Below are positions 1 through 47,759 of a DNA stretch of 47,759 nt, one piece after another. Positions within the stretch are counted from its first letter, which is position 1. The number at the start of each line of letters is the position of its first letter. The notes beneath the pieces are model-generated. The model had not been told where the DNA came from, ran no database searches, and was given only the letters and a program-made list of their open reading frames with translations. The DNA is from a virus: the IMG/VR virus record IMGVR_UViG_3300045453_000100, positions 1 through 47,759 of that record; one strand, given 5' to 3'. The position numbers and the translations under genes were made by a program.

Positions 1-285
1 ATGAAGGGACTTCCGTTCGTCGCCCGCCTGGTGCGCGAGGAGCCGCTGCGCGCGACCGACGATCGCGAACTGAGGGAAGCTGCCGGGCGCCTCGCCGGGC
101 CGACGGGCTGGTACTCCCATCAGGGCGGTCGCGGCGAATGGGAGGTCAAATACTTCCGCTTCGGGACACCTGCCGAAGCTGAAGCCATGCAGCGCTGGAT
201 CGACGAGTCGGGAATCGAGAAGCGGCCGGCGCCTCCGAAGTACGAAGGCCCGACGCTCAGTGTCGGCGGCTACGGTAAGGGCTAG
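1..285 (+). CDS. Small hypothetical protein (94 aa)
   Basis: Unrecognised 94-residue soluble protein with no signal peptide or membrane segment. It is charged at the N-terminus and has a Gly-rich C-terminal tail (SVGGYGKG). The window opens exactly on its ATG, so no upstream sequence is visible here. The last bases of the window (GAGGGAGA, 8 nt, then ATG if the ends are joined) would supply a good ribosome binding site. That suggests the genome is circular and that this gene follows the integrase. Its TAG stop overlaps the GTG start of the next gene by one base, so the two are probably translationally coupled. Function unknown. Confidence 0.7.
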   Translation: MKGLPFVARLVREEPLRATDDRELREAAGRLAGPTGWYSHQGGRGEWEVKYFRFGTPAEAEAMQRWIDESGIEKRPAPPKYEGPTLSVGGYGKG

Positions 286-545
286 TGGTCGGCCGCTGGC
301 CGTATCCGCCTGGCACATTGCGAGCGCTGAGAACGATCATCGGGCACCACTACGTGATCTGCCGGCGATGCCGGCGCTACACTGACATGGAGATCCCGAG
401 AGGCATGGAAGATCGCAGGTACGATCCCTGCCCCTATCGCTGCAGCCAATGCCGGCAACGCGGCGAACTTGTGTCGGCCGTGCCCGACGGCTTCGAGCGC
501 ATCCCGGGCCCGAACGACCCGCCGGCGCACCGGCCGGCGTTCTAG
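285..545 (+). CDS. Small zinc-finger-like protein (86 aa)
   Basis: The GTG start overlaps the stop of the preceding gene (TAGTG). The product has two CxxC-type pairs, CRRC near residues 26-29 and a CPYRCSQC cluster near residues 49-56, spaced like a structural zinc site. Many small phage proteins with such knuckles bind nucleic acid or partner proteins, but no family is recognised here. It has no signal peptide or membrane segment. Its position in a run of small plus-strand genes after the integrase suggests an accessory early function. Confidence 0.65.
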   Translation: MVGRWPYPPGTLRALRTIIGHHYVICRRCRRYTDMEIPRGMEDRRYDPCPYRCSQCRQRGELVSAVPDGFERIPGPNDPPAHRPAF

Positions 546-559
546 GCTAGGCTCACAGG

Positions 560-889
560 ATGGCAGACGATCCCGTTGCTGTCCTCGAGGCGGCATTCAC
601 CGAGGCCGACAAGCTGGTGCGACGGCACATACGGCAGCATCTCGAGGAGGAACCTTACTTCTTGATGATGCTGGCGCTGGGGCCGGGCGGCGCGGCGATC
701 ATCCGCAGCAACTGCAGCCCGGCGCCCTTGCGCGAGATGGCGCGCATGATTGAGGAGATCGCCGACCAGGTCGAGGCCGAGAGGCGGTCAAGCCCAACTA
801 GTCCGACTTCTTCGCCGGCGGCAGCAGCACGATCGCCTTGTCGTCGGCCGGCTTTTGCAGCTCCAAGATCTCCTCGAGTGAGCCAGTGA
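560..889 (+). CDS. Small hypothetical protein (up to 109 aa), overlapping SRAP gene tail
   Basis: The N-terminal 75 or so residues look like a genuine acidic helical protein. The last 30 residues (Ser/Pro/Ala/Arg-rich) are antisense to the 3' end of the convergent SRAP gene from position 798 on and have shadow-like composition. ATG at 560 follows an AGG-containing stretch about 10 nt upstream. No family is recognised. Either the C-terminus is a real overlapping tail or a stop was lost; from sequence alone I cannot tell which. Confidence 0.5.
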   Translation: MADDPVAVLEAAFTEADKLVRRHIRQHLEEEPYFLMMLALGPGGAAIIRSNCSPAPLREMARMIEEIADQVEAERRSSPTSPTSSPAAAARSPCRRPAFAAPRSPRVSQ

Positions 890-1460
890 GCCACCGGTCG
901 ACGTCGGCCGGCGTCATCAGCAGGACCGGCATCGCCTTGTTGTGAATCGGCTCGACGATGCCGTTCGGCTCGGTCGTGAGGAACGAGTAGAGCTTGTGCT
1001 TGCCGACGTTCGGCTTGGCCTTGGTGCCTCTGTCGCCCTCCCACTCGCGCCAGATCCCGGCGAAAAAGAAGGGCTGGCCGTCGGCGCGCTTGAACCAGCG
1101 GAACTGCACCGGCTTGCTGGTGTTGCGGTCGGGCTCGGAGAACGCCGTCGCCGGCACGATGCAGCGTTGCTCCGGCTTCTTCAGCCAGGGCTTCCAGTAG
1201 TTCGACGCGGTGTTGCGGATGTTGGTCACCGGCGCCTTGCTGCCCATGAACGGCGGCGGCGGGAAGCCCCAGCGCATCGTCTCAACCATCCGGCGGCCGT
1301 CGCGGACGACGATCACCGGCGCCTCGTAGTTCGGATAGATGTTAGTGGCGTCGTTCTTCCCAGCGACCGCCTCGGCCCATTCCTTGCCAATCAGCTGGTA
1401 GTGCTTCAGCAGTCCGGCCACTTCGTCGCGCGAGAGCCGCATCGTGTAGAGATTGCACAT
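798..1460 (-). CDS. SRAP-family (YedK/HMCES-like) abasic-site-sensing protein
   Basis: 220 aa, the usual length for the SOS-response-associated peptidase family, which crosslinks to abasic sites in single-stranded DNA through Cys2 after removal of the initiator Met. The expected residues are visible: MCNLY start (Cys2), a TNIRNTAS block near residues 79-86, Glu in TAFSEPD near residue 109, and His in PIHNKAMP near residue 173. The fold therefore looks catalytically intact. It starts 2 bp after the methyltransferase stop on the same strand and is probably cotranscribed with it. Phage copies may protect replicating DNA or counter base-excising defences; that role is inference. Confidence 0.93.
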   Translation of the reverse strand: MCNLYTMRLSRDEVAGLLKHYQLIGKEWAEAVAGKNDATNIYPNYEAPVIVVRDGRRMVETMRWGFPPPPFMGSKAPVTNIRNTASNYWKPWLKKPEQRCIVPATAFSEPDRNTSKPVQFRWFKRADGQPFFFAGIWREWEGDRGTKAKPNVGKHKLYSFLTTEPNGIVEPIHNKAMPVLLMTPADVDRWLTGSLEEILELQKPADDKAIVLLPPAKKSD

Positions 1461-1461
1461 G

Positions 1462-3162
1462 CTAAAGCAACTGCTTCTGCTTCTTGCTTGAAGTGTCCTC
1501 CTTGGACGCTTGCTTGAGCCCGCCGCCGGCTTCCTGCGGCGGAAGCTTGAGGTTCTTTCCTTCCAGCAGTTCCTTCACGGTCACGATCTGAATCTTCTGA
1601 AACTTGCCCCAAGCGCATTCGAATGTTCCCGCCTTCGCAGCCTCCGACTTCATTGGGCCAGTGGGATCGCGCAGGGTAATCAGGACACCAACCGGTGCTT
1701 TCTCGCGTTGAACGACTCCGATCAGGTCGCGCACGTCTTTGACACCAGGATTGTCACCACCTTTGACGGAGACGATCCCGGCTTCCGTCTGCTTCCCATC
1801 AGGCTTGCAGTAGTAGTAGCCGTCGATGCCAGTGTCCGCGCCTTTCTTCTTTCCGCCGTAGGGAACGGCATTGACCAGCGTGACAGCCCACCACTGGAAC
1901 TGGAACTTGTCTCGGTTGGCAAGATCGACGGCCGCGTCGAAGTCTTTGGGCGTGCCTTCAACGGTGAACTGGATACCGGGGAAAGCCGCTTTGAGCCGGT
2001 TCTCGATCAGGCCGATGGCAAGATGTGTAACATCGATCCCGATCCATTGACGGTCCAGTTTCTGCGCGGCGTGAATCGTGGTGCCGCAGCCACAGAATGG
2101 GTCAAGGATCACGTCGCCGAGGTTCGACGATGATTCAATTATCCGCTCTAGCAGCGCGACGGGCTTCTGGGTTGGGTACCCAAGGCGCTCACTGGTTCCG
2201 GCAATGATCGGTGTGATGTCTGTCCAGATGTCTTGCAACGGTACACCAGGCATTTCTTTAAGGAGGCGCTTGTACTCGGGCATCCCTTCGAACGTGTGCC
2301 GAAGACGATTGTCTTGGGCGAACTGCCTCATGTTGGCCTTCGAATATGCCCAGTACCGACCTTTATAGGGATGGATGCCTTTGTATTCCCAACCAGCTTT
2401 GGGCTTTTGGTACTCGTCATCGAGGTCCGCGACCCATCTTTCCTTTACGCCTTGATGCTTCTTCACCCGCCATTCGTACTCGGTGTCACCTCCCGGCTTA
2501 GCAGCCGTTAGATCGCCGCGCCGGTACCGTTCACCATCTTCATCAACAAGGCCGTAGTCGCGTTGAACATACTCGTCATCGTACGGCGTATAGACCTCGT
2601 TCCATGTCCACTGATCGGACTTGGTGTAGAACAGGATCACATCGTGGATGTGCCCGTGGAGTTTGCGACCTTGTTTTGTGTCGCTATGCGCACTAGAGCG
2701 TTTCCATGCAATCTCGCTTCGAAAGCCTTTCGCTCCGAATACTGAATCGAGGATTAGCTTGAGGTAGTGGCTCGCTGTAGGATCGCAGTGCAGGTAAAGC
2801 GACCCGGTGGGCTTGAGAACGCGGTGAAGTTCGATCAAACGAACCGCCATCATCGCCAAATAGGCCATAATCGCGCTGCCCCCGAGGAACTTGCGCATCG
2901 CCGTGAGCAGATTCGCGGCATCCGGATTCCCGGACTTGATGACATCTTCGTAGGCGGCCTCAGCGTGCTCACCCCACTCCCAAGTGTCCTCAAACGCCTC
3001 GATCTGCGCCTGGGAGCCCTTACCAGAATGGGCCTTGAACAGGACATTGTAGCTGGCGTTGGAGTTGAAAGGCGGGTCCAGGTAGATCAGGTCTACGGTC
3101 TCGTCCTTAATCGAGTCGCGCAAGACCTTGAGATTGTCGCCGTAATAGAGGGTGTTCGTCAT
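1462..3162 (-). CDS. Beta-class DNA methyltransferase fused to a PD-(D/E)XK-like domain
   Basis: 566 aa. Residues 29-32 carry the catalytic DPPF motif (IV). The SAM-binding motif (LDPFCGCGTT) comes later, near residues 353-362, which is the IV-before-I order of beta-class N6-adenine/N4-cytosine methyltransferases. Residues from about 430 to 530 form a second domain with GADTGIDG (about 441-448) and VSVKGG (about 464-469), resembling Mrr-type PD-(D/E)XK nucleases. The C-terminus is Lys/Gln-rich. The gene looks less GC-rich than its neighbours and contains none of the phage's dispersed palindromes, suggesting recent acquisition. It may be a restriction-modification fusion or an anti-restriction methylase with a degenerate nuclease domain. 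The target sequence is unknown. Confidence 0.9.
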   Translation of the reverse strand: MTNTLYYGDNLKVLRDSIKDETVDLIYLDPPFNSNASYNVLFKAHSGKGSQAQIEAFEDTWEWGEHAEAAYEDVIKSGNPDAANLLTAMRKFLGGSAIMAYLAMMAVRLIELHRVLKPTGSLYLHCDPTASHYLKLILDSVFGAKGFRSEIAWKRSSAHSDTKQGRKLHGHIHDVILFYTKSDQWTWNEVYTPYDDEYVQRDYGLVDEDGERYRRGDLTAAKPGGDTEYEWRVKKHQGVKERWVADLDDEYQKPKAGWEYKGIHPYKGRYWAYSKANMRQFAQDNRLRHTFEGMPEYKRLLKEMPGVPLQDIWTDITPIIAGTSERLGYPTQKPVALLERIIESSSNLGDVILDPFCGCGTTIHAAQKLDRQWIGIDVTHLAIGLIENRLKAAFPGIQFTVEGTPKDFDAAVDLANRDKFQFQWWAVTLVNAVPYGGKKKGADTGIDGYYYCKPDGKQTEAGIVSVKGGDNPGVKDVRDLIGVVQREKAPVGVLITLRDPTGPMKSEAAKAGTFECAWGKFQKIQIVTVKELLEGKNLKLPPQEAGGGLKQASKEDTSSKKQKQLL

Positions 3163-3268
3163 GCCGCCTCGAATTGCGAGCTCCTTGTCGAAGGATACGT
3201 GAAGGCGGCAGTTTCGTGGAGGGAATTCGAGCAGGCTGCGAGTGGCGCTGGCGCCTGCTGCAAACAGA

Positions 3269-3320
3269 AAAAGCGCCCGCCCGGCCGCGCTGCACAGCGT
3301 GGTCGGGCGGGCGCGTTCTT
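3269..3320 (-). terminator. Rho-independent terminator after the lysis genes
   Basis: An 11-bp GC-only stem (GCGCCCGCCCG pairing with CGGGCGGGCGC) encloses a roughly 20-nt loop. On the minus strand it is followed by a run of five T. It lies just downstream of the Rz1-like stop and would end the long minus-strand late transcript before the methyltransferase. Confidence 0.85.
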
Positions 3321-3325
3321 CGGCC

Positions 3326-3336
3326 GAACGGCGTTC
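3326..3336. repeat. Dispersed palindrome copy 1 (GAACGGCGTTC)
   Basis: Perfect copy with flanks CC/GG, in the gap between the Rz1-like stop and the lysis terminator. Confidence 0.95.
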
Positions 3337-3339
3337 GGG

Positions 3340-3600
3340 TCAGTACGGCGACGGCTGCAGGCAGCGGCGGTCGCGCACCTTGTTGAACTCGAGCAGCCAG
3401 TCGACCAGCGAGCCCCAGGTCGGCTCGTCGGCCTTGAAGGCGGCGCGCTGGGCCGGCGACGCGTGGTAGCGAGTCGTGACCGTGCAGAGCGTGTCGATGG
3501 AGGTGACAACGGGCGGCGCCTGACGATCGCCGCAGGCGGCGAGCAGGCTACTCAAGCTCGTCAACGCGACGATCGTAAGGAGTCTTGCGGACTTCTTCAC
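3340..3600 (-). CDS. Rz1-like outer-membrane spanin lipoprotein
   Basis: 86 aa with a basic N-terminus (MKKSAR), a hydrophobic stretch and a lipobox (LLAAC, Cys near residue 22). Outer-membrane spanins are short lipoproteins encoded out of frame within or overlapping the Rz gene. Here the first 53 bases overlap the 3' end of the Rz-like gene in another frame, the classic embedded or overlapping arrangement. The mature part is longer and less Pro-rich than lambda Rz1, and its two Cys near residues 39 and 79 could form a disulfide. It would pair with the inner-membrane partner to fuse inner and outer membranes at lysis. Confidence 0.75.
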   Translation of the reverse strand: MKKSARLLTIVALTSLSSLLAACGDRQAPPVVTSIDTLCTVTTRYHASPAQRAAFKADEPTWGSLVDWLLEFNKVRDRRCLQPSPY

Positions 3601-3817
3601 GGGCCTTCTCCTTCTGCTTGCGCGCGCCTTCGACGGTGCGGATGGTCTCGGTCTGCACGGCGCCCGTGACGCCGGCGGCGCCGGCGCGGTGCCCCTTGGC
3701 GAACTCGTCGCGCAGCACCCAGACGACGAGGCCGGCCAGGGCGAGCGCCGCAGCGCCGAACAGGCCGTACTTCACGGCGGGCTTGGCGAGCCAGGCGAGT
3801 GGGTTCACAGCAGCCAC
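3548..3817 (-). CDS. Rz-like inner-membrane spanin
   Basis: 89 aa. There is one transmembrane segment near residues 17-34 and a periplasmic helical region rich in Lys, Glu and Arg (about 50-85), the layout of an i-spanin. Its start overlaps the end of the tiny membrane peptide gene upstream, and its end overlaps the Rz1-like start. It sits in the lysis cassette right after the endolysin. It is shorter than lambda Rz (153 aa), and the assignment rests on topology and position, not sequence identity. Confidence 0.7.
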   Translation of the reverse strand: MAAVNPLAWLAKPAVKYGLFGAAALALAGLVVWVLRDEFAKGHRAGAAGVTGAVQTETIRTVEGARKQKEKAREEVRKTPYDRRVDELE

Positions 3818-3903
3818 TCCGTGACGCGCGGGGAGGTCAGCAGAACAAGGAGCACGAGCGCCACGACGGCGAGCGCCGCGGCGGCACCGATCGCGACCTT
3901 CAT
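3805..3903 (-). CDS. Tiny membrane peptide of the lysis cassette (32 aa)
   Basis: A 32-residue single-span hydrophobic peptide (MKVAIG, then an Ala/Val/Leu run). Its ATG overlaps the endolysin stop as ATGA and its end overlaps the Rz-like start by 13 bases. This tight packing at both junctions supports it being translated. It could be a pinholin-like or holin-modulating peptide, but that is inference. A longer reading frame extends upstream over the endolysin gene and is not credible. Confidence 0.6.
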   Translation of the reverse strand: MKVAIGAAAALAVVALVLLVLLTSPRVTEWLL

Positions 3904-4472
3904 GCGACCGACACCGGGCTGTCTCCGAGGGCCGCCTCGGCGAACTTCATCTCGAAGTGATCGTTGCGGTTGGACCAGCCGGTCGCGTACTTCGCCTGCG
4001 AGGGGAGGCGGCCGATGTAACGCATGTAGGCCTCGTAGCGCTCGCACTTCAGCGCGTAGAACAGCGCCTCGACGTTGCGCACCGCGGCCAGGGCCGCCGA
4101 CGATTTCGGCCCGAAGGCACCGTCGATCACGCCGTCGTACTTGCCGATGCGCTTCAGCACCGTCTGCAGCGCCATCACGGCAGCGCGCGGACCGGAGTTG
4201 ACGCCGTAGTCGAACAGCAGCTCGAGCACGGCAGTATCGCGGATGACCTCGAAGCCCGGCGGGAAGTAGCGCTTGCGGTAGATCTGGACCGCCTCGGCCT
4301 CGGTCAGGGCGCGCACGTCCTCGGCCGACACCGGCCGGCCGCGCCAGTCGCCGAGCGCCGTCTGTGTGACCCCGTACTTGGTGGGGCCGCCGGCATCGTC
4401 CGGATCGTTCGTGTAGGCAGCCCCGCCTTCGCGCACGATGACGCGCGCGATCAACTCGTCGACATGGTCCAT
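3900..4472 (-). CDS. Endolysin, GH108-type N-acetylmuramidase
   Basis: 190 aa from the ATG at 4472, chosen because GGAG lies about 9 nt upstream; a longer frame to 4547 has no such site. The N-terminal catalytic region has the family's Glu-Gly-Gly block (REGGAAYTNDPDDAGG) with the catalytic Glu, then KYGVT, and later a YRKRYF and FDYGVN core typical of glycosyl hydrolase 108. The C-terminal third carries the predicted peptidoglycan-binding-3-like region. No signal peptide is visible, so release depends on the holin. It is the central gene of the lysis cassette. Confidence 0.92.
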   Translation of the reverse strand: MDHVDELIARVIVREGGAAYTNDPDDAGGPTKYGVTQTALGDWRGRPVSAEDVRALTEAEAVQIYRKRYFPPGFEVIRDTAVLELLFDYGVNSGPRAAVMALQTVLKRIGKYDGVIDGAFGPKSSAALAAVRNVEALFYALKCERYEAYMRYIGRLPSQAKYATGWSNRNDHFEMKFAEAALGDSPVSVA

Positions 4473-4506
4473 GACGATTGCTCCGATGAGAAGGAAGGAC
4501 TGCCAG

Positions 4507-4794
4507 TCAGCCCGTACGCGCTTCGCGCCAAGCCAGGCAGACGACATAGAAGACGATCGACCAGAGCAGGAGCTGGTAGCCCCACTGCATCAGGCCGGAA
4601 TTGAAGACGCCGACGGCGATCATCAGCGAGGCGATGAACATCGCGAACCGGCATGCGCCCTCGCAGGTGACCGGCGTGCGCGGCAACAGGCAGACCAGGT
4701 AGACCAGGGCGGCGAGCCCGGCCGCCAGGGACTGCAGTGCGGGCCACCACCAGCCCAGTCGGTCGGGAAGTGCCCAGAAGAATGCCTGGTCCAT
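4507..4794 (-). CDS. Membrane protein, holin candidate (95 aa)
   Basis: About 95 residues with three hydrophobic stretches (near residues 20-38, 48-66 and 70-88) separated by short charged turns. It lies directly upstream of the endolysin on the same strand. Length and topology fit a class I holin or an antiholin, but no named family is recognised. Together with the next gene it forms the membrane pair of the lysis cassette. Confidence 0.65.
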   Translation of the reverse strand: MDQAFFWALPDRLGWWWPALQSLAAGLAALVYLVCLLPRTPVTCEGACRFAMFIASLMIAVGVFNSGLMQWGYQLLLWSIVFYVVCLAWREARTG

Positions 4795-4811
4795 GTCAGC
4801 CTCTCTGGTGG

Positions 4812-5210
4812 TCAGCCCCTCGGATGGTCGGAGTCCGCCCTCGGTTGCTTGTCACCGCCGCCGAGAATGGTGCGCGCGCGATCGGCCATGCCGTCGACGC
4901 CGCGGTCGACGACCTCCGGCGCTTTCATGGCGACCTTGACCAAGAACGGCAGGCCGGCGACGCCGACGACGGCGCCGATGATGCCGCCGTACCAGGGGCC
5001 GAGCTGCCACTGGTTCATAGCGAAGGCCGTCGCGATCGGCGCCAGCACGATGCAGGACACGACGGCCTGCAGCACCCGCACCTTCGGCAGTGCCCTGATC
5101 CAGCCGACGAGGCCCGCGACGCTGATCGCCGCGGCCAGTGCCGTCGCGATCACCTCGAGATCGACCCCGAGCCAGCGCAGGGCGAGGAACTTTGCAAAGG
5201 ACTCGCCCAT
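4812..5210 (-). CDS. Membrane protein, holin-like (132 aa)
   Basis: 132 aa. There are three hydrophobic segments (near residues 18-38, 47-65 and 73-93) and a long hydrophilic, basic and Gly-containing cytoplasmic tail. First gene of the lysis cassette after the tail fibre genes. The topology is compatible with a holin, but function cannot be assigned between this gene and its downstream neighbour. Confidence 0.65.
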   Translation of the reverse strand: MGESFAKFLALRWLGVDLEVIATALAAAISVAGLVGWIRALPKVRVLQAVVSCIVLAPIATAFAMNQWQLGPWYGGIIGAVVGVAGLPFLVKVAMKAPEVVDRGVDGMADRARTILGGGDKQPRADSDHPRG

Positions 5211-5238
5211 GCGTCGGCACTCCTGACTGAAGTTTGAT

Positions 5239-6654
5239 CTATGCGGCCAGCCGCTGCGGTCGCCGGCGAACCGGGCGCCGGTTGTCGTTCACCGGCCGGC
5301 GGCGCTGGCGGATGATGTAATTGAGGACGATGGTCGGCTGGACGTTCGGATGCGCCTGGTCGCCGCCGGCCGACGTGGAAGTTCCATTGTTTGTGAAGCC
5401 GGCGGACAAGTACGCACCGGCGCCGCCGACATCGATACCGCTCACCATGCCACCCGGCACCGCGTGCGAATGAGACGGCATCTGCGCCACGGTGAGGGTG
5501 TGACGATCGGAACCGCCGGCCGCGCCGAGCGTGGCGCCGGCAATGCCAGGATTGCCGGTGCCGCTGTTGGTCAGGCGACTGGCGGCCGAGCCGCCCATGT
5601 CGTCCTTGCCGGCGGCGACCCGCCCGCGCAGGTCAGGGAGGTTGAACGTGGTCGAACCGTCCCCGACTCCGTAGGTCGTGCCGATCACCCCGAACAGGGC
5701 GGCATAGGTCGTGCGGCTCACGGCCTGGCCGTAGCAGAGCAGGTAGCCCGTGGGCGCCGACGAGCCTGCGAACGGCAGCACGGCGCCAGTGGGCATCAGG
5801 GCATGAAGGGAGCCCGTGCCGCTCAGCGTCGTGCCGTTCGCGGCGTAGTAGGCGAGTTGGTCCGCGGTGCCGCTGTTGACCGTGCCGCTGCCGGCCGGCG
5901 AGGCCCAGGTCCCGTCGCCGCGCCAGAAGGTCGAGCTGCTGGCGCCTGTCCCGGCGTTCAGCCGGGTGACCGCGAGATTGCCGCTCGAGATGTTAGCCGC
6001 ATTCGTCGTGTCGGTCGTCGCGGAGGCCGCGAGCCCCGAGACCTGGCCGGCCGTGATTCCGGTCAGCGCCGCGCCGCTGCCCGTGGTCGCGAGCAAGGTG
6101 CCCGAGGTCGGCAGCGTGACGTTCGTCGCGCCGGTCACCGTGAGTGTCGTGGCGAAGGCGCCCGAGGTCGCGAGGTTGCCACCCAGTGTGATCGTCTTGC
6201 CGCTGTTGTCGACGCCGGTGCCGCCCTGGGCACCCGGCAGGAGCCCCGAGATCTGGCCGAAGGCGAGGCCCGTAAGCGAAGAGCCATTGCCGGTCGTCGT
6301 GAGCAGGGTGCCGGAGACCGGCAGCGTGATCGCCGTGGTACCGAGCGTCGTGATCGTGGTCGCGTGATTGCCCGACGTCGTGAGGTTGCCGCCGAGCGTG
6401 AGGGTCTTACCGGCATTGGCGACGCCGGTCCCGCCCTGGTTGCCGGCGAGCGGCGTCGTCAGGTTGAGCAGCGAGGTGATGTCGTTGTTGGCGCCGGCGC
6501 GCGCCGGCGTGTAGCCCAGCGCACCGGTCACCGCGGCGCCGGTCAGCGGACGCGGGTTGGAGATGCCACCGCCGGTTTGCGCCACCACGGCGGCGGCGGC
6601 GAGGACGAGCAGTGCAGCGCCGAACGCCGTTCGGATCAGGCGGGCGAGAGTCAT
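5239..6654 (-). CDS. Tail fibre/collar-domain protein
   Basis: 471 aa. The N-terminus looks like a signal peptide or hydrophobic anchor (Arg-rich start, then an Ala/Val/Leu run to AAVVAQ), which is unusual for a tail fibre. Residues 74-208 hold two copies of a 70-residue repeat rich in Gly, Thr and Leu. Near residues 283-330 lies a tail collar domain with [21 protein letters not shown] and FNLPDLRGR, the hallmark of adhesin-type fibre tips. The C-terminus ends in a basic Arg-rich tail. It probably forms the host-binding fibre, with the DUF4376 protein downstream of gp48 as partner. One palindrome copy encodes the RTAFG near its N-terminus. Confidence 0.88.
6031..6435 (-). repeat. Two tandem 210-bp coding repeats in the tail fibre gene
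   Basis: The encoded blocks start [11 protein letters not shown] (residue 74) and [11 protein letters not shown] (residue 144), exactly 70 residues apart, and run in parallel through SGTLL and TTG. Such modules are typical trimeric fibre shaft repeats and are prone to copy-number change. Confidence 0.8.
6622..6632. repeat. Dispersed palindrome copy 2 (GAACGCCGTTC)
   Basis: Perfect copy with CC/GG flanks, near the 5' end of the tail fibre gene, read as RTAFG. Confidence 0.95.
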
Positions 6655-6664
6655 GCGGCAGTCC

Positions 6665-7225
6665 TTAGTTCGGCCAGCCGGCAGCGGGGTTGATGGCGGC
6701 GATGGCGGCTTCGTCGTCGCCGGCGGCAGCCAGGAGCTCCTTCAGCACCGCGTAGCGGATGCGGATCGCGGTGAAGAGATCGTCGGCCTGCTGCGCCAGG
6801 GCCACCATCTCGGCCGGCGCGAACGTGACCCACACGTTCGCCTTGGTGCGATAGGGCATGCCGCCCTCGGGCCAGGTGAAGCCCTCGGTGCCCTGCAGGA
6901 CGAAGCCCGCGCGCGTGGCGCGGGCGCCGAGGTTGCCGCGGCTCTCGGCGTCGATCTGGACGGCGTCGCCCTGACCGAACGGGCAACCGCGCGCGACCGC
7001 CGCTAGGTAGGCCGCCTCGATCGCCCCACGCTTGGTCGCGCGCAGGCCGGCGATGTCGACCGGCGGTGCGACCAGCTCGTCGCCCTGCACGCGCCAGCCT
7101 TCCTGGCAGCCGACCGCCGCAGGCCTGAACGTCGCCGCCAGCGACTCGTGGTAGCGCTCGGCCGGTGCAACGTCGAGCTCGACGAGCTCGACCACAACGC
7201 CGTCTTCGATACGTGCGTATTTCAT
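6665..7225 (-). CDS. DUF4376-type tail fibre accessory protein
   Basis: 186 aa. The N-terminus ([17 protein letters not shown]) is typical of phage tail fibre accessory proteins. The C-terminal half has the DUF4376 pattern: an Arg-rich helix, then [12 protein letters not shown] and later W-x-T with helical segments ending in NPAAGWPN. It lies between two fibre genes on the same strand, 10 bp upstream of the collar protein. Probable role: fibre assembly or a fibre tip component. Confidence 0.75.
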
Positions 7226-7229
7226 CGGG

Positions 7230-8027
7230 TCACCACATCAGGAGAATGCCGCCGTCGGCGCCGTCGCCCGACAGGTGCGCCTGCCCATCGCCGCCGCCCG
7301 AGCCGCCACCGCCGCCGCCGGGCCAGCCTCCGTTCATGCCGAGCGCACCGCCGGCCCCGCCGAAGGGCGAGCCACCGCCGGTCGCACCGAGCACATGACT
7401 CGGAAGGTTCTGGACCTGCCCGCCCTGGGCGCCGCTCACGTTGATGTCGCCGCCGACGCCACTGCCCGGCGCGCCGCCCGCGCCGTTGTAGGCGCCGCGC
7501 TGCCCGCCGGTCGCCGAGAAGACCACGCCGAAGCTCGTTGTGCCGCCGTTCGTGGCCGGGCTGCCCTTGACGCCCTTGGCGCCGACGGTAAGCGCGATCG
7601 TTGCAGCCGGAACGACGGTGCAGAGCTTGGCCGCGTAGCCGCCCGCACTGCCGCCGCCGGAGCCGATGTGCGAGGGCGGACCGACGCCGGCGTCGGCGCC
7701 GCCGCCCGCACCCCAGAGCTGCGCGAAGACCTTAGTGATACCTGCAGGCACGACCCAGTTGGTCGTGCCGGCATCCTTAAACATCAGGAAGTTCTTGGCA
7801 GAGAAGACGCGCAGCGCCGCGAGGAGCTGCGCGCGGTTCGCCTTGTCGGCCGCCACTCCGGTCGCGAGGATGACCGCGAGCAGCTCTTCCTGGACGGCGT
7901 TCAGCCAGTCGCCGTCGACCACGGTGCCGGCACCGGCGCCGGGCGCGTTGTTGAAGTAGCCGGGAACGCCGACGGCGAGCGGCGCCGGCAGGGCGCCGAC
8001 GACGCCGGCCCCATCGATACGATGCAT
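7230..8027 (-). CDS. Glycine-rich tail fibre protein
   Basis: 265 aa. The N-terminal region (GYFNNAP, DGDWLNAVQEEL) is the conserved attachment motif of many phage fibre proteins. Residues from about 110 to the end are dominated by Gly-rich tracts resembling polyglycine-II fibre tips, which determine receptor binding in T-even-like adhesins. The gene is cotranscribed with gp48 and the DUF4376 protein. It may be an alternative or second fibre. Confidence 0.8.
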   Translation of the reverse strand: MHRIDGAGVVGALPAPLAVGVPGYFNNAPGAGAGTVVDGDWLNAVQEELLAVILATGVAADKANRAQLLAALRVFSAKNFLMFKDAGTTNWVVPAGITKVFAQLWGAGGGADAGVGPPSHIGSGGGSAGGYAAKLCTVVPAATIALTVGAKGVKGSPATNGGTTSFGVVFSATGGQRGAYNGAGGAPGSGVGGDINVSGAQGGQVQNLPSHVLGATGGGSPFGGAGGALGMNGGWPGGGGGGSGGGDGQAHLSGDGADGGILLMW

Positions 8028-8116
8028 ACGGTGCTCCGTTCAGACTGCATTGGAAGCGTTCGGCCTCTCGCGCCTCTGAAGGCGCTGCCGGCTACCAGCG
8101 CGCCGACTACGGCGCG

Positions 8117-8716
8117 TTAGGGCGGCACCACGAAGAAGACCCGCGTGTGGGCAGGCGCCGCACGGCGCAGGACACATTCGAGCGTCGCGATGTCGGGGAA
8201 AGTGAAGAGCAGGTCGCCCGACACATTCTCGCCGGCCCGGAAGTAGTTGATGACCTCGCCCAGGATCGTCACGACCCAGACGAAGTCGCACTCGCCGCAG
8301 ACGTCGCCGGCCATCGAGACGCCGGCCACGAAGTCGCGCTGCTCGCGGATCTCGACGGTCCAGCCCGCCTGCGCCGCCCAGGCGATCATGTTCGCGGGTG
8401 TCGGTGGATGGGCGGCGAAGAAGATGTCGGCGAGATCGGCCCAGCGTTCGGCCTGGCTGCCCGGCACGGCGCGGCAGGGATCGGGCAGGCCGGCCGTGCG
8501 CTCCCATTCCGGCAGCAGCTCGGCCGAGCGCGTCGGGAAGGACTCGATCTCGAGGAGCTGCAGCTTCCGGTCGTGGCGCGCCTTTCGCTCGGCCGCTATC
8601 ACGCCCATGACGCCGGCGAGATTCGACGCAGGATCGCGTGACCAGGCCTCGCCCTGAGGCAGGAGGTCGATCGTGGCCTGCAGCCACTCGGCGAGCTGGG
8701 GGCGAGGAGCCGGCAT
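8117..8716 (-). CDS. Baseplate protein, Mu gp48/YmfQ-like (DUF2313)
   Basis: 199 aa, the usual length for the YmfQ/DUF2313 family. The motif pattern LLPQGEAW near residues 18-25, the RSAELLPEWE block and the later DxxCGECDF region are characteristic. In Mu-like phages this protein joins the baseplate wedge (gp47) to the fibres, and the gene order here (gp47 upstream, fibres downstream) agrees. A terminator-like hairpin and a toxin-antitoxin-like pair separate it from gp47. Confidence 0.85.
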   Translation of the reverse strand: MPAPRPQLAEWLQATIDLLPQGEAWSRDPASNLAGVMGVIAAERKARHDRKLQLLEIESFPTRSAELLPEWERTAGLPDPCRAVPGSQAERWADLADIFFAAHPPTPANMIAWAAQAGWTVEIREQRDFVAGVSMAGDVCGECDFVWVVTILGEVINYFRAGENVSGDLLFTFPDIATLECVLRRAAPAHTRVFFVVPP

Positions 8717-8735
8717 GCCTTCTCCCCCAAGCGAA

Positions 8736-8760
8736 GAAGCCCCGCCAACGGCGGGGCTTC
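8736..8760 (-). terminator. Terminator-like hairpin after the HicAB-like pair
   Basis: Perfect 11-bp stem (GAAGCCCCGCC with GGCGGGGCTTC) and a 3-nt loop, between the HicA-like stop and the gp48 start. The following T-tract is weak on both strands. It probably limits transcripts of the accessory pair. Confidence 0.7.
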
Positions 8761-8764
8761 GATT

Positions 8765-9037
8765 TCAGTTCTCGGCGGGTCCAGTGCCCGGCAGTTTCAG
8801 GAAAGGCGAGTCCAGGCCGAGGCGTCGATCGAAATGCGAGACGACGCTCGGCGTCAGTTGCTGGTCATCCATGAGCGCGTAGATGACAACATGACGACCA
8901 GACGGCGCGGTGATCCTGACGACCCGGTTAAAGTTGCTGGCAGTCCCGTAGTCGACCTTGCAACCATGCTGGGTCACGAAGGCCAGATACTCCGCGACGG
9001 TCGGACATATCGGCTCGCTGTCCTCCGCCGCGTCCAC
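8765..9037 (-). CDS. HicA-like putative toxin (90 aa)
   Basis: 90 aa. The secondary-structure pattern matches HicA mRNA interferases: an N-terminal helix (EYLAFVTQHG), a strand pair around residues 40-60 (VVRITAPSGRHVVIY), then a C-terminal helix (LTPSVVSHFDRRLGL). The catalytic His of the usual GSHH turn is not obvious, because the matching region reads GTASNFNR, so activity is uncertain. It lies 6 bp after the HicB-like gene. The pair forms an independent unit inside the tail operon and is flanked by a hairpin. Confidence 0.55.
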   Translation of the reverse strand: MDAAEDSEPICPTVAEYLAFVTQHGCKVDYGTASNFNRVVRITAPSGRHVVIYALMDDQQLTPSVVSHFDRRLGLDSPFLKLPGTGPAEN

Positions 9038-9043
9038 GATCGG

Positions 9044-9355
9044 CTAGGCGCAGAGCGCCAGATCCACAGTGGCCGTGCCGTCAATTACGGCAAGTGCAGG
9101 GTTGACGGGCTTCAGAGCGCCGGCGCGCGTTTCCCACATCTTCTGGAAGTGCTCGGGCGCGGGATCGATACCCTTGAACGGACGTCCGTCAGGCCCCTTG
9201 GTCTGCTGGGCCTCCAGCACCAAGGTCGCCTCCAAGCGCTCCTGCAGTTGCTTCAGGTCCGGCGCCTGAGCCGCGATGTCGACCTCCAGGCACTGCGCAA
9301 CCCACTCGCTTCCTTCTCGATAGACGATGGCGCGAATGACTTCCTTCTTCTCCAT
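9044..9355 (-). CDS. HicB-like antitoxin (103 aa)
   Basis: From the ATG at 9355, with AGGAG 8 nt upstream, the product starts MEKKEVIRAIVYREG followed by EWVAQCLEVDI. This is the partial RNase H-like fold of HicB antitoxins (strand, strand, then the helix LKQLQERLEATL). No C-terminal DNA-binding domain is evident. It is the first gene of a two-gene unit with the HicA-like protein. It probably stabilises the prophage or defends against other phages; this is inference. Confidence 0.65.
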   Translation of the reverse strand: MEKKEVIRAIVYREGSEWVAQCLEVDIAAQAPDLKQLQERLEATLVLEAQQTKGPDGRPFKGIDPAPEHFQKMWETRAGALKPVNPALAVIDGTATVDLALCA

Positions 9356-9652
9356 CTCCTCAACTCCTGTGCGTCGCTGATCCCTCACCCTCAGCGAACA
9401 GGCGCCACACCCCCAGCGTGGCTCATGCGGTCAGGGTCTCCCCCTCCCCACACACGTGACACCGTGAAACCATGGCAATGGTTGCGCTGCAACCCTTCAT
9501 TTGCAGGGCATCACCGTGGCAAGAGCTTGAATTACCGGGGCTTTTCCCGTCTATAACCCATCCGTTCCCGCCCTAAGCTCCTGAATTTGCGTCGAAATTC
9601 GAAAATGCCGGAATCTGGTGAGTCCCGGAAGTCACACGCGCGGAAATTCGTG
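9356..9652. other. 297-bp intergenic region upstream of the HicAB-like pair
   Basis: No gene. The stretch is clearly more AT-rich than its surroundings, especially 9480-9650, as expected for an acquired accessory unit with its own promoter. It holds a short hairpin GGTTGC-GCT-GCAACC near 9480-9495. I find no convincing sigma-70 promoter. Confidence 0.6.
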
Positions 9653-10765
9653 TCAGACGTAGGTCACAGCGCCCAACACCGCGATCCGGCCCGCCGCGAC
9701 GGCGACATTGCCCGCCGGAACGGTGAGATCGTGGCTGTTCTCGCCGGCGGCACGGGCGACGGCCTCGACGATCCAGCTCCGCGAGATCGCGCCGCCCGGT
9801 ACGGCGCGGCGCTTCAGCATGGCGCGCAGCTCGGCGCCGATCGCCGCGCGGACGGCGGGCGTGTCGTTCGTCAGGTTCTCGATCGTGACATCGATCACGT
9901 GAGGCACGAGGGCCGTGACATAGAGGTGCGCGCAGACCGGGCGCGCGGCGATCACGGCGTCGAGCACCAGGCGCAGGTCGCCAGTGCCGCCGGTCCCGGC
10001 CGAGACGCCGGTGCCCGGGCGATGCCAGGCGTTATCGCCGACCGGGATGCCGTCGGGCCGCAGCTCGTCGAGCAGCGGCCACAGAGTGACGGCGCCAGGC
10101 GTCGGCGAGGCCGGGGCAGTGAAGATGCGGGTCACGCCCGGCACTGCGAGCGCCGCGCGCTGCCAGTCGTTCTGGTTGCCGCCGAACGAGGGCTCGGCGA
10201 AGGCGCGCAGCGTGCGCAGGCGCAGCGAGGCGTCGGTCTCGGCGTCGGCGCCGCCGGCGAAGGTCGTGCCGACCGTGCCGCTGTCGGCGAAACCCGCCGG
10301 CGTGCCCTCGAAGGTGAGCCTCACGCCGGTCCCGAGATTGCCTGAGGCGCCGCCGGAGGCGGCCTCGGCCAGCACGGTCGCGTTGCCGGCACCGTCGAGG
10401 ATGGCAGCCTCGGTCGTGACGACGGCGAGCCCGGCATCGGTGAGCAGGCGCTGCCCGCCCGGCGCGACGGATGCGGGCGTGCCGGCGAGCAGCACCGTGC
10501 CGCTGCCCCGCGTCGCGGCCTTGCGCGCCAGACCCTTCGCTGCGGCCCAGCGCTCAAGGAACTCGACGTCGGCCGAGAACGGGAAGAGCTGGCGGACCTG
10601 CCAGTCGAGATAGGCCAGGTCCTCGTCGGCGGCGCCGGCGATCACCGTGACGATCGCGCGGTCGGGCGACTGGCGCAGGTTGGTGTCGGCACCGGGGAAG
10701 CGCGCCCGCCAGTTGGCGGCGACCCGGTCGATCAGCGCGCCGAGGGACGGACGGTCGAACGGCAT
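9653..10765 (-). CDS. Baseplate J-like protein (Mu gp47)
   Basis: 370 aa. The N-terminal block (MPFDRPSLGALIDRV, LRQSPDRAI) and the long region with WAAAKGL, GGADAETDASLRLRTL and AEPSFGGNQNDW are diagnostic of baseplate J/gp47. It forms the baseplate wedge of contractile tails together with gp46 and gp48. It is preceded by gp46 on the same strand with a 3-bp gap, as in Mu. Confidence 0.93.
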   Translation of the reverse strand: MPFDRPSLGALIDRVAANWRARFPGADTNLRQSPDRAIVTVIAGAADEDLAYLDWQVRQLFPFSADVEFLERWAAAKGLARKAATRGSGTVLLAGTPASVAPGGQRLLTDAGLAVVTTEAAILDGAGNATVLAEAASGGASGNLGTGVRLTFEGTPAGFADSGTVGTTFAGGADAETDASLRLRTLRAFAEPSFGGNQNDWQRAALAVPGVTRIFTAPASPTPGAVTLWPLLDELRPDGIPVGDNAWHRPGTGVSAGTGGTGDLRLVLDAVIAARPVCAHLYVTALVPHVIDVTIENLTNDTPAVRAAIGAELRAMLKRRAVPGGAISRSWIVEAVARAAGENSHDLTVPAGNVAVAAGRIAVLGAVTYV

Positions 10766-10768
10766 GGC

Positions 10769-11236
10769 CTATCCCCCGATTCCCGACCACAGAAGGTCGA
10801 CCTTCCAGTCGTGCCGAACGCCGTTCGGCTCGTAGAGCTCGACCAACAGGCCGATCGCGTCGCGCGGCCTCTCAAGAAGGGTCGCCGTGACCACAACCGA
10901 TGATGCGACGCCGTCGTCGACCAGCCACTGGACTGCCGCCTGGGCGGCCCGCTCGATTGCAAGCCGCACTGCCTCGCTGCGCTTCTCGCGGCGGTGCAGC
11001 CAGATCAGGCTACCCATCGCCTCGCCGGCGCCGCGTCCGAAGTCGGCCCACCAGCCCCGCCGATCGGTGCCCAGCTCGGCCGGGATCTCCGACGGATCGG
11101 CCAGCGCGTCTGTGAAGATCGACACCCAGACCGCGGCCTCGAGATGGCCGCCATTGCCGATGCCGGGATCGATTCCGCCGGCCGGCGTCAGGGCGAGATC
11201 GAACTCGCCTCGCGCGGCGTCGTACTGCAGGCGCAT
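10769..11236 (-). CDS. Phage GP46-family baseplate wedge protein
   Basis: 155 aa. The N-terminus (MRLQYDAARGEFDLAL, GGHLEAAVWVSIFTDALA) and RRGWWADF are the typical GP46 signature. C-terminal residues include the PNGVR footprint of a palindrome copy. It acts in the baseplate wedge alongside gp47 and lies directly upstream of it. Confidence 0.9.
   Translation of the reverse strand: MRLQYDAARGEFDLALTPAGGIDPGIGNGGHLEAAVWVSIFTDALADPSEIPAELGTDRRGWWADFGRGAGEAMGSLIWLHRREKRSEAVRLAIERAAQAAVQWLVDDGVASSVVVTATLLERPRDAIGLLVELYEPNGVRHDWKVDLLWSGIGG
10816..10826. repeat. Dispersed palindrome copy 3 (GAACGCCGTTC)
   Basis: Perfect copy with CC/GG flanks, near the 3' end of the gp46 gene, read as PNGVR. Confidence 0.95.
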
Positions 11237-11325
11237 GGACTGTCCCCGCTTTCCTCCAGCACGGCCCCATTGCGATCGACCGACCGGTGTTCGACAGTGC
11301 CATTCCCTCTCAGCGGAGAAGCAAG

Positions 11326-11496
11326 ATGCCGAAGTGCCCGAGCTGCCGCGAATTCATGACTCCGACGCCCGTCTACGAGCGCGGGCAGCGCGCTCCGCAG
11401 CACGTCGTCTGGGAATGCCGCAAGTGCACTTCCACTGGGCGTCTGGCGTTCGGCATGAAGCCGATCATGCCCGGCGACCCGGAGTACGACGACTAG
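11326..11496 (+). CDS. Zinc-ribbon protein inserted in the tail operon (56 aa)
   Basis: Plus-strand gene inside the minus-strand tail operon. ATG at 11326 is preceded by GGAG 8 nt upstream. The protein has two CxxC knuckles, CPSC near residues 4-7 and CRKC near residues 31-34, typical of a zinc ribbon, and an acidic C-terminus. Its stop overlaps the gp45 stop by a few bases, so the two genes converge. The opposite orientation suggests a moron expressed independently of late genes. Function unknown. Confidence 0.75.
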   Translation: MPKCPSCREFMTPTPVYERGQRAPQHVVWECRKCTSTGRLAFGMKPIMPGDPEYDD

Positions 11497-11930
11497 CCGG
11501 AGCTGATCCCGTCGTCGGCGTCGACGATGAAGTAGTGGTCGCCGGCGCGCAGCTCGATGCGGCGCGCCTTGACCCGCACCGTGTTCGGCTTCGGGTCGTC
11601 GGTGAGCTTCAGCCAGTGGCCGATCGCGTCGCGGGCGTGCTCGCCGTAGAGCACGACCTCGCCCGGCTCGAGGTCGGTCGGTCGGAAGCGGCGGTCGTCG
11701 TGCGCCAGGGCGACACCGGCGCTGCGCTCGCCGTTCGCGAAGATCGCGAAGACCTCACTGCCCGACTTCGGCCTGGTCGCCAGGCCGTAGCCCTGCGGCA
11801 GCTCGGTGCGGCGGACTTCGCCCTTGAAGAACTCGGCCTGCGTCGCCATCAGCCCGGCCTGGACGTCGGCATGGCGGACGACACCGCGAGAGAACATGAG
11901 GCGCAGGCGGTTGGGAAGATCGTCGGTCAT
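11493..11930 (-). CDS. Baseplate assembly protein V (Mu gp45)
   Basis: 145 aa from the ATG at 11930, which overlaps the gp44 stop as ATGA; the upstream extension of the frame is a shadow. The N-terminal helix (NRLRLMFSRGVV) and the OB-like region ending in RIELRAGDHYFIVDADDG match the gp45 central spike family. It forms the membrane-piercing tail spike at the baseplate centre. No obvious His-x-His iron motif was seen at the C-terminus. Confidence 0.85.
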   Translation of the reverse strand: MTDDLPNRLRLMFSRGVVRHADVQAGLMATQAEFFKGEVRRTELPQGYGLATRPKSGSEVFAIFANGERSAGVALAHDDRRFRPTDLEPGEVVLYGEHARDAIGHWLKLTDDPKPNTVRVKARRIELRAGDHYFIVDADDGISSG

Positions 11931-13045
11931 CCCTCGCCGTCCCCGGTACGCGATTGCACGAAGCCGCCCCAGCGGCTGCCGGCGCCTCCTGCGCCCTCGG
12001 CGCTGTCGGGCGGCTCGGGCGTAAAGGCCTCGGCCGGCGCGAGGTCGAGATCGCAGAGCGTGCCCTGCGGTCCCTTGCGGTAGGTCACCTCGGCGAGCGC
12101 GAGATCGCCCTGGACGTTCGCCGACGGGACCTCGCAATAGACCAGCAGGTTGGGCGTCCATAGCATACCGTCGCGCTGCCGCCAGCCGACGCGGGTCGCC
12201 GCGACGCGCAGGGCGTTGCCGATGTTGCGGCGGCATTCGTACTCGGCGCGCGACATCGCGCCGCCGGTCTTTGCAGCGCCCTCGCTCAGGATCGTCTTCG
12301 GCCGATAGCGCATCACGCCGGCGTCGCGGAAGCTCCCCTCGACATGCGCCAGCGACTCCGGCACGCCGGTGCCGGCGAAGCCCGACCACCGGCCGCCGGC
12401 CTGCGCCTTTACCCGGTACTCCGAGAAGCGCTTCGAGGAATCGCGCTTGGTGCCGATCTTCACAAGCCCATCAGACGGATGGCGCAGAGCATCGGTCGCG
12501 CGGTCTGCCGCGAGGCGGGTGAGCACGAGGCGGCCCGCCGGATCGTCGGTGACCAGGATTTGCCGCTGCCGCGCCAGCCGTTCGATCACCTTCCACGCGG
12601 TCTCGCCATGGTTCGCCGACGACACGGCGAAGGTCGGCCCGCTCGCGCGGGCGTCGACCTCGATGCCGAAGGGCGCGGCAACCTTGCGCGCGAGCGCCGC
12701 CAGGTCGAGGCCGGCCAGCTCGGCCAGCTCGAAGTCCGGCGAGCAGTCGACCAGATCGGCGGTCTTGCTCCGGCCGCCGATCTGGATCGAGGCGTTCGAG
12801 CCGTCGCGCTCCGTGGCGACCACGTCGACGTAGCCGGTCAGCACCCGGTCGCCGCCGATCCAGATCTCGCACGCCGCTCCTTCGGGGATCTCAAAGTGTG
12901 CTGCCAGCCCGGGCCAGCGCTGCGACGCGCGGATGTCGAAGTCGCCGGCGGCGCGCTCGATGCCGCGCGTCACGCGGACGTCGAGCCAGCCGCCGAAGCG
13001 GGTGCCGGCGACGACCAAGACCAGATCGTGGTTCTCGAGCGGCAC
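11927..13045 (-). CDS. Tail protein Mu gpP (gp44)-like baseplate hub
   Basis: 372 aa starting at GTG 13045, two bases after the circularization protein stop; the longer frame is antisense-like and rejected. The start VPLENHDLVLVVAG is followed by RGIERAAGDFDI and ILVTDDPAGRLVL, which match the gp44/gpD-like hub fold. The C-terminus is Pro/Ala/Gly-rich. It forms the hub onto which gp45 docks. Gene order (N, P, 45) is the same as Mu. Confidence 0.85.
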   Translation of the reverse strand: MPLENHDLVLVVAGTRFGGWLDVRVTRGIERAAGDFDIRASQRWPGLAAHFEIPEGAACEIWIGGDRVLTGYVDVVATERDGSNASIQIGGRSKTADLVDCSPDFELAELAGLDLAALARKVAAPFGIEVDARASGPTFAVSSANHGETAWKVIERLARQRQILVTDDPAGRLVLTRLAADRATDALRHPSDGLVKIGTKRDSSKRFSEYRVKAQAGGRWSGFAGTGVPESLAHVEGSFRDAGVMRYRPKTILSEGAAKTGGAMSRAEYECRRNIGNALRVAATRVGWRQRDGMLWTPNLLVYCEVPSANVQGDLALAEVTYRKGPQGTLCDLDLAPAEAFTPEPPDSAEGAGGAGSRWGGFVQSRTGDGEG

Positions 13046-13047
13046 GG

Positions 13048-14283
13048 CTACCGGCTCAGCCGTTCGGCGCGCGCCGGCAGGAAGGCCGGATGCACCGCGC
13101 CGGTGCGCTCGGCGAGCTCGCGCGCGCGGGCGGGAACGTCGCCGTCGTCGGCGTAGAAGAGCTGGGCAAGCGCAAGCGAAGGCCGGGGGCGAGCCACGGC
13201 ATAAGGCACCAGCCGCGCCTTGTCGGCGCCGGCAGCCGAGATCGCCGACAGGGCGGCGGCGCGAAGATCCTGAAGCACCGCGCCGGCGCCGGGTGTACTG
13301 GCCGACGCGTCGATCTCGTCGTCGAAGGCGTCGGCGAGGCGAGCGCGCAAATCGGTGGCATCGTCGTAGGTCGCGAAGTCCAGCCGCGCGGCGAGGCGCG
13401 CGATCTCGGTTAGGGCGCCTCGACGGATGCCCGCCGAGAGCGCCGCCTGGTTGGCGATCTCGGCCTGCTGCAGTGGCGTCAAAGCGGCGGGGGCGTACCA
13501 AGTGTCGGACGCGGCCTCGCCGTGGACCGTCCAGAGACCGTCGATCGCGCGCGTGCGCGAGCCACGATCGGGAGTTGCGCCGGCCAGCGCGTCCGCCCAG
13601 CCGCCCAGGAGATCGAAGGTCGCGACCGCGAGGGTCGAGACGTCGAGCCCGGGGCCGAAGGCACCGGTGTAGCCGGTCACCAGACCGGCGGCATCGGCGA
13701 GCGCGCTCGAGGGCGCCCGGCCGCCGACGATCGTGGCGGCCACGGTCATGACCTCGCCAAGGGTAGCGACGCCGCCCAGCAGCGATTCGGTCGCCTCCTG
13801 GGCGAGGCCGTCGAGCGACAGCGCGTCGGCAAGCAGGCCGGCGAACGCCGTTCGGGCCGCCGCGGCGGCGTCGAGCAGCCGGTGCGACCAGCTCGCCTCC
13901 GGCGAGGGATAGTGATTGCGCCCGCTCTCGACGAACGAGACCGTCGCCTCGACCCAGTTGGCCTTGCCGACGTCGCGGACGAAGTCCCAGTCCTGGCCGA
14001 CGACGCGCTCGCGCCGGAAGCCCGGCAGGACGAGCGGGCCCTCCTGCCCCTTCCAGAGCACGTCCTCGAAGCGGTCCGCGAGCAGGTCGGCCAGCGGTCC
14101 GACGAAGTAGAGCCGCAGCGAGAAGCGCCGCGCACCGCGGCCGAGCCCCTCGAAGTAGGGCAGGTCGCGGTCCGGATACTCATGAACGGGCCCGCGCTGC
14201 CCGCCCTGGCGGCGGTCGCCCGCGACCTTGAACGGGATGCCGCGGAAGCTGCCCTCCAGGGCGGTCAGCGGATCGAAGCGCAT
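13048..14283 (-). CDS. DNA circularization protein N-like (Mu gpN/gp43)
   Basis: 411 aa. The N-terminal 90 residues carry the DNA_circ_N pattern: GSFRGIPFKV, HEYPDRDLPY, LEGLGRGARRF-like and a YFVGP strand. The rest is Ala-rich and helical. In Mu this protein is a tail/baseplate component despite its name. It lies directly between the tape measure and gpP. One palindrome copy falls at ARTAFAG near the middle. Confidence 0.9.
   Translation of the reverse strand: MRFDPLTALEGSFRGIPFKVAGDRRQGGQRGPVHEYPDRDLPYFEGLGRGARRFSLRLYFVGPLADLLADRFEDVLWKGQEGPLVLPGFRRERVVGQDWDFVRDVGKANWVEATVSFVESGRNHYPSPEASWSHRLLDAAAAARTAFAGLLADALSLDGLAQEATESLLGGVATLGEVMTVAATIVGGRAPSSALADAAGLVTGYTGAFGPGLDVSTLAVATFDLLGGWADALAGATPDRGSRTRAIDGLWTVHGEAASDTWYAPAALTPLQQAEIANQAALSAGIRRGALTEIARLAARLDFATYDDATDLRARLADAFDDEIDASASTPGAGAVLQDLRAAALSAISAAGADKARLVPYAVARPRPSLALAQLFYADDGDVPARARELAERTGAVHPAFLPARAERLSR
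13843..13853. repeat. Dispersed palindrome copy 4 (GAACGCCGTTC)
   Basis: Perfect copy in the middle of the circularization gene, read as ARTAFAG. Confidence 0.95.
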
Positions 14284-14293
14284 GTCAGCCCCG

Positions 14294-15994
14294 TCACGTA
14301 TTGTCCTTCATCGAGTAGCCGACCGATCGTTCGATCGTGGCGATGCCCTTGCTGTCGGTGGCGACGCGGGTGCCGGGCGGCGTGTTCTCGAATTCGACCT
14401 TTACCTTGACCTCGCCGTGCTGCGGCGCGGCCGACTGCGCGTTCGACGATGTCGGTGGCGGTGGCATCGGCACGCCGAGATGCGGCATGCCGAATTCGCC
14501 GGCACCGACCGAATAGCCGCCGGGCGGCTCCGGCCCCTTCTGGCGGTTGACCCAGTTCATCGCGTACTCGATCGGCCCCCAGACCTTCGTGAAGTCGGGC
14601 AAGCCCATGCGCAGCCCAGTCACGAGAGACCGCATGATCTGCAGGCCGGCTGGCGACATATCGACGCCGAGCAGCCACCGATGCAGGCCGCGAACCGTCT
14701 CCTGGATCACATTGAACGGGCTCGCGCGCTCGAAGGCCTCCGCGAGCCCACTGACGAGGCCGCGATCGAGGGCCTGCTCGACTCCCGCCATCTGCTCCGC
14801 AAACCAGCCCTTGATCGGACCCCAGTTGGCATAGACGGCATAGGCGGCAGCGGCGATGCCGCCGACAAGCAGCACCCACGGGTTAGCCCACATGGCCGCG
14901 TTCATCGCCCAGATCGACTTGGTCACGACGCCGATCGCCGCGAACACAGGGCCTGCCATGGTGAGGCCGAGTCCGCCCAGCGCCAGGTCGAACGCCGTTC
15001 CGGTGTCGATGCCCTTCGTCCACTCCTGGACGAGGGGCAGATCGAGCACGGTGCGGACGGCCGCCGCGACGCCGTCGAAGGCCTTCTCGATCGCGGCCAC
15101 CTTGCGATCGAAGTAGAGACCGATGAACTCGCGGTTGCGAACGATCCATCCCGTCGTCCAGTTGACGACGCGCGTGAGCGCTGGCGCCAGGGCTGCGCTG
15201 ATTCGCATGGAGAGGCCGGAGCCCGCCTTGTCGAGCTGCTTGTAGGCGGTGTCGAGGTCGCCCAGGCTGGCGGCCTGCTCCTTCGTCGTCGCGCGGAAGC
15301 GGGCATTCTCCTCGCGCCATTGCCGGATGCCGTCGCGGCCTCGATTGAGGAACGGGATCAGGTCGGCGCCGGCCTTGCCGAACAGCAGCAGGGCCGCCGC
15401 GTTCTTCTCCTCCTCGTCGGCGTTGCGCGCGAAGCGCTCGGCGATGTCCTCGAGCGAGTCCTCGAGGCCTTTCACCTGGCCATTGGCCTTGCGCAGGTCG
15501 ACGCCCATCGCCTTGAAAAGCGCAGCGGCGTCCTTGTTCTTGCCCGTCGCGGCGTCGTAGGTCGCCTTCTTCAGCTTGACGAGACCCTTCTCGAGCGCCG
15601 CGGCCTCGACGTTCGTCTGCCGTGCGCCGTAGCGCATGGCCGACAGCCAGCCGACGGGGACGGCGAGCTTCTCGGCCGACATGGCGATGCCGTCGAAGGA
15701 CTCGGCCGAGGCGCGCGTCATCGAGATCAGGCCGGCGAGGCTCGCGGCCGACCCCAGCGCGCCCAGCGCCGGCAGCCAGCCCGAGATCGCGCCCAGCCCG
15801 GCGCGGAACCTCGACGCGACATTGTCCGCCGCCACGCCGACGCGACCCAGGGCCGTCGTCTTCGGCGCGGCCACCGCCTGGTTGAACGACTGGACCGGCT
15901 TCCAGGCGGCCCGGGCGTTCTCGCCGACCTTGCGGAAAATCGACGAAAGGCCGTCCTCGCCGGAGATCCTGGTGAAGACGGAGAAGCCCGGCAT
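14294..15994 (-). CDS. Tail tape measure protein
   Basis: 566 aa. Residues 60-100 hold hydrophobic helices, followed by long charged coiled-coil-prone stretches. There is a second hydrophobic region near residues 330-390 (AAMWANPWVLLVGGIAAAAYAVYANWGPI), a typical tape-measure signature with WxNPW. It sits downstream of the tail assembly chaperone and upstream of gpN, as in Mu. It sets tail length and is probably ejected into the host. At 566 residues it predicts a fairly short tail. Confidence 0.9.
   Translation of the reverse strand: MPGFSVFTRISGEDGLSSIFRKVGENARAAWKPVQSFNQAVAAPKTTALGRVGVAADNVASRFRAGLGAISGWLPALGALGSAASLAGLISMTRASAESFDGIAMSAEKLAVPVGWLSAMRYGARQTNVEAAALEKGLVKLKKATYDAATGKNKDAAALFKAMGVDLRKANGQVKGLEDSLEDIAERFARNADEEEKNAAALLLFGKAGADLIPFLNRGRDGIRQWREENARFRATTKEQAASLGDLDTAYKQLDKAGSGLSMRISAALAPALTRVVNWTTGWIVRNREFIGLYFDRKVAAIEKAFDGVAAAVRTVLDLPLVQEWTKGIDTGTAFDLALGGLGLTMAGPVFAAIGVVTKSIWAMNAAMWANPWVLLVGGIAAAAYAVYANWGPIKGWFAEQMAGVEQALDRGLVSGLAEAFERASPFNVIQETVRGLHRWLLGVDMSPAGLQIMRSLVTGLRMGLPDFTKVWGPIEYAMNWVNRQKGPEPPGGYSVGAGEFGMPHLGVPMPPPPTSSNAQSAAPQHGEVKVKVEFENTPPGTRVATDSKGIATIERSVGYSMKDNT
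14990..15000. repeat. Dispersed palindrome copy 5 (GAACGCCGTTC)
   Basis: Perfect 11-bp copy inside the tape-measure gene, read as GTAFD. The right flank is C, not G. Confidence 0.95.
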
Positions 15995-15997
15995 GAC

Positions 15998-16183
15998 CTA
16001 TCTCCCCTCGGCGGCGGCCCGCGCTGCGTCGATCTCGTCGTCGATCCGTTCGGTGTGGCGCAGCCAGTCGAGGAAGAGGTCCGCGGGACACTCCCAGACC
16101 TCGCGCGGAGGCACCTTCCAGTACCAGGCGAGGTCGTGGACGATCCGGCTCAGTTTCTCGCCGAACGCCTCACCAGCTCCGTA
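15998..16183 (-). CDS. Tail assembly chaperone, -1 frameshift extension
   Basis: An open frame of 61 codons with no plausible start begins in the -1 frame at a TTTT run (16183-16186) near the 3' end of the gp41-like gene. It encodes YGAGEAFGEKLSRIVHDL, then WYWKVPPREVWECPADLF, and ends 3 bp before the tape measure ATG. The Trp-rich, acidic composition is like known gpG-T or gp41 fusion extensions, which are made by programmed frameshifting in tail assembly chaperones of most long-tailed phages. The slip site CCTTTTA is not a canonical heptamer in the zero frame, so efficiency is unknown. Confidence 0.7.
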   Translation of the reverse strand, partial: YGAGEAFGEKLSRIVHDLAWYWKVPPREVWECPADLFLDWLRHTERIDDEIDAARAAAEGR

Positions 16184-16503
16184 AAAGGCTGCAGGGCTTC
16201 CATGACGAGCTGGAAGTCGATGAAGTTGAGCCGCTCGACCTCGGGCGTCGTGAGCTTGTCGTTGCTGAGGAGCACGAGCGTCTCGACGCCCGCGTCCTCG
16301 TCGCTCCGATCCTTCGCGACCTTTGAGATTTTCTTCATCTCGCCGACGGTCGGCGGGCGGAACGACAGTCGGTCGAGAGTCTGGCCCTCGGCAGCCGCGC
16401 GCTTGATCGCCACCTTGAGGTCGACTGTGATCTCCGGCGGGATCACGAACTCCTTGGCTCTCTGGTCCCCCGAACGCCGTTCGGGGCCGTCATTGGTCTC
16501 CAT
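16150..16503 (-). CDS. Tail assembly chaperone (Mu gp41-like)
   Basis: 117 aa from the ATG at 16503 (the start METNDGP is preferred over a longer frame). The core KEFVIPPEITVDLKVAI, then SFRPPTVGEMKKISK and the LTTPEVERLNFIDFQLVMEAL block match the phage tail assembly chaperone family pfam10109-like. It wraps the tape measure during tail polymerisation and precedes it here. A -1 frameshift near its end probably adds a further 61 residues. A palindrome copy encodes PERRSG near its N-terminus. Confidence 0.85.
   Translation of the reverse strand: METNDGPERRSGDQRAKEFVIPPEITVDLKVAIKRAAAEGQTLDRLSFRPPTVGEMKKISKVAKDRSDEDAGVETLVLLSNDKLTTPEVERLNFIDFQLVMEALQPFTELVRRSARN
16472..16482. repeat. Dispersed palindrome copy 6 (GAACGCCGTTC)
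   Basis: Perfect copy with CC/GG flanks, in the disordered N-terminus of the tail chaperone, read as PERRS. Confidence 0.95.
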
Positions 16504-16578
16504 GGTTCCTCCGGGTCTCGAATGTTGCCGACGAGCGGCAGGACGTGCGAACGTTGGGTACAACCTGGGGGAGAGGGG

Positions 16579-16953
16579 ATGCTTCGGACTTGCCTATCGG
16601 CGGCACTCGCCGCAGCAACTTTGTCGGGCTGCGTGACCGCGAGCTCGGAAGCGATCGGACCGTATCCGACGAACTGGGAACAGGCCTTGCGGGATACCAT
16701 CCGCAAGACGTTCTTCGACCCCTACTCGATCCGCGATGCGCGGGCGACATCACCCCAGACTGGCCACCTATTCTTCCAGCAGGGCTGGGTCGTTTGCTTC
16801 GAGGCCAACGCCAAGAACCGCATGGGCGGCTATACCGGCCTCAAGCGAACCGCCTACCTTCTGAACAACGGTCAGGTCGTCAACTCAATGACCGACGCGC
16901 CGCTCTGCAACTCGCCGGGCCTTCACTACACGGCGTTCACGGTGCCGTCCTAG
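16579..16953 (+). CDS. Lipoprotein inserted between chaperone and tail tube genes (124 aa)
   Basis: Plus-strand gene in the minus-strand tail operon. ATG at 16579 is preceded by a GGGGGAGAGG purine tract. The N-terminus is a lipoprotein signal (MLRTCLSAALAAATLSGC, lipobox LSGC, Cys near residue 18). The mature part is about 107 residues with FFDPYSIRDA and WVVCFEANAKN segments and two further Cys. Small lipoproteins of this kind are common chromosomally in alphaproteobacteria, so this looks like a lysogenic-conversion or superinfection-exclusion gene; the role is inference. It overlaps the tail tube stop by 4 bases. Confidence 0.82.
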   Translation: MLRTCLSAALAAATLSGCVTASSEAIGPYPTNWEQALRDTIRKTFFDPYSIRDARATSPQTGHLFFQQGWVVCFEANAKNRMGGYTGLKRTAYLLNNGQVVNSMTDAPLCNSPGLHYTAFTVPS

Positions 16954-17324
16954 GCCGGCAGTTCCTCGCCCTCGCTGCCTTCCCAGCGGATCTGGATCTC
17001 ACCCTCGTCGCCGCCGGGCTTGATCTCGCCGGCGATGAAGGCGTTGCGCAGCACCAACACGCGGCCATCGGCCAGGCGCACTGTGACGGTCGCGTCCTCG
17101 ATCGCCTCAAGGTCCTTGATGGTCTTGCTGCCGTCATAGGTGTGCTTGCCCTCGATGTAGGGCACCGAAGGCTCCTGGACGTAGCCGTGGACGCGGGCGT
17201 CGCGGCCAGCCACGGCCTTCTTCGTGAACTTCTGGAAGCTCCAGGTGAGTTCGCTGCGGAACAGCAGGGTCTCGCCGTTGTAGCGGACCTCGGCGTAGCC
17301 GCCGATCGGCTTGATGCGCGGCAT
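16950..17324 (-). CDS. Tail tube protein (Mu gpM/gp40-like)
   Basis: 124 aa, close to the typical 118 for Mu gpM. Conserved features are GGYAEVRYNGETLLFR, SFQKFTKKAVAGRDARVHGY and PYIEGKHTYDG, followed by VTVRLADGRVLVLRNAF. It polymerises inside the sheath to form the inner tail tube. It lies directly downstream of the sheath gene, as in Mu. Confidence 0.93.
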   Translation of the reverse strand: MPRIKPIGGYAEVRYNGETLLFRSELTWSFQKFTKKAVAGRDARVHGYVQEPSVPYIEGKHTYDGSKTIKDLEAIEDATVTVRLADGRVLVLRNAFIAGEIKPGGDEGEIQIRWEGSEGEELPA

Positions 17325-17357
17325 CGCGTGTCTCCTTCGTCGGGCGCCGGGAGCCGG

Positions 17358-18848
17358 CTAGTTGAGGATGTGGAACTGGCTCAGCACCGCGAGGATGCGG
17401 AGCTGGCCGATGATCGGCGGCGGGAAGAGCACGTCGAGGCGGTCCGGGTTGTTGCCGTTCACCTCGCAGCGCACCTGGCCCACGATCGCGTCGACATTGT
17501 CGAGCAGGCCGTCGACTTCCATGCCGCGCATCTCGGCCACGACGAAGGCCCGAGCGGTCGAGGGCGTCAGGATCGCGGCGCCCTGGGCGACGCGCGTGCC
17601 GTCGTGCGCCAGCTTGTGGCGCGGGAAGTGGGCCTGCAGTGCGCCGCGCAGACGCCGCATCACCAGCATCAGCGTGAAGGTCTTCTCGACCGACAGCCAG
17701 GCCTCGTCGATCTGGTTGAACTGGTTGAGCTGGTAGGTCGAGACCAGGCGCTCGATGCGCACGGTGCCGTCCGGGGCGGCCGTGAACGTGCTGCAGCCCG
17801 AGTAGAGCAGCGTCTGCCGCTCGGCCATGGTGAAGCGGCCGGCGCTGCCGAGCGGCGGCGCCAGTACGCCCGGGATCTCGATTCCCTGGACGGGACGCGC
17901 CGGGTCGTTGCGCAGCACGACGGCCGCGGCGCCGACATAGGCCGCCGCCCAGCGCCACACCGGCGTCGGCGACAGCGAGAACGGCAGGACCGTGGTGTGC
18001 GGATCGTTGCGGCCGAGACCGAAGGTCGTGGCCTGCGAGGCCGTCGCGCGCCTGGCGGCAAAGACGTGGCCCCAGACCATGCGGTTGTAGGCCCAGCGCC
18101 CGGTCTGGTCGTTCATCGCATCCCTCGCGGCGTTGAGGTTCGTCGTGTCGGTGAAGGGCATGCAGATGAAGTCGAAGGTCTGGTCGCCCAGCGCGGCGAG
18201 GCCGGCGGCGATCGTCGGATCGGTCGCGCCGTTCGCCATGGCGACGATCGCGCAGGTGAACGAGGCCGGCGATACCTCGCCGCCGGCAGCGCCCAGCCAG
18301 GCGAGGCGGATGTCTATGTCGTTGCCGAGCGTGCCGGCATTGCGGGCGGTGAGCGTGACCACGGCCCCGACAGCGGCGGCGGTGACCGGCAGGTCGGCGT
18401 TCGCGTTGATCGCCGCGGCGATGGCCGTGGCCGTGTTGTTGATGGTCTCGGTGCCGGCGACCGCGACCGGCACGGCGACGCCCGCGACATAGAGCGGGAT
18501 GACTCCCGGCGCGGTCGGCGCGGCCGTGACGGTGACCGTACCTGTCGCGGCCACCGATCCGCCGGCATCGGCGAGCGGCAGAGCCCACAGCAGGCCGAAC
18601 GGATCGGACTGCCGGACCTGGTCGACCATGGCGGCGAGGTGCGAGCCGATGCCGAACTGCTCCTTAGCGTCGAGCACCGACACGACGGGCACCGGCACGT
18701 TCGCCGCGGCGGTGCCGGTGCCGGTCTTTTGGCCAACCAGCAGGATGCGTCCGGGATCGTCGGTGCGGCCGGCCTTCGAGGCGTCGACCTCGATGAAGAC
18801 GCCGGGCAGGCGCAGGTTCGACGGGACGCGGTTGAAGGGCACGGTCAT
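17358..18848 (-). CDS. Tail sheath protein (Mu gpL/gp39-like)
   Basis: 496 aa, near the usual 495 of Mu L. The start MTVPFNRVPSNLRLPGVF and the motifs QKTGTGTAAANVP, GFL-like WALPLADAG and the late RLRGALQAHFPRHKLAHDG region identify the gpL family. It contracts during infection. A GC-rich hairpin lies directly upstream of the gene (18895-18924). Confidence 0.95.
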   Translation of the reverse strand: MTVPFNRVPSNLRLPGVFIEVDASKAGRTDDPGRILLVGQKTGTGTAAANVPVPVVSVLDAKEQFGIGSHLAAMVDQVRQSDPFGLLWALPLADAGGSVAATGTVTVTAAPTAPGVIPLYVAGVAVPVAVAGTETINNTATAIAAAINANADLPVTAAAVGAVVTLTARNAGTLGNDIDIRLAWLGAAGGEVSPASFTCAIVAMANGATDPTIAAGLAALGDQTFDFICMPFTDTTNLNAARDAMNDQTGRWAYNRMVWGHVFAARRATASQATTFGLGRNDPHTTVLPFSLSPTPVWRWAAAYVGAAAVVLRNDPARPVQGIEIPGVLAPPLGSAGRFTMAERQTLLYSGCSTFTAAPDGTVRIERLVSTYQLNQFNQIDEAWLSVEKTFTLMLVMRRLRGALQAHFPRHKLAHDGTRVAQGAAILTPSTARAFVVAEMRGMEVDGLLDNVDAIVGQVRCEVNGNNPDRLDVLFPPPIIGQLRILAVLSQFHILN

Positions 18849-18894
18849 CGCAGGCCTCGCTCATCGACGGTAGTGGTCAGCGGAGGAAAGGGGC

Positions 18895-18924
18895 GCGGAC
18901 CGGCGCAGGGGTGAGCCGGTCCGC
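18895..18924 (-). promoter_or_regulatory. Stable hairpin in the sheath leader
   Basis: Perfect 10-bp stem (GCGGACCGGC with GCCGGTCCGC) and 10-nt loop within the 102-bp gap between gp38 and the sheath gene. A GC-only palindromic tract follows. There is no T-run, so an RNA-stabilising or processing element is more likely than a terminator. Confidence 0.5.
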
Positions 18925-18950
18925 TGGCGGCGGCGCCGCCGCGTAGGTGT

Positions 18951-19136
18951 CTATTCGTCGTCGGCGGCGGGCGGCGCAGCGGACAGGGTGCCGCCGCCGT
19001 CCAGCTCGCGGCGCATGTAGTACTCGTCGCTCGCGAAGACCCACTTGCCCGTCTCGGGCACGACCTCGCGCGTGGTCGGATCGACGATCTTCAGGCCCGG
19101 CGCGGGCGTGAACCATCTCTTGTCGGACATGCTCAT
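18951..19136 (-). CDS. DUF2635 protein (Mu gp38-like)
   Basis: 61 aa, typical of Mu gp38/DUF2635. The ATG at 19136 overlaps the stop of the upstream gene as ATGA; a second in-frame ATG is at 19130. The core is WFTPAPGLKIVDPTTREVVPETGKWV with the expected Pro-Gly and Trp positions, plus an acidic tail. It lies just upstream of the sheath gene. Its exact role in tail assembly is unknown. Confidence 0.85.
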   Translation of the reverse strand: MSMSDKRWFTPAPGLKIVDPTTREVVPETGKWVFASDEYYMRRELDGGGTLSAAPPAADDE

Positions 19137-19762
19137 TGCTCCGGGTCGAGGTCGGCTTGGAAGCCGACGGTGTGGTTGGCGGGCGGTGCGGCGCCGACGA
19201 CCGGCGCAATTGAGGCCGCGATGTCGGCGCCGGCGAGATCGCGCTCGTCGGCGGCGACCGGCTCGTACTCGATCTGGCCCTCCGCCATCTCGAGCTCGAT
19301 CTGGACCAGGACGACGTCGACCTCGGCGTTTTCGCCGCGGGCGATGCCGTCCTCCATGGCGACCCGCAGCGCCGAGACCCAGGCGAACTGCTCGAGGAAC
19401 GTCGTGTCCTCCAGGAGCACGGTGCACACGGCCTGGGCGATCTCGCCGGCTTCGCGATCGAGATCGGCCGACTCCCGCCGGCCGCCGGCCACGAAGATGT
19501 TGATGTGGAGCGTGCCGGTGCTCGCGATCTCGGGCACCTGGTGCGACAGCCCCTCGCCGCCGTCCGATTTGGCGGCGACGTGCAGGAACGGTGCTTTCTC
19601 CGGCCTCAACTTCTCGAAGCGATGCTTCGGGATGTAGAGCGGCTTCAGCGCCGAGGGCGGCGCGCCCTGCTGGTTGGCGGCCGTCACGGCCGCGCGCAGC
19701 CGCGCCAGGGCAGCCTGCCGCAGCGCCTCGATCTTCAGGACCGGCAGCGGCGGCAACGCCAT
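19133..19762 (-). CDS. Tail terminator-like protein (gpU/Mu gp37 position)
   Basis: 209 aa. The N-terminal helix is followed by PFLHVAAKSDGGEG, then a strand (TLHINIFVAG) and a helix (REAGEIAQAVCTVLLED). This is compatible with the tail-terminator fold, but no family is certain. It lies between a FII-like head-tail joining gene and gp38. The position matches lambda U and Mu gp37, which cap the tail tube. The C-terminal 60 residues are acidic and Ala-rich. Confidence 0.55.
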   Translation of the reverse strand: MALPPLPVLKIEALRQAALARLRAAVTAANQQGAPPSALKPLYIPKHRFEKLRPEKAPFLHVAAKSDGGEGLSHQVPEIASTGTLHINIFVAGGRRESADLDREAGEIAQAVCTVLLEDTTFLEQFAWVSALRVAMEDGIARGENAEVDVVLVQIELEMAEGQIEYEPVAADERDLAGADIAASIAPVVGAAPPANHTVGFQADLDPEQ

Positions 19763-19769
19763 GGCAGCC

Positions 19770-20132
19770 TCAGTCGCGGGTCAGGAGTTTCAGCCGCACC
19801 ACGGCGCCGGTCAGGTCGCCGTTCGGTTCGGCGTCGTCGACCTCGTAGGTGCCGGCGGCATGGCCGGATGCCAGGATGAAGCGGTCCCCCGCCTCGATCG
19901 TGACGCCGGCCGGCAGGTCGCCGTAGTGAACGAAGAGCACCTTGCTCGCCGTCGACACCTGGCTGCCGTCGTTCATGTCGAGCGAGACGAAGTTGCCGTC
20001 GAACTCGGCAGGCAGCGGCGCCGGCGCACCGACGACGGCCTCGCCGTTCATCTTCTGGAACGAGACGCCGCCATAGTCGAAAGCGCGGACGACGGCGCGA
20101 TCGAGCTGCTCGGCGAGATCGCGCCAGGCCAT
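19770..20132 (-). CDS. Head-tail joining protein, lambda FII-like
   Basis: 120 aa from the ATG at 20132, which overlaps the preceding stop. Length, the opening LAEQLDRAVVRAFDYGG and a beta-rich second half ending DLTGAVVRLKL resemble FII-type head-tail attachment proteins. It lies directly after the FI-position gene, as in lambda. Assignment is by length, layout and synteny. Confidence 0.6.
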   Translation of the reverse strand: MAWRDLAEQLDRAVVRAFDYGGVSFQKMNGEAVVGAPAPLPAEFDGNFVSLDMNDGSQVSTASKVLFVHYGDLPAGVTIEAGDRFILASGHAAGTYEVDDAEPNGDLTGAVVRLKLLTRD

Positions 20133-20473
20133 CAGACCAGTGTCTGGGTAGCGCGCTCGCCGGCTATCTTGCCGACAAAGCCCGTGGCTTCGGCCTTGGT
20201 ATCGACGCTCTTCGGCGCGCCGAGGGCGCGGGCGAGCGCGATCATGTCGGCGGCGTTGAGGCTTTCCCAGTCGGCCGGGATCTGCACCTCGGTCGTACAC
20301 TCTTGCGCGGTGACGGGCGCCGCCGGATCGGGCTCGCGGGCGAAGCCGCGCGCGACCAGGCCGGGCGCCTCGTCGGCCGGGCACGGGAAGGTCTCCCCGG
20401 GCGCCGCAGTGCGGGGCGCGGCCGGTGTGCCGTAGGCGATCGAGAACAGCGCGACGAGCGGGACGGTCTTCAT
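20132..20473 (-). CDS. Head-module protein at the lambda FI position (113 aa)
   Basis: 113 aa, start at ATG 20473; the longer upstream frame is a shadow. No clear family. The N-terminal 55 residues are hydrophobic to Pro/Ala-rich; the C-terminus has helices (SLNAADMIALARALGAP and KAEATGFVGKIAGE), as seen in FI-like packaging helpers. It lies between capsid E and the FII-like gene, the FI slot. A role in packaging or head completion is inferred only from position. Confidence 0.55.
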   Translation of the reverse strand: MKTVPLVALFSIAYGTPAAPRTAAPGETFPCPADEAPGLVARGFAREPDPAAPVTAQECTTEVQIPADWESLNAADMIALARALGAPKSVDTKAEATGFVGKIAGERATQTLV

Positions 20474-20492
20474 GAGGGGCTCCTGGTGAGGC

Positions 20493-20503
20493 GAACGGCG
20501 TTC
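20493..20503. repeat. Dispersed palindrome copy 7 (GAACGGCGTTC)
   Basis: Perfect copy in the gap between the capsid gene end and the FI-position gene start. Confidence 0.95.
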
Positions 20504-20511
20504 GGATTGGC

Positions 20512-20551
20512 GTCCCGGCGGCGTCAACTGGTACGCGACGCCGCCGGGGAC
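20512..20551 (-). promoter_or_regulatory. Strong hairpin downstream of the major capsid gene
   Basis: A 14-bp stem with one bulge (GTCCCGGCGGCGTC with GACGCCGCCGGGGAC) and an 11-nt loop starts about 15 bp after the capsid stop. There is no T-run on either strand. It is likely a 3' mRNA stabiliser or partial terminator that lets capsid mRNA accumulate. Confidence 0.6.
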
Positions 20552-20565
20552 TCTGCGGCCGGCGG

Positions 20566-21627
20566 TCAGCGGACCGTGGCGCAGAAGCTCGCGTTCGGGC
20601 GGTAGGGGATGACGAGCGGCGCGCTCTGCAGCAGCAGGTAGCGGGTCGGCGGGTCCTCTTCGATCCAGGACTTCGAGAAGAAGCGCTGCGCCTTGTAGTT
20701 CGCCTTCTCGTCGAGGATGGCGCCGTAGGCGCGCACGCCCTCGAGCCCGCCCTTGCGGCCGCCATTGCCGGCAGCGAGCATGACGGTGTAGTCGGGCCAC
20801 AGCTTCTGGTCGTTGCCGTCCTCGTCGACGTAGACGTCGGAGTAGACCCAGATCTCGAAGTCGCCGACCATGCCGACGAAGCGGGCGCGGTCGCTCCCGT
20901 CGCCGCGGCTCATCGGGCCGCGGTCGAGCGCCGGTGCGGCGCTCTCGTTCATCGACCGCTTCCAGCGATCGAGCAGATCCTTGACCTCGGCGTCCTTGCG
21001 GAAGATGCCCCAGGCGAGCGGGTCCATGACGACCTCGCGCGGCGCCGCACCCGACTTGGTCTGCACCAGCCCGGCCCAGGTCTCGAGGTTGTCGATCAGC
21101 GACACGCCGGCCTCGCCCCAGCGGGCGCCGCCGGCGAGCGTCACGGTCAGGCCGGCGTCGCGGCCGAAATTCACGACGACGGTCGGGTAGTTCTCGCCGG
21201 CGACGGTGACCTGGCCGAGGCGCAGGCCTTCCGATGCCATGACCTCCTCGCGGCGGGTCAGCATGTCGAGCTGGTCGTCGAGCGAGTCGTTGACTTGGGC
21301 GGCGCGCCGCTGGGCCGGGCTGAGCGAGCCGCCGATCGTCTCGCCGGCGCGGCGCTTCAGCGGCTGGTTGGGCAGCAGCAGGCGCTTGTCCTTGGCGTAG
21401 GCCGGCTTGAACGACTTGGTCTCGATGCCGCGGTCTGCGATCACCTTGCCGGCGACGAACGGGTGAACGAACGGCGTGATGCGCGGCTTCGACTTGTCGA
21501 TGTCGAACCAGATCTCCTCGGAGTCGCCCGTCTGCACGCCGGGAAAGAAGCGGTCGAGCAGGAACGAGGAAGGCGCCGGCTTCTGCTCGACGACCCGGTT
21601 CAGGACCTGCGTGGTGTAGATATCCAT
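20566..21627 (-). CDS. Major capsid protein, lambda gpE family
   Basis: 353 aa, near the 341 of lambda E. Signature stretches are FLLDRFFPG, EEIWFDIDKSKPRITPFVHP and the late region with PYRPNASFCATVR. It forms the icosahedral shell, decorated by the gpD-like protein encoded just upstream. A hairpin follows the stop. Confidence 0.95.
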   Translation of the reverse strand: MDIYTTQVLNRVVEQKPAPSSFLLDRFFPGVQTGDSEEIWFDIDKSKPRITPFVHPFVAGKVIADRGIETKSFKPAYAKDKRLLLPNQPLKRRAGETIGGSLSPAQRRAAQVNDSLDDQLDMLTRREEVMASEGLRLGQVTVAGENYPTVVVNFGRDAGLTVTLAGGARWGEAGVSLIDNLETWAGLVQTKSGAAPREVVMDPLAWGIFRKDAEVKDLLDRWKRSMNESAAPALDRGPMSRGDGSDRARFVGMVGDFEIWVYSDVYVDEDGNDQKLWPDYTVMLAAGNGGRKGGLEGVRAYGAILDEKANYKAQRFFSKSWIEEDPPTRYLLLQSAPLVIPYRPNASFCATVR

Positions 21628-21673
21628 GGGTTGAGCCCCCTCGTGTGGTGGTTGGAACGGAAAGGCGGGCGGC

Positions 21674-22051
21674 TCAGGCCACCACGACCTTCTTCAGGAA
21701 GACGCCGCGCTGGCGCAGCCCCTGGCGGATGGAGGCGATCGTGTGGCCGGCGCCGAGCGTCAGGCCCGCCTCGTTGAACTCGCCGGTGAAGGCGACCAGC
21801 GCCTCCTTGTCGGCGCCGGCGGCGGCCGCGTCGGTCAGCAGAATGCAGTCCGGCACCTCGCTGCCGTCGTTCGACGCGGAGGCGGACAGCTTGAACTTGC
21901 CGCTCGCGGTGATGAGGCCCAGCACCGCGCCGCGCACCAGGTTGGCGCCTGAGGCGATGGTGACCTTGCGGGTCGATACGGGAAAATCCCCGGCGAGAAG
22001 CTTGTCGGGATTGAAGGTCCCCTCGGCGGTGACGCCGGCAGCGGTGGTCAT
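21674..22051 (-). CDS. Head decoration protein, lambda gpD-like
   Basis: 125 aa, with the gpD-type features TFNPDKLLAGDFPVSTRKV, ASGANLVRGAVLG and a C-terminal RGVFLKKVV strand. It trimerises on the expanded capsid to stabilise packaged DNA. It lies between the acidic scaffold-like gene and the capsid gene, matching lambda order. Confidence 0.92.
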   Translation of the reverse strand: MTTAAGVTAEGTFNPDKLLAGDFPVSTRKVTIASGANLVRGAVLGLITASGKFKLSASASNDGSEVPDCILLTDAAAAGADKEALVAFTGEFNEAGLTLGAGHTIASIRQGLRQRGVFLKKVVVA

Positions 22052-22090
22052 GGCTCAGTCCTCTCTGTGACGGTCGTGGGATCGGGCGCC

Positions 22091-22101
22091 GAACGGCGTT
22101 C
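22091..22101. repeat. Dispersed palindrome copy 8 (GAACGGCGTTC)
   Basis: Perfect copy with CC/GG flanks, in the 80-bp gap between the scaffold-like gene and the decoration gene. Confidence 0.95.
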
Positions 22102-22131
22102 GGCTGTCGGGCCGCTGGGCCCGGGCGGCTG

Positions 22132-22674
22132 TCAGGCCTGGCCGGCCTTCAGGATGAAGGCCGCGGCCTTGTCCGTGTCGGATGCGCCGCCGGCCGGGGC
22201 GGCGGCAGCGCCGACCTTCGGCTGGTGGCGGGTCGACATCTCTTCGGCCAAGCCGAGGCGTCCGCCAGTCGGCTTGGCGCCCGCGGCGGCTAGCGCGGCG
22301 GTCGCGTCCTTCAGGCTGAGGGACGTGCCGAGCGCGAGGTTGAGGCCGGCTTCCAGCCGGTGGGGCCCGGCGGCACGGACGATGCCCAGCACGCGATGGC
22401 GTTCGGCACGGCAGATCGAGGCCTGGGCCTTGCGCGAGACCTTGGCGACTTCGGCCTTGGTGGCCTCGTCATCGTCTTCCTCGTCGTCCCCGTCCTCGTC
22501 GGACTGGGCGGCGGCTTCCTCGTCTTCCTCCTCGTCGTCCGCCGCGGCGGCGGCTTCCTCGTCCTTCTTCTTCTGCTCTTCGGCCTCGCTGGCCTCCCGC
22601 GCCTTCTTGTCCTCGTCGGACTCCTGCTCCTCGGCCTTCTGGCCCCAGAGGCTGAAAAACTTGCTTCGCGCCAT
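22132..22674 (-). CDS. Acidic scaffold-like head protein (180 aa)
   Basis: 180 aa. Residues 15-75 are an extremely acidic low-complexity Asp/Glu/Ala segment with Lys-rich patches, predicted coiled or disordered. The C-terminal half has helices (KDATAALAAAGAKPTGG and DTDKAAAFILKAG). It follows the S49 protease gene in the place of lambda Nu3. Unlike lambda, it has its own start, not a start nested in the protease. Likely a capsid scaffold, by analogy. Confidence 0.65.
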   Translation of the reverse strand: MARSKFFSLWGQKAEEQESDEDKKAREASEAEEQKKKDEEAAAAADDEEEDEEAAAQSDEDGDDEEDDDEATKAEVAKVSRKAQASICRAERHRVLGIVRAAGPHRLEAGLNLALGTSLSLKDATAALAAAGAKPTGGRLGLAEEMSTRHQPKVGAAAAPAGGASDTDKAAAFILKAGQA

Positions 22675-22710
22675 GATCGGCTCCCTTGCTACGACGGGTT
22701 CAGGACGGTT

Positions 22711-23601
22711 TCAGGAAACGGATTGAATGAGCTCGGCCAGCGCATCGCTCGGCGACTGCACGGCATCGGCCAGCTTCAGATCGATCGCCGGCGCCGCGAG
22801 GTACGACCGGGACTCGGTCGCGCGGGCGGCCTTGGCGTCGATCCTGCCGCCTTTGCCGACCAGCTCGACAAACTGGCCGTAGACGGCATCGATCTCGGCC
22901 TGGAACTCGGCACGCACCGCTTCGGGCATCGGCTCGTACTCGTTGCCGTCGGCCTTGCGGGCGCCGGCGTAGATCAGCGAGACCTTGACGCCAGCCTCCT
23001 CGAGATACTTCGAGAAGTCCCAGTGCGCGGCGATGACGCCAATCGAGCCGACATAGCCCGTCGACGAGACGGTGATCCGGGTGGCGCCGTGCATCAGCGC
23101 GTAGGCCGCCGAGCAGCAGCAGCCGTCGACGATCGCCCAGACCGGCTTCTCCGCCGCGGCCTCGCGGAACTGCTCGGCCAGGTCGAAACAGCCGGTGACC
23201 TCGCCGCCCGGGCTGTCGACGTAGACGCCGATCGCCTTCACGGAATCGTCCTGCAGCGCCGAGACGAGCTGCGTGCGCAGGCCGTCGTATCCGGTCATCC
23301 CGCACCAGGCGCCGACGCTGCCGAGGCGATTGACCAGCGCGCCGGTCAGCTCGATCACGGCGACGTTGCCGAGCTGCGGGAAGGCCTTGCTGCCCCGCTC
23401 GACCAGGCCGACCGGCAGCGACGCGTACTGGACGCGTGCCTCGCCGGCGTCGTCATCCTCCATCGCCATCATCGGCGGGGCGGCATGGAGCTCGCGCCGG
23501 CCGATCTCGCTGGCGATACCGCGCAGGAACGAAAGGCCACGCCGCGGCTCGAGGAGCAACGGACGTCCGAAGGCGCGCGAGGCGACGTGTGCAAATCTCA
23601 T
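22711..23601 (-). CDS. S49-family prohead protease, lambda gpC-like
   Basis: 296 aa with the SppA-like core: a YVDSPGGEV oxyanion-type turn, the nucleophilic Ser in CCCSAAYALM and the Lys in YAGARKADGNEY. The length is that of a protease without an in-frame scaffold fusion, and the acidic scaffold-like gene follows separately. It matures the prohead. It overlaps the portal stop by 4 bases (ATGA-type junction). Confidence 0.94.
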   Translation of the reverse strand: MRFAHVASRAFGRPLLLEPRRGLSFLRGIASEIGRRELHAAPPMMAMEDDDAGEARVQYASLPVGLVERGSKAFPQLGNVAVIELTGALVNRLGSVGAWCGMTGYDGLRTQLVSALQDDSVKAIGVYVDSPGGEVTGCFDLAEQFREAAAEKPVWAIVDGCCCSAAYALMHGATRITVSSTGYVGSIGVIAAHWDFSKYLEEAGVKVSLIYAGARKADGNEYEPMPEAVRAEFQAEIDAVYGQFVELVGKGGRIDAKAARATESRSYLAAPAIDLKLADAVQSPSDALAELIQSVS

Positions 23602-25202
23602 GCTGCCGGCCTCTCGTCTTCGCTCGTTCCCTTGACGCCGAGCAGCGACGCCGTCGTGGCGGCGGTTATGCCCAGCCGGTTCAGCGCGCGGTTCTCGCGC
23701 GCGATCTGGCGCGCGGTCTTCCGCCAGTCCCTGCCCTGCTCGGCGTTCGCCGATTGCAGGGAATCGGTCAGCGTGTCGCGGCCGATCTGGTAGGCCTGCC
23801 GTTCCTTGACCGGATCGATGTGACCGCGGCCCGGACCGATCCAGGCGTGGCGCAGCCAGGCCGAACGCCGTTCGTAGAAGCCGGCGGCCTTCGTCGACCG
23901 CATGGTCGGCAGCTCGATCTCGCCGCGATCGACGGCCTCCTCGAACCAGAGGCCATAGACCGGCGCTGCGAAGGTCCGCTCGAGGAACGCGCTGCGCCCC
24001 GTGATCGCCTTCCAGGCACCGAGCAGCGACGCACGCGCGCTCGAATAGTTGGTCTTCGAGAAGTCCCGGCTCAGCTCCTCGAAGCTCATGCCGAGGCCGG
24101 CCGCCTCTCGGCGCAGCACAGCGTCGGTGAACTGCTGATAGGCCGCGCCGGCGGGCTGCACCGGGTTGGTGAACTTGAGCTCGGTGCCGGGCGGCAGCTT
24201 CGGGATGATCGTGCGGTCCAGCCGCATCGCGGGACCACCGATCGCCGGCACCGGCTTTCCGGTCGCACTGTCAACCGACCCCGCGAAGAGAGTAGTCAGC
24301 GATTCCGGGTCGAGCCCGGTCTGCGTCTGAATGACCGCCGCAACGAGCGTATTGATGAGGCCCGCCTTCACCGTGGCGCGATCGAGCACGTCATGGAGGC
24401 GGAAGGCCTCGGCGACTGGGGTCAACGGCGACACGCCGCGCGTCATGCCGTCGCCTTCGACGACGAAGCCGTGCAGCACGTTCGGCCGGCCGTACGCGTC
24501 CTCGCGCTCCAGCCGCTCCCACTCCATCGAGCCGGCGTCGAGCCAGGGATCGTATGGGTGAGCGCGGCGGATGTGATAGGCGAGCGGCTCGCCATAGACG
24601 CCGAGCTCGATGCCATTGCGCATGCCCGAAGAGTCGGGGGCGCCGTTCGGGTTGCTCAGCCGGTCCGGGCTGACCATCTGCAGCGCCGTCGCGTAGCGGG
24701 CCCGGCCGGGGCCGATCCGATCGGAGAGCCACAAGGCCAGGGCCAGGAACTCGCCGGCGTCGAACCAAGACGTGAAGGCCTGGCGCAGCAGACCGATGAA
24801 GGTGACGCGCCGTCCGGCGTCAACCCAGCACCCGACATCGTTCGCCCACTCGTCGAACTTCTCCTCGACGCTCTCCTCCCAGGCGTCGCGTTCCTCGTCC
24901 GGCATCGAGTCGAGGCCGAGCGCATACCAGTTGGGATCGACCGCCAGCATCCAGTTGGCGCCGATGAGATTGTCGACCTGGCTCTGCCGCGCGCCGGCGA
25001 CGAAGCCGTTGTTGCGTGCGAGATCCGTGACACGCGCGACGATGTCCTCGCGCTGCCCCCACATCGCCGCATCCGGCGACTGCAGCGACGGGTCCCAGCC
25101 GGCCAGCTCCTGGCTCAGCCGGTCGCCGGCGCGGTACGGCGTCGCCGACATGGCGCGCAGCGGCGTCCGCCCGTCGGCGCCGACCAGCTCGGGAGGCGAC
25201 AT
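23598..25202 (-). CDS. Portal protein, lambda gpB family
   Basis: 534 aa, the usual length of lambda B. Diagnostic blocks are ARDLARNNGF-like (VTDLARNNGFVAGA), DNLIGANW, GYF/LLRQAFTSW with DAGEFLAL, and the late LSRDFSKTNYSSARASLL. It forms the dodecameric DNA entry ring at the head vertex. It is followed by the S49 protease and preceded by gpW. Confidence 0.95.
   Translation of the reverse strand: MSPPELVGADGRTPLRAMSATPYRAGDRLSQELAGWDPSLQSPDAAMWGQREDIVARVTDLARNNGFVAGARQSQVDNLIGANWMLAVDPNWYALGLDSMPDEERDAWEESVEEKFDEWANDVGCWVDAGRRVTFIGLLRQAFTSWFDAGEFLALALWLSDRIGPGRARYATALQMVSPDRLSNPNGAPDSSGMRNGIELGVYGEPLAYHIRRAHPYDPWLDAGSMEWERLEREDAYGRPNVLHGFVVEGDGMTRGVSPLTPVAEAFRLHDVLDRATVKAGLINTLVAAVIQTQTGLDPESLTTLFAGSVDSATGKPVPAIGGPAMRLDRTIIPKLPPGTELKFTNPVQPAGAAYQQFTDAVLRREAAGLGMSFEELSRDFSKTNYSSARASLLGAWKAITGRSAFLERTFAAPVYGLWFEEAVDRGEIELPTMRSTKAAGFYERRSAWLRHAWIGPGRGHIDPVKERQAYQIGRDTLTDSLQSANAEQGRDWRKTARQIARENRALNRLGITAATTASLLGVKGTSEDERPAA
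23863..23873. repeat. Dispersed palindrome copy 9 (GAACGCCGTTC)
   Basis: Perfect copy inside the portal gene, read as YERRSAW, a position outside the most conserved blocks. Confidence 0.95.
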
Positions 25203-25212
25203 GCGGGTACCC

Positions 25213-25434
25213 TCAGAAGAACGGGACGAGCGGAGCGCCGAGGCCCGGGTCCTGGCCGAGCTGCCGGCGCAGGCTTGCGATGTAGAGGTCGAGCTTGCCG
25301 AGATCCGTCGCAGTGAAGGACATCGACCTGCCGCTGCCGCTCGAGATGCTGACCGCCTTGTTGCCGAGCATCAGCTCGTGGCGCGCCTGCTCGGCTTCGG
25401 CAAGCCAGGCCTCGAGCTGCTGCTGCGTGGCCAT
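25213..25434 (-). CDS. gpW-like head completion protein
   Basis: 73 aa, near the 68 of lambda W. The pattern of two helices with a central beta hairpin is clear: LEAWLAEAEQARHELMLG, then VSISSGSGRSMSFTATDLGKL and YIASLRRQLG. It plugs the portal after packaging and provides the tail attachment site. It sits between terminase and portal, as in lambda. Confidence 0.92.
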   Translation of the reverse strand: MATQQQLEAWLAEAEQARHELMLGNKAVSISSGSGRSMSFTATDLGKLDLYIASLRRQLGQDPGLGAPLVPFF

Positions 25435-25441
25435 GGCATCC

Positions 25442-27490
25442 TCACAGGTCGATGACTTCTTCCGTCAGGCCCAGGTGCTCGGTCGGCCGAACGCCGTTCG
25501 GGACCGGGGGCGCCGCCGGGTCCAGGTCGGGCAGCTCCGGCGTGTCGAACAGCGAGCGCTGATCGGCCCCCGCTGCCCGGCGCATCCAGTGACGTTCAAG
25601 CCACTCCCATTCCGCCGGCGACTTCGAACTCATACCGAGCTTCTCGGCGAGCGCGAGGCCGTAAACCCGGCAGTCGAGCAAGTGGTTCTCGGCCTCGACC
25701 TGGTGCCAGCCCTGAGTGACCTTGCCGGTCTTCCGATTCCGCTGAACCGCGAAGACCTCGGCCAGGAGCTGCGTGAAGTCGGACTCGGTCCAGTCCTGAT
25801 TGAAGTGACAGTAGCTGCCCGGGAAGACGAACGCGTCCGGCTCCTTCTTCACCTTCAGCGCACCGTAGTGGCGCGACTTCATCTGCCAGGTGCCAACCGG
25901 GTAGGTCTTCGGACCGCGGCGCCGGGCCTTGCCCCGCTCCGAGTACTCCCGGGCCGTCGGCTTGCCTGTCCAAGGCGGTTGTTTCCAGCCGTCCTCACCG
26001 CGCAGAGGGAAGCAATCCGGGCGCGCCTTGCACCAGTTGACGACCACGTCGGTCTCGAAGTTGGCGTCGACGCCAGTCGCATCGGCCTTGCGGTCATTGC
26101 CGAAGGCGTCGCGGAACTTCTTCGCCCGCTTCTCATCGAGGAGCTTGAACGCCGAGCCGGTCTCCGTTCCGGTCTCGCCGGCGAGGAACCCGTGCTCGAG
26201 GCTCCAGGTCTGCCGATCGCGGCCGTGGCCAAGGAACTCGTACCAAATGCCGTCCTTCTGGACGTCGGCTGCGAGCGTAATGAGCACCGGGCCAAGCGGC
26301 ACGGTGCCCTGATCCCAAGTCTCTCGGCGCTTCAGCAGCTCCTCGGCTTTTGGCCGGTCGCCCGCCTCGTCCCACGGCTCGCCGAGCTGCAGGTTGACGA
26401 AGGTCTTGAGCTTTTCCGGATCGCCTTGGGCGTCGACCCATTTGGCGGCGATGTGGTCCCAGGTCGTGAAGGGACTGATGAGCGAGTTCAAGTGATAGCT
26501 GGGTTCGCGGCCGGGCAGCGGCATCGCATGGACCCAGCGGCCGCGGGCGTTCATTCCCTCGAGCTGCCAGTGATGGATAATGCAGCCGTTCTCCTCGCAG
26601 ACGTAGTGGGCCTGGTGCGGCGCCTCGGGCTTGAACTTCAGCCCGAACTTCGCGTCGCGGCCGCCGAACTTCAGCACCTGCTCGGCATCGCAATGTGGGC
26701 ACGGCACATGCCAGGAGGCCTGCGTGCCGGCCATGTACTGGCGATAGATGCGGCTGGTGCTCTTCAGCGTCGGCGTGGTGACGTCCAGCTCCTTGTCCTG
26801 GCCGGACTTCTCGAACGACGTCTTGCGCGCCCGGGCCATCTCGACGGGATCGCCCTGGCCACTCACGTTCAGCGGGAACTCGTCGACGTCGTCGAGGATG
26901 ACGTAGCGAACCGACTTCTGCCGCAGGCCCGCTGCCGAGTTGGCGCCGGTCACCACGATCGAGCCGCCGGGAAAGCGCTTGCGCTTCAGGGTGCTGCCGT
27001 CGCGACCGCGGATCACGACGTTGCTGACCTTGCGCTGCAGACGTTTGGTCGCCTCGATCGTCGGCTCGAACTTCTCCGTCGTCCAGTCGCGGCCTGCTTC
27101 GATCGTCGGATGCACGACGAGCGTCGGGCCCGGCGAGACATCGATGATCCAGCCGAGGACGTTGGAGATGCCTTCGGAGCCCGATACCTGAACGGACTTC
27201 ATCACCGAGGTGCGCCTGGCCCAGTGGCCGGGCGCCATGCAGTCCATGATCTCGTTCAGGAACGGCGTCTTCGCGTTGCGCCACTTGCCCGGATGAGCGC
27301 TCGTGCCTTCCGCCACGATGCGATACTTCTCCGCCCATTCGCTGGGCTTAATGGGCGGGTCACGGCGCATGCCGCGCACCCACGCGGAGCGCACGGTGCG
27401 CCGCGCCGAACCGATGCCGGGCAGCAGCTTACGGAACTGCTTCGGCGTCAGGTTCGCCAGATTGCTCGGACCCGTCCCCGGATTGGACAT
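25442..27490 (-). CDS. Terminase large subunit, lambda gpA family
   Basis: 682 aa from the ATG at 27490, chosen because the preceding gene overlaps it and the upstream 16 residues are Arg/Ser-rich noise. Motifs: SVQVSGSEGISN (translocating ATPase region), Walker B VRYVILDDVDEFP, then CPHC and the nuclease region with LAADVQKDGIWYE and DANFETDVV. It packages DNA and cuts at cos. The C-terminal 60 residues (with the PNGVR footprint) are variable. Confidence 0.95.
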   Translation of the reverse strand: MSNPGTGPSNLANLTPKQFRKLLPGIGSARRTVRSAWVRGMRRDPPIKPSEWAEKYRIVAEGTSAHPGKWRNAKTPFLNEIMDCMAPGHWARRTSVMKSVQVSGSEGISNVLGWIIDVSPGPTLVVHPTIEAGRDWTTEKFEPTIEATKRLQRKVSNVVIRGRDGSTLKRKRFPGGSIVVTGANSAAGLRQKSVRYVILDDVDEFPLNVSGQGDPVEMARARKTSFEKSGQDKELDVTTPTLKSTSRIYRQYMAGTQASWHVPCPHCDAEQVLKFGGRDAKFGLKFKPEAPHQAHYVCEENGCIIHHWQLEGMNARGRWVHAMPLPGREPSYHLNSLISPFTTWDHIAAKWVDAQGDPEKLKTFVNLQLGEPWDEAGDRPKAEELLKRRETWDQGTVPLGPVLITLAADVQKDGIWYEFLGHGRDRQTWSLEHGFLAGETGTETGSAFKLLDEKRAKKFRDAFGNDRKADATGVDANFETDVVVNWCKARPDCFPLRGEDGWKQPPWTGKPTAREYSERGKARRRGPKTYPVGTWQMKSRHYGALKVKKEPDAFVFPGSYCHFNQDWTESDFTQLLAEVFAVQRNRKTGKVTQGWHQVEAENHLLDCRVYGLALAEKLGMSSKSPAEWEWLERHWMRRAAGADQRSLFDTPELPDLDPAAPPVPNGVRPTEHLGLTEEVIDL
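25489..25499. repeat. Dispersed palindrome copy 10 (GAACGCCGTTC)
   Basis: Perfect copy with CC/GG flanks, in the variable C-terminal tail of terminase, read as PNGVR. Confidence 0.95.
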
Positions 27491-28076
27491 CCTCGAACTC
27501 GTCCTCGTCTTCCTGGGCGATGTCGCGGGCCGTCTCATCGAAGGCCGCGCCCGACTGCTCCGACAACCAGACGCGGAGCTCGGCCTCGGTACGCGGGCGC
27601 TCGAACACGAAGGCGTAGAGCGTGCTCGCCTTGTCAGCCATTTTGGACGTGACGCCGTCGCGCGTACGCCTTGCCAGGGTGAGCTGGTCGGCTTCGACGA
27701 TCGCCCGCAGCACGATCAGCCCCTCGTCCTCCGCGATCTGGCGGAGGAGCCGCCGATTCTTCAGTTGCTTCTCGAGCTTTTGCTGCTCGACAAGCGCAGA
27801 AGGCGGCCGGGGCCCGACCGAACGGCGTTCGGGCGACGCGTCGGTTTCGTCGCCATCCGCCGGCGCCCGGACTTCAGCCGGAGCCTGCTCGCGCCGCATC
27901 AGCGGATTGAGGTTCTTGTCACGCGCCTCTTCGACCGCCTTGAGGTCGAAGAGCGGCGCGCCCTTCCCGTCCCGGCCCGCGATCGGAATCTTGCCCGACG
28001 CCGCCTGCTTGCTGATCGTGCCCTTGGCGACGCCGATCTTCTCCGCAAGAGCGGAGACGCCGAGGAGCTCCGTCAT
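27429..28076 (-). CDS. Terminase small subunit-like protein (Nu1-like)
   Basis: 215 aa from the ATG at 28076, with GGAG 5 nt upstream. The N-terminal winged HTH (LLGVSALAEKIGVAKGTISKQAA) is the Nu1/DUF1441 style used to bind cos. A linker carries the SPERRSVG palindrome footprint. A long coiled coil (LVEQQKLEKQLKNRRLLRQ) and an acidic tail follow, overlapping the terminase start. It probably recruits the large subunit to cos. Confidence 0.85.
   Translation of the reverse strand: MTELLGVSALAEKIGVAKGTISKQAASGKIPIAGRDGKGAPLFDLKAVEEARDKNLNPLMRREQAPAEVRAPADGDETDASPERRSVGPRPPSALVEQQKLEKQLKNRRLLRQIAEDEGLIVLRAIVEADQLTLARRTRDGVTSKMADKASTLYAFVFERPRTEAELRVWLSEQSGAAFDETARDIAQEDEDEFEDVQSGDGSEQSGEPDAEAVP
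27820..27830. repeat. Dispersed palindrome copy 11 (GAACGGCGTTC)
   Basis: Perfect copy, in the linker between the HTH and coiled coil of the Nu1-like protein, read as PERRS. Confidence 0.95.
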
Positions 28077-28086
28077 GACCACTCCG

Positions 28087-29343
28087 CTACGCTGCGCGAC
28101 GCCGGCTTTCCTCGGCGAACGTTCTGCCGGTCGCCAGGAGCGTCGCCTCCCGGCCGGTGAAGGTCTGCCAACGGCGGACGATCAGGTCGCAGTACTCCTC
28201 GCTCAGCTCCATGGCGAAGGCGCGCCGCCCGACCGTTTCCGCGGCGATGATGGTCGAGCCCGAGCCGCCGAAAGGTTCGTAGATCGCATCGCCGCGCGCC
28301 GAATTGTTGAGCATCGGACGGCGCATGCACTCGACCGGCTTCTGCGTACCGTGGACCGTCGCCAGGTTCTCGAGGCCGCTCGCGTCGATTTCCCACACGG
28401 TCGACTGGTCGCGGGCGCCTTGCCAGTGCCCAGTGCCGCCTTTCCGCACGACGTAGAGCGCCGGTTCATGCTGCCAGTGATAGTGGCCGCGGCCGATCGC
28501 GAAGTTCGGCTTCACCCAGGCGATGACGGCGCGGGTTTCGAAGTTGCAGGCGCGAAGGCTGCCCTCGACCTCGAACGCCTTGGTCGCCGCGTGCCAGACG
28601 TAGGCCGCTTCGCCTGGGAAGAGTGCCCAAGCCTCACGCCAGTCGGCACGGTCGTCGTTCAGGACTTCGCCGACGCGCGCCGAATCGGTGCCGCGGTTCA
28701 GCGACTCGTTCCTGAACGACGGGTCGTACTCGACGCCATAGGGCGGGTCGGTGACCATCAGGTGCGGTCGCGCGCCAGCGAGCAGGCGTTTCACGTCCGC
28801 AGCGCTCGTCGAGTCGCCGCAGTGCAGGCGATGGGCACCGAGAACCCAAAGGTCACCCGGCCGCGTTACCAGCGGCGGCGTTACGACCTGGTCGCGATCT
28901 TCGTTGGCCGCCGGATCGGGAAGGCCGAAGGCGAGCAGCTTGTCGATCTCGGCCGCATTGAAGCCGATCGCGTGGACATCCTCCGGCGCCAGCTCAAGAT
29001 CCAGGTCGCGGTAGATCGAGGCCAGAATCGCATCGTCCCACTCGGCGTCCTCGGCCAGGCGGTTGTCGGCGATGCGATACGCCTCGATCTGGCGCGGCGA
29101 GAGATGCTCGGCGATGACGACGGGCACCTCGGACCGGCCGAGCTGCTGCGCCGCGCGCCACCTCGCCTCGCCGGCGACGATCTCGCCGGCGGCGCTGATG
29201 ACGATCGGCGCGTTGAAGCCGAAGCGGTCGATCGATTGTGCCAGGCGTTCGAGCTGCCGCCTTGGATGCAGCCGCGCGGTGCGTTTGGGCGCCTCGAGAT
29301 CGGCGATCGGCCGGACCTCGAAGCGCACGGTCTCGTTTGGCAT
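28087..29343 (-). CDS. ParB-domain/DNA methyltransferase fusion
   Basis: 418 aa. Residues 1-110 form a ParB-like domain with GEIVAGEARWRAA (53-65). Residues 165-400 form a beta-class DNA methylase with catalytic DPPY (199-202) before the SAM motif EPFGGSGSTI (about 355-364). This architecture is common on phages and mobile elements. It probably methylates adenine or cytosine N4 to protect phage DNA; the target is unknown. The gene lies immediately upstream of the terminase small subunit gene. Confidence 0.92.
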   Translation of the reverse strand: MPNETVRFEVRPIADLEAPKRTARLHPRRQLERLAQSIDRFGFNAPIVISAAGEIVAGEARWRAAQQLGRSEVPVVIAEHLSPRQIEAYRIADNRLAEDAEWDDAILASIYRDLDLELAPEDVHAIGFNAAEIDKLLAFGLPDPAANEDRDQVVTPPLVTRPGDLWVLGAHRLHCGDSTSAADVKRLLAGARPHLMVTDPPYGVEYDPSFRNESLNRGTDSARVGEVLNDDRADWREAWALFPGEAAYVWHAATKAFEVEGSLRACNFETRAVIAWVKPNFAIGRGHYHWQHEPALYVVRKGGTGHWQGARDQSTVWEIDASGLENLATVHGTQKPVECMRRPMLNNSARGDAIYEPFGGSGSTIIAAETVGRRAFAMELSEEYCDLIVRRWQTFTGREATLLATGRTFAEESRRRAA

Positions 29344-29622
29344 AAGGCACGACCCGTGCGACGTTCCCCCGCCCGTGTACGGGTGGCGGGGCGGCCGGTA
29401 GCCGGCCGGTGTCGGTCGTGCGTGCTTTACTCACGCGGTTCGCAGCGCTGCAACGCTGCGGCTCCCGCCTCTTTCGCGGCGGGGTTTCCATGCGCCGTTT
29501 CCGTTTCCACGACATGGGAAACACGGCGTTTCATCAAATTTTTCAGATGCTTACTAGAAAACCAAAGCGGTGCGCGTTACCCGCTGTGGGGACCCGGCCA
29601 GGAAGGACCCGCTCGCGGACCC
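29344..29622. other. Structured intergenic region upstream of the ParB-methyltransferase; cos candidate
   Basis: About 280 bp without a gene. It contains a hairpin CCCCGCC/GGCGGGG near 29365-29391, a CCGGTAGCCGG repeat, a GCAGCGCTGC palindrome near 29443-29452 and an imperfect inverted repeat CGCCGTTTCC/GGAAACACGGCG near 29493-29532. These are followed by an AT-rich stretch near 29530-29570. Dense inverted repeats next to the terminase block fit a cos or leader region. There is no direct evidence for cutting. Confidence 0.45.
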
Positions 29623-29633
29623 GAACGCCGTTC
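29623..29633. repeat. Dispersed palindrome copy 12 (GAACGCCGTTC)
   Basis: Perfect copy overlapping the stop codon of the gpZ-like gene; the right flank is A, not G. Confidence 0.95.
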
Positions 29634-30225
29634 ATCCCCGATGCCCCATCGCCTGGCTCAGTGCCTCGACGAAGTTGGGCCCGAACCGCTCCCTGACCGT
29701 CGTGCCCGTCGTCTGCTGGAAGCCGAAGCGCGGCTTCACCTGCACACCCCGCTTCAGCCAGTACAGGATCTGCACCGGGTAGCGCTTCTTCCCGAGGCGC
29801 CGCAGGATGCCGGCACCCGAGGGCGTCTTCACCAAGAAGACCTTGGGCTTGCCCTTCAACGCACCGGGCCGCTGCCCCTTCGGGATGATGGCTCTTTTGT
29901 TGCGCCTGGCATTCACTGGCACGGCAATGCGCGAGCTGCTCCGCGGCTTCTTGCGGCCACCTGTCTCCTGCCGCGCCATGAACGGCTCGAGCGATCCGAC
30001 GATGGCCTCGGGCGCCGTCTTGGTCGCGGGTTTGATGCGGATGCCGTTGGGCACCCAGTTGTTGCGGATCGTAAACCGCCTCGGCAGCTCTTCGCGGACG
30101 TCGACCTGCGCGTCCTTTGCCGTCATCGTCAGTGCCCTCGCGATCGCGAAGGGCACATGACGACGAGCGGCATCTTCCATGTTGCGGGTGAAGCGGTCGA
30201 TATCGCTGACCACTCGAATGCGCAT
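29632..30225 (-). CDS. Minor tail protein, lambda gpZ-like
   Basis: 197 aa from the ATG at 30225; an upstream TTG is in frame. The N-terminus (VPFAIARALTMTAKDAQVDVREELP) and the basic middle with GKPKVFLVKT and RRLGKKRYPVQILY, then TTVRERFGPNF, share the layout of gpZ tail-completion proteins (about 190 aa, basic, RYPI-type motif). It lies directly after a terminator. In lambda, Z sits after FII; here it lies upstream of the terminase block. Assignment by resemblance. Confidence 0.55.
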   Translation of the reverse strand: MRIRVVSDIDRFTRNMEDAARRHVPFAIARALTMTAKDAQVDVREELPRRFTIRNNWVPNGIRIKPATKTAPEAIVGSLEPFMARQETGGRKKPRSSSRIAVPVNARRNKRAIIPKGQRPGALKGKPKVFLVKTPSGAGILRRLGKKRYPVQILYWLKRGVQVKPRFGFQQTTGTTVRERFGPNFVEALSQAMGHRG

Positions 30226-30243
30226 GACCAACCACCAAACAAA

Positions 30244-30270
30244 AACGCCCCGCTCTGAGGCTGGGGCGTT
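30244..30270 (-). terminator. Rho-independent terminator of the early operon
   Basis: 8-bp stem AACGCCCC/GGGGCGTT with an 11-nt loop, followed on the minus strand by a T-rich run (TTTTTGTTT). It lies after the last early gene and before the gpZ-like gene, so it should separate early and late minus-strand transcription. Confidence 0.85.
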
Positions 30271-30338
30271 CTCTGCGCGCGTCTGGCGCTACAATATCAA
30301 AAAACTACGTCCAAACTGTCCCACGTGTCCAGCCCTCT

Positions 30339-30992
30339 CTAGACTTTTTTTGAAGCCTTGCTCAGCCACACCTCGCGCGTGTCGGCATCGATGGCGACGC
30401 GAGCAGCATTCCATTCCTCGCTCATAATCGTCGTGTTGTGCCGATAGAGCCGGTGAACGCCGCTCTTGCTGATGCCACGTCCACCGCGCTGAGCCGCAAT
30501 ACCGAACGTGATCTTCGAGATCATGCGCACCGACTTCCCCGACATGACGCCCATCAGCACGGCTCGGTCGATCTCCGACCAACAGAACAGCCGGTCCCAC
30601 GTCCAGTTGAGCCGGGCATCCTCTTCCGGCGACAGCGGCCTGCGCAGCGGACCGGCTTCCTGCGGCTGTAGGTTGCCGAGAAACGACCGATAGAGCGCCG
30701 GGACGCGCGGCGGCGGAAGTCGGACGAAGAGCGCATGCACGCTCACCAGCCGGCAATGCACCAGGTCCCACGTCCAGTCGGTCGGCATCGGGCCGAGCCC
30801 GGTGACTTCCTCGGGCAGCGCCGCATCGAGCGGCATGTCCGCCTTCCGCAGGAACACCGCGCGGCGCTCGCTGACCAGCACCGCACGGGAGCCATCGTCC
30901 GACCGAGGCCGCCACGGACGTCCCACCGGCTCGATTTCGGTTTGTCCCACCTCGTCCCGGCTCTGTCCCAGCGTTTGTCCCGCACTACTCAT
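30339..30992 (-). CDS. Hypothetical phage protein with HTH-like C-terminus (217 aa)
   Basis: Start taken at ATG 30992 (AGGAA about 6 nt upstream); the frame runs on to 31169 but that part is repeat-derived. Two WTWD motifs occur (DWTWDLVHC and NWTWDRLFCW), each followed by a hydrophobic helix. Near residues 150-195 lie GVMSGKSVRMISKI and a GISKSGVHRLYR helix, like an HTH. The N-terminal residues GQTLGQ and DEVGQ are encoded by the left boxes of the origin-like array. Possibly DUF6362-like; I am not certain. Last gene of the early operon. Confidence 0.7.
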   Translation of the reverse strand: MSSAGQTLGQSRDEVGQTEIEPVGRPWRPRSDDGSRAVLVSERRAVFLRKADMPLDAALPEEVTGLGPMPTDWTWDLVHCRLVSVHALFVRLPPPRVPALYRSFLGNLQPQEAGPLRRPLSPEEDARLNWTWDRLFCWSEIDRAVLMGVMSGKSVRMISKITFGIAAQRGGRGISKSGVHRLYRHNTTIMSEEWNAARVAIDADTREVWLSKASKKV

Positions 30993-31186
30993 TTGATTTC
31001 CTTCACTCTTCTTGGAAATGGGACAGTGGGACAAAGAAAAGAGGTCCTTCTCACGTGCGCGCGTGCGCGCGCACGCCTCGCCCCTCGCTTCTTTGTCCCG
31101 TTGTCCCGCTTTGCCTTCGGATGTCGATGCCATCGGCACTTTCAGGCGGGACATCGGGTGGGACTCCACCGGGACTCAGCCGGGAC
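30944..31186. repeat. Symmetric GGGAC/GTCCC box array, candidate replication origin
   Basis: Twelve boxes: GTCCC at 30944, 30954, 30965, 30977; GGGAC at 31020, 31028; GTCCC at 31095, 31103; GGGAC at 31148, 31160, 31171, 31182. The outer quartets have steps of 10-12 bp, one helical turn. The pattern mirrors around about 31064, where 31052-31076 is 25 bp of alternating purine-pyrimidine. An exact 11-bp inverted pair (31028-31038 and 31089-31099) lies inside. It starts right after the helicase stop, as an iteron origin would. Confidence 0.75.
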
Positions 31187-31187
31187 A

Positions 31188-33068
31188 TCACGATGTCTCC
31201 TCGTCCTGGCTGGGCAGGAAGACCGGCGGGATCTGCAGGTAGCGCGACTGCATGCCGGCGAATCGCAGGCGAGACTGCTCGCCGTCGCTCGGCACGGCAC
31301 GCCACTCCACGCCGCCGACGGCGCGGCGAAGCTGCTTCAGGATCGTGGCGCGCTTCTTCCCCTGGTAGCGCGGGTATCGGGCGAGCAGCTCGTCGAGCCC
31401 CGGATGCTTGTTGGCGATGAGCAGCCAGGCCTCGTTCCAGCCTTCGTCCTTGCGCCGCTCAAGGCGCATGCCGTAGCGAGGCAGCTTCTCCCGCGCGACC
31501 GTGCCGTTCGGCTCGCGGCCGTCGGCGATCATCTGACCGATCGTCGGCCGGCTGCCTCCTTCCCAGGCATTGGGGGCCAGGCCGAAGATGATGTTGAGCA
31601 GCTCGTTCGGCTCGTCCTCGCCATCCTCGGCTTCCTGCAGCGACACGATGTAGGGCCGGAACCGGGTCAGTTCCTCGTGGTCCTCCGGATCGAGCGGATC
31701 GTCGCTCGTCATCGTCCGCCAGCCGGCGATCAGATGGCCTAGCTGGTCGGCGTCGCGCGGGATGCCGCCCATTCTCAGGATCGCCTCGCGCGCGACCCGC
31801 AGGTTCTGGCGGAAAAGCTGGGCGGTTGCGAGCGCCCGCGCCCGCAGCTTCGGCGACATCTCGGCCGCCGCCTTGAACATCGCCGTGATCGTCTCGGGGG
31901 GCACGGGGGGATGGTCCCTGCGGTCGCGGAACGATCGCAGCTCGAGCAGCGTGATGCGCGAGCGGTCCTGCGGCAGCCACTCCTCGGTCATCGTCGCTGC
32001 CATCAGCATGGCGCCGTGCACGTCGATTCGACGGCCTTTGCCCGAGGCCGTGCCGCGTCCGCCGGTGGCGCCGTCATCCGACAGCAGGCGCACGAACTCG
32101 ATGATCTTCCGGATGCGGTCGGGCTCGCTGTCGTTCTCCGTCTCGTCGACCGGGAAGCAGAGCGCCGTGCCAATGAAGTTCTGCTCGAAGTGCGCGCGCG
32201 TGTAGTTTCGCTGGATGTCGTGACTGGCGCCGCCCAGCAGCGTGCGCGCGTAGCGCAGCAGCAGCGTCTTGCCCGAGGAATACGGCGCCTCGACGAAGAT
32301 GTGCGGCAGCCAGGCGATCCAGGAACCCAGCATGTTGCAATGGAGCGCGCCGTGGAACAGGTCCTGCGACTCTGGCGTCGCCCACGCCCATTCGTCGAGA
32401 TGGCCAGCCACCACCCTGCCGAGCTCGGCCGGGCCCGGTTGCCAGGCGAAGCCGCCGCGGTCGTTCGTGTCGTGCGCCGGCGCCTCGCGTCGCGGCCCGA
32501 TGACGAATACGGCATCGTCGATCTTCACGCCGGGATCGTAGACCCGACCGGCATGGAAGATGCGGTCGCCAGCATGCACCACCGGCAGGCCGTCGGCGTC
32601 TCGCCAGGTGCCGATCGAGTGCGCTGGTCGCGATTCGTCGTAGTAGCCGCCGACCTCGAGACACCAGCGCATGAGACGCGAGGCGCAGACCTGCTGCTGG
32701 AGTCCGCCGGTAAGCAGCTTCTTCTCGTGGTTGTACTTGCGGAAGTGGCGCAGCGGCCACCACATCGAGCCGCCGAACAGGTCGGGCAGCCCGCCGCGGC
32801 CGTGGAGCTGGCCGGACGTGAAGCGCCGGATCTCGCCGAAGGCCGTGACGAAGACGTACTGCCCGTCGACGCCGCCCAGCGGGCGCACGGGACAGGGATC
32901 GCGGCGCCAGCCGTGCGGCAGGCGCACGTACCAGTCGCCCTCGGCCACGCTGTACCAGGTCGGCAGCTCCCAGCCGTCGGGCGGTCCGGGCTCGCCGTCG
33001 TCGCGAGGCGCCGGGTCCTCCGAGTCGACGGCGAAGTCGTCGATGTCTTCTTCTTCTTTGTTGGCCAT
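31188..33068 (-). CDS. Replicative helicase/DNA-dependent ATPase-like protein
   Basis: 626 aa. Walker A APYSSGKTLL (261-270) and Walker B LCFPVDETEN (about 303-312) lie in a helicase-like core. The acidic N-terminus precedes a 200-residue region of unknown fold, and a C-terminal region includes a probable HTH near residues 580-600 (RATILKQLRRAVGGVEW). A separate primase is encoded upstream, so this is the likely unwinding partner. It lies at the end of the replication operon and its stop abuts the box array. Exact helicase family unresolved. Confidence 0.75.
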   Translation of the reverse strand: MANKEEEDIDDFAVDSEDPAPRDDGEPGPPDGWELPTWYSVAEGDWYVRLPHGWRRDPCPVRPLGGVDGQYVFVTAFGEIRRFTSGQLHGRGGLPDLFGGSMWWPLRHFRKYNHEKKLLTGGLQQQVCASRLMRWCLEVGGYYDESRPAHSIGTWRDADGLPVVHAGDRIFHAGRVYDPGVKIDDAVFVIGPRREAPAHDTNDRGGFAWQPGPAELGRVVAGHLDEWAWATPESQDLFHGALHCNMLGSWIAWLPHIFVEAPYSSGKTLLLRYARTLLGGASHDIQRNYTRAHFEQNFIGTALCFPVDETENDSEPDRIRKIIEFVRLLSDDGATGGRGTASGKGRRIDVHGAMLMAATMTEEWLPQDRSRITLLELRSFRDRRDHPPVPPETITAMFKAAAEMSPKLRARALATAQLFRQNLRVAREAILRMGGIPRDADQLGHLIAGWRTMTSDDPLDPEDHEELTRFRPYIVSLQEAEDGEDEPNELLNIIFGLAPNAWEGGSRPTIGQMIADGREPNGTVAREKLPRYGMRLERRKDEGWNEAWLLIANKHPGLDELLARYPRYQGKKRATILKQLRRAVGGVEWRAVPSDGEQSRLRFAGMQSRYLQIPPVFLPSQDEETS

Positions 33069-33083
33069 CGCTCCCCGCTACGC

Positions 33084-33094
33084 GAACGCCGTTC
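33084..33094. repeat. Dispersed palindrome copy 13 (GAACGCCGTTC)
   Basis: Perfect copy in the divergent gap between the helicase and secreted nuclease starts. Confidence 0.95.
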
Positions 33095-33182
33095 GCCACC
33101 ACTCACGCAACTTCACAACTCATCCCGCAACCGCCGCGGGATCGCCGCGCGGCGGTCGCAATCGGCACGGACCATGCAGCCC

Positions 33183-33689
33183 ATGAAACTGCTGATGCTC
33201 GCCGCCGCGCTGACGGCCCTCGCCTCGCCCGCCCTCGCACAGAAGTCGAAGGATTGCGGCGCGCTGCCCGCGGCCTACGCCGGCGTCGCCTTCGCCGGCG
33301 ACGGCGACACGATCGTCGGCGTGTCGCCCTACCCGGCGATCCGGCTCTGGGGCATGAACGCGCCCGAGCTGCGCGACGCGCAAAAGGGTGAAACAATCGC
33401 CGGCATGAGGGCCCGCGCCCTGGTCGCCGATCTCCTCGCCATCGCCGATCACAAGGTCGCCTGCCAGCCGATCGAATGGGACGGCTACTGCCGCATCGTG
33501 GCGAGCTGCACGACGGGCCAGGGCACCGACATCACCAAGGCGGTGCTCGATGCCGGCCTCGCCTACGGCTTCTATCTCGGCAAGCATCCCGACCGGATCG
33601 AGACGGCGATTGTGTACTCGAAAGCCGAGGCCTCCGCGCGTGCGCACCGCCGCGGCCTCTGGAAGGAGTGGCTGGGCGAAGACAGGTAG
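33183..33689 (+). CDS. Secreted thermonuclease-like (SNase-fold) protein
   Basis: 168 aa from ATG 33183; another ATG lies 9 bp upstream. A signal peptide (MKLLMLAAALTALASPALAQ) precedes a mature domain with the SNase features GDGDTI, RLWGMNAPEL and an Arg/Glu/Tyr-rich helix ending in RRGLWKEW. The canonical catalytic Arg and Glu are partly replaced by Leu/Pro-type residues (IRLWG, APEL). It is convergent with the 92-aa Cys-containing gene and divergent from the helicase gene, interrupting the early operon. Likely a cargo gene, periplasmic or exported. Confidence 0.85.
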   Translation: MKLLMLAAALTALASPALAQKSKDCGALPAAYAGVAFAGDGDTIVGVSPYPAIRLWGMNAPELRDAQKGETIAGMRARALVADLLAIADHKVACQPIEWDGYCRIVASCTTGQGTDITKAVLDAGLAYGFYLGKHPDRIETAIVYSKAEASARAHRRGLWKEWLGEDR

Positions 33690-33694
33690 CGCCA

Positions 33695-33973
33695 TCAAAG
33701 GATGCTCGCGACGTGCCGATCGCCGTGGCCTTTGGCGATCCGATCGAGCACTTCCTGTCTGGCCCTTTTCGCCTCCTCGGCGTCACCGAACGCGTCATCG
33801 AAGATGCCGTCGGGGATCAGCTCGTCCTGCATGGCCTTCAACTCGTTCCACGTCGGCGCGTGCTGCCAGCAGAAGGTCGGGCCGTCGTCGTAGCCGAAGA
33901 CCATGTCGCCTTCGCGCAGCGGGCAGCCGCAGCACTCGCAGTGGTCCATGACAGGCCTGCGGACCCGGGTCAT
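33695..33973 (-). CDS. Small Cys-containing protein (92 aa)
   Basis: 92 aa from ATG 33973, overlapping the previous stop as ATGA. Contains CECCGCPL and a later FCWQHAP, a possible zinc site of Cys and His ligands. The remaining helical, acidic C-terminus holds LIPDGIFDDAF and RARQEVLDRI. No family recognised. Part of the early operon, lying after a single-span membrane protein gene. Confidence 0.75.
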   Translation of the reverse strand: MTRVRRPVMDHCECCGCPLREGDMVFGYDDGPTFCWQHAPTWNELKAMQDELIPDGIFDDAFGDAEEAKRARQEVLDRIAKGHGDRHVASIL

Positions 33974-34260
33974 CGCAGCTTTCCCCATTGCAGCAGCAGC
34001 GGATCGTTCAGAACTCTGGCGATCCACACGACCGTCCAGATCGCATAGCCAAGAGCGACGAGGACGAGCGCGGCCAGCACAGCCACGCCCGCCAGGGTCC
34101 ACCATCGCTGACGGGAGGCCCATGCCTTCCAGGGCGGGGCCGCAAGCTGGCCTCTGCGGACCGCGATCAGGTTGCGGCGTTGCTCGCCGTCAGGGAGGGC
34201 GGGCAGAGCGAAGTCGATCGCTTTCTCGAGATCGCGCACTCGCGCGGCGCTATTGATCAT
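33970..34260 (-). CDS. Single-pass membrane protein (96 aa)
   Basis: 96 aa from ATG 34260, overlapping the ParB-like stop by 4 bases. An N-terminal basic helical part (RVRDLEKAIDFALPALPDG) is followed by one long hydrophobic segment (TLAGVAVLAALVLVALGYAIW) near residues 56-78. Unknown function. It may be a superinfection-exclusion or membrane-anchored replication accessory protein; this is inference only. Confidence 0.75.
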   Translation of the reverse strand: MINSAARVRDLEKAIDFALPALPDGEQRRNLIAVRRGQLAAPPWKAWASRQRWWTLAGVAVLAALVLVALGYAIWTVVWIARVLNDPLLLQWGKLR

Positions 34261-35102
34261 GGCTGGTTCCTCCTCTCGATCGCGCGGTCGTAGCGCTTGC
34301 GCAGCAGCCGCTGCAGCGCCGCTTCGATCGTGCCGCCCTCGCGGGCCCGGTGAACGCGCGCCCGGCCGATCTCGTCGTCCAGGTCGAGATCCGCGAGCAT
34401 CGACACGAAGGTCGGGCGATGCAGCGCCCGTCCCATCTCGGCCACGATCCTGACCACGGCGGCGATGTTGGAGGCCTTGAAGGCGTCCTCGGCCTCGCCC
34501 TGCGCTTCGGCGAGGATGGAGAGGCCGGCCGAGATCGCCGGGTCGCCGAGCGGCAGCAGCTTCTCGAACGTGGTGGTCGCGTAGGTGGCCTTGGGCGGCA
34601 GCCGTTGCGCCGAGCGCACGATCGTCACGCCGGCCTTTGCGCAGAGCGCCGCGATCCGCCTGGCCGTCGGATCGCCGCCGGCTTCCGCCGCCCAGAACCG
34701 GTGCAGCCGGGTGATGCCGATGCGGCGCGCGTTCAGCGCGACGAAAGCCTTTGCCTGCATGCGGACGTCCGGCGCCTCGACCACGTAGCAGGGCAGCTCG
34801 TCGACCAGCGGATGCTTCTTCGCCGCCTCGAGGCGGTGCTGGCCGTCGATGACCAGATAGCCCCCCCCGGTGGCCGCCGGCGCGACGCAGATCGGCTGGT
34901 AGAACAGCCAGTTGAATTCGCGCACGATCCGGTTGATGTGCGCGCGGTTCTTGTCTCCCAGCTCGCGCTGGTAGCGGCGGTCGACCGCGAGCTTGTCGAC
35001 GGCGATCCACTTCAACTTGGGCGGCGGCCCTATGTCGGTCGAGGCCTTCTCGGCCCGGCGCTTGGCCGTCGCGGCGGCGCCATGGAGGGCAGGCGTCGTC
35101 AT
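34257..35102 (-). CDS. ParB-like nuclease-domain protein
   Basis: 281 aa. The N-terminal half has the ParB/sulfiredoxin pattern VDRRYQREL, PICVAPAATGGGYLVIDGQHR (DGQHR near residues 85-89) and a following NARR helix; the rest is helical. It overlaps the primase stop by 4 bases and the membrane gene by 4 bases. DUF6551-like ParB proteins of this type are common in phage replication modules. Function unknown; possibly DNA binding or an NTP-dependent nuclease. Confidence 0.85.
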   Translation of the reverse strand: MTTPALHGAAATAKRRAEKASTDIGPPPKLKWIAVDKLAVDRRYQRELGDKNRAHINRIVREFNWLFYQPICVAPAATGGGYLVIDGQHRLEAAKKHPLVDELPCYVVEAPDVRMQAKAFVALNARRIGITRLHRFWAAEAGGDPTARRIAALCAKAGVTIVRSAQRLPPKATYATTTFEKLLPLGDPAISAGLSILAEAQGEAEDAFKASNIAAVVRIVAEMGRALHRPTFVSMLADLDLDDEIGRARVHRAREGGTIEAALQRLLRKRYDRAIERRNQP

Positions 35103-36193
35103 GCCGGCACCCCCGAACGCCGTTCGGCCGCGGCCCTGAGCTGCACCAGGTCGTTGAAGTCGCCCTTTTCGGCCGCGAGGTTCGGGATCTTCACCGCGAC
35201 GGTGCGCCCGATGTTCCAGTCGGCGCGCCGGGCCTCATGCGCGAAGATCTCGCCCCAGCGCGTGCCGTTCTTGCCGCCCTTGTCGGCGGCGTAGATGAAA
35301 TCCCGGCAGGCGAAGGGCGGCTCGACCGTCTTCATGCGGCCGGAGTTCACGAAGGCGATGCCCGAGCGCTTCCAGAGCTGCATCGCCGACAGCGACGATT
35401 CGATCCCCTCGCCGCCCACCATCTCGTCCGCGTCGGGCCCGAGGCGGATGAAGCCCGGCTCGTAGGAACCGACCACCAGCTTCGCCTTCTTCACCGGCGC
35501 CTTGGTCCAGGCGCCGCCTTCGCCACGCGCCAGGAAGGTCTGGTGGACCGTCAGCAGCGTGCCGTCGTGTGCGCGGATTGCCGCGATCATCGCCGGAAAC
35601 TCGCGGCGCTCCTGGTAGTGCCAGCAGCGCTCGAGATAGCGGAGGTCGGGCGGCCAGCCAGCGTTGAGCGTCGCGTCCCCGATGCCGTACTCCGCCGGCG
35701 GCACGATCGCGCGCTGCCGCAGATAGCGATCGACCGTGCCGCCGGCGACAAGGGCGGTCGACCGGCGCATGAGCTCATGGCTGCGGTTCAGCCGGTCGCG
35801 GTCGCCGACCTGTGCAACTGCGGGCTTGCGCGCCGCCGGCGAGGGCTTGAGGTGGTCGATACCGTTCTGGCTTTCCAGCAGCTCGACCGCGTCCTTGAAC
35901 TCGAGGCCCTGCTGGCGCATCACGAACGAGATCACGTCGCCCTTGGCCTGGCAGCCGTAGCAGACGAAGAAGCCGACCTTCACCTTCTGGCCGCCGTGCG
36001 GATAGACCGTGAACGACGGCGAGTTTTCGGCGTGGAAGGGACAGAGCCCGACCAGCGACCGGCCGCCCGACTTGCCCTTCAGTGCCACCACCCGGCCGAT
36101 CACATCGTCGATCGCCACGCGCTCGACGACGTTGCGCTTGCGCTTCTCCCAGGTCTCGTCGTCCCAGGACCGTGACATCGCGTCGGTCCTCAT
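35099..36193 (-). CDS. DNA primase, CHC2 zinc finger and TOPRIM-like
   Basis: 364 aa; start ATG at 36193 overlaps the preceding stop as ATGA. Zinc ligands C51, H54, C78, C81 (CPFH and CYGC) form the CHC2 finger. The TOPRIM-like part carries EGIESSLSAMQ and a FIYAADKGGKNG with acidic residues. It lacks a helicase domain, consistent with the separate helicase gene. It primes phage replication. The C-terminal ERRS tail arises from a palindrome copy. Confidence 0.93.
   Translation of the reverse strand: MRTDAMSRSWDDETWEKRKRNVVERVAIDDVIGRVVALKGKSGGRSLVGLCPFHAENSPSFTVYPHGGQKVKVGFFVCYGCQAKGDVISFVMRQQGLEFKDAVELLESQNGIDHLKPSPAARKPAVAQVGDRDRLNRSHELMRRSTALVAGGTVDRYLRQRAIVPPAEYGIGDATLNAGWPPDLRYLERCWHYQERREFPAMIAAIRAHDGTLLTVHQTFLARGEGGAWTKAPVKKAKLVVGSYEPGFIRLGPDADEMVGGEGIESSLSAMQLWKRSGIAFVNSGRMKTVEPPFACRDFIYAADKGGKNGTRWGEIFAHEARRADWNIGRTVAVKIPNLAAEKGDFNDLVQLRAAAERRSGVPA
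35115..35125. repeat. Dispersed palindrome copy 14 (GAACGCCGTTC)
   Basis: Perfect copy at the extreme 3' end of the primase gene, read as ERRS. Confidence 0.95.
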
Positions 36194-36669
36194 GGCGCCG
36201 GCTCCTCGACGAGCCGGATCACCCGCCGCGTCATCTTCGCTTTCGGCTCGCGCTCGCAGGCGATCCGGCCCTCGGCGCGCAGCATCTCGATGTCGTTGTC
36301 AATCGTGGTGCGCGACACGCCGAAGAACGCCGCTAGGTTGAGCGTGGTCGGCATCGCCCAGCCGGCCCGGGCGTAGTCGACGATGATCTGGAAGAGTGCG
36401 ATGCGCCGTTCCTCGGTCGACAGCTCGAGACCGAGCGTCGGCAGGTCCTTGGCCCGGGGCAGAGACAGCACTTCGCCCAGCCCGCGACCGTCGAGATCCC
36501 AGACCTGGTTGAGCGTGCGGTAGTGCGCCGGGCTGCCGGCGATGCGATGCAGCAGCGACGGCGAGGCCTGCCGCCGCACGTACCGCCGCAGCGTCGTGAC
36601 GATGATCGGCTCGTAGCGGCGCGCCTCCGGGAGGCGCGCGACCAGGATGCCCGTCTCCTCGCCGGTCAT
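36190..36669 (-). CDS. Winged-helix DNA-binding protein (159 aa)
   Basis: 159 aa from ATG 36669, overlapping neighbours by 4 bases at both ends. The C-terminal 65 residues form a winged HTH (LNLAAFFGVSRTTIDNDIEMLRAEGRIA) with a basic wing (KAKMTRRVIRLV). The N-terminal part is helical (RRYEPIIVTTLRRYVRRQ). Likely a regulator or replication accessory protein of the early operon. Family not recognised. Confidence 0.8.
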   Translation of the reverse strand: MTGEETGILVARLPEARRYEPIIVTTLRRYVRRQASPSLLHRIAGSPAHYRTLNQVWDLDGRGLGEVLSLPRAKDLPTLGLELSTEERRIALFQIIVDYARAGWAMPTTLNLAAFFGVSRTTIDNDIEMLRAEGRIACEREPKAKMTRRVIRLVEEPAP

Positions 36670-37043
36670 AGCGGCGTCCCTGACGAGGAACCCGGGCGGG
36701 TGCCGGTCATCAGCAGCCAGACGATGTTGGGCTGGTCGATGGGATGGACGGTGAAGAACAGGCCGGCGGCCTTGGCGACGGCGGCTGGATGCTCCTCGGC
36801 GACCGCTCGATAGAGGCCCATGATCGAGCCGAAGCGGTGCGTGATCGTCGCCGAATGGACGCCGGCACGCGCGGCGATCTCGACGCCGGTGGGCCGGAAG
36901 TTGCCGAGCTCGACGTAGTCCAGCGCCGCCTTCACGATCGCGGCGCGCACCTCGTCGGCGGCAGCGCGCCGCGCCGGCGAACGATAGCGCCGCCGTTCGA
37001 TGCAATCCGTTTGCGCCGAAGTTTCCCGTGAAACGGCAGGCAT
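36666..37043 (-). CDS. TetR-type HTH-containing regulator (125 aa)
   Basis: 125 aa. Residues 30-75 match a TetR N-terminal HTH (VEIAARAGVHSATITHRFGSIMGLYRAVAEEH). The C-terminal ligand domain is much shorter than in TetR proteins (usually about 200 aa total), so it may bind DNA without a full effector domain. A parS-like sequence and a spaced GAACG/CGTTC pair lie within its first 25 codons. Part of the early operon. Confidence 0.78.
   Translation of the reverse strand: MPAVSRETSAQTDCIERRRYRSPARRAAADEVRAAIVKAALDYVELGNFRPTGVEIAARAGVHSATITHRFGSIMGLYRAVAEEHPAAVAKAAGLFFTVHPIDQPNIVWLLMTGTRPGSSSGTPL
37021..37034. promoter_or_regulatory. parS-like site, one mismatch
   Basis: The minus strand reads GTTTCACGGGAAAC. 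The inner 14 bp of the universal bacterial parS are GTTTCACGTGAAAC, so there is one mismatch. It sits in the first codons of the TetR-like gene. The phage encodes a ParB-family protein with an HTH, but chromosomal ParB may equally be the binder. Confidence 0.5.
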
Positions 37044-37046
37044 GCT

Positions 37047-37637
37047 TCACGCCCCCAGGAACAACGCCGCGAAGACGGCTAGGAAGGCCCGCTTCGCTTC
37101 CGGCGCTTCCATCTGGACCATGCGGGCGCCGATGCCGGTCTCTCCCGGCCGCTTATTGCGGCTGTGGACGCTGTTCGGGCCGAAGAGCTGGTCGCGCTCA
37201 TCGCCGAGGATGGCGGTGTCGACCCGCACGACCTCGGCAGGCAGATCGCCGACGAGGCCGTACTTCGACCAGATCATCGTCTCGAGCTGGCGCTCGTAAG
37301 GGCCAATGCCGTGGATGTAGGGCTTCAACGGTCTGACGATGTCACCCAGGTAGGCTTCGGCCGCGTCATGCAGCAGGGCCCAGCGCGCCAGCACAGGTTC
37401 ACGCCTGTTCGCGAAATGGGTCGCCAGATGGACGGAATGCTCGGCGACGGAATAGTGGCCGGTCGGCGCACCACCCCAGCGGCAGATGCGCGCCAGATGG
37501 TGCGCGATGTCGTCGATGTCGATTTCATCGGCGCGCGGGTCAAGCAGCCAGAAGCGCCGGCCGCTCGCGGTGAGCTGCCAATCGCCGTGCCGTTCACACC
37601 GGGCGGTGACCTTTGTGTCGCCCTGCTGGTCAATCAC
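37047..37637 (-). CDS. HD-domain phosphohydrolase (YfbR-like)
   Basis: 196 aa starting at GTG 37637, which overlaps the previous stop as GTGA. HD-type residues are visible: HHLARICRWGG, YSVAEHSVHLA, WALLHDAAEAYLGDI (HD pair) and DTAILGDERD. It resembles 5'-deoxynucleotidases or nucleotide hydrolases of phages, probably altering nucleotide pools. It lies next to a MazG-like gene, a common nucleotide-metabolism pairing. Confidence 0.88.
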   Translation of the reverse strand: MIDQQGDTKVTARCERHGDWQLTASGRRFWLLDPRADEIDIDDIAHHLARICRWGGAPTGHYSVAEHSVHLATHFANRREPVLARWALLHDAAEAYLGDIVRPLKPYIHGIGPYERQLETMIWSKYGLVGDLPAEVVRVDTAILGDERDQLFGPNSVHSRNKRPGETGIGARMVQMEAPEAKRAFLAVFAALFLGA

Positions 37638-38029
37638 CGGCGCACCATGACGGTCGGGCCGGCCGCGGTCGGCTCGATGAAGACACCAGCGTCGACGCGG
37701 CGGCTGACTTCGTTGAACTTGTCGAGCGTGACCTGACCGAGGTCGATGCCGATCCTGAAGGCCAGGATATCGAGATAGGTCGCCACGTCGGCGCATTCCT
37801 TGCCGAGATCGGCACGCGCTTCGTCGAGCGTAAGGTCGCCACGCTCGACCTTCTTCACAAGGTTCGCCAGCTCTCCCAACTCGCCGAGAACAGCATTGCA
37901 CCAGGTCGACAGGGCCCAGTCTGAACCATCTGCCTGAGAGTGCGCAGGCTGGCCCTTCTTGTTCCTGAAGTGCGGCAGTCGCGCGACGTTGGCCTCGCGC
38001 AGCACGGCAAACGTCATGGTCTTGTTCAT
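37634..38029 (-). CDS. MazG-like nucleotide pyrophosphohydrolase
   Basis: 131 aa from ATG 38029, overlapping the upstream stop as ATGA. The MazG core is visible: LGELGELANLVKKVERG, then LGKECADVATYLDILA, which carries the ExxE and ExxD metal-binding ligands. The C-terminus has an EVSRRV segment. It would hydrolyse dNTPs or alarmones; substrate unknown. Confidence 0.9.
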   Translation of the reverse strand: MNKTMTFAVLREANVARLPHFRNKKGQPAHSQADGSDWALSTWCNAVLGELGELANLVKKVERGDLTLDEARADLGKECADVATYLDILAFRIGIDLGQVTLDKFNEVSRRVDAGVFIEPTAAGPTVMVRR

Positions 38030-38502
38030 CGTCCCTCCTCCCCGCGCGCGATGGCGGCGACTGTCGACAGAAGCTGGGCGTAGGCCTGGACGGCCTCGGT
38101 CAGATCGGGCAGCGCGGCGCGCGCCTCGTCGGGCGACAGCTTCCCGTCGAGCAGTGCCTGGACGAGCTGCGCCGCCGATTCGCCGGACTGGCGCACGGCA
38201 TCGGCGGTGAGCTGGCCCACCTCGGAATTGGTCTTTGGCATGGGCACGAAGGCGCCGCCGGCGAGGCTCGCCAGGAACTCGACGGCCGCCGTCGCCTCGC
38301 GCGAGGTGAGCGCAGCCACCCGGGCGAACGAGATCTCGTCCTCGCGCGTCGGGTCGGCATAGGCGTAGGTCGCCGCCTGGCCGGTGCCGAGACGGACCAT
38401 GACGCGCTCGACGCCACCCACCTGCGCGTAGAGATCGGCGACGCAACCCTTCACGGTGCCGGGCGGGCGCGGCTTCATCGGCTTGAAGGCGGGACGGGTC
38501 AT
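38026..38502 (-). CDS. Hypothetical early protein (158 aa)
   Basis: 158 aa, ATG overlapping the upstream stop as ATGA. Contains a basic Pro-rich N-terminus (KPMKPRPPGTVKG), then a helical body (REATAAVEFLASLAGG, SAAQLVQALLDGKL, EAVQAYAQLLSTVAAIARG). No family recognised. The tight overlaps support expression in the early operon. Confidence 0.75.
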   Translation of the reverse strand: MTRPAFKPMKPRPPGTVKGCVADLYAQVGGVERVMVRLGTGQAATYAYADPTREDEISFARVAALTSREATAAVEFLASLAGGAFVPMPKTNSEVGQLTADAVRQSGESAAQLVQALLDGKLSPDEARAALPDLTEAVQAYAQLLSTVAAIARGEEGR

Positions 38503-38726
38503 GTGCGCCGGCCCCAGAAAGGCGGCCTGGCGCTATGGTGGCCGCCTCGGAGCGGTACGCCCAGATCTTCGACGATGACTCGCTCCGACTTCGCCGGCGC
38601 CTTTGGGGCCGAGAACGACACCGACGAGGGCTGCACCACTCGCGGGCCCGGTCGCTCGCCGTCGAGCGTCACATCGAGCAGCAAGCTCCTGCTGCGGCCG
38701 CCCGACATCCAGATCGTCGCCCTCAT
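38499..38726 (-). CDS. Small hypothetical early protein (75 aa)
   Basis: 75 aa from ATG 38726, overlapping the Cro-like stop as ATGA and the next start by 4 bases. It is basic and Ser/Pro/Arg-rich (SGGRSRSLLLDVTL, HHSARPPFWGRR). No recognised domain. Expressed early if the operon is read as predicted. Confidence 0.65.
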   Translation of the reverse strand: MRATIWMSGGRSRSLLLDVTLDGERPGPRVVQPSSVSFSAPKAPAKSERVIVEDLGVPLRGGHHSARPPFWGRRT

Positions 38727-39016
38727 GGCCCCTCTCCCGGGGCCGCCGACACCGCTGCGCTGGACTCGCGAACGCCGTTCGGCACCGACGGCGCGGGCAG
38801 CGGGTCGCCGGGCTTCCAGTCGGCGGGAATCAGCGCTTCGAGCGCCCGGACCGTGTTGCCCGAAGGTGCCCAGTCCGGTCGCGCCATGCTGCGGGTCGTC
38901 ACGTCCGACAGCCGCGCCTCGCGGGCAAGCCGTGCCGGCTTCCAGCCTCGCGCCTCGGCGAAGGCGCGGATGCGGTCCAGCACGGTGTTGAAGGTCGCGG
39001 GCGAGGGAAGATGCAT
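38723..39016 (-). CDS. Cro-like HTH repressor (97 aa)
   Basis: 97 aa from ATG 39016; a GTG at 39043 would add nine residues. The HTH is near residues 15-45 (FAEARGWKPARLAREARLSDVTTRSMARPDW). The C-terminal 30 residues are Pro/Ser/Ala-rich and include PNGVR from a palindrome. It is the first gene of the early operon, transcribed from the strong minus promoter in the operator region, so it is the natural Cro counterpart of the CI-like repressor. Confidence 0.82.
   Translation of the reverse strand: MHLPSPATFNTVLDRIRAFAEARGWKPARLAREARLSDVTTRSMARPDWAPSGNTVRALEALIPADWKPGDPLPAPSVPNGVRESSAAVSAAPGEGP
38770..38780. repeat. Dispersed palindrome copy 15 (GAACGCCGTTC)
   Basis: Perfect copy in the C-terminal linker of the Cro-like protein, read as PNGVR. 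Confidence 0.95.
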
Positions 39017-39030
39017 GAACCAACCGGGAG

Positions 39031-39125
39031 CGTTTATTTCCACGACCCTATATCCAGTGGCGCGTTTAAGTCAACGCTTCGTTATTTTTCACGTCACTGC
39101 GACTATTCGGACGTGAAAAACAACG
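39031..39125. promoter_or_regulatory. Operator cluster between cro-like and repressor genes
   Basis: Four 14-bp dyads: 39031-39044 (CGTTTATTTCCACG), 39063-39076 (CGTTTAAGTCAACG), 39080-39093 (CGTTATTTTTCACG) and 39112-39125 (minus strand CGTTGTTTTTCACG). Sites two and one overlap the -35 and start region of the minus promoter, and site four overlaps the repressor's GTG. This is a classic CI/Cro switch layout. Confidence 0.8.
39047..39074 (-). promoter_or_regulatory. Early minus-strand promoter (Cro operon)
   Basis: TTGACT (39069-39074) and TATAGG (39047-39052) separated by 16 bp on the minus strand. It is embedded in operators one and two and directs the early operon. Confidence 0.75.
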
Positions 39126-39736
39126 CTTCCCATGCGGAGGTCGAGCGGCTGCGCAAGGCGCTGAGAGACTTCATGACCAGCCGGAACCTCGTGCGCACGA
39201 CCTGGTGCAAGGCAGCAGGCGTCAGCGAATCTTCCGTCCGATGGTTTCTCTCCGGGCGGACGCGCTCGCTGAACGACGCGACCTATCGCAAGCTGGCGGC
39301 CAACCAGAACGTGCCGATCGCGGTGCTGCGCGGCGAAGAGGCCGGCGAGCGCGACATACCGATCCGGTCCTACGTCGGCGCCGGTGCCGAGATCGTGCCG
39401 TTCCAGGGCGATGAGGCGGTCGACTACGTCACGGTGCCGGCGGGCCTCGCGCCGCTGGTCGGCGGTGGCTACCGCGTGAAGGGCGATTCGATGGTGCCCA
39501 TGTTCCACGACGGTGACGTGATCTTTCCCGAGCCGCACCCGGCACCGCCGGAGAAACGCATCGGCAGCGTCGTAATCGCCGACCTAAAGGACGGACGGCG
39601 GCTGGTGAAAAAGCTGATCCGCGGCAGCAAGCGCGGGCGCTACACCTTGCTCAGCGTCAACCCCGCCGAGCCCGCCTTCGAGGACCAGATCGTGGTGAGC
39701 GTAGCTGCGCTGCCTTGGGTCAACCGCAGGATCTGA
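39113..39736 (+). CDS. CI-like repressor with S24 peptidase domain
   Basis: 207 aa from GTG 39113, perhaps leaderless because a weak -10 (TATTCG) ends just upstream; an ATG at 39173 is the alternative. Residues 25-65 form the HTH (WCKAAGVSESSVRWFLSGR). The linker holds YVGAGAE (88-93), the usual autocleavage region. S126 (KGDSMVP) and K166 (RLVKKLI) form the Ser-Lys dyad. It should be RecA-inducible and bind the dyads around its own start and at 40610-40653. Confidence 0.92.
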   Translation: MKNNASHAEVERLRKALRDFMTSRNLVRTTWCKAAGVSESSVRWFLSGRTRSLNDATYRKLAANQNVPIAVLRGEEAGERDIPIRSYVGAGAEIVPFQGDEAVDYVTVPAGLAPLVGGGYRVKGDSMVPMFHDGDVIFPEPHPAPPEKRIGSVVIADLKDGRRLVKKLIRGSKRGRYTLLSVNPAEPAFEDQIVVSVAALPWVNRRI

Positions 39737-39745
39737 GCCGGAAGG

Positions 39746-40549
39746 TCAGCTTGAGGGGCAGTTCCGGCGCAGCCAGGAGATCTGCACCGCCATCGGCCGG
39801 TTGAGGTCCGTATAGCTCACCGGCGCGCCGTGTTGCACCAGGCCGCGAATCGCCGTCCAGCTCGGGCCGAATAGCACGTTGCCGGCGTCCTCGACCTGCC
39901 GTCTGTCTGGGCTGCGTCGCATGACGTCCATCACACCGCCGATGTATGCGCCCGTGTCGAGCGGCCGCCCGGCGTCTCGCCACTTCACTCCGATCGCGTT
40001 GAGAAGAGAGGCGAGTGTCGGATACTGGCCTGCCGCCGCCCGGCTCGCGCCACCCGTCAGAATCTCGTATCCGAAACCCGCCGAAAGACGGTCCCCGCCC
40101 GCGGCCTCCGCGGCGGCGGCGAAGGCTTCCTTGTGGTCCGACGACCAGTCGAAGTCGAACTCCTTCGCCGTCCCGCCCTCGATCCGAACGACCAGTCGAC
40201 GTGCCGCGGAAAGTTCCGTTGCAAAACCATCGGCGTTCGCCGGTGCGAACGTCAACGTCTCGGGTGGCTTTACCTCGCCGTCCGCCGGCATGGGGCTATT
40301 CCGATCGATCCGCGTCAGCAGCTTCACCCGTCCGGGCAGCGCCGCCAGCTCATAGGACCGCACCGAATAGCCGCTGCAGTTTACGAAGAACGCCGACCTG
40401 CCATCGTGGGCGGGCGCAACGAGGAACACGATCCTCCTGTCGGTCATCTTGTCGGTGCGATCGACCCGCACGACCTGCGCCGACGCACCGAGCGGCGGCA
40501 TCAACAAGGTCGCGCAGACCGTTGCGACCGCGAGGAAAACTCTCGTCAT
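39746..40549 (-). CDS. Secreted hypothetical protein (267 aa)
   Basis: Signal peptide at residues 1-24 (MTRVFLAVATVCATLLM to GASA). The mature domain has no recognised family. Features include two Cys in the mature part, WSSDHKEAF and WLRRNCPSS at the end, and conserved-looking GYEILTGG. It lies convergent with the repressor and is flanked by the second operator cluster, a typical place for lysogenic-conversion cargo. Its promoter would face operator E/F, so expression in lysogens is possible. Confidence 0.8.
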   Translation of the reverse strand: MTRVFLAVATVCATLLMPPLGASAQVVRVDRTDKMTDRRIVFLVAPAHDGRSAFFVNCSGYSVRSYELAALPGRVKLLTRIDRNSPMPADGEVKPPETLTFAPANADGFATELSAARRLVVRIEGGTAKEFDFDWSSDHKEAFAAAAEAAGGDRLSAGFGYEILTGGASRAAAGQYPTLASLLNAIGVKWRDAGRPLDTGAYIGGVMDVMRRSPDRRQVEDAGNVLFGPSWTAIRGLVQHGAPVSYTDLNRPMAVQISWLRRNCPSS

Positions 40550-40609
40550 GCAACCTCCAGACCTCGAACTATAGCCGCTTGGCGCGTCGTCACTGTAATC
40601 TACGGTCGG

Positions 40610-40653
40610 CGTTTATTTTCACGTTTCCAGTTGACTTGGCGTTTATTTAAACG
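40610..40653. promoter_or_regulatory. Second operator pair (right-hand operon)
   Basis: CGTTTATTTTCACG at 40610-40623 and CGTTTATTTAAACG at 40640-40653. Both match the dyad of the cro/CI region; the second is nearly a perfect palindrome and fills the space between -35 and -10 of the plus promoter. Confidence 0.85.
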
Positions 40654-40658
40654 ATTAT
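40631..40658 (+). promoter_or_regulatory. Plus-strand promoter of the ParB/clamp operon
   Basis: TTGACT (40631-40636), 16-bp spacer, GATTAT (40653-40658). Same -35 and spacing as the early minus promoter, with an operator in the spacer, so repressed by CI. Confidence 0.75.
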
Positions 40659-40683
40659 GCGCTCCATTGAAGAGGAGCCGCCC

Positions 40684-40956
40684 ATGCCCGACGCCAGCAC
40701 CTTCGATCCCGAACGCCGTTCGGCGCCCGTCCGCCCGCCGGCCGGCCTGCCGATCTTCTCCACCGAGCGGCTGAATGCCGCCGAGCGGGACGCCCTGCGC
40801 GAGCTGCGCCGACGCTACGAACTCGCGGCCCAGACGATCGCCGACTGCCTGGAATGCGGCCGTGTTGACCGTGCCCTCGACGGGCTCGGATTCGTCTCGC
40901 TCGATACCGACGGCCTCGCCTTGCGGGTCGCCGCCAAGCTGGGCGCCAACCGGTGA
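40684..40956 (+). CDS. Small hypothetical protein (90 aa), first gene of the right operon
   Basis: 90 aa from ATG 40684, with AGGAG 8 nt upstream. An earlier ATG at 40657 overlaps the -10 and cannot start a transcript from that promoter. Residues 25-50 are a charged helix (TERLNAAERDALRELRRRYELAAQTI). DPERRS near the start arises from a palindrome. No family recognised. The stop overlaps a GTG start. Confidence 0.75.
   Translation: MPDASTFDPERRSAPVRPPAGLPIFSTERLNAAERDALRELRRRYELAAQTIADCLECGRVDRALDGLGFVSLDTDGLALRVAAKLGANR
40711..40721. repeat. Dispersed palindrome copy 16 (GAACGCCGTTC)
   Basis: Perfect copy near the 5' end of the first right-operon gene, read as PERRS. Confidence 0.95.
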
Positions 40957-41042
40957 GCGCCGCGACGATCGCGCTCATGATCGTCGCCGGCGGCCTGCTC
41001 GCCATGGCGATCGACGCTCTCACGCTGCGGAGGCGCCCGTGA
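40953..41042 (+). CDS. Tiny membrane peptide (29 aa)
   Basis: GTG start overlaps the preceding stop as GTGA. The product is VSAATIALMIVAGGLLAMAI followed by a short basic tail, a single membrane span. It ends by overlapping the next GTG start (GTGA). Too short for routine annotation, but both junctions fit the coupling pattern of this operon. Function unknown. Confidence 0.5.
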   Translation: MSAATIALMIVAGGLLAMAIDALTLRRRP

Positions 41043-41233
41043 GCTTCCGCCGCCTCGAGGCCGACGAGGAAGCCCGCCTCAACCTGCTGACCGCGGCGAT
41101 CGAGAACGCCGCCGACCTTGCCGACCACGCGCTCGCCTGCCCGGCGACGCCGCAGGTGGCGCGCCTGCTGCAGAAGGTCGGTCAGGTCGAAATCCAGGCG
41201 GCCGAGCTGCGCAAGCTGATGGCGGGTCGGTGA
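41039..41233 (+). CDS. Small helical protein (64 aa)
   Basis: 64 aa from GTG 41039, overlapping the previous stop. Composition is a three-helix soluble protein (FRRLEADEEARLNLLTAAIENAADLAD, ARLLQKVGQVEIQAAELRKLMAG). No family recognised. The stop overlaps the next ATG (TGATG). Confidence 0.6.
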   Translation: MSFRRLEADEEARLNLLTAAIENAADLADHALACPATPQVARLLQKVGQVEIQAAELRKLMAGR

Positions 41234-41307
41234 TGCTGGAAGCCGTCGCCCTGATCGCCGCCGTGCTGTTCGTCCTGGGCGGCATTGCCGCCGCCGCGTC
41301 GAAGTGA
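41233..41307 (+). CDS. Tiny membrane peptide (24 aa)
   Basis: MLEAVALIAAVLFVLGGIAA with a short basic end, one membrane span. ATG overlaps the previous stop as TGATG and its stop overlaps the next GTG. Second of two such tiny membrane peptides in this operon. Function unknown. Confidence 0.5.
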   Translation: MLEAVALIAAVLFVLGGIAAAASK

Positions 41308-41594
41308 CGGCACGCCCTCCCCTCACCCTGGCCGGGACCGACGTCGCGCTGAGCGCGCGGCTGCCGGACGGCCGCGTCCTGGTCGTCTTCCTCGATCGCC
41401 AGGGCGAACCGACCGGCTACCGCCGGCCCTGCCGGGCGCACGAGCTGCGCGGCATCGGCTGGCACCTCGCCGAGATCAAGGCGCGCATCGCGCGCTTGCC
41501 GATGCACGGCGCCGACGCACCTACCCCGTCTCCGGAGGCCGCCACCCCGCGGCGCGGCTTCCTGCATGCCCACCACACCGCCGCGGAAGACTGA
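41304..41594 (+). CDS. Small hypothetical protein (96 aa)
   Basis: 96 aa from GTG 41304 (GTGA overlap). A beta-rich N-terminus (LTLAGTDVALSARLPDGRVLVVFLDRQGEP) is followed by a helix with WHLAEIKARIARLP and a Pro/His-rich C-terminus. No family recognised. It lies just upstream of the ParB gene. Confidence 0.65.
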   Translation: MTARPPLTLAGTDVALSARLPDGRVLVVFLDRQGEPTGYRRPCRAHELRGIGWHLAEIKARIARLPMHGADAPTPSPEAATPRRGFLHAHHTAAED

Positions 41595-41611
41595 CAGGGG
41601 ATCTCATCATC

Positions 41612-43408
41612 ATGGTCAACAAGTTCCAGTCGCCGCTGCAGAAGGCGGTCGTGTCGTGGCTAGCCGCCCATCCCGAGACGACCATCGCCGGGCTCGCTCA
41701 GCTCGCCGGCATCGACAAGGGAGATCTCAGCAAGATCACCCGCGGGCTCAAGGGCTCGCTGAACATGGAGCCGGCCGGGCGCCTCGCAAAGGCGATGGGC
41801 ACCACGGTCGAGGGGCTCCTCAGCGGTGAGCCCGAGGCGGCCGCCGCGGCACCGGCTGGCGCCCCGCCGAACGCCGTTCGCGTCGAGACGACGGAGGTCG
41901 CCAGCGGCACCCGCGTCATCGCGCTGAAGGACATCGAGCCGTCGGCCGACAACCCGCGCAAGACCTTCGACGAAGAGTCGCTGAAGGAGCTGGCCGCGTC
42001 GATCGCCGAGCAGGGCCTGCTGCAGCCGATCGTCGTGCGGCCGGTCGGCAAGCGCTTCGAGATCATCGCCGGCGAGCGGCGCTTTCGGGCGCTGAAGCTC
42101 AACAAGACGGCCGAGGCCCTCTGCGTCGTCCGCGAGGGCGACGACGACGGGACAACGAAGGCCTTGCGCATCATCGAGAACCTGCAGCGCGAGGATATCT
42201 CGCCAGCCGAAGAGGCCGATGCGCTGCTCGCCTTGCACGAGGTCGACCCGAAGAAGTGGAACGCGACGGCGATCGGGCGAGCGATCGGCCGATCCGACCG
42301 TTTCGTCGGACAGCGACTCGACATCGCCCGTAACCTCGCACCGGGCTGGCGCAAGAGGCTGGTCGAGGGGACGTTGAAGATCGAGCTGGCGCGCGCGCTC
42401 GCGGCTTGGCCGCAGAAGCTGCAGACCAAGGTACACGTCTACGACCACACGACCGCCGCCCACATCCAGCGGGAGCTTGAGAACCACGTCATTCCGGCCG
42501 GTCACGCGGCGTTCGATCACAAGCTCTACACCGGCGAGATCGTCAGCGACGGCAAGCGCAAGTTCTTCGCCGACGCAGAATCGTTCGACAAGTTGCAGGC
42601 GGTTGCGGCCGAGGCCAAGGCAGACAAGCTTGCCGAGGAGTGGCCGGGCGCGGCCGTCGTTAAGTCGCTGAACGGCTGGGTCTGGGCCGACAACGGCGAG
42701 CCGATCCGGCAGTGGGCTGACAAGCGCGAGGCCAAATCCCGACGCAAGGGCCTGGCGAAGGACGACGTCACGGCGCTGGTCACGATCGAGAACCGCAAGG
42801 TCGTCGTCTACAAGGGCGTGCTGAAGGCCGCGCTGTACGCGAAGAAGGCGGAGAAGACCAAGGCCGAGCGAACGGAAGAGCGCGAGAGGCAGGACGAGAA
42901 GCAGGCGCACAAGAACAGCCAGCGGGCGGTCCAGGCCTTTCGTGAAGACCTCCAGGCGCGGATGGCCGGCCATCCCGGTCTTGTCAAACGGCTGATCGTC
43001 TACGCGACGATGGGCAATCTCGGTGACCTGGTCTTCGAGGACGACCCCGGCGAGTTCATGGGCCCGTGGAAGGAGCAGCTCGCCGGTATCGTCGAGTTCG
43101 ATGGCGAGCGCTGGGACTTCTACGACGCCCCCGACACGGGCGAGGACAGACTGTGGACCTGGTTGTGCGCTCAGCCCGACGACCAGATCGAACTCATGCT
43201 GGCCCGCCTCGTCGGGCTCGAGCTGGGTGTGAACCACTGGACGCGGCCGAACGCCGTTCGGGCCGCCGTCTACGCCTCGATAGGCGCAACCCTGCCCGCC
43301 GATCTCGCCAAGTCGATCGAGGACGAGAACGAGGACGACGAAGACCTCGAGGATCTCGTCGACGAGTCGGACGAGCAGGAGCCAGCCGCCCAAGAGGCCG
43401 CGGCATGA
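41612..43408 (+). CDS. HTH-ParB-type DNA-binding protein (598 aa)
   Basis: ATG 41612 preceded by AGGGG. Residues 1-75 carry an XRE-like HTH (LAQLAGIDKGDLSKITRGLKG). Residues 100-270 hold a ParB box (ADNPRKTF, AGERRFRALKLN, ENLQREDISP) and a KorB-like HTH (RAIGRSDRFVGQRLDIARNL). The rest is a lysine-rich and acidic region unlike plasmid ParB. It is twice the usual ParB length. A linker at 85-90 carries PNAVR. Candidate centromere-binding or chromatin-organising protein under CI control; no ParA is visible. Confidence 0.88.
   Translation: MVNKFQSPLQKAVVSWLAAHPETTIAGLAQLAGIDKGDLSKITRGLKGSLNMEPAGRLAKAMGTTVEGLLSGEPEAAAAAPAGAPPNAVRVETTEVASGTRVIALKDIEPSADNPRKTFDEESLKELAASIAEQGLLQPIVVRPVGKRFEIIAGERRFRALKLNKTAEALCVVREGDDDGTTKALRIIENLQREDISPAEEADALLALHEVDPKKWNATAIGRAIGRSDRFVGQRLDIARNLAPGWRKRLVEGTLKIELARALAAWPQKLQTKVHVYDHTTAAHIQRELENHVIPAGHAAFDHKLYTGEIVSDGKRKFFADAESFDKLQAVAAEAKADKLAEEWPGAAVVKSLNGWVWADNGEPIRQWADKREAKSRRKGLAKDDVTALVTIENRKVVVYKGVLKAALYAKKAEKTKAERTEERERQDEKQAHKNSQRAVQAFREDLQARMAGHPGLVKRLIVYATMGNLGDLVFEDDPGEFMGPWKEQLAGIVEFDGERWDFYDAPDTGEDRLWTWLCAQPDDQIELMLARLVGLELGVNHWTRPNAVRAAVYASIGATLPADLAKSIEDENEDDEDLEDLVDESDEQEPAAQEAAA
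41869..41879. repeat. Dispersed palindrome copy 17 (GAACGCCGTTC)
   Basis: Perfect copy in the linker between HTH and ParB domain, read as PNAVR. Confidence 0.95.
43249..43259. repeat. Dispersed palindrome copy 18 (GAACGCCGTTC)
   Basis: Perfect copy near the 3' end of the ParB gene, read as PNAVR. Confidence 0.95.
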
Positions 43409-43629
43409 GGGACCTCGCCGACATCTTCACGCCGGGGCCCCGCCGCGAGACCTCGCGGCACCTCGTGCGGCGCATGGCCGACCTCATCACCCGCCGCGTC
43501 ACCGGCGGCGGGTCGATCTCGCGGGACGAGCTGCTCGGCGGCGGCTTCACCCCGATCGAGATCGACACCCATTTCCCGGCCGCCCTGGCACGGTCGGGCG
43601 TGCGCTCCCTGGGAGAGACCTATGACTGA
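43405..43629 (+). CDS. Small helical hypothetical protein (74 aa)
   Basis: 74 aa from ATG 43405, overlapping the ParB stop as ATGA. Residues DLADIFTPGPRRETSRHLVRRMADLI then RDELLGGGFTPIEI suggest a helical DNA- or protein-binding module. No family recognised. It overlaps the next start by 8 bases. Confidence 0.7.
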   Translation: MRDLADIFTPGPRRETSRHLVRRMADLITRRVTGGGSISRDELLGGGFTPIEIDTHFPAALARSGVRSLGETYD

Positions 43630-44161
43630 CGCCGACCAGGTCGCCGTCCCCGCCGAGATGGGCCACGGCCTCGCTCTGCCGGGCGGCGAGATCCTGCTCG
43701 TCCCGGCCGACCTCGAGGCCGCGGTGATGACGGCGATCGACGCGGCCCGCGGCGCCGCCACCGTCGAGGCGTGGCGAACGGCGTTCGGCGAGGCCCTGGT
43801 GCGGGCGCTGCACGGCGCCGGCCTCATCCTCGTCTCGCGCGGGCGGCAGGCAAGCCGCGAGACAGTCGACGCCGACGTCTACAGCCTGGCGCTGTCGATG
43901 AAGTACGCCGCCGAGCGCCGGCTGGGCGCCGTGACGCAGCTCCTGGGCGTGCTGCCCGAGATCGGCAGCCTCGGCAACCACGTCCAGGACGTCGTCGACG
44001 CGCTGACCGGCCACGCCCCGCCGCGACGCAGCCAGGCGCTGACCGCCGCCCTCGACGAACGCGTGCGCGCCCTGCGGCTCGCCGTGTTCGGTACGCCCAT
44101 GGACGCGCCGCTGTCCGATCCCGAGCCGACCGATGGAGAGATCGCATGCCCGATTCGGTGA
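43622..44161 (+). CDS. Hypothetical protein (179 aa)
   Basis: 179 aa, ATG at 43622 within the end of the previous gene. Beta-rich N-terminus (GHGLALPGGEILLVPADLEAAVM) then helices with RTAFGEALVRALHGAG and YAAERRLGAVTQLLGVLPEIG. No family recognised. RTAFG comes from a palindrome copy. It overlaps the next gene start by 16 bases. Confidence 0.7.
   Translation: MTDADQVAVPAEMGHGLALPGGEILLVPADLEAAVMTAIDAARGAATVEAWRTAFGEALVRALHGAGLILVSRGRQASRETVDADVYSLALSMKYAAERRLGAVTQLLGVLPEIGSLGNHVQDVVDALTGHAPPRRSQALTAALDERVRALRLAVFGTPMDAPLSDPEPTDGEIACPIR
43776..43786. repeat. Dispersed palindrome copy 19 (GAACGGCGTTC)
   Basis: Perfect copy inside the 179-aa gene, read as RTAFG; only 527 bp after copy 18, the shortest spacing. 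Confidence 0.95.
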
Positions 44162-44406
44162 CCGCCCCGGCCGAGACGCCGGTGGTCGAGCCCCTGACCG
44201 ACGCCGAGCTGCGGCGCCTGTCGCGCTGGGCGCAGCGATCGACCCTTCCGGCCTGGCCCACCTTCGACCCGTCCATGGCCTCGACGCCGCCCGACACGAT
44301 CATGCGACTGGTCGGCGAACGCAACGCGCTGCGCGCCGTGCTCGAGACGATCGGCGAGTTCAACGGCAACGTCGCCGAGGTCATGAAGCGGATGGGGATC
44401 GAGTGA
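44146..44406 (+). CDS. Small hypothetical protein (86 aa)
   Basis: 86 aa from ATG 44146. Contains LRRLSRWAQRSTLPAWP and RLVGERNALRAVLETIGEFNGNVAEVMKRMGI, a helical protein. No family recognised. Its TGA stop overlaps the ATG at 44406 (TGATG). Confidence 0.7.
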   Translation: MPDSVTAPAETPVVEPLTDAELRRLSRWAQRSTLPAWPTFDPSMASTPPDTIMRLVGERNALRAVLETIGEFNGNVAEVMKRMGIE

Positions 44407-44775
44407 TGCCGCCCCCCCCTTCTGATCTCGGGCGACACGGTCGACCCTCAGAACGTAACGGCCGACATCCTTCCCCATCGACGCGAGGAGCTGCTCTTCG
44501 CGCTGCGCCGGCGCGACGACGCCGAGACTCGCCACCAGCTCGCCCGATGGGCAGAGATCGACATCATTGTCGACGGCGAAGCCCTTGAGATGGACGACTT
44601 CGTCTACCGGGAGCCGCTCTGGGACGACCTCACGCGCTGGCTGCACGGCGAGATCGGCATCCACGTCGCCGAGGGCCGGCACGAGTACGCCATCTGCCTG
44701 CTCGAGCGCTACGCCTTCCCGCCCGCCATCCTGACCAAGCTGCAGTCGCAAATGCGCGACAAGGAGAACGCATGA
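44406..44775 (+). CDS. Acidic protein with a poly-C frameshift near its start
   Basis: ATG 44406 (overlapping the previous stop) is followed almost at once by a run of eight C (44412-44419). The zero frame after it is Arg/Pro noise. Removing one C joins the good frame, starting LLISGDTVDPQNV and running through HRREELLFALRRRDDAETRH to MRDKENA at 44775, about 122 aa. Without slippage the only ATG in that frame is 44590 (61 aa). This is either a homopolymer sequencing error, a phase-variable gene or transcriptional slippage. Its stop overlaps the clamp start by 4 bases. Confidence 0.6.
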
Positions 44776-45890
44776 AATTCGTCGTCGAACGGGCAGCGAT
44801 CCTCAAGCCGCTGCAGCGCGCCGCGCGCATTGCGGTCCGGGGCAACCAGAACACCATCCCGATGCTGAGCCATGTCCAGATCGAGGCCCGCAAGAACGGC
44901 AAGGCGGTGCTGATTGCCACCGACATGGACCGCCAGGTCGAGGTCGCGGTGCCGACCGTCGAGCTCGCCAAGGCCGGCGCCACCACCGCCAACGCGCGGA
45001 CCCTGGCCGAGTTCGTCTCCAACGCGCCCGAGGGAACGCAGATCGAATTCGAGCTGCCGAAGGTCGACGGCCGGCTCACCCTGCGTGCCGGCCGCGGGCG
45101 GGCCGCCTTCGCCGTGCTGCCCGCGGAGGACTTCCCGAAGTTCAACGACCAGGGCAGCGGCACGTTGACGGTTGTCGTCGACGGCGCCGCCTTGCACGCA
45201 GCCCTGGGCGCCGTTGCCCATGCCCAGTCGAACGAGGAGACCCGCTACTACCTCAACGGCACGTACCTTCATGCGGCCGGCGGCGAGCTGGTCTGCGTGG
45301 CGACGGACGGGCATCGCCTGGCGCGCGCGACCCTCCCGGTCGCCGACCTTCCCGAGGGCCTGCCGGGCATCATCATCCCGAGCGCATCGACGGCCGAGAT
45401 CATGGCCCTTGCCGCGAAGACCGACACGCTCGAGCTGGCGATCAACGATCACGCGCTCGCCACCTTCGCCGGCGACGTCGTGTTCCGGACCAAGCTGATC
45501 GACGGCACATTCCCGGACTACGAGCGGGTCTGCCCCCCGAAGGACGTGGCGACGGGCTTCGAGGTCGACCGCAACGCCTTCCTGCTGGCGACCAAGCGCT
45601 GCGTCGCGATCGTGTCGGACAAGATGCGGGCGCTGAAGCTGACGCCGAACGACCGCTCGATCGAGTTGCTGGGCAAGGACGCCGATCGCGGCGAGATCAG
45701 CGACGAGATCGACGCCCAGACCTCGACCAAGATGCCGGTCGGCGTCAACGCCAAGTACCTCGCCGGAGCCCTCGATGCGCTGCAGGGTACCACGGTCTGC
45801 CTGCGCTACGCTGATCCCGGTGCGCCGATCGCGCTGACCGATCCGGCCGACGCCAGCCGGCTGCAGATCGTCATGCCGGTGCGGGTCTAG
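44772..45890 (+). CDS. dnaN: Phage-encoded DNA polymerase III beta sliding clamp
   Basis: 372 aa, the normal length of DnaN. The start MKFVVERAAILKPLQRAARI and the motifs ATDMDRQVEV, LRAGRGRAAF, NGTYLHAAG with VATDGHRLARA and the C-terminal QIVMPVRV (clamp last-strand motif) are clear. It should ring-load onto DNA and recruit polymerase, possibly the host's Pol III. It starts in the previous gene's stop region and belongs to the CI-controlled operon. Duplicate of a host gene. Confidence 0.96.
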   Translation: MKFVVERAAILKPLQRAARIAVRGNQNTIPMLSHVQIEARKNGKAVLIATDMDRQVEVAVPTVELAKAGATTANARTLAEFVSNAPEGTQIEFELPKVDGRLTLRAGRGRAAFAVLPAEDFPKFNDQGSGTLTVVVDGAALHAALGAVAHAQSNEETRYYLNGTYLHAAGGELVCVATDGHRLARATLPVADLPEGLPGIIIPSASTAEIMALAAKTDTLELAINDHALATFAGDVVFRTKLIDGTFPDYERVCPPKDVATGFEVDRNAFLLATKRCVAIVSDKMRALKLTPNDRSIELLGKDADRGEISDEIDAQTSTKMPVGVNAKYLAGALDALQGTTVCLRYADPGAPIALTDPADASRLQIVMPVRV

Positions 45891-46222
45891 GCGTAGGGAA
45901 CGAGATGCGGCGGGAGCGGACAAGCCTTGGCGTAGGCCAGCCAGCGACGGAGATCGCGCGGAGTGGCGCGCCGGTGCTCGACCGGTGGCGGCGGCGACTG
46001 AGGCGAACGGCGTTCGGGCGGCGTGTCCGCGAGGTCGGCACACGCAATGGCGAGGCCGTACTGGCCCCGCACGACGGCAGCGATGCCGTCGACCAGGGCA
46101 GACTTCTCCCAGTCGTCGATCGGGCGACCGCGGTCCGAGATTTCGTCGAGGAGAAACTCGATCTCGTCCTCGGCAATGCGCTTCTGGCTTACGGGGTCCA
46201 GGGCCCAGAGCGGTGTAGGCAT
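45887..46222 (-). CDS. Hypothetical protein (111 aa), convergent with dnaN
   Basis: 111 aa, ATG at 46222. Helical N-terminal half with ISDRGRPIDDWEKSALVDGIAAVV. PERRSPQSPPPP forms a Pro-rich linker (palindrome footprint), then a basic HRRATPRDLRRWLAYAKA. Overlaps the dnaN stop by 4 bases on the opposite strand. No family recognised. Divergent from the excisionase-like gene. Confidence 0.65.
   Translation of the reverse strand: MPTPLWALDPVSQKRIAEDEIEFLLDEISDRGRPIDDWEKSALVDGIAAVVRGQYGLAIACADLADTPPERRSPQSPPPPVEHRRATPRDLRRWLAYAKACPLPPHLVPYA
46005..46015. repeat. Dispersed palindrome copy 20 (GAACGGCGTTC)
   Basis: Perfect copy in the Pro-rich linker of the 111-aa minus-strand protein, read as ERRS. 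Confidence 0.95.
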
Positions 46223-46254
46223 ATCTTCAGGATATCATATCGGGCGGGCAAAAC

Positions 46255-46758
46255 GTGAATCCCGGCCCGAATGACAGCATCGTGCAGGCACCGGCCGACA
46301 TCGACCACCAATCCCTTGATGCCGTCGCCGGCCGCCTCGGGAAATCGCCGCGCTGGCTGCAGTCGCGGTTGACGGAGGACCGCCGGCGGAGGCCTGATCT
46401 CCAGCGGTTGCAGCATCACCACCACGTCGGCAGATCGAAGAGATGGTCGGAGAACGAATACAGGGCCCTGGAGGCGGCAATCCTGGCCGAGGACGCCGAT
46501 CGCGCGCAGCGCCGCGACGCGCCTCTCCTGGCCTCCAGATCGTTCCACGCGACGGCTTCTGGCACGTCCACGGGACCGTCCGGGTGGCAGCCCTCGACGG
46601 ATCGCGACGCTCTCGCCGCGTTAGAAAGGGTACTGGCCTCCCCGCCGTCGCAGAGACCCTGCCCGATGCCGAAACGCTCCGGGATCTCTGGGCGCTCGAA
46701 GCCCGCCAGGAAGCGATCCACGGCCGACAGCCAAGTCGTGCCGTTTCCATCGCGCTAG
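46255..46758 (+). CDS. Excisionase-like HTH protein, overlapping integrase
   Basis: GTG start at 46255. Residues 20-85 form an HTH module: SLDAVAGRLGKSPRWLQSRL and KRWSENEYRALEAAI, the layout of alphaproteobacterial excisionases. After about residue 85 the composition is out of register with the integrase, and the frame only stops at 46758, overlapping integrase by about 315 bp. The C-terminal half may be a shadow or a real overlap. Likely controls excision. Confidence 0.65.
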   Translation: MNPGPNDSIVQAPADIDHQSLDAVAGRLGKSPRWLQSRLTEDRRRRPDLQRLQHHHHVGRSKRWSENEYRALEAAILAEDADRAQRRDAPLLASRSFHATASGTSTGPSGWQPSTDRDALAALERVLASPPSQRPCPMPKRSGISGRSKPARKRSTADSQVVPFPSR

Positions 46759-47759
46759 AGCAGTTCCTCAAGCGACCGCGTAGGCACGGCCGCAAGCCTG
46801 GCTGGCGCGAGAAGAAGCTCAGCCGGCAGATCGCGCTCCGCTTCAAGATCAGGACAGTCGGCGACATCCCGGCGGCCGAGTGGGCGTCCTTCGCCGAGGC
46901 CTCGATCGCGGGCGCCGCGGCCTCGACGCGCGAGCGGTTCCTAAACGGGTTGATGGCGTTCCTGAACTGGTGCCACAGGAAGCCGCGCCAGTGGATTCCT
47001 GACAAGAACATGCCGCACTTCGAACGCGATGCCGCGGCCCGCAAGCCGAGGCACCGCAAGCGGCGCCAGGTCGCCCAGTGGCGGCCCGAGCTCATCATGC
47101 TGTTCATCGACAATGCCGGCTGGCACCTGAAGCCGCAGCTCTGGGTCGAATGGAGCACCGGGCAGCGCGTGTCGGCCGTCCTCGCCACCAAGCTCGGCGC
47201 CGTCCTCCTGGCGCCCGGCCGCGAGCAGATTACCTACGAGCGGACGAAGAATGGTGAGACGGTCACGGCGTCCCTGCACCCTTCGGCAGCCGAGGCGATC
47301 CGCGAATACCTGAAGAAGCGCGGTCGGCTCTGGGACCGCGAAGGGCCGCTGTTCCTCACAAAGGCCGGCAAGCCCTACCGCACCGACAACCAGCTCAGCG
47401 GCCACAACAGGACGGCGTTCAACAACGCCCGCGCCAGAGCCGTGGCCGCCCGCCGGCGCCAGGCGCTCGAGCTGGCCCTGTCGCTGCGCCGGCGTGGCCT
47501 CGTCGACGAGGCACGGGAGGCGATCGGCCAGGCGCGCGCCGACATGGATCTCATGCGTTCGGTGACGCAGCACTGGTTCCGGCACCTGCTGGCGACCACA
47601 CTGCACGCCATGCAGGCGCCGGCGCGCGTCGCCATGGACCAGGCCGGCTGGCAGACCGTGGAGAGCTACATGGCCTACGCGCACGACGTGCCCGAGGTCC
47701 GGCGCTCGATCGTCAACCAGCTCCCGCTACCGGCGCCGGCGAAGAGGGAGACGGCCTAG
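46443..47759 (+). CDS. int: Tyrosine recombinase integrase
   Basis: 438 aa from ATG 46443; the first 30 residues are Gly/Arg-rich and the true start may be later. An arm-binding-like N-terminus (IVPRDGFWHVHGTVRV) and SAM-like core (residues 120-200) precede the catalytic domain: R242 (STGQRVSAV), K269 (RTKNGE), H377 and R380 (QHWFRH) and probable nucleophile Y412 (MAYAH). The gene ends at the last base of the window. Confidence 0.93.
   Translation: MVGERIQGPGGGNPGRGRRSRAAPRRASPGLQIVPRDGFWHVHGTVRVAALDGSRRSRRVRKGTGLPAVAETLPDAETLRDLWALEARQEAIHGRQPSRAVSIALEQFLKRPRRHGRKPGWREKKLSRQIALRFKIRTVGDIPAAEWASFAEASIAGAAASTRERFLNGLMAFLNWCHRKPRQWIPDKNMPHFERDAAARKPRHRKRRQVAQWRPELIMLFIDNAGWHLKPQLWVEWSTGQRVSAVLATKLGAVLLAPGREQITYERTKNGETVTASLHPSAAEAIREYLKKRGRLWDREGPLFLTKAGKPYRTDNQLSGHNRTAFNNARARAVAARRRQALELALSLRRRGLVDEAREAIGQARADMDLMRSVTQHWFRHLLATTLHAMQAPARVAMDQAGWQTVESYMAYAHDVPEVRRSIVNQLPLPAPAKRETA

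Follow-up and report, generated by a model that had tools for sequence, protein, structure and literature searches.

A mirror-symmetric box array directly behind a temperate-phage helicase gene: a candidate iteron-type replication origin

The Rep protein of the SaPI elements acts at an iteron origin located directly downstream of the rep gene; the C-terminal domain of Rep recognizes this origin, apparently with two hexamers present there (PMC7581432). Cch2 binds in vitro to iterons downstream of its operon, and the primer starts of its partner primase map to the iteron (PMC7581432). SaPI origins have an AT-rich region flanked by iterons. In iteron plasmids of the RepA/pi type, helically phased short direct repeats adjoin the initiator gene, the product of which is a winged-helix protein and loads host DnaB. 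SV40 and papilloma origins combine short boxes in inverted orientation with a helicase that serves as initiator and recognizes its own origin (see also PMC7581432).

The locus described here resembles the SaPI (SaPIbov1) rep-ori in the fold of its initiator-helicase candidate and in the placement of short iterons immediately behind the helicase gene. It differs in its four-arm mirror arrangement with two spacings, its alternating core, an outer arm within the next gene and boxes of the form N3AC, as well as in a DnaG-type rather than an AEP primase and a helicase C-terminal domain without a PDB match. C-terminal specificity, described for SaPI Rep, would rest in the phage on a residue–box association (five tree-independent pairs, p = 0.125). 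SCCmec Cch is the top structural match of the helicase and Cch2 likewise has iterons downstream of its operon, whereas its origin consists of three AAGTG iterons without a mirror array and with different neighbours. By analogy, the phage replicator would work like the SaPI/Cch type, with an initiator helicase, an iteron origin downstream and a primase nearby; replication itself is inferred. The phased repeats adjoining the initiator gene are shared with the RepA/pi plasmids, unlike which the box reader is probably the helicase itself. In SV40 and papilloma the DNA-binding domain is N-terminal and the boxes are far fewer, and no homology is claimed. The architecture was not found described in the open-access literature searched: neither the four-arm mirror with its two spacings, nor the alternating core, nor the rapid turnover of a short box sequence appears in those papers.

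The array and its surroundings

The window analysed is a whole virus record of 47 759 nucleotides, which represents a temperate myophage encoding sheath, baseplate and portal proteins, a GpA terminase, an S24 repressor and a tyrosine integrase. The gene order on the minus strand is CHC2/Toprim primase, 626-residue helicase, array and 217-residue open reading frame (Table 1), the array being placed between the helicase stop codon (31188–31190) and the beginning of the following gene, with its left four outer boxes within roughly the first 16 codons of the latter. Three further genes of the window were recorded. A complete DNA polymerase III β subunit (sliding clamp) with all three domains is encoded at 44772–45890 (plus strand), which is unusual for a 48 kb temperate phage. 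One protein near the contig end (1462–3162, minus strand) combines an N6/N4 DNA methylase domain with an Mrr-type nuclease domain and may be restriction-modification cargo. At 28087–29343 (minus strand), adjoining the GpA terminase gene, a ParB N-terminal domain is fused to a DNA methylase.

Table 1. Positions of the array elements and adjacent genes in the window
Feature	Positions	Strand	Remarks
Extra (13th) GTCCC	30920..30924		No mirror partner
Outer array, next-gene side	30944..30981		GTCCC at 30944, 30954, 30965, 30977; within N-terminal codons of the 217-residue ORF
AT-richer stretch separating the inner from the outer boxes, next-gene side	30982..31019		Candidate unwinding element
Inner pair, next-gene side	31020..31032		GGGAC at 31020, 31028; spacing 8 bp
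Core	31052..31076		25 bp alternating purine–pyrimidine, near-palindrome GTGCGCGCG TG CGCGCGCAC
Inner pair, helicase side	31095..31107		GTCCC at 31095, 31103; spacing 8 bp
Outer array, helicase side	31148..31186		Four GGGAC on +, at 31148, 31160, 31171, 31182; 11–12 bp apart
217-residue protein, function unknown	30339..30992	−	ATG at 30992
Initiator-helicase candidate, 626 residues	31188..33068	−	PHROG 21086/35358
CHC2 zinc-finger/Toprim primase	35099..36193	−	

The 12 GGGAC/GTCCC boxes are mirror-symmetric about 31064.5, and all 12 pair to within 2 bp (distances from the centre, outermost pair first, 118.5/119.5, 108.5/108.5, 97.5/97.5, 85.5/85.5, 42.5/40.5 and 34.5/32.5). The outer boxes are spaced by 10/11/12 and 12/11/11 bp and the inner pairs by 8 bp on both sides. 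When 12 boxes were placed at random with random orientation, none of 20 000 trials mirrored all 12, the maximum being ten. The inner inverted repeat GGGACAAAGAA/TTCTTTGTCCC (31028–31038/31089–31099) is exact, and a self-complementarity scan around the array also peaked at 31064.5 (60 of 125 positions). GGGAC was the top 5-mer in the 510 bp past the helicase stop, a count reached in none of 60 dinucleotide shuffles. No other box-rich site was present in the window, with at most three boxes per 270 bp stretch outside the neighbourhood of the array. GC skew showed no turn at the array and was uninformative for this window.

The preliminary description, made from the sequence alone, had claimed a 12-box mirror array with these positions and spacings, an exact inner inverted repeat, an alternating core of 25 bp and an extension into the next gene, all of which held; its term 'duplicated inverted iteron array' is apt. 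The claim that the array begins at the helicase stop was nearly correct, one base separating the stop from the last box. The box inventory gained one member, the unmirrored GTCCC at 30920, which probably lies outside the element. Involvement of the 217-residue protein, the binding of which it had named for assay, was unsupported: its N-terminus simply follows box-encoded residues. The N-terminal tail of this protein is encoded by the outer boxes and conservation starts only past the tail (ERAVLVSERRAVF). The same mirroring of local box coding by the N-terminus of the next-gene product was seen in the window and in three related loci (L129, L130 and L132), and in the closest relatives of the window the next gene consists of a variable box-encoded tail followed by the conserved stretch (ERAVLVSERRAVF, in various forms). 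The N-terminal sequence of the next protein is set by the outer boxes, and the constraint there is therefore on the DNA. The AT-richer stretch also contains the ribosome-binding site and the start of this reading frame.

Arrays in relatives of the helicase

A pattern scan of viral contigs restricted to the inner boxes (24 fixed bases) matched 18 contigs. Three of these (L003, L014 and L015) encode homologues of the window helicase, and in nine the helicase is of the unrelated AAA_25 (RepA-like) type; the array adjoins the helicase gene in both sets. A single-protein scan of viral contigs returned no relative; relatives were found by the pattern and alignment scans. An alignment scan with the window helicase gave 80 loci. 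Absence of the array from relatives sharing the helicase would have counted against the origin proposal. This was not observed: the same kind of array, detected by unsupervised 5-mer counting, was significant at no more than 500 bp from the helicase gene in 54 of 81 loci. Three further scans with other family members as queries contributed 92 more testable helicases, each independent in having <90% identity to any earlier one; significant arrays were found at 39 of these loci, 36 of which were usable.

The conserved layout, directly 3′ of the helicase gene, has an outer spacing of 10–12 bp, an inner spacing of 8–9 bp and a core of ∼58 bp. Spacings between same-direction neighbours in the 81-locus set were 8–9 bp in 165 cases and 10–12 bp in 141, all others being rare. 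Despite the same kind of layout, the spelling of the box differs in most relatives (GGTAC in L129, the helicase of which is 49% identical, TACAC in L130, GGAAC in L133 and GGCAC in L134), and nearly all boxes fit N-N-N-A-C. On a tree of the 81 helicases built without the C-terminal domain, the N3 part underwent at least 48 changes among 25 forms; the box can differ between helicases that are ∼70% identical, and whole-helicase similarity hardly predicts it. Some of the boxes were assigned by eye, and in a few cases the register was ambiguous (L258, L283 and GTNAC boxes). A primase homologue near the helicase gene on the same strand was the constant neighbour, present in 76 of the 81 loci.

About half of the homologous loci have no array within 500 bp of the helicase gene. 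Some of them have box clusters 0.45–1.5 kb further on, and others may use a different origin. The array was also absent beside the distant helicase relatives in Serratia MQ-4, Acinetobacter Acjo_20 and Bordetella PY223. The mirror is the commonest form and not the sole one, arm orientation being different in one subclade (L139, L141, L142, L143, L146, L152 and L162), where the inner boxes are reversed and the outer arms repeat each other directly instead of in inverted orientation. Two cultured phages carry the array: Bdellovibrio phage φ1422 has a perfectly symmetric 12-box GTAAC array after its primase-helicase gene (spacings 9, 10, 15, 63, 8, 90, 8, 63, 15, 10 and 9) and Synechococcus phage MinM1 has a 12-box CTCACA array.

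Core length, measured in the 76 arrays whose centre was clear, was 38–94 bp (median 57.5). The longest alternating purine–pyrimidine run in the core averaged 15.8, compared with 6.2 in shuffles; runs were significant at 0.05 in 53 of the 76 cores and reached at least 12 in 50, the run in the window being 25. The alternating tract is mostly missing in the subclade with the other arm orientation. Mean AT content peaked at 0.60–0.64 on the next-gene side, 60–80 bp from the centre (76 loci), and was about 0.3–0.37 outside. Cores are often GC-rich and alternating, and the AT peak lies to one side, between the inner and outer boxes.

Box arrays were also found after the helicase gene in 43 of 77 loci of the AAA_25 family (several boxes; loci not deduplicated). 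They likewise have variable boxes at 8–12 bp spacing, often ending in AC, and differ in belonging to an unrelated RecA-fold helicase and in not forming a four-arm mirror; phased arrays of this kind occur in L002, L005, L006, L008, L009, L011, L012, L016 and L408–L487. GGGACA arrays of similar phasing adjoin other genes (primase-like, terminase-like or unidentified) in L017, L018, L019, L007, L013 and L004, in phages of apparently other hosts. A pattern scan of genome contigs returned mostly REP-like palindromes of Firmicutes, leaving a few true mirror arrays (L079, L098, L112 and L121) in alphaproteobacterial records. The Firmicutes elements, which make up most of L021–L128 (for example L024, L029 and L036), are GGGACA palindromes of REP-type appearance, several to many per chromosome (Syntrophomonadaceae, Aquibacillus, Virgibacillus and others); they have a different form ('>8>14<..>14<8<') and were set aside as a separate element. 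A REP/RAYT-like identity was rejected for the window, which has a single 12-box array that is tied to the helicase.

Helicase fold and the reading of the boxes

An AF2 model of the helicase (mean pLDDT 89) was searched against the PDB with Foldseek. The first matches were SCCmec Cch (5dgk, E = 4 × 10−7) and SaPIbov1 Rep (8tch, E = 8 × 10−6), followed by NrS-1, AsfvPrimPol and D5/E5 helicases; the matches are at the level of fold only (TM about 0.3–0.5, identity 10–11%). The C-terminal domain alone was predicted with high confidence (pLDDT 92.5) and gave no PDB match at E ≤ 0.001, because of which its role in DNA binding is only inferred.

Among the columns of the family alignment, that of Arg602 (codon 31263–31265) was the one most strongly associated with box position 1 (z = 5.7): Arg or Lys occurs with G or T, and a non-basic residue with A or C (discovery set, p = 1.9 × 10−5). 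The rule was stated beforehand for fresh loci, of which 29 agreed and seven disagreed (p = 0.0028). Only five tree-independent pairs were available, about four of them concordant, and this comparison is underpowered; the association is partly phylogenetic. Exceptions include several GGA boxes paired with Asn, Ser, Thr or Gln. Other helicase columns were moderately associated with the box (z = 4–5), and neither the primase, the terminases nor the Cro-like family showed a stronger link to the boxes than the helicase. The helicase probably reads the boxes; in the absence of binding data this is not proven.

Interpretation as a replication origin

The array, its symmetry and its conserved position beside this helicase family are established here, as are the change of the box under a conserved layout, the composition of the core and the fold relation to SaPI Rep and Cch. 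The earlier suggestion of a candidate replication origin is supported by these data, with origin activity and protein binding remaining inferences. The array most probably represents an iteron-type origin of phage replication that would be recognized by the adjacent helicase, and is best read as a four-arm, variable-box form of the SaPI-like initiator-helicase/iteron origin. In the putative mechanism, the C-terminal domain of the helicase (residues ∼478–626) would bind the GGGAC boxes, and because the two halves are inverted, two helicase rings would come to lie face to face across the core; opening of the duplex may be helped by the Z-prone alternating tract and by the AT-rich segment beside it, after which the CHC2/Toprim primase would prime and host or phage replication proteins would extend. 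Binding, double-ring loading, opening at the core or AT segment and origin function are all inferred.

Among other explanations, a packaging site (pac/cos), in which the terminase small subunit would bind the phased boxes, draws support from about 50 of the 81 loci, where genes assigned by sequence resemblance as terminase small-subunit-like and large-subunit lie downstream at distances of ∼0.7 and ∼1.6 kb, and phased repeats can occur in packaging sites. The array, however, tracks the helicase gene and lies directly behind it. Similarity between boxes showed no correlation with that between terminase sequences (Mantel r = 0.07, p = 0.20; r = −0.03, p = 0.63) and a weak one with that between helicases (r = 0.10, p = 0.03). 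The GpA terminase of the window belongs to a different family and is encoded about 3.5 kb from the array; packaging is thus very improbable. An operator array, through which a repressor or the next-gene product would control transcription and in which fast box change would reflect immunity specificity, would fit the position across the start of the next gene and a box diversification resembling that of the operators of superinfecting phages. We regard it as highly unlikely, since no regulator family is a constant neighbour in the way that the helicase and primase are, the layout is unusual for an operator (240 bp, four arms, an alternating core and boxes reaching into coding sequence) and a Cro/CI-like family showed no association with the boxes (n = 12).

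There is still less to recommend a parS-like partition centromere bound by a ParB-like phage protein. ParB-domain proteins are encoded in the window at 28087–29343, 34257–35102 and 41285–43408, but none of the ParB-like families is conspicuous as a constant neighbour beside the arrays, and an arrangement centred on the helicase stop, with a link to the primase, is ill-suited to a centromere. A telomere-resolution site, a CG-alternating palindrome with inverted arms cut by a protelomerase, is all but ruled out. Known telRL sites have an alternating centre, which the central palindrome GTGCGCGCG/CGCGCGCAC recalls; against this, no protelomerase domain was found among the window proteins scanned (not every open reading frame was scanned), the phage has a tyrosine integrase and an S24 repressor, and the palindromic core is missing in many relatives.

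Returning to the iteron-type origin, a bolder reading is possible but, taken as a whole, not likely. The arrays may constitute a widespread class of phage replicator with a rewritable short code, in which a C-terminal helicase domain of unrecognized fold would read the three variable bases preceding a constant AC. Each phage lineage would then have a private origin, with replication incompatibility between co-resident prophages as a consequence, and the Z-DNA-prone core would take part in opening. The constant AC is common to two unrelated helicases and suggests a shared reader of that part, for which a DnaG-type primase is a candidate; the AC/GT may serve this primase, making the box both initiator and priming site. 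T7-like primases begin primers with AC on a GT template.

As a sequence signature, the array would allow origins to be located in many uncultured temperate phages, something that can seldom be done by other means. The natural pairings of helicases with about 25 different boxes form a data set on origin reading by a self-loading initiator, and they allow the question to be asked of whether origin type governs mutual exclusion among prophages that share a cell. Because the alternating core recurs, a role of Z-prone DNA in origin opening can be put to a concrete test in a natural system, and the two cultured phages bring direct tests within reach.

Follow-up and report, generated by a model that had tools for sequence, protein, structure and literature searches.

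An IMG/VR virus record of 47,759 bases (the window) encodes a full-length bacterial-type beta sliding clamp (DnaN) in an operon whose promoter contains a predicted operator of the phage CI-like repressor. The reading that we favor, with a probability of roughly 0.6, is that this protein serves as a DNA polymerase processivity clamp private to the phage, placed under CI control and used with the polymerase and the clamp loader of the host. Phage DnaN is a kind already known, of which the present clamp is a further example; the comparison of operators across related contigs (L020, L021, L022 and L024) and the phage clade which they form with the present clamp are new facts. Phage clamps are widespread and old, and their role in the phage is apparently little studied. 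A literature search that covered few subscription journals gave no account of what a beta-type phage clamp does, and the phage papers searched either have no mention of one or name DnaN only as a partner of YabA.

A full-length clamp at the end of a phage operon

The clamp gene is an uninterrupted open reading frame with an ATG start (Table 1). Its product was matched by the three Pfam clamp domains (N-terminal, 72.1 bits versus a cut-off of 24.4; central, 85.1 versus 27; C-terminal, 58.9 versus 27) and by TIGR00663 (197.8 bits versus 137.65), the combination by which a bacterial DnaN was recognized, and phrog_947 spans residues 1–372 (2.9e-69), a full-length profile match within a virus record. 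The protein ends in IVMPVRV, which preserves the typical clamp ending. A preliminary description of this DNA had proposed a full-length DnaN with intact N- and C-terminal motifs, and both statements are upheld by these matches and by the ending. The predicted model (pLDDT 94.6) displays the three-domain fold with six pore helices, and it resembles the Caulobacter clamp 6jir_A (Z 44.0, rmsd 1.3, 365 residues). T4 gp45, in contrast to the three-domain bacterial type encoded here, is a trimer of two-domain subunits. It is likewise a phage-coded sliding clamp (PMC9690074). PHROG 3007, labeled as a RusA-like Holliday junction resolvase, also matches the clamp (1.2e-15). In one case from this family, Bcep781-15 (L006, 1453–2034), the protein's own annotation is a Pol III beta fragment, and the resolvase label is probably wrong.

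The clamp lies at the 3' end of a plus-strand operon which starts near 40657. Two other products of this operon gave no match in the searches made, namely the 179-aa protein in Pfam and PHROG and the 86-aa protein in PADLOC. The small gene that directly precedes the clamp runs to 44775, across the clamp ATG at 44772. Its frame is open 5' of its first ATG and it resembles, by eye, a longer relative in L024 (5696–6004). The upstream ATG at 44406 belongs to a different frame, and eight consecutive C stand in between (44406–44590); this frame break would be an assembly slip, a frameshift or an unusual start. The terminase, portal, capsid, sheath and baseplate genes are on the minus strand, as are the early genes for a CII-like regulator, a primase piece, a ParB-like protein and a helicase-like protein, the weak tblastn relatives of which are annotated as primase or primase/helicase.

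Table 1. Early-region features of the virus record, in order of position (operators and promoter are predictions)
Feature	Position	Strand	Basis or remark
Helicase/primase-like P-loop protein, 626 aa	31188..33068	-	P-loop by eye; weak tblastn relatives
ParB-like protein, opposite early operon	34257..35102	-	Domain matches
DnaG-type primase piece, CHC2 zinc ribbon and Toprim	35099..36193	-	Domain matches
CII-like regulator (Phage_CP76), near head of opposite early operon	38026..38502	-	Domain match
CI-type operator, upstream of CI	39031..39044	.	Palindrome copy
CI-type operator, upstream of CI	39063..39076	.	Palindrome copy
CI-like repressor, S24 peptidase-like domain, GTG start	39113..39736	+	Peptidase_S24
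CI-type operator, degenerate copy	40610..40623	.	30 bp upstream of the 40640 copy
Promoter-like TTGACT-16-GATTAT, clamp operon	40631..40658	+	Sequence
CI-type operator, perfect palindrome CGTTTATTTAAACG	40640..40653	.	Inside clamp operon promoter
First operon gene	40657..40956	+	Probable start 40684, from comparison with relatives
ParB-domain protein, 598 aa	41612..43408	+	Leading HTH read by eye; relatives in 4/4 related contigs
Small operon gene, 74 aa	43405..43629	+	Relative in the record of L021
Operon gene, 179 aa	43622..44161	+	Relatives near DnaN in L020, L022, L024
Small operon gene, 86 aa	44146..44406	+	Relative near DnaN in L024
Small gene overlapping clamp start	44590..44775	+	Relatives directly before DnaN in L020, L021, L022, L024
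Beta sliding clamp (DnaN), 372 aa	44772..45890	+	Pfam, TIGR00663, PHROG, predicted fold
Tyrosine integrase, downstream of clamp	46443..47759	+	Pfam, PHROG

Predicted operators shared by the repressor gene and the clamp operon

The CI-like gene was assigned from its Peptidase_S24 match (41.9 bits versus a cut-off of 23.3), an HTH_31 match being below threshold (16.6 bits versus 27). The longer open reading frame 38603–39736 corresponds to phrog_4, and a relative of the repressor, 67% identical, is encoded in L024. When the whole record was searched for CGTTTANNTAAACG with up to two mismatches, four sites were obtained (39031, 39063, 40610 and 40640) for 0.21 expected, a number which none of 100 shuffles reached, and all four lie within two intergenic stretches, 1) upstream of CI and 2) at the clamp operon promoter. 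In the latter, the perfect palindrome falls between the -35-like TTGACT and the -10-like GATTAT. The repressor gene and the promoter which it would control share palindromic operators, and binding of CI to them is predicted.

Similar operators are present both upstream of CI and at the clamp operon promoter in related phages, reading CGTTAA..TTAACG in L024, ATTCGCAT..ATGCGAAT in L021 and CGGATA..TATCCG in L022. In these three, as in the present phage, the promoter pair is 30 bp apart with TTGAC in between; L020 has a TTTGTAT..GCAAA-like pair about 35 bp apart and, by eye, no clear TTGAC. In all five phages, the shared-palindrome score was higher than that of any of the 60 shuffles made. Since the layout recurs in four relatives with different operator letters, the case for repressor control is firmer. 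About 4.1 kb separate the promoter from the clamp, which is thus a distal gene of its operon, and the gene spacing suggests a single transcript running from the promoter to the clamp. The preliminary description had placed a CI operator in the promoter of the clamp operon, and the four palindromes bear this out, with the clamp as a distal gene and CI binding as an inferred step.

The early module and the descent of its clamp

Among the best 80 of at least 563 viral relatives, the clamps of L020, L021, L022 and L024 are 41–52% identical to the present one. All four related records also encode relatives of the helicase-like protein (45–50%), of the primase (50–60%) and of the ParB-HTH protein (42–55%), with a similar gene order around CI. 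Their terminases are 75%, 64% and 28% alike, and none was found in the last one, so that terminase is weakly alike or not found in two of them. As relatives of the early genes are present in all four and terminase varies, the clamp goes along with the early module and not with the packaging genes. When the helicase-like protein was used for a scan, seven loci were obtained, four of which lie in new records. One of these, G007 (near G003), has a clamp; no clamp match was obtained in G005, G006 or G008, two of which are uninformative on clamp absence (G006 ends beside CI and G008 is 5.9 kb long). The 44-kb G005 (L195–L197) contains relatives of the helicase, primase, CII, CI and ParB-HTH proteins and about 8 kb beyond, and no clamp was detected there even at E 10 (best reading frame, 1.7 bits). 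Because the module can do without a clamp in G005, the clamp would be a common but dispensable, accessory part of this helicase/primase/ParB module. Of 385 genomes drawn from the class to which G011 (the genome of locus L102, titled Thalassospira) belongs, 9 contained relatives of the helicase-like protein. The host is probably an alphaproteobacterium, judging from the relatives of the phage.

A single-protein query of IMG/VR gave no close relative of the clamp; an alignment query did find relatives, in at least 563 viral-contig stretches, of which the best 80 (L020–L099) were studied with flanks of up to 6 kb. These 80 loci have a CI-like gene in 28 cases, an integrase relative in 14, a DUF2303 relative in 38, recF in one and none of the markers tried in 28. 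GenBank phage records matching the clamp number 53, all below 60% identity and 35 covering at least 80%. In some of them, the DNA is bacterial although the record is listed under phages; L009 (CAKLQH020000026, named Acinetobacter phage) contains dnaA-dnaN-recF-gyrB and is bacterial chromosomal DNA. Several named phages of alphaproteobacteria, AmM-1 (Aurantimonas), 16-3 and RR1-A (Rhizobium), Rivra (Agrobacterium), Pyei1 and Psul1 (Paracoccus), also have full-length clamps of PHROG 947, annotated as DNA polymerase III beta subunit or processivity factor. AmM-1, Rivra and Pyei1 likewise have CI, small plus-strand genes and DnaN in this order, and in Rivra, RR1-A and Psul1 an integrase follows DnaN, as in the present phage. 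However, these clamps are at most 37% identical to the present one over the whole protein, and, unlike them, it has as neighbors a ParB-HTH protein along with small genes of its own group. Beta-type clamps are common in alphaproteobacterial phages and appear to represent an old phage lineage near CI and integrase; the carriage of a clamp is not exceptional in this group, a point on which the preliminary description was overstated.

The clamp was placed in a quick tree of 91 rows and in a careful tree of 59 rows, including 18 host clamps, for which 32 of the 91 rows were dropped once the quick tree had been seen (rows with long branches, rows suspected to be bacterial DNA, and further rows to thin the set). 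In the 59-row tree, the present clamp and those of L020, L021, L022 and L024 form a clade (support 100/100) with a long stem (0.81 changes per site), nested in a phage group (96/95) to which none of the 18 host clamps belongs. Forcing the clamp with the hosts and the outgroup cost 90.5 log-likelihood units (p-AU 4.3e-5), a test somewhat weakened because the group was chosen with the first tree already known. A recent capture of host dnaN, which the preliminary description had named, together with a lack of expression on induction, as the outcome that would speak against it, is rejected by the trees and the AU test. One origin for all phage clamps is supported in the filtered 59-row tree only (96/95); it is not claimed here, since the 91-row tree needs 12 changes of viral label and the filtering came after the first tree. 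In the 91-row tree, several viral rows (e.g., L025, L089 and L068) fall in or beside the host clade; these may represent separate captures, or else DNA of bacteria. In addition, 379 plasmid records match the clamp, including the small MesoLjLa5 (56 kb), in which DUF2303 and ssb adjoin dnaN, DUF2303 directly before it. Such small plasmids are possibly phage-like, and DUF2303 is a possible functional partner of the clamp.

Putative role of the clamp after induction

The proteins scanned in the record include no recognized phage DNA polymerase, so the polymerase partner of the clamp must be that of the host. A strict clamp-binding motif occurs in none of 55 reading frames (0.34 in shuffles; one frame contained stops) and a loose one occurs once (2.1 in shuffles), and the idea of a phage partner with a canonical motif was dropped, as nothing was found beyond chance in these frames. 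Since there is neither a phage polymerase nor a clear clamp-binding motif among the proteins scanned, host Pol III and its clamp loader are the likely users. In the mechanism that we propose, CI would bind its operators and keep the clamp operon shut in the prophage; upon induction, the loss of CI would allow transcription of the operon, and the phage clamp would form its own head-to-tail dimer, be placed on phage DNA by the host clamp loader and support replication of the phage by host DNA polymerase III. The phage would thereby gain an extra supply of clamps and a clamp separate from host repair and regulation. A temperate phage with its own clamp, and in which no polymerase was found, offers a simple setting for the question of why a virus would replace an interchangeable part of its host.

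The residues of the clamp are consistent with this proposal. They were compared, at the functional sites described for the E. coli clamp, with the 80 alphaproteobacterial clamps nearest to the query, which are not a random sample. The phage clamp equals the host majority at 155 of 366 positions overall, at 17 of 20 sites of the partner cleft and at 9 of 21 sites of the dimer interface, and a hydrophobic cleft able to bind partners is predicted. The six pore helices have a net charge of +6 (mean of the 80 nearest alphaproteobacterial clamps, 5.4; sd 1.0), with +4 in helix 1 by itself. The pore is positively charged although E. coli R24, R80, R197 and K198, near-invariant in hosts, are Q, S, S and A in the phage clamp. 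Chromosomal alphaproteobacterial DnaN (e.g., Caulobacter crescentus, 6jir) is alike in fold, cleft residues and pore charge; it differs in the interface and in some DNA-contact residues, is about 35–40% identical and resides in dnaA-dnaN-recF and not in a phage operon. As read from the alignment, the cleft has been preserved while the remainder diverged, including the dimer interface and part of the DNA contacts. The kept cleft and positive pore fit a ring which continues to surround DNA and to bind the usual clamp partners; a dimeric ring, loading on DNA, a gain in processivity and a use in replication are what these features would predict. Points that weigh against the proposal are the four altered basic positions, the module without a clamp in G005, and the failure to find a phage polymerase or a strict clamp-binding motif among the proteins and reading frames scanned. 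The L024 clamp terminates in VMSYGGQG (7085–7119), so that its cleft for partners has a C-terminal portion that was lost or displaced.

It is unlikely that the clamp is instead a platform for recombination, repair or late transcription of the phage, and not for bulk replication. Clamps of other alphaproteobacterial phages are found in such surroundings, next to a Cas4-type exonuclease, a sigma factor and a helicase in 16-3, to a RecB-type exonuclease and a sigma factor in RHph_TM3_3_14B, and to SSB and DUF2303 in RR1-A; the DUF2303 relatives in the flanks of 38 of the best 80 of at least 563 loci point the same way, as does, by analogy, the part of T4 gp45 in late transcription (PMC9690074). 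However, the genes linked to the clamp here and in the four close relatives are ParB, primase and helicase-like genes, neither a sigma factor nor an exonuclease was recognized in the genes scanned in the record, and no strict clamp-binding motif occurs in the 55 reading frames scanned.

The preserved cleft would also permit the phage clamp to capture host clamp-binding proteins, or its subunits to mix with those of the host, thereby blocking host replication after induction. Such a competitor is quite improbable, since the positive pore which has been kept would be superfluous in a pure decoy, the change of the interface pair F106/L108 (hosts, 95% and 99%) to A/F suggests poor mixing with host subunits, and the clamp travels with replication-type genes. 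As for a clamp insulated from host defense or from inhibitors aimed at DnaN, the long clade stem and the drifted surface outside the cleft would fit, but this is very unlikely given that PADLOC, run on 10 proteins of the record, returned methyltransferase models only and no match to the clamp, and that the literature search found no defense tied to a phage clamp. The preliminary suggestion of a link to clamp-linked defenses thus gained nothing from PADLOC. Overall, what the preliminary description observed is confirmed and what it concluded is supported in part, its idea that the clamp interferes with or replaces that of the host being speculative.

The favored reading of a processivity clamp used with host enzymes has a stronger form, which we put forward as an unlikely proposal. 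The clamp may be orthogonal to that of the host, with a rebuilt interface (A/F at F106/L108) and displaced DNA-contact charges, so that only homodimers would form while the partner cleft is kept. If this were true, a phage-only pool of clamps would draw host polymerase to phage DNA after induction and would escape the clamp-based control of the host (initiation shut-off, repair and defense). The same type of phage would allow one to ask if clamps can become private.

The interval between CI and the clamp operon is occupied by a minus-strand gene with a signal-peptide-like start (39746–40549). In the matching position, L024 has a different secreted-looking gene on the plus strand (1271–1600), and this slot may hold host-altering cargo.
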